Source: Saccoglossus kowalevskii
Taxonomy: Eukaryota > Hemichordata > Enteropneusta > Harrimaniidae
DNA length: 24,400 nt
Assembly: GCF_000003605.2 (NCBI RefSeq)
Contig: NW_003149268.1
Coordinates: 4,273-28,672 of the forward strand
Direction of reading: 5' to 3'
The notes under the pieces are model-generated. The model was not told where the DNA came from. It ran no database searches and worked only from the letters and a program-made list of their open reading frames with translations. Below, one piece after another: positions 1 through 24,400 of this stretch. A program made the position numbers and the translations under genes. How positions within the stretch are numbered: the first letter of the stretch is position 1; each line of letters opens with the position of its first letter.

Positions 1-929
1 ATATTCGATGTACGTCGTTACCTCGGTTTACCACTGGACTGTCGAATGTCTCGACCGGAGTAAGAGATCCCTGGTTGTTATGTATAGATACCAGTTAGTT
101 GCCCTTCATATAAATTTTCCCTATCTGTCCACCTGTGATTTGAGCTAATCTAGTTTTAGGCAACTTATGGGTGTGACACAAACAAGTCAGTCATTTTCAA
201 GTATAGAATGTACTGCTGTTGTAACAAAACTCACCTGTTATCGAGAAAGCAGTTTGTCTCGTTGAAATGTAAAATAATCGTCCCCAGCAACTTTTTTTTA
301 CACCTGACAGATGATTCGGTTGTAAGGTCTCATGCCACTAATCAATCAATGGCTGGTCAATTTTAATACCTTGCAAGAACCAATGACATTTTTTTTAATT
401 TTTTGAGGGCGTGATTACCTGGGTCAAAGGTGAGTCCAGCATGTGGTCTTTTGTTTACTGCTTAGCGGCTGTGTACCTGTGGGTTTATTCTGTGTGTATT
501 TGGATGTTCTAATCTTGGTGTTTTTTACAGTGATTTCTCTAGGTGCAATCCAAATACAGTAGGTGTGTCTTGTTTACCTAAGATTTGTAAGAGTTTGAGG
601 GGGCCAACATGTTAGTTTTTTTATGTGGTTGATTACTGGCATGTTGATTTCCCATTTATGAGCCATGTTTTCAACTTTGTTCGTCATTTTCATATGGCAA
701 TCTCGTCATATGTTAACATTGTTGTCTATGGAAATTGAATTAGTGATATGAGCCCTGAATAGCACCGACAATGCGTTAAACAACGTGTGCAAACATGTTG
801 GTTAGGGCATGACGGGTAAACGCCCTCATACGGTTTTTACAAGTTTGCCATAAAAATGTACATATTTAAAATACGAAACTTTATTAAGGAATTTGTGTTT
901 TTAAGAATGGACGTGGCCTAACATGGACT
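1..929. other. Non-coding stretch, nothing supported
   Basis: Low GC with short T-runs. A 20-codon open frame at the left edge (1-60, ending TAA) could be the tail of an exon, but an opening that short is expected by chance. Confidence 0.5.
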
Positions 930-992
930 AACTAGTAAAATACTACTACAAACTAGTAAAATACTACTACTAACTACTAAAATGCTAGTGCA
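930..992. repeat. Three tandem 21-bp units
   Basis: Units 930-950, 951-971 and 972-992 share the core AACTAGTAAAATACTACTAC. The third has several changes. Each unit contains the CTAGT/ACTAG word. Confidence 0.8.
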
Positions 993-2327
993 ATACTACA
1001 AATCCTTTGCGACAGAACAAGGCCAAGAATGGGTATCCGGGCTTGTTTCCATGGAAACGATGACTGAGATTTCACCATAGCGTTAAACCATGTTGTATGG
1101 CAGTCATTGCACAATTAGGGAGGTGTAACCGTTTTTATGCCTGGATAGTGGCAGAATGTATGCCATTAGGCATATTTATACCAAAGTACCATTTCTGTCA
1201 TCACTGTTTATTCCAAATAAAACAGTTACCGTATTTGCTCCATTAGAAAAGCATCTCCAATAGAGGCCGGGATCTGAGGTGGAGATGGTCGCTCATATAC
1301 GGAGCCATAAGTATACCAAAATGGAAAAATGTTATACGATATTTATACCTATCTTGACCAGAAATAAGACCGATACTTATACTGTACCTGAAATCCAAAA
1401 ATATGTCTCTCAATTCAAACTCACAATATACCATATATTTAATTCAACTGTAAGTTGGTATCAACAGAATAGACTACGAGATGCACCATCACCACCCTTA
1501 CCCTTAGTTCCATGGTGGGGGGGGGGGTATTAGAAAGATGTATAGAAATAAGCTGCTAACTACTATGGATATAAGATCTCAATAAACTGTGTATAAAACA
1601 GCAATTATATATATAACGGTTGATATAATTAGATCCGACGTTCGACTTGAACGCTCGGAAGGCACTTGGCTGGAAGAGGGATATGCATGTGCGTTCGAAG
1701 TTTGTATGCCCGCGAAAACCAAAAAAGGTACTTTTTAAAAGATCGGTAGCTACTCATATGTCAAACAGATGGACTAGAAAACAGGAAAGTGTTTTAGATT
1801 GTTGTTTTGGAAGTTCCTGGGACTGTGCTAAAACGAAGAGAAGAGCGTTTCGTTCGCAGGTCTAACAATATGTTACTGTTTTAAGCGTTGTGTGAAAAGG
1901 CAATAGTGTTAATCAATAGTGTGGTAATGGTATTTAGTCATTTCTGATATATTTGGTGTCCTTACTGACAGTAAAGTTGTTGGTTATTGATATCAGGATA
2001 TTTGATAAACAAGCAATGTGTTACACGCGTTGTATTATGTTGCACCCCCCTTCTACGCGCGTCAGGCGCCCCTCTCCCCTTCATCCCGCATAAAAAATGA
2101 CAAATCAGTTGTCAAACCCAGTCCACGTCAATAGGAGCGCCCCGCTTACCGAATTTCTGTATCCGCCAGTCCCCTCCCTCTCCGGGGGCTACTCTCAAGC
2201 ATACCGGAAAAGGGTGCAGCATAAACGTCATGGAATTTCGTCAAACTACCAATTTATGCACCGAAAATTGAATGACCTCTTGATCCTGTCAGTGTGTAGA
2301 ATGAGCTCTGGGATGAACTTCTCGGCT
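993..2327. other. No supported gene; two GC-richer islands
   Basis: 1279-1533 is open on both strands without coding character and ends in a long G-run (1516-1526). At 1619-1865 two plus-strand frames are partly open, one containing TWLEEGYACAFEVC before a weak GTACTT donor; neither is recognisable. 2046-2200 is C-rich (CCCCCTTCTACGCGCG and nearby) and may be a repeat fragment. Confidence 0.4.
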
Positions 2328-2555
2328 CTATTGGGTTGCACTCAGAAAAACTCCGAATATAACTAAATTATATTGTGCGCTCGAGATCAACGCTGGACAA
2401 TGAACACTTAACATCCATTCGTGTGTTTGACCAGGTTTTAACTCCAGCGTTTGTATGTTTTTGTTTACAAAACAAACTTCACAGTACACAGTAAACCCAT
2501 AAATACGACACCTCCCCGGCAGTATGTGGTCCACAGTACCCCATCATGAGACCAA
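2328..2555 (-). other. Unrecognised open frame with exon-like composition
   Basis: About 75 codons after a TGA, ending TAG at 2328. The frame begins WGTVDHILPGRC and later contains YCEVCF, LELKPGQTHEW and SVHCP. Cys, Trp and Pro usage looks more like protein than random AT-rich sequence. I found no start codon in good context, no convincing splice acceptor and no family. It could be a terminal exon or chance. Confidence 0.22.
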
Positions 2556-2694
2556 CTCGGCAACGCGTAGCGACAAATGCGGATTGGCACCGTTCATTCA
2601 GGTACAGATAAAAAAAACAATGGTCAAGAAAAATAAACTAAAGCTTAGAAATAAAATAAATACATTTTCCCAAGCAATTGACAATAAAGCTATC

Positions 2695-2824
2695 CAGGGG
2701 CGGATCTAGGATTCTGGAATAGGGGAGCGGCCGAAGGCCAAGTTGGCGAGCGCCGATGGCGCGAAGCCCTGTTGGTTGTTAAAAATAGGGGGCGCCCTCA
2801 GGTCCCCCTCTAAATCCGCCCATG
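2695..2824. mobile_element. 130-bp hAT-like MITE with inverted ends and target duplication
   Basis: The left end CAGGGGCGGATCTAGG pairs with a right end whose reverse complement begins CATGGGCGGATTTAGAGG. CTATC flanks both sides (2690-2694 and 2825-2829) as a likely target duplication. The interior is GC-rich and non-coding. CAGGGGCGG ends are typical of hAT-type MITEs, but hAT duplications are usually 8 bp and only 5 bp match here, so the superfamily is uncertain. Translations that read GGFRGGPEGAPYF on the minus strand come from this repeat and are not a protein. Confidence 0.75.
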
Positions 2825-2829
2825 CTATC

Positions 2830-4278
2830 TTTAGTGCCTAGCAAGCATGATAACTTGCAAATGTTGTCACCATGATGAATTGGAAATTGAACTGCGAATT
2901 TAGTATGAGCTTGAACAATCTGACTATTTTTACATGTGAGTAAAATGTAAAATTCATCACCAATACAGTGTACAAGCCAGTTCACAATCTGGTTAAAATC
3001 CGATGTAAGTATGAGGCTCCATTTTTTTTTATTACCCTTTATATAATATTTATTTGTATTTTAGTTTGAATATGTCAAATTTTTGTTTTTTCTTGCCGTT
3101 AATCAGTTCTTAGAAAACCGTGTCCCAGTCGCCTCTAACTAGAAAAAAAAACATTTTAAAAAATACAAATTATTATATCTAAGCTTTTCTGTTGACAATG
3201 AGTGAGAAGAAATACGAAACTTAGTGCAGCTGACTATGTGTCAAAATTAATTTAAACTTGTTGAAAGTACGTAGCTTATTCTTTTCTGGTTCATCTACAG
3301 TAGGCAACCAGACTTTATTATAGTAAATTTGTTTGAATTTGGTTTTGAATTTTATATAATGATAGATTCATTACTAATTTTAGTTAATGTGTCTGGATAA
3401 TATTTTAACAAAAGCTGTTCAAGAATTGCCATTCATTTTATTGTCAGTATTGAAAGTCCAGCAGATGATAACTTAATGGTAAATTTAATTACCTTCTCGT
3501 ACAAATGTGGAGTATTGTAATTGAGTTTTTATTGAAGCAATATTTTACCCAGGTAAACGGATTATTAAAACTGTACAAGCATGTGTGTGTGTTTATGTGG
3601 TCCTAATGGACCACTCTTTTTTATATAAATCAATCCATGGAATATTTCAGTCATATGTGGCATTATCCCAGTACGTCATCAAATCCGCCATCTTGTTTAC
3701 CCTAGTTTGTAGTGTTGTTTGGGCATGCTCTCGCACAGGCGACCCTTTATATATCGCAAAAACAATTCCCAAATAACAAGTTGTTAACGTCAGGGAAATC
3801 TTAATAGCGCGCAACAGAAACTTGCAAATGACCTTTTATACCCGACGTATCTTTAGTTTTTGTGATATCTGGAATGTGTTCACAACAAAAACATATTCAT
3901 TCATATTCCGTGAATTTCAACTGCTATGTGATATGTTGAACAACAAATTATTCATATTCATTGATAACCTGGATACTTGATTTTCGTAGCTCTTTTATTC
4001 TCACTCAACCATAGTATTTTCTGTTAGGATTTCACCTCCAAGGTTTAATGACAATGAATGACAGTTTTACCCCCCACCACAATAATATAAACTGAGAGTT
4101 ACCAGGCGTAGCGATGAAATTGCGTCTGTCACATCTTCATGACGTTGCGATAACTTTGCATGGTTAATGAGCAAAATCTTGACAGTAAGTTCAGACGATA
4201 CTAGAGAGAGTAAGCAGCAGAACTGTTATCCAGGCTGTATATTAATATAGTTCACACATTTTGTCCGTTCAACATTAC
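2830..4278. other. AT-rich stretch with one dispersed-motif copy
   Basis: No coding segment could be supported. It contains poly-T and poly-A runs (near 3021, 3145) and a copy of the CGCCATCTTG ... GCATGC ... GCGACCCTTTA motif at 3686-3750. Confidence 0.5.
3686..3750 (+). repeat. Dispersed motif, copy 1
   Basis: Ordered words CGCCATCTTGTTTACC, then GCATGC, then GGCGACCCTTTAT. They match the order and approximate spacing of the copy at 6835-6897. Confidence 0.45.
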
Positions 4279-4284
4279 TTTATT
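4279..4284 (-). other. AATAAA polyadenylation signal overlapping the stop codon
   Basis: Reading minus, the last codons run CAA TAA AG, so the stop TAA lies within AATAAA. If this signal is used, the 3' UTR would be only about 10-30 nt. I saw no other perfect AATAAA in the next ~80 nt on this strand. Confidence 0.5.
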
Positions 4285-4422
4285 GACAAACTTTATAACC
4301 CAGATATTTTGAATATTTACACTTGCGTTTGTAAGGACACCCACTGTTCGTAGTGCATGGTCCCAATGGGGAGCATTCGTTGTTTGGTTTCATACACACC
4401 TCGTGTTCATTCCAACATCGGG
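4280..4422 (-). CDS. Exon 3 of the cysteine-rich gene: second cysteine cluster and stop
   Basis: 143 nt after acceptor CTTTCTCACTACCAG. Its first two bases complete an Ala codon begun in exon 2, then 46 codons lead to TAA at 4282-4280. It carries seven cysteines (RCWNEHEVC ... NECSPLGPC ... GYKVCQ) and a basic patch KRKCKYSK. The stop codon lies inside a polyadenylation hexamer. Confidence 0.78.
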
Positions 4423-5286
4423 CTGGTAGTGAGAAAGTTAGAAGAAAACAGGAGATCAGTTATTTCAAACAAAATAATGTTCTCAAATTGAGTCCCTATA
4501 AAAATAAAGGCGCTGTCTAAGTTGCATTCTACGCAAGGCATAGAAACTTAAATAGTTCAAATTTTAAATAATTAAAGTTGTATTCACAATTTGCATTCTG
4601 TGAGGGAGCCTTTCGAGCTAAGTTAGATTTGTGAATAACAGAGACTCACTGAGTTAGGACACTGTTTGTATTTGGGTCAGTTACATTGTACGTTGGTATC
4701 TTGGTATAAACAACCTTCAGATTGTTCTAGAAGTAATGTTTAACATGTTTGCAAAGTATGGATAGAACCTTTAATGTTTCAGTATACGATTGCTGAGATA
4801 TGTTGTATCACAAATGTACGCTCATTCCTTTTCCTATTTACCTCCAATTGAACATGGTGAGTTCTTTGGATAACATACCAACCCGTGAACGCAGTTTTCA
4901 TCGTCATCGCAACGTTTTTCATTTCCATTACCACAGAATTTGTACTGGAAAACAAAATAAAATATACTTTCAACAAATTGCGATTTTTATGAGTAGTCAC
5001 AATTTATTCACATAGCGATGTACTGTAAAAATCGTGACTAAAGCCAGTAAAGTTGGTTTAAAGGGCGGTGATCGTCGACGGTGATCGCCGCGTGTTCGAA
5101 TTTCACTTAAAAAAAACGTTCTGTACGTCGCTACGAGTCCCATGCCGAACATGAGGCTGCGCGACGACCACAGCCTTTTAAATGACACAATATACATACC
5201 CACGTTTCATGTCCTAGGCCGTTGACTTTGGAATTGACACACGTAGTTACAATTAATAGAATATATATCAAGTTAGTCGACATCAT
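4280..5286 (-). CDS. Three-exon gene for a small secreted 12-cysteine protein
   Basis: Spliced gene: exons 5286-5200, 4944-4842 and 4422-4280, introns of 255 and 419 bp. Both introns are GT-AG (donors GTATGT and GTAAAT; acceptors TTTTCCAG and CACTACCAG after pyrimidine tracts). Phases match (0, then 1), giving 110 codons and a stop. Residues 1-18 look like a signal peptide (MMSTN, then a hydrophobic LIYILLIVTTCV core), with cleavage likely near VNS. The mature part has 12 cysteines, with 7,5,5,6,5,6,6,5,5,5,10 residues between successive ones, enough for six disulfides. The segment CDDDENC-x5-C recalls the C..D..C..G..C pattern of small disulfide-rich folds such as Dickkopf, prokineticin or EB modules, but I cannot assign a family. 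It is probably extracellular (peptide factor, inhibitor or defence peptide; this is inference). There are two adjacent start ATGs (5286 and 5283). No TATA box is evident. The gene appears intact, unlike every mobile gene nearby. Confidence 0.8.
4842..4944 (-). CDS. Exon 2 of the cysteine-rich gene: first cysteine cluster
   Basis: 103 nt after acceptor TTTTGTTTTCCAG and before donor GTAAAT. It starts YKFCGNGNEKRC and ends CYPKNSPCSIG plus one base (phase 1). It carries five cysteines and an acidic stretch DDDEN. A different reading frame across the same bases is also open and could mislead an ORF caller. Confidence 0.78.
5053..5110 (+). repeat. Possible tRNA-derived SINE head in intron 1 of the cysteine-rich gene
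   Basis: TGGTTTAAAGG at 5054-5064 fits a pol III A box (TRGYNNARNGG). GTTCGAATT at 5094-5102 resembles a B box core about 40 nt downstream, roughly tRNA spacing. A short A-run follows (5108-5116). There is no clean cloverleaf, and a direct repeat CGGTGATCG fills the middle. It lies antisense to the host gene. A chance match remains possible. Confidence 0.25.
5150..5182 (+). repeat. Dispersed motif, partial copy 2, in intron 1 of the cysteine-rich gene
   Basis: GAGGCTGCGCGACGACCAC followed by AGCCTTTTAAA matches the right half of the motif (compare 7556-7585). Confidence 0.45.
5200..5286 (-). CDS. Exon 1 of the cysteine-rich gene: signal peptide
   Basis: Twenty-nine codons from ATGATG to ACG TGG, followed by donor GTATGT at 5199. 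It encodes the start, the hydrophobic core and the first residues of the mature chain (ending GHETW). The exon ends in phase 0, matching exon 2. The 5' UTR is undefined and could itself be spliced. Confidence 0.75.
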
Positions 5287-6834
5287 TGATTGCGAAAACA
5301 CTGGCGGATTCGGCGTTTATTCGAAGTAAGTGATGCCGTCCCAACTAATTCCACTCAGACTGAACAAACATTAAAGTACGGCGCATTCCAACTACATGTT
5401 TTGAAAGGGCTGATATGTAAGTTAAGAAACACTTGATACTGTATCCAACTGATTATCAATAATTTGTGAATTGTTTTCAAGGCCAACTGTTGATTTCTTA
5501 TATGGTGTAGTACACCACAATACACTAAGGCACTTACACATTACCTAAGTCCACAATCCCCCATTCACCTCACTTCGCCCCTCCTCCATGGCCGGACATA
5601 CCTACTATACAATATTGAAGTTGTTTATCTTCAAAATTAATTGCCCGATTAATACGTGGAAGTAATTACCAATTTTTAACTGCAAAAATGACAGACTACA
5701 TCATAATTTTAGGAAATGATATTCCATTAACCTGGATTGCTGCTGCGAGTTATTGTTCATGTGTCGATGACATTTACTGACTGTCGTAAAATGGGTTCCA
5801 TTATTCAACTTATTCAACAGAAAATTACGCGATAATTATAATAAAATACTCGACAATGCATGTACAATAATGCAATGATAATAATGTATTTAAAAAAATA
5901 ATTATTTTCTAATAGACCTTACTTTAACACTTTTCGTCGTCTTGTTGTGCCAGAAGTGCTGCTGTGCGATAAAGAGTTCCTTTTGCACCTCACCTCTTAA
6001 TCTAGCCCTCATCCAGCCCCCCAATTCAATTATGCATGTCCCCTCCAGATTACTATTTGTGTCCTTAGGAGGGGCATATACTAAACTGCACCAACGTGAA
6101 GACGGACGAAGGTAGAACGCTCAGTGTCGTAAGTCCGTGGTGCCCTGGGTAGAACTTCACAGTCCGAACGGTGAATATTCGTTTGCATTACGTGCCGTTC
6201 AAGCTTGGTGGCCCTCTTTTTAAAAACGGTATTTTCGGTTAATAGAATGGTTATTTTAAATTGCCGGATTTCTCCGTGCAACCACAGTTATTTAACGTCT
6301 TGTTTATCAGACATTTTCATAAAGCAATGGAGATTTCTACAACATAACTTCAGCTTTTGACAAATATGATATTATTTCGTCCCAGGGAAATTGTGTATTT
6401 CAACATTGCCAGCAATTTATGGCCGTCGAGAATATGATTAACTATTTACGTACTGTAATTAATCATTCACTGTGTATTAATTTAGCTATTTGCGCTGATA
6501 AGTAATATTCGCTAAATAAAATCTTCGTGAACGTAGCAATAAAACTCAAATATGCTCAAATCATCAAAATAGTGAAATTAAATGTCAGTGAAAATAAATG
6601 GTTTTACAGTGTTATTGTTTCTCGTATATCCAAGATTTCGTGTTGACAAACATTGATTTTCCGGGCCTACAATCTAATGCACTCTTCTAATGATTGAAAT
6701 CACAAGTATGAGGATAGACCTGGGCACGACTTACACCAATTACCGCCAGTAACTTCTTCCAATCACCTAGAAAATTCCTAATTAAAGTGGTAACTTTTCA
6801 TTTTGTACTCGTTGATCTTCGCAACAGCCAATTT
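5287..6834. other. Non-coding stretch upstream of the cysteine-rich gene
   Basis: This includes whatever promoter the gene has, but no TATA box or initiator could be identified. An open frame without a start codon (about 5895-6110, plus) contains CQKCCCAIKSSFC and is probably chance. A GC-richer patch at 6080-6210 has no recognisable product. Confidence 0.45.
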
Positions 6835-6897
6835 CGCCATCTTTGTTTAAATGAGACCCATATCTCGCGCATGCGTGGCGACCACCACCCTTTAAAA
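6835..6897 (+). repeat. Dispersed motif, copy 3 (most complete)
   Basis: CGCCATCTTTGTTTA at 6835-6849, then GCGCATGCGTGGCGACCACC and ACCCTTTAAA at 6868-6897. The palindromic GCGCATGCG and ATGGCG words also resemble NRF1 and YY1 sites, but recurrence of the whole block suggests a repeat element. Confidence 0.5.
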
Positions 6898-7289
6898 ACG
6901 CAGATTGTTCAGGGCAAGGTGAGAGTACTTAGTAAATGCAGGCAGAAAATGAATAAGAACTGTTAGCAAACAATGGCTCTCATCCCTGTTAATAACAATC
7001 AAGTACAACTGTGGACGTTTCATGCAACAAGGACACTGATAATTTTCATTTCATTAAAACAATAGAAAGTGGAAACGGATGGATTCTAATCCACGTCATC
7101 GACTATTCCACTATTTCCAACAATCATTTTCATGGTCCCTCCAGAAATCTCCGCTCCGTATATCCCTTCAAATTACCTCTTTGCCACAGTAATATTCTTT
7201 TATCCCTCGTTGTCTTGACTATTTAAATTGTATTTATATTGCTGTTTCAGTGGACATTTTTATACGAGTCTATCTTCTTTTAAGACATC

Positions 7290-7431
7290 TGTTTTATATT
7301 GAGCTTTGGGTCTTTTTTTAATTCATATTATTTTTGTAAATATTTTTGTATTTGTATATTATGAGTGCCTATAATTGGGGGAACCTGTTGGTGTCTCAAA
7401 TAAAATAAAATATAATAAAAATAAAAAAAGA
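7290..7431 (+). mobile_element. 3' end of a non-LTR retroposon with an A/T-rich tail
   Basis: A 3' UTR-like block (GCCTATAATTGGGGGAACC, then TGTTGGTGTCTCAAATAAA) runs into an irregular AAATA/AAAATA tail at 7397-7431. This architecture is typical of LINE or SINE insertions. The 5' boundary and target duplication were not found, and no coding part is recognisable upstream. Confidence 0.5.
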
Positions 7432-7440
7432 AATGACCGG

Positions 7441-8736
7441 TGACAAAAACCAGCGTCACTGGTGGTAATTAGTGCAAGTCACGCCCAGGTCAAACCTCAT
7501 TAGAAGAGCGCATTGGATTGTGGGAAAATCAATGTTTATCAACACAAATGTCACACATGCGCAGCGCGACGACCACCACTCTTTAGTGTTATTTTCAAGT
7601 GATAATAATCCAACGAACATCACATGAAATAACGTAACTGAATTACAATTGCACAACTTAATTTTTTGCAAACATCGTCTTAGACCGCGCGGTCACACTA
7701 CCCGTCATGCATTGCAAAACCATACAATTGCATTGAACGACCAACAATTTGTTCTAGTTTTAGTTAACTGCAAATGGATTCTAGGTTATATTCATTGGAC
7801 ACAACCAAATGTTTTCAAAAATTGTGTACATTTCATGCAACACTGAAACGTAATCGGAAATACACAACATATAATCTACGTTTCAGCAAAACATTAGAAC
7901 ATGCATGGTAGTTGTGAGTTTCAAACCAACTGATTCTAAATAAGAGCGCCCTCAACTGCTCGGCCACGCCATCCAATCTGATTAAAATAAGATCCTAGTT
8001 TTGATTTTTTGTTTGTATCTTTATTTTATTTTGATCTAGTATTTATTTTTTTTAAGTTTTGGTAATTGTAAATTAAAATAATAAAATAAAAAGCTATTAA
8101 TAACGAACGTAATAAAATTAAAATAAGTTTCTAACCAAAATAATTAAAGCCCGTACACTACATCATATTTTAATCAGATTGCCTGCTATCGTGTTAACAG
8201 AAGTTGCCATGAAACAAAATAAAAATAAATTGTTTGGTGATCAAAACATGAAAACACATATCTATTAAAATGACGGTGAAATTTAAAATGACTTAAACAG
8301 TGAAAGATTTCAATGGTATATGTTGAATAATGCATTTAATGTATTCATTCATGCATTGTGTAGTTATTACTTGTAATGTATTTTGGCGTCATTTTCAAGT
8401 TTGAAAATTTACAACTGAATAGCAGTTGTATAACTAAACATGTCATCCATTTTTGTAAAACATCGACATATTCGCGGTGGTGTGAATTAAACCAATACAA
8501 TCAAAATACTTAGTAACTCGTGGCTTAAACTCACACATAAAAAGGTGCTGCTTCTAACGTGTAAAACCACGAAGGCTTAAAGGGGAACCGATACTATAAA
8601 TAAGGGGCAAGAAGGCCACCGTATTAGTATGCTAATTCGAACCAAGCCACCCACATCGCGGAGGGAGCTCCGTGGAATGTGCCATTTACGATGTTTGGGG
8701 ATCAAGCTGTGATTCCAAATACATATCTACGGGGGC
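7441..8736. other. AT-rich stretch, nothing supported
   Basis: 8040-8150 is a second A-rich patch (AATAAAATAAAAAGC and similar) that may be an old retroposon tail. 8590-8720 is GC-richer; GGTTCGAATTAGC on the minus strand there superficially resembles a tRNA B box but forms no cloverleaf. Confidence 0.4.
7556..7585 (+). repeat. Dispersed motif, partial copy 4
   Basis: CATGCGCAGCGCGACGACCA then CCACTCTTTA. The right half is well conserved; the left CGCCATC word is not evident. Confidence 0.45.
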
Positions 8737-8742
8737 GTGAAT

Positions 8743-9093
8743 ATGTACGCTAGCGATTGCACTCATCTGGTTGGGCTTTTGATGTATAAATGTTGTTGTT
8801 TTTGGTCAAAACGTGCCGCGACAAGTAAAAATCACGATTTTAAAATGGCGGCTAATGTATGCAAAATGCTTGTCAATCACAGTTTGAGTAAACGAAAATG
8901 TGAATCCCCTAGACGTTTATTCAATCTACAAAGCTTGTTGGTTTACAGACAGCATTATCGTTACGATATGACGATGTACGACAGTAAACAACAACAACGT
9001 TACGGGCTCTCGGATATCCATTGCAATAACTTGTACACTGTAAATCTCAGAAGCACTTTCATTTTTTCCATTAAAACACGCCGTTTTAATTGA
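8743..9093 (+). other. Longest unrecognised ATG-started frame in the non-transposon part
   Basis: About 116 codons from ATG at 8743. The start region contains CTHLVGLLMYKCCCFW and the end runs into the AAAACAC-repeat zone. There is no domain, no signal peptide of normal form and no splice context. The overlap with repetitive sequence argues against a real gene. Confidence 0.15.
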
Positions 9094-9320
9094 AAACACA
9101 CTGTTGTAATTAAAAACATGTGTATTGTATAATAAAACACTTGTATTTTCTATCAAAACAGTAGTGTTTTAGTATTTTTAGAAAAGTGTTTTAGGGAGTT
9201 ATTAAAGCACTTTTTGATGAAAATGAAGCACATTGTAAACACACAAAAATACACTTTTCCGAAATAAAAACGCTAGGTGTTTTACGGTGACATAAATGTG
9301 TAATTAAAGTGTTTATTGAT
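9065..9320. repeat. Cluster of AAAACAC/GTGTTTT words in both orientations
   Basis: About ten copies of AAAACAC, AAAGCACTTTT or their complements in 250 bp (for example near 9074, 9092, 9133, 9163, 9185, 9252, 9276, 9306). Spacing is irregular. It looks like a decayed tandem or nested inverted repeat. Confidence 0.5.
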
Positions 9321-9644
9321 AGAACATTTAAGGACTAGTGCATCCACCCTTATGCAAAATTTAGTGAAAAGTCTGGGGACTCGTGAGTAAAAATTATGGT
9401 ATATATGCTAACTAGACAATCACCGAAAGTGAGGTAATGATGCGATGGGTCATGACATTACCTCCAGAAAATAATGTTATGTCACGCACCAACCTATATG
9501 GCTTTACCAACCTAAGTACAACTAGAAATCGAGACACGTGGTGAATTAAGTACCTCGTGGCCTAACGGATTTTATTAATCCGCATTTGGTGAACGGTAGC
9601 ATTCTCACATGTTATTTTTCTCGAAATTTGAACCACTGCAGAAA

Positions 9645-9928
9645 GCAAAATCACCAACGATGTTTCAACCCAAAACACCAATTTCATCTGTGTAACTAAC
9701 ACTTTTCTTACAAATTGTTTTGTCTTGAAACACTTCCTAAAACAAGCACACATGCACTGTTTCAAGGTAAAACACTCGACTATGCATGTTTTATAAGTGT
9801 TTACATATATGACATGTACAACATTTCATAAGAGTAACTAAAGCACTTTTCTTTGAAACTGTTTTATTTTGAGGCACTTCAGAAAACAAACAAACATGCA
9901 ATGTTTCAACCGAAACCACCCGATTATA
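9645..9928. repeat. Degenerate 142-bp tandem duplication
   Basis: 9693-9783 and 9835-9928 align throughout: TAACTAA(A)(G)CACTTTTCT, then TTGTTTTGTCTTGA or CTGTTTTATTTTGA, then AAACAAGC/AAACAAAC, CATGCA.TGTTTCAA, and CGA.TAT. The partial block 9645-9690 (GATGTTTCAACCCAAAACACC) matches the right half of the unit, implying a third copy. The offset is 142 bp. Confidence 0.65.
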
Positions 9929-11000
9929 TACAGGACACTCTTTTATGCCGTCTACGGTATGCATCTATAGTAAACACAGTACTTATTATCGACTGTATGC
10001 AGCATATTTATTGGGGGGGAAATTGCTCACACACGTAAAATTTGGCATCAAGTCATACTATGCATGTAGCGATGAATTTACCGATTTTAGTATTTTGCGA
10101 GTGTGTATACCATGTACCTGCCACAAGTTTAATAACCGATGGAATTAAACATGCACGCTGTTGAATCAATGTTTGAGTCAGTAAGGTGGACGACGGTGCG
10201 CTAAACAGACAATTATTCCCTGTGATCTAATCATTAGATTCAATTTCTTAACAGCTCTTATTCTTTTGGCGGAGCCTCAGTGTTGAATTCCAATATGGTG
10301 ATTACCACGCACCAATTGTCGCCTAATTTAAACGAGCTCCTTTAAGACTAATAATACATAACCATTAAATTGTTATTCAGAACTTTAATTAATACAATAA
10401 ATACAATATGAAAACAAATATTGAACAATAAATAAGTTTGCTACTTTTTTGCTAATATTTCGAGATACCTTTCGTAAACGACGGCTGACATTAATGTAAG
10501 TTGCGTATTCAAGTAGCTGGTAACTTGTGTCGTGCGCAGGCTCATTCATGATTGAATTGTACTATCGGGAGTGCGTAGACAGGTGGCATATTCGTTGAAG
10601 AAGCAATAACAACTTGAACCGAATGAAGTCTTTTTTTGATTTTCTGAGGAAAGAAGGAAACCGGAAGTTATTCTAAACAAACCTGAAGGTATGATGATAT
10701 TGTTACTCCGTTACGAAGCGTGTGGAAATTGTAATTGATAAAGCCAGCGTCGGCAGTTGCATTGATATTTGCAGCGGCCTCCATTTATTTCTTTATGTGC
10801 GAGATAACTGATTAAACTCAAGTTCATGAATTTAAAGGACCAGGGAAATCTCCACCACATTACGTCCATGCCGACATCTCCCAGATCAAAATCTAAGTTA
10901 CCAAATAAAATCATAGAAATGTTGCAGAATTTAACAGTAAATTGCAGTTCAATTTGTTTGTAGTCATATTCTCGTATTCTCATTACGTGTTAACGTGTTT
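9929..11000. other. No supported gene
   Basis: The minus-strand frame 10711-10983 (90 codons, with VMWWRFPWSFKF) is open but unrecognised and lacks splice support. The rest is AT-rich with no visible structure. Confidence 0.4.
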
Positions 11001-11095
11001 CTAACGTGTTTTGGGCAAAAACATCCCTGAAATGTTCCACTAAAAGTGTTTTCATAATATACACTTTCCTCCCAAATTCAGGCACTTTTCTCATA
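11001..11095. repeat. Diverged relative of the AAAACAC/CACTTTTC repeat
   Basis: TCTAACGTGTTTTGGGCAAA, GAAATGTTCCACTAAAAGTG and CAGGCACTTTTCTC use the same words as 9693-9928 in a similar order. The match is weaker. Confidence 0.3.
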
Positions 11096-12421
11096 CATCA
11101 CTGTAATTGTCAGTCCAAAGGACTATTTCTGTTTCTATTGCACATAAAAAATTACAGAATATTTACACCAATAACTCGGGGTGGAGCATTGACTTACAAT
11201 TGATTAGGCCAAAAATTGTTTTGTTGCCCTCAGCGAACGACAGAAAAATTTGAAATATCGGGTCGCGTTTTTTTTTGTTTTGTTTTTCAAATAGGCCCAA
11301 ATATTAAAAACTTCCCATTTTAGGCAGTGAAAAAGTGTTTCTTCTGTATTTCTCCGACATGTTTCGAATACTATGAAATACATATACCTATTTACGATAC
11401 CCTTAGTTTTCACAAGTTTAAAAAACAAAATCCGACCGCCCGACCCAATTTTATTTTCACTTGCTATTCTTGTGATGAAATTGCTTGTATTTGGCATGTT
11501 TCTTTGTTTGTTGTTTGTTTTACCCACATATATCCGATTGTTCAGTTCAAAAGACAGTCATTAATGCCATATTTTTGTCGTTTATCAGTAATCTCGGAAG
11601 GCTTGAGAATCATGCTATCAACACTAGAGCAGTTATAACAGTTACATTTCAAAATACTGTTGCGTTGTGTTACATAAAACGTTTATAAATCACCTACTTT
11701 GCTATCAGTGACCATTAGTATTAAAGGAAAGAAGCATGCCTTACCGCTTTTTTTCTATTATAAATCCTGTTTTATCTACTAATATTATGTTGTTCGTTTC
11801 TCCTCTTGTTATGGTATTGAATTTCGGTGACTATTACATATATTCACATGTCTTGGATCAGACGTTCAGTTTTAGCTGCATTGACCACATGTAGGACGTT
11901 GGTATGTTTTACTTTTACTGTATACTCTGCTAAATGGGTCACTGAATTAATAAACGTTGTTGTTTGGATATTCAAGTGTTATTTTGTTTATTAATACAAA
12001 TGAAATAGTCGTAATTCATAGTTTCCAATTGCGTTAGTCAGGGATGCAATCTCATATCTAAATTTGCTAAAATTCACCCAAAGGCTACTTTCAAATTAAT
12101 TAAACTCTCAATCGACATTTGTCTGCAATTATTATCAAATTTTTACCTACGGTGTGTATGAATATTTGTTAAAATCACACAGTATATATCATGATGAATA
12201 TAGCAATTTATTCAAATCAAACGTGAATATTTACTACAAAAAATACTAACATCTTTGATTGAAGTTTTTATATGCAATTACATCAAAGTAGGCTACGGAT
12301 ATTTGAAAACAACGTGCATAAATGACCACAACAACTACTCCCTCATCCTCTTTTGAACAAACGCCATGTTACCAAATTAATATATCTAGGGTCCCCCAAA
12401 CGCAGCATGATTACAGTATCA
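11096..12421. other. AT-rich stretch, no supported gene
   Basis: 11204-11638 is open on both strands; the plus frames are hydrophobic by T-richness and the minus frame lysine-rich by A-richness, as expected from composition. 12000-12420 is downstream of the integrase-like gene; no AATAAA was seen within 100 nt of its stop. Confidence 0.4.
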
Positions 12422-13885
12422 TTAAGCCAGCGCCTGTACGATAGCAGTGCACAGGTCAATGTATAGTTCGACAGCTTGATATGCATCTGTTGGGACATCT
12501 CTGTTGATTTCCATCATAATTATACAACACAATTCTATAATATATCTTCGTCACAAGGATATGCGCCTTTAAACGTACACTCCTCTTTACATGCAAAGAT
12601 TTCGGTTACCGACACAGGCAAGGAGTAATCTTCAGCTCCAAATAGTTGTGGACAACTAAAAAGCATAATCGGCCAACCATTCGGAACAATTTGGTTGCGT
12701 GTTGGACGCATCCTATGTGCGTTCCATACTGAAATAACCTCGTCCAACTCTTCCTGGAAAATAGTTAAAGACGGTATACCATAAGTATAGTCGTAACATT
12801 ACAACACAAGTAAATTGATTTGATATAAATTGATATATTCACGATTAGGGCGAATTGACATGATTTTGTTATGGTGATTTACCACTGAAAATGCGGTAAA
12901 AACACTAAATGTTAAAAGAACTTAATTAATTTAATATTAGCTAACTCATAAAAATGAATTAACAAAGCACATTGGTTAAGAAAGTCGACATAAAATGTGG
13001 AAGTTGGTGGTGAGTTTCAAAATCACATTACAATATAAATTATTCAAGGCTACTGTAGTTATATTTTAATACCCTAAGTGTTCATTCTTAATATTTAGTT
13101 TTCGTACCTGAATCATTGCAGTAAAACAGAAACGTATCAAATTTTTATCCAATGCAGTACCATCAAAATAGACATCATCTTTAATTTTCTGAAAAATATT
13201 CATCTAGAATTGACAGTTTTCTCTTCTCAATATTCCCCACCAGGATTCAATTCTCTGATTAGTTGGACTTGTTCCATATAAAAAAACTTATAAAAACTTC
13301 TGAAATTATTCTACGTGGCCGTTCTCGGTCCCGAAATGTTCACTCACGATCTTAGGGAATGCTTGATTATTTTTGACTGCTGTAATGTAGTAACTTGCTA
13401 TGACTTTGGGGTCACTATTAGTTCGAAATGCTTCTAACCACATTATGTTACGAGAGTATCCATCGATTGCACCGTTTATACAAATTCCGTATGATTTTAG
13501 CTTGTCGTAGACATCTATATGCCATACGAAATTTGGCCCAAATGAACGATATGCTCGTCTACGTATTCGATGTCTTGAACGCAGTGCTACGCCTTCGGGA
13601 TCCAAGTCTTTAATGATGCGTCTTACAGTCTCTCGAGTTGTACTAATCCCATGTTGAATGCAGACTAGATGCATCCAGGAAGTTGACCTGATCCACCTAA
13701 CTGTTGTTCAATAAACAACCCAACAACATCATCATCATCATAAGTTCTAATCTTGCGACGAAAAAATTCTAACTTAGCTAAAATACGTCTCACACTAATA
13801 TCATAGTTGTGATATGATGCTAGAATGAAACATATCTCCATATAGTGTAAACCAAGGATGAAATAACGGTCTATCAGCTGTTCCC
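12422..13885 (-). pseudogene. Decayed integrase-like gene 1 (rva_4-type DDE core), two exons
   Basis: Order on minus: N-terminal helical part from 13885 (EQLIDRYFILGLHYMEIC; SGQLPG at about 13690), DDE core 13674-13108, intron 13107-12754 (GTACGA...TTTTCCAG, phase 0), C-terminal exon 12753-12422 (WNAHRMRPTRN, PQLFGAEDY, then PTDAYQAVELYIDL and TAA). The motifs WHID (13515-13513), CINGAIDGYSR and RIESWW (Glu at 13248-13246) are typical of the eukaryotic rve-like integrase family. Damage: a frameshift at about 13665-13682; in-frame stops at 13306, 13288 and 13204; a deletion before LYGTSPTNQ; a frameshift at about 12537. The second catalytic Asp before GTEN is His (CAT, 13338-13336). The family is linked to transposons and to domesticated copies; this copy cannot make a working enzyme. 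Confidence in identity is high; the exact 5' end is unknown because a satellite begins there. Confidence 0.85.
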
Positions 13886-14452
13886 ACGAAATAGAAAGTC
13901 GTGGCCACGATCGAGATACAAAGTTGCGACCACGAGATAGTAAGTCGTGGCCATGAGATAGTAAGTCGTGCCCACGAAATAGTAAGTCGTGACCATGAGA
14001 TAGTAAGTCGTGCCCACGAGATAGTAAGTCGTGCCCACGAGATAGTGAGTCGTGCCCACGAGATAAAAAATCGTGGCCACGAAATAGAAAGTCGTGGCCA
14101 CGATCGAGATACAAAGTTGTGACCACGAGATAGTAAGTCGTGGTCATGAGATAGTAAGTCGTGCCCACGAAATAGTAAGTCGTGACCATGAGATAGTAAG
14201 TCGTGCCCACGAGATAGTAAGTCGTGCCCACGAGATAGTGAGTCGTGCCCACGAGATAAAAAATCGTGGCCACGAAATAGAAAGTCGTGGCCACGATCGA
14301 GATACAAAGTCGTGCCCACGAAATAGTAAGTCGTGCCCACGAGATAGTGAGTCGTGCCCACGAGATAAAAAATCGTGGCCACGATCGAGATACAAAGTTG
14401 TGACCACGAGATAGTAAGTCGTAACCACGAGATAATAAGTCGTGGCAACGAG
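13881..14452. repeat. Satellite-like array: 21-bp palindromic units in a 193-bp higher-order repeat
   Basis: The basic unit is TCGTGSCCACGA (a perfect palindrome when S is G with its partner) plus GATAGTAAG, 21 bp. A variant linker TCGAGATACAAAG occurs at 13911, 14104, 14297 and 14384, i.e. intervals 193, 193 and 87, so eight 21-bp units plus one 25-bp unit form the higher-order period. The last period is shortened. Because 21 is a multiple of 3, several frames stay open on both strands (HEIVSRG on plus, SRGHDL on minus); these are not proteins. The left edge touches the integrase-like pseudogene. Confidence 0.92.
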
Positions 14453-15233
14453 TTTTAAATTATTTTTTTATTTTCATGTATGTCCCTCATAAGCTTCCGT
14501 ATTATAGCACCCTCATACTGTCTGAATGAAAAAAATGGGGGGGGGGTGTGCACAGCACAACTGGTTGATGGTGATGTACTGATGTATATCTGTGTCACAC
14601 ATTGTCATTTCGGAACAGTATCTCAGTTGTGTGTGGACGATTTAAATTTGGTACATAAATTAAACATAATTGGGCATTTTTTGGATCAAGTTTAAAATGG
14701 TCAACTAGTGTCCATTTTGTTTTAAAGAATGCAGCCAACAAGCCTTATCTCATACATGTCTGGATGGACCAATCAAGTTTAAACTTCACACATACTCGTA
14801 TATCTATAAGACAAACCGGGCCTATAACAGTGCAATTTACATCATGCAATTTATCATGTTATAAATATAAAGTTTTTTAATTAGTATTCCATTTTGAATT
14901 TTCAGCAAGGAGCTATGGGTAAAATTACATTTCATTACAATGACAAAATACTTTCTTTTATAGCTTGAAAATAATGCAAATTAGGTCAAATTTTCAGTGG
15001 CCATATAAATATATGATAATAATGATAGAAATGAGAATGTTGCAACATGTTGTAATACTTTGTTTTGCAGTCAACAAGTTGTAACTTGTATAAGCTACTG
15101 TCATCAATAAATTATAAAATATATACTAAGAATTAAGCAGTTGTGTCATTAATTTATATTTGTTATATAAAATGAAATCTAGCACTTCACACAAAATACC
15201 TTATGGCTTTAACTTTATTTTTTTCATCTAAAG
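14453..15233. other. Mostly non-coding flank of the satellite
   Basis: An open plus frame 14480-14695 contains CTAQLVDGDVLMYICVTHC and LCVDDLNLVHK after a G-run; it is unrecognised and weakly protein-like. A short imperfect hairpin TTTAAAATGG ... CCATTTTGTTTTAAA lies at 14692-14726. The rest is AT-rich. Confidence 0.35.
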
Positions 15234-15338
15234 GTGCAAGTGAGCATGTTACCACTCAATGGTAGAAATTTAGTCGTCACAAGAAAAGCCGAGACAGGAT
15301 TTCGTGTTGTTGTATCTGTGCCTATTACAGGTTACTGA
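15234..15338 (+). CDS. Candidate terminal exon, function unknown
   Basis: A strong pyrimidine tract and AAAG acceptor precede 34 codons ending TGA at 15336-15338. The encoded segment (VQVSMLPLNGRNLVV, then ETGFRVVVSVPITGY) alternates hydrophobic and polar residues like a beta-rich fold. No partner exon was found and no family recognised. An alternative reading is an internal exon with donor GTTACT at 15331. Confidence 0.25.
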   Translation: MQVSMLPLNGRNLVVTRKAETGFRVVVSVPITGY

Positions 15339-16025
15339 ACTTTAAGTACATGTTTATTTATACTCTTTGCAAATACATTTGGAGCTATAAGTCCTGGTCC
15401 ACTATTGTACTGGATTGATAACCATTCAATGGTTTTCTGCTATCAGCCTATTCTGTTTAAGATCACAGAAATTCAAAACTTCCAGAAAGGGAAGCCATTT
15501 TATTGCCAAAATTTTCCGAAATCATGCATTTCTGTCAATTCAGAATCAAATCTCAGTTATGTTATGCATGTTACTTTGTTTTGTAGATCAGATTCAAATA
15601 TCAACACAAGTCTGACATACCATGCTTTGAGAAATACTTACAGATTGATTCACTACAGTATGAACTTAACATGTATTGCAGCAACTGCTGATGAACAATA
15701 GAAATTGGCTGTTGCTGAGCAATTGGAGCAAACAGATTATTGCTGTACGGGAATCAAAGTGTTGTAAAGTATATTCCGAGATCAACAGAGACATCTATGC
15801 TAAAAAAAATACAAGATAAAAATGAAGCAACCATATTCTAAGTTGTGTTTTTATTTATGTCTTGAGACTACATATGCGGTAATTTTTTAAGTGATATTTA
15901 ACACTAAACATCAAAACTATGAACGATATGCAACATGTTCATATGATACAGTGACTAATAACCCTCTTGCTACTTGAAGCACACAATGGCAGTCCTCTAC
16001 AGTTACCCTGCCTGTGTTTATGTGT
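15339..16025. other. AT-rich stretch, nothing supported
   Basis: The open plus frame 15405-15701 has no recognisable domain and ordinary composition for this background. Confidence 0.4.
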
Positions 16026-16940
16026 GTGTGTCTGTCCGTTCCACTGATATCTCAAGAACCGAATGTTGGTTTTAATGAAACTTAGTGTATATATGCTATG
16101 GACTAATGCGCAGATGTGATATCTAGGTTTCGGTTGAAACCCATGCATATTAATTACCTGATTAATTGCATGATAATTAGCTAATGTTAGCTGTTCCTTG
16201 ACTGTTCCACTAATATCTAAAGAGCCGGTCATTATATTTTTATGAAACTAGGTACATAGATTATTAGTTTTGGGTAAAAGTCCATGCATATAATTAACCT
16301 AATTTGCATAAAGATTAGTCAATTTTTGTTTTTCGACTGATATGTCAGGTACAAGTCATCACATTTCAATGAAACTTACATAGATACATAACACGATGCA
16401 CAGACAGATATGCGAAATATCAATTACCCAATTTGCATAATTGATCAATTTTTAGCTCTTGATATTTCAAGTACTATTTTGCAAAATTTGTTAATTTTTG
16501 GCTTTTACACTGATATCGCAAGTAATCGCAATTATTTCAATGAAACTTGGTACATTTATGCTTCAGAACAAGGCACAGACCCATTCAGTTTTGAATTAAA
16601 ATCAGATCATATTAATTACCAAATTTGCATTATAAATCATATTTTTTTATTCTAATCACATTCCAATGAAACTGACAGTACTTATCTTAATTCAATGATT
16701 CTTGGTACATATGTACTCTAACACAATGTGATGATCAAATTAATTGTAGGCTCATATACATCTATAATAATTACCTAATTTCATAATAATTTACCTTTCA
16801 GCTTTCCACTAATTTGGTTATGATTAATCATCACATTATAATGAAACTTTGTACATGTTCACACTGAAACAATATACAGACCTAAATCTATGTATGCTAA
16901 TTGCCTAATTTGTATAATATTTCATTTGGTTCACTGAGGT
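16026..16940 (+). repeat. Six degenerate tandem copies of a ~150-bp repeat
   Basis: Each copy runs CACTGATATCTCAAG, then ATCACATT.CAATGAAACTT, then GGTACAT, then a CA-rich part with GCACAGAC, then ATGCATATTAATTACC and TAATTTGCATAAT. The TGAAAC word is at 16076, 16242, 16370, 16541, 16667 and 16842, spacings 126-175. Copies differ by indels. No coding capacity. Confidence 0.8.
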
Positions 16941-17750
16941 AAACCACAACAAGATTAGTTTAATAAACATGCATAATGATTATCTATTATTAATCCATTT
17001 CTTATATTTAAAACAATCAGATTTAAATTGAATTTATCGTAGAGGTGCTTTGGAATAAATCACACTAAAAACCATGGATCAAAAATCAAATGTATTTTCT
17101 GTATGTATTAAATTTTGATAATGTAAATCACATTTTTTTCATGTTGTGCATCTCAAATAGACAAATATTAGTTGCCAAGCTTCTCGTTTGAAAATCAAAT
17201 CTTAAATTTTGAATTAATTTTGATGTGTCTCCAATACTCTCAGCACACAGGAGTTCTAAGTTTCTTTGATTAATCAATATGTTCAGACTTGTCACATCCA
17301 CAGTAAATCTGTTTCAATACTCAACTTGCAATTTTTTTTTTTACTGATACAATATAATATTTGTCACCCATCTCAAGAATACAACCGAATGAACACTGAT
17401 GAAGCTTACCATTATGTTGACACAGATGATAATAGTATAACGTTGATGAACAAATGAACATTGATGATCAATGTCATCATGATACTAAAGGAGAAGAAAT
17501 AGAAAAAGTAAGTTTTACTATTTCAGTTTTGGATAACTGGTATATAGATTTTTGGAGGGATTAGCAAATTCTTCTCTAGGAAATGGTAGACTTGTGAACA
17601 TGATTAAATTGGTTCTCCTTGCAAGGTGAATGAAGTTATACGAGTGAAAAATTATTAGTGTAGTTTTAGTCGTTACTCCCTGGTACATTGTGTGATTGGT
17701 GGGGGGGTTATACTATACTTGTTCAATTCCTAATTTTCGAGTTGTTTTCC
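16941..17750. other. AT-rich stretch with a possible degraded upstream exon
   Basis: Plus-strand bases 17380-17507 encode acidic, protein-like pieces (MNTDEAYHYVDTDDN, then after a frame change QCHHDTKGEEIEK) and end at a consensus donor AAAA|GTAAGT at 17508. This could be a decayed 5' exon of the transposase gene downstream. Confidence 0.3.
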
Positions 17751-18962
17751 TCGGAATTCCGCTAGAGGCCGTTCCCAAAGTACCCGGATGACAGCCCGTT
17801 CAACGTTCGTGGTGGGTAGAAATTCGAGCGGCGTCTGCTGTACCCGTTCCTGTTGCCGAATCATGGAGATTCAAATGGTCAAATATTCACTAAAACTACT
17901 TGCGAAATCTCAACACAGACTGATTTGACTGGAGAACAGATTGAACACTTAAATAAAAGGGCAAACGACTATGCTATATTAAAAACAAAGTTAGATAATA
18001 AGGACACTTTGAGGCGTTAACTTGTACTGGAGAAAGTTTTTGAATCTGACAAATCGGTTTGTTTACCAAATCGTAAAACTTTGGATGGATTTTTTTTAAG
18101 ATTTTAGATGACAGAGAAACAAATTTGAAATACTGGAGTGGCAGTCAAAGCGCCAGTAATAAAAACTATCAAAACAAGGGTGGTAAGAAAAAGCCTGCGC
18201 CCAAAAGAAAATTAAGTAGATATGATGAATATATTTTAACATTGATGCGACTACGATTGGGGTTGATGTCTGTATTTTTGGGTGATTTGTTTGGCATTTC
18301 TTCTACCAGTGTTTCACAAATATTTACAACATGGATAACATATATGGCAACCATATTTCAATGTTTACCATGGCCAAGTCGACAACAAATCGACAAACAC
18401 ATGCCTCTATCATTCAAACTTTTCTATCCTAAAACTAGATGCATTATAGATTGTACAGAGCTTTTTTATACAGAAGCCTGCTACACTTACTGCACAAGTT
18501 GTAACTAACAGAACATATAAATCACATAATACATACAAATGTCTTGTTGGTATTAGTCCAGACGGGGCATTCACTTTTGTTTCAAAACTGTGGGGAGGTA
18601 ATGTTTCAGATAGATTTATTACGGTAAATAGCGGATTCCTAAAACTTGTTGAACCGGGTGATATAATCATGGCCGATAGGGGATTCAATATTCAGGGATT
18701 GCTTCTTGAACGTAGAGCAAAGTTAGTTATTCCTCCATTCACTCGAAAATGCAGCTCGGGGAAGCGATTAAACGCAAACGAAATTCTTGGAGCAAGGAGA
18801 ATAGCAAGACTTAGAATTCATGTAAAAAGGGCAATAGAACACATCACAAACTTTCAGATGTTATCTCATGTTCTCCCACTGTCTATGAAATCAGTGGCAA
18901 ACCAAATGGTAATAGTTGCAGCAGGAATTTGTAATTTTTTGCCACCCCTAGTGAAAAAATGA
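17751..18962 (+). pseudogene. Dead DDE transposase, PIF/ISL2EU type
   Basis: Order: GC-rich N-terminal remnant (KYPDDSPFNVRGG, TAG at 17817, then KFERRLLYPFLLPNHGD), coiled region from TDLTGEQIEHLNK, helix-turn-helix (LSRYDEYILTLMRLRLGL, then ISSTSVSQIFTTWI), and a DDE core of DDE_Tnp_4 type: IIDCTE (Asp at 18449-18451), LVGISPDGAFTFVS, MADRGFNIQ (Asp at 18675-18677), LRIHVKRAIEHI, ending before TGA at 18962. The transposase would cut and join element ends. Damage: stops at 17817 and 18018; frameshifts in T-runs at 18090-18097 and 18462-18467; and Lys (AAA, 18825-18827) where the family has the catalytic Glu in HVERAI. An AATAAA follows at 19037-19042. It is convergent with the YqaJ-like gene. 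Family identity is confident; the N-terminal extent is not. Confidence 0.85.
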
Positions 18963-19036
18963 ATTAACAGACCGAGTTGGACATGCAATTTGTAAAAGCC
19001 AAATTGTTATATTATTTTTACATTACGAAATACAAT

Positions 19037-19042
19037 AATAAA
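19037..19042 (+). other. AATAAA polyadenylation signal for the transposase
   Basis: First perfect hexamer after the transposase stop, 75 nt downstream, in the gap between the two convergent genes. Confidence 0.4.
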
Positions 19043-19211
19043 TATTAAATATGTTGTGAGCGTGTTTATTATAACTTGTTAATACCCATTAATCAGGTAT
19101 TAACTGTTAACTGCAGGCATTCGTTATTTACATACTTATTCAAACGATAACGGTGATCATAAACGCTACCAACAAATTACAAGTTTTGTGTTATTCTCGG
19201 CAGAATGAATT

Positions 19212-20990
19212 TCATGTAAAAGTCAATTTAGCTAAGGTGTTCTGCCAAAATGGTTCATCAAAATATATTCTTTCGACAGTGATGCCTTTCTTGGTATACA
19301 GCACAAAATCACGCCATGTCAGGTGACAGATCGCGAGTTGCATTTGGATTTGTGTATACCAGAACGATGTCTTCTTTTTCAGGCGGACATTGCAGTCTTC
19401 ATTGACCGCAACATGGTAATTTGGGTCATGCGTTGGAATATTAGACGGATACATATTTTGGTAATTGCTGCTGCATTTGATTTCACATAGACCTTCACCA
19501 CAACAAACACATGTCACACATCCTTACAAATTACTAAACCAGTATCTTCAATTTTCGCCTTTCTGTGGGTATCTTCGAACTTTTCAAAATACAGCTGTCG
19601 TGCAATGGGCTCGTGGCGGAGTCCAAATTCAAGGTGGGGCGATTTAATGGATTGATGATCTGTAATAATATTTTTCTAACGATATAGTTGTCAACATTAT
19701 CTGTACTCCGCATATCTGCATGCGCGATACTGGCAGTGATATTTGAACCAATACGAACTATTTCGTTGTTCTTGGGAAAGTATGGATATCAGCTGGGTTT
19801 CCGATGGAGTAAGTTTATTTGAAAGGTATTGTATAAAGTTTGTATTTGAGTTTGTGTCAGGTTCCTGATGGAATGTAGTACCATTTCAAGAATAGATTGA
19901 GGTTCTGTATGTGGATTTGGATCCAACATGTAGTTATAGCATGAGTTTTTGTCCGCAATATTGTAAATAGTTTTTATCAGTTCCCTATTATCTTAGTTTT
20001 CAGTTTTTGTTCCAGGATTGTAGGACAATAACGTTGGCTTGGCAATGTCTGGTTGTGATTTATTTCGTCTGATATCAATGTCGTCGATCTCCATCGGGTT
20101 CGATTCTTTTTTTGGTTTGTCCCACCTGTATATAACGTCAGTTCCGACGTCAGTTGACCGGTTTTTATGACGAGAATCAAATTCGTGCAAACTGAATAAT
20201 AACGCTGTGCAATGTTTGCTTGTTCCATAAAAATAAAATTGTAATGACATTGTATGAAAAAAAAGGACTTCCCTCAGTTTTAATAGCGACTGCGACTGTT
20301 AATCAGTATACACGTACTTTAAAATACTTGTCAGTTTTTTGCCCAAATAAAAAATAACGAAACATTCACACTTTATTATCCAACATGAATCGAACTGATA
20401 GACAAATTGCTACAAGTTATGTAACTACGGAAATGAAAAACGCGTGTCCATTTATATTACTACTGTGTCTGCTGATCGCCTGGTGAATAAAATAGAAAAT
20501 AAAAATCGAACTTACGCTACACAGTTACAACCACCAGAAACTATTTCAGAGTTTGATTTAATAATAAACCATGGCTTGTAAGGCTTTTCCTTCATGAATG
20601 TTTGCCGAATACACTCCATTGCCATAACGACAATAAATTCTGTATTCTGCACATGATGAAGCTTTACGGAAATGATGTGTCCATCTTTATGGAGTAAATA
20701 ACCATTGTCAAGTCGATAGTCTTTCAGTCTGGCTGTTGTCCAGTCACTTCGATGCAACAAATATGCGAATATATCAGCTATTTCAAATGAAGGCAAAGTA
20801 TGAAGGTTTTCTTGCCAAGTTGTCACGTTATACGCATCTACCAAAGTTATCGTCGACTCACCGTGGTTTACAGTACGACGACGTTTGTTCGACTCTTCGC
20901 GATCGTCTGGCTCCGAAGGACGAACATTTAATTCGTTTTCCAACTCAACAAGTTCAATAAGTTTAGCTTTACGAACATTACTTACATGTA
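19212..20990 (-). pseudogene. Dead SWIM/YqaJ-type nuclease partner of the transposase
   Basis: Exon 1 (about 20990-20516) has a possible SAP-like start (NVRKAKLIELVE), then WQENLHTLPSFEIADIFAYL, LLHKDGHI and the first half of a SWIM finger (GGCNCVA), ending at donor GTAAGT (20515). The second part (about 20228-19212) has KHCTALLFSLHEF, ILEMVLHSIRNL, RHEPIARQLYFEKFE, CVCCGEGLCEIKC (19473-19484) and FVLYTKKGITVERIYFDEPFW. This is the YqaJ/lambda-exonuclease-like protein found with ISL2EU transposons, presumably processing element DNA. Damage: TAA at 19993; frame changes near 19815, 19740, 19630 and 19520; the SPDG segment with the metal-binding Asp is missing before CVCCGEG; the SWIM C-x-H is shortened so the His is gone; the acceptor before the second part is unclear. 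Confidence 0.8.
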
Positions 20991-21082
20991 ATGATTCAAA
21001 AAATAGAATTAAAATAAAACATCCTCAATTAACTACTTTTTTCATGCAGCATATATCCAAATGACCTGACTGTATATTATTA

Positions 21083-21376
21083 TGAATTAGCCACAATTTC
21101 ATGGTAATTTGTTTTGAGTTTGAGAAATGTTCCACTTCGATTGAATTAAATAAGTTTATTGAGCAAAATGGTGACTGGATTGCGGATAATGGATATCTTG
21201 ATATCTTCACCCGTAATATCAAAGATGTTGAAGAAATTTGCCATTTTCTTCTGTTACAACACATTTTGTTGAATTACTGTTTCATGTACACATACGCAAT
21301 GTTATATAGTCACTCAGTGGTTAGTCCTAGAATATATAATGATGAATATCTTTACTGTTTTCCCCACAGACCCTGA
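21083..21376 (+). other. Unrecognised open frame with protein-like composition
   Basis: Open after a TGA at about 21078. It contains IELNKFIEQNGDWIADNGYL, then FTRNIKDVEEI and a hydrophobic stretch CHFLLLQHILLNYCFMYTYA. The acidic, Trp-containing segment reads like a real exon. WIADNGYLDIF loosely resembles a Bcl-2 BH2 box, but GGW is absent and the spacing to a BH1-like FEF is too short. Function unknown. Confidence 0.22.
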
Positions 21377-22467
21377 TCAATCTACATTATGACTTCAGAT
21401 CCATTGTTAATATTTTTAGTGCACGTCACTTTTTTCGAGATTCGGCCTGATTCAGTTCAAAGTTTAATAGGCCATTTTAAATCAAACTTTGTATGACGAC
21501 CTTGCATATTTGGTTGCTGTGAAAGCCATATTTCTTTTGAAGATACATGAACAACAATATTTTGGCTTCCTCGTGGTGTTGACATAGACAGTTTAAATTC
21601 ATTAATGAATAGAGCATTACTTGAATCACATGGTTTTGGAAAAATCTAATTTTCATCCTTTCATGAATAATTTACTGTGTACACTCCATGGATTGTAATG
21701 CATGATCTGGATAATTTGAAATTTTACCTTACTTACCTTACTAAAATTCTTACTTATTTTACTAAAATCCAATATTTATCTTTCGATAGACTAGTTGGTC
21801 AATTGTATTTGCACATGTTGGTGCTACTTAGTACATTTACGACTTCAGGCCTAACTCGCATAGTTAGCCCACTAGTTTATGCAATGCTCTATACATTAGC
21901 TTTTAGTAAATGTATTACAAATTTAAAATAATCTGCAAACAATTCCAATAAAGTAAGATAGTAGTAAACATGCTTGTTGAACATGTTTCACTGCCTGTTT
22001 CTATTGCCAATAACCTGCACTCTGGTATTTGACATTAAAACTCCCATTTGTATATCAAATAATGTATTCCATTATCTGATAGTTAAAAATAGATATCAAG
22101 TGGCTAATGGCAGTCGGGGTTCTATTAAACAGACCCATTATTTGTCAGGTGTCGTACCTATACTTTGATAATGACAGAAATCAACGACTACTTTTGAAGC
22201 CAAGGTCTGGTAAAAGTCCAACCTGTCAAGCATCTAAGACTTTCATCTGATGGCTTCAAAAATAGCTGTTAATTCACATGTATGTGCAAGTAGAGGTACG
22301 ATACGTTATACCACAAATTGATACTTCAATGTTTTAGGCGGTGATTTTTTATTTTGACAGGGAAAGTTTGGACCAATGTACACCAATGTGACAAAGGATG
22401 CTGAACAAAACAACTTTTTTAACAATAGAGAAACGTCAAATAGTAGGAGTTATATATTAATCATTTC
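21377..22467. other. AT-rich stretch, no supported gene
   Basis: Holds two tandem 21-bp units (21729-21770). Other open frames here have no recognisable content. Confidence 0.4.
21729..21770. repeat. Two tandem 21-bp units
   Basis: 21729-21749 and 21750-21770 share TTACTTA..TTACTAAAAT, differing at about three positions. Confidence 0.65.
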
Positions 22468-22733
22468 TCATTTCAATAAGTGTGGTAAAAAATGTACACT
22501 TTCAATTTCTGCATACATCACTACATTTACAATTTCGTTTGACATATTAGTCATGTTAGGTAGTAATTCGGGGTTATTACAAGGATATCTCAAAGTATGC
22601 ATGAAGACATCGGGAGTATCGACCGGCGCACAGCAAAGGTTGGTGCCACAGCATATACTGTCATGGGAATGCCGAATTCCAAAACAGTTTAGAACAAAAT
22701 CATCAAACGTTTTTGTGTGGAGTCCGTCAAACT
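22468..22733 (-). CDS. Candidate terminal exon with six cysteines, function unknown
   Basis: After acceptor TTACACCAG the frame runs FDGLHTKTFDDFVLNCFG, IRHSHDSICCGTNLCCAPVD, PDVFMHTLRYPCNNPELL and on to TGA at 22468, about 88 codons. It has six cysteines in a CC-x4-CC arrangement and third positions richer in G/C than the background, which favours coding. The opposite strand is also open over the same interval (22376-22765), so composition alone is not decisive. No partner exon was found in the 300 bp upstream. It could belong to the integrase-like locus or to a separate gene. Confidence 0.35.
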
Positions 22734-22746
22734 CTGGTGTAAGCAA

Positions 22747-23003
22747 TGTTTGTTTTTATTATTAGATTCCATATTTGGAATTCGCATTTCCTTATATGGT
22801 AGGATTAAAATACCCCGTAAAATACTACAAAATTATGGCACGCTGTAACTTATGGTGTTACGGTGAGTGATGTATAATAATATTATAATATGCAGCTTTC
22901 TAATCGGTGGTTTGGTTTCTGACCTACTTGATCTTTATAGTAAGTTGGACTAGAAACTTAATTTGTAATGTTTGTTATAAACCATAAAACTGATGCAAGA
23001 TTT
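22747..23003. other. AT-rich gap, nothing supported
   Basis: No exon-like segment on either strand between the six-cysteine candidate exon and the 3' end of integrase-like gene 2. Confidence 0.4.
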
Positions 23004-23004
23004 G

Positions 23005-23010
23005 TTTATT
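23005..23010 (-). other. AATAAA signal after integrase-like gene 2
   Basis: Perfect hexamer on minus, 24 nt past the TGA at 23034, a normal position for a polyadenylation signal. Confidence 0.5.
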
Positions 23011-23033
23011 AGTTCGAAATAAAATTTATACAA

Positions 23034-24061
23034 TCACTGTGAATCTGCTTCTACCATTGCCTTTAACTGCCAATATAAATGTTTTGCCTGTTCTGGTGTG
23101 TTTGGTGGTAAAAGTTTGTCGCGCTTCATTGCATGGGCAATGTATTCATCAATCTGCTCATCCCTACATAATTAGGTGCATGTGCATGATGGCGAACTCC
23201 CTCTGTGATTACCGGTTCAATCATATCTCTCCCACCTAGAAATAAAATAAAGTTAAACTTGTCATGAGAATTGCACTTGCCAGTTACTCCAAAACCTGGT
23301 TGATAGTGATGGATTCCCATATTTGTAGAGAATCATAAATTGTTGTATTGTAAGTTTTAGTGAAATTCAACAAATATCTTAAAAAACCTGCATCTATGAT
23401 ACGCAGACTAAATAAAAATCAAAGAATGTTCAGGAAGAACTGTATTTACTATATTAGAAGCACATCTCTAATTCACATAAATTGTGTGTATTGCATACAA
23501 AATCTGTGCGTCTTATTTTTCCACCAATTTTTCCTCGTCTCAGATATTACAGTTGTGCATATTAATGAGGTAGACATGTGGTATGTTAGTCATATATCTG
23601 CATGTGTTTATCTGCAGCAGTGCTTATTGCATTACACTTATTTACTACTTAATGCATTATAGTTTATTTTATGCAAATTTGGCAATCACTAAGCTATGTA
23701 TCAAGTTTAATTAAAATTTGCTAAGAGAAATTAGGTAATTAATATGCACAAATTAAGGTGTCCACATATGTGTAGGTTAATACCAATGATTTTCAAACCT
23801 TTCAAAATTTGTTCTACATTTTGAAAAGTATGGCCAATCTAAGTTGGCTTTACCTGATAATTAAGGACAGTGATATAGTATATTAGGAATACCACATGGT
23901 ACACGAAGCTCCTTTTGATACCTGATAGGATGATTGTTCCACTGTGTTATCACTTGATCTAAATCTATTTGTACTATTTTTAAATAGCAATGGCGAATTA
24001 GACACCTAAAACAAGACCAGAAATACAATGCAATGCGAATGTCCCAGTTCCTAACATCAAT
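23034..24061 (-). pseudogene. 3' part of integrase-like gene 2 (different subfamily from gene 1)
   Basis: Exon 24061-23854 encodes the region just after the DDE core: CLIRHCYLKIVQIDLDQV, TQWNNHPIRYQKELRVPCG, PNILYHCP. Then TAA (23863-23861) replaces an expected Glu before LSG and donor GTAAAG (23853). Acceptor TTATTTCTAG leads to exon 23235-23034 in matching phase: GRDMIEPVITEGVRHHAH, a frameshift near 23160-23167, then DEQIDEYIAHAMKRDKLL, PPNTPEQAKHLYWQLKAM, TGA. The QWNNH...CG.PN.LY pattern and the LPPNTPEQA..LY tail match the C-terminal region of rva_4-type integrases. The catalytic core is not present upstream; a retrotransposon lies at 24203. One stop and one frameshift make it a pseudogene, though sequencing error in the frameshift cannot be excluded. 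Confidence 0.7.
23670..23760 (-). repeat. Inverted single copy of the ~150-bp repeat
   Basis: On the minus strand it reads TGCATATTAATTACCTAATT, then TTTAATTAAACTTGATACAT, then CCAAATTTGCATAA, matching the array at 16026-16940. It sits inside the intron of integrase-like gene 2. Confidence 0.6.
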
Positions 24062-24202
24062 CTACACAATATACTACTAAAGAATCAACCTCCTGGATGA
24101 AAGACTTCTGTTGTCTTTGTAGACTCTCTTCCTGTCATTAGCTAATTGTTTTGGATAATTTACCACAAAGTTCTTGTTATATCACAAAAAGGTAGTTTAT
24201 AA
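24062..24202. other. Junction between integrase-like gene 2 and the retrotransposon
   Basis: No recognisable integrase core and no LINE coding in frame. The insertion boundary must lie here if the retrotransposon truncated the gene. Confidence 0.35.
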
Positions 24203-24400
24203 GGCCGTTGTCATAGCAATGAATACCGAGAACCATACAAGGTTACGGAGGTTGAAATTTTGAAAAGTTTAAATAAACTCAAGCATAGTAAAGCGCCAGG
24301 TGATGATGGGCTTCCAAATGAGTTTTTTAAATTTTCGGTCCCAATTATTCTTCCTGTTCTAACCCTTCTGTTCAACTTTATTTACAATTCAGGTGACTTT
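24203..24400 (+). mobile_element. Partial reverse transcriptase of a non-LTR retrotransposon
   Basis: A single frame open for 66 codons to the window edge, after TAA at 24200-24202. It reads TEVEILKSLNKLKHSKAPGD, DGLPNEFFKFSVP, LTLLFNFIYNSGDF. This is the N-terminal end of the LINE RT domain (L..K..KApG.DG.P.E..K, then L..LFN.I..SG.F), as in CR1/L2/Jockey-like elements. The catalytic YADD box lies beyond the window. The endonuclease domain that should precede is absent or out of frame, so the copy is probably 5'-truncated or damaged. Confidence 0.85.

Follow-up and report, generated by a model that had tools for sequence, protein, structure and literature searches.

Does the minus strand between positions 5286 and 4280 encode a genuine protein, and if so, what kind of protein is it? 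The question arises in a window of 24,400 nucleotides (the whole stretch of Saccoglossus kowalevskii DNA analysed here), for which the preliminary description proposed a hidden gene of three short exons encoding a secreted protein with 12 cysteines. Our reconstruction agrees with this exon model to the base, in its coordinates, GT-AG introns, phases and stop codon, and the features of the locus are as follows.

5286-5200, minus strand: exon 1, opening with ATG ATG at 5286, encoding a signal-peptide-like leader and ending in phase 0
5199-4945, minus strand: intron 1, 255 nt, phase 0, GT-AG (GTATGT...TTTTCCAG)
4944-4842, minus strand: exon 2, encoding the first five cysteines of the mature protein and with them a C-x5-C-x5-C module
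4841-4423, minus strand: intron 2, 419 nt, phase 1, GT-AG (GTAAAT...CTACCAG)
4422-4280, minus strand: exon 3, with cysteines 6-12 and the stop codon, which ends at 4280
4279-4284, minus strand: AATAAA, which shares bases with the stop codon and may serve as a poly(A) signal

Joined in phase, the three exons give a coding sequence of 333 nt including the stop, and hence a protein of 110 amino acids. This product is identical over all 110 residues to the NCBI entry 'uncharacterized protein LOC144362806 [Saccoglossus kowalevskii]', the sole candidate among about 5.8 billion proteins in a search that requires shared five-residue words and would therefore miss distant relatives. Since NCBI already annotates the same spliced product, the gene is neither hidden nor previously unnoticed, contrary to what had been proposed. 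The NCBI name gives no function, and none of the papers searched mentions LOC144362806. We consider it very probable that the locus is a real protein-coding gene of S. kowalevskii with the chemistry described here.

The protein contains 13 cysteines, of which 12 follow the leader with the spacing 7-5-5-6-5-6-6-5-5-5-10, recomputed from the spliced frame and in accordance with the ladder first reported. When the spacing is limited to 4-10 residues, the frames of exon 2 and exon 3 hold the two longest cysteine ladders of the window, with 5 and 8 cysteines respectively, the latter count including one cysteine that lies upstream of the splice acceptor, within the intron (exon 3 proper has 7). Dinucleotide shuffles (n = 200) yielded on average 0.36 segments per shuffle with a ladder of 5, 0.04 with one of 6 and 0.005 with one of 7, while none had a ladder of 8; these counts indicate that the exon 3 ladder is rare, whereas the exon 2 ladder by itself is not. 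With looser limits (3-12), further ladders appear in the window, one of 7 on the plus strand at 466-612 and one of 5 on the minus strand at 18860-18771; five of the 12 neighbouring stretches together contain six ladders of 5. The order, strand, phase and splice sites of the exons add to the ladder as support for the gene, and the main independent support is the identical NCBI protein.

The leader is hydrophobic, with an 11-residue mean hydropathy of up to 2.66, which supports the earlier claim of secretion in the form 'probably secreted'. Cleavage is expected near residue 19, and the mature protein would then have about 91 residues, a mass of about 10.3 kDa and a computed pI of 8.5, probably folding around six disulfides. 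Five of its cysteines are encoded by exon 2 and seven by exon 3, which means that, if all of them pair within the protein, the two parts are joined by one bridge or more. No enzyme family was found above cut-off in Pfam or NCBIfam, and this, together with the few residues and many cysteines, suggests that the protein most likely works by binding; as a rigid, cystine-dense and non-enzymatic molecule it would attach itself to a microbial surface or to a protein outside the cell. On balance we favour, as rather probable, the whole reading of a real secreted cystine-dense binding protein, most likely acting at a defence or mucus surface. Judged from the kind of protein, such a surface role (as a protease inhibitor or an antimicrobial) seems to be the single most likely one and is proposed tentatively; modulation of extracellular signalling ranks second on the same grounds.

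The preliminary description could name no family for the cysteine pattern and suggested a profile search; neither the Pfam and NCBIfam families nor the PDB chains gave a significant match. For the whole protein, Pfam gave solely DUF7672 (E = 0.066, residues 8-39, below cut-off), NCBIfam gave nothing, and nothing in the PDB was better than E = 0.79, obtained for an Ascaris carboxypeptidase A inhibitor (3fju chain B). Two PDB chains of aprataxin-and-PNK-like factor came up against exon 2 alone (E = 0.021 and 0.051); they were discounted because no single stretch passes, the best single-stretch i-Evalue being 20. Structure prediction of exon 3 alone, from the single sequence, gave two beta-hairpins (mean pLDDT 78.4, best of five models). 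A Foldseek search with this model returned 15 rows, none significant, of which 10 are, judged by their titles, small disulfide-rich peptides or proteins: nawaprin, Magi4, JzTx-34, sfPAFB, robustoxin, 6atu, Tbo-IT2, hanatoxin and beta-defensin 1 (twice). The predicted hairpins and these disulfide-rich, non-significant rows may be counted among the support for a binding protein.

Among the alternatives, the one that survives best is that the protein is a diverged extracellular signalling modulator whose exon 2 core would bind a receptor or a ligand in the manner of Dickkopf or draxin proteins, which we regard as unlikely. Exon 2 resembles the Dickkopf N-terminal region (PF04706) in its C-x5-C-x5-C core with similarly placed D and G residues, and Dickkopf_N was reported inside exon 2 when a 41-residue piece was scanned (E = 0.11, 18 residues matched), yet its 13.2 bits fall short of the cut-off of 25, and the whole protein gives no Dickkopf_N match in Pfam. 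A draxin PDB chain also aligned with exon 2, at a non-significant E of 1.8. All Pfam and PDB matches lie below any cut-off. The core type C-x-x-D-x-x-C-x-x-G-x-x-C is common to exon 2 and the printed PDB alignments, and Dickkopf proteins have it as well, but this motif is short and widespread. Against seven reference cores, the exon 2 core scores better than its cysteine-fixed permutations (p = 0.00065), a value that is biased because all seven were reached via the query's own matches, directly or through DUF7107; moreover, the reference cores themselves attain only p = 0.001 to 0.28 when left out one at a time. For the core of exon 3 the same comparison shows no excess (p = 0.30), and no likeness could be detected between it and the exon 2 core (p = 0.42). 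Within the same genome, the exon 2 module shares eight of 13 residues with a module at L024 (single-comparison E = 6e-4) and is more weakly similar to two frames at L025 (single-comparison E = 0.024 and 0.018). On these comparisons, a cystine module of a common type may be present in exon 2.

The two genomic places just named have features of their own. L024 (1465-1686, plus strand) carries a frame with two C-x5-C-x5-C modules, a tandem-module fragment just above the DUF7107 cut-off. L025 (1444-2705, plus strand) has two cysteine-rich frames, reached via a DUF7107 match below cut-off, which resemble a Dickkopf-3-like gene.

The distribution of the gene bears on whether it represents a family, as had been suggested. 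A protein search of the S. kowalevskii genome (572 Mb, 4830 contigs; E up to 10) gave three matches from three candidates, all of them the gene's own three exons, and hence no paralogue; the contig, covered up to base 138,672, showed no second copy. That no described family matched above cut-off accords with the word 'undescribed', but since a single member was found, without a paralogue and with the protein database returning only the protein itself, 'undescribed orphan' is the better term than 'family'. LOC144362806 is apparently a single-copy orphan at the search sensitivity used. Orphan secreted cysteine-rich proteins are common across animal genomes, and the gene looks like one of this ordinary sort, already annotated and contradicting nothing in existing knowledge.

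Saccoglossus kowalevskii is an acorn worm, an enteropneust of the phylum Hemichordata, which is sister to the echinoderms. A bolder possibility, which we hold to be distinctly doubtful, is that the gene founds a hemichordate-only fold: a lineage-born domain of 12 cysteines, its exon 3 part forming two hairpins, that would have a dedicated extracellular role unique to the phylum (for instance as a mucus or pharyngeal effector). Taxon-restricted secreted proteins are in any case candidates for lineage-specific traits, which in hemichordates could include their mucus, chemical defence and filter pharynx, and a small, apparently single-copy secreted orphan offers a tractable test object.

The surroundings of the gene contain several remnants of mobile elements, assessed partly by a Pfam scan of 16 stretches of open frame in the window, some of them overlapping.

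5182-5057, minus strand: foldback MITE-like element inside intron 1, with TTTAAA at both ends and complementary GC-rich arms
12538-12798, minus strand: weak rve_2 piece (Pfam E = 0.13, below cut-off)
13306-13674, minus strand: rva_4 integrase-core piece (Pfam E = 8.4e-13)
18077-18959, plus strand: transposase pieces HTH_Tnp_4 (Pfam E = 7.5e-12) and DDE_Tnp_4 (Pfam E = 2.6e-36) in two overlapping frames

The MITE-like element was scored at no fewer than (at least) 39 other places in the genome and aligned with seven other copies, and its TTTAAA ends suggest a TTAA target site. Among the 16 scanned stretches, only the rva_4 piece and the HTH_Tnp_4/DDE_Tnp_4 pieces exceed the Pfam cut-off. A tandem array with a 21-nt unit and a 193-nt higher-order period occupies 13883-14452. 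On the minus strand at 21024-19212 lie three open frames with no Pfam match above cut-off, which are reminiscent of a protein with a SWIM zinc finger and a YqaJ-like part; as no continuous frame runs between them, they are probably a decayed gene. The earlier picture of a single intact gene among dead transposons fits these transposase and integrase pieces and the broken-looking gene at 21024-19212, within the scope of the 16 scanned stretches.

Such debris, together with the lack of a homologue in the searches of the own genome and the protein database, could be taken to mean that the gene model has no product, being either a ladder that arose by chance or a gene in decay, annotated yet unexpressed. 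We find this highly improbable in view of the three exons with in-phase canonical splice sites, the leader and the AATAAA at the stop, an exon 3 ladder beyond those of the shuffles, and the same protein in the NCBI annotation. Least probable of all is a neuroparsin-like neurohormone: neuroparsins are likewise secreted with 12 cysteines, and when exon 2 was scanned by itself, Neuroparsin (PF07327) was the one Pfam family listed (E = 0.12), but at 13.3 bits against a cut-off of 23.5, confined to exon 2 and without such a match for the whole protein, and the close C-x-C-x-x-C clusters of neuroparsins are absent here, where the nearest cysteines have 5 residues between them.

The secreted cystine-dense binding protein that we favour can be compared with several further known systems, and judged by sequence it is not assignable to any named family. 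The exon 3 part weakly matches the cysteine-rich DUF7107 (PF23416; E = 0.57 to 1.7), the scores of three pieces being 9.5, 9.9 and 11 bits where the cut-off is 24.6 bits. The exon 2 part gives a weak match to the EB module (PF01683), a cysteine-rich extracellular module (E = 2); the mature protein scores 9 bits for it, with the cut-off at 24.3. The first module has a 5-5-6 cysteine spacing in common with the Ascaris carboxypeptidase A inhibitor, whose non-significant match mentioned above corresponds to 13.2 bits. In inhibitors of this type a free C-terminal tail enters the enzyme, whereas here only one residue follows the last cysteine and such a tail is absent. The whey acidic protein domain has an adjacent CC pair in its four-disulfide core, and this pair is also lacking, as no cysteines are neighbours in the protein; the nawaprin row of the Foldseek search had an E of 3.7. 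What the protein does have is the even number of regularly spaced cysteines, 12 after the leader, of the cystine-dense secreted proteins, which are a kind and not a family.
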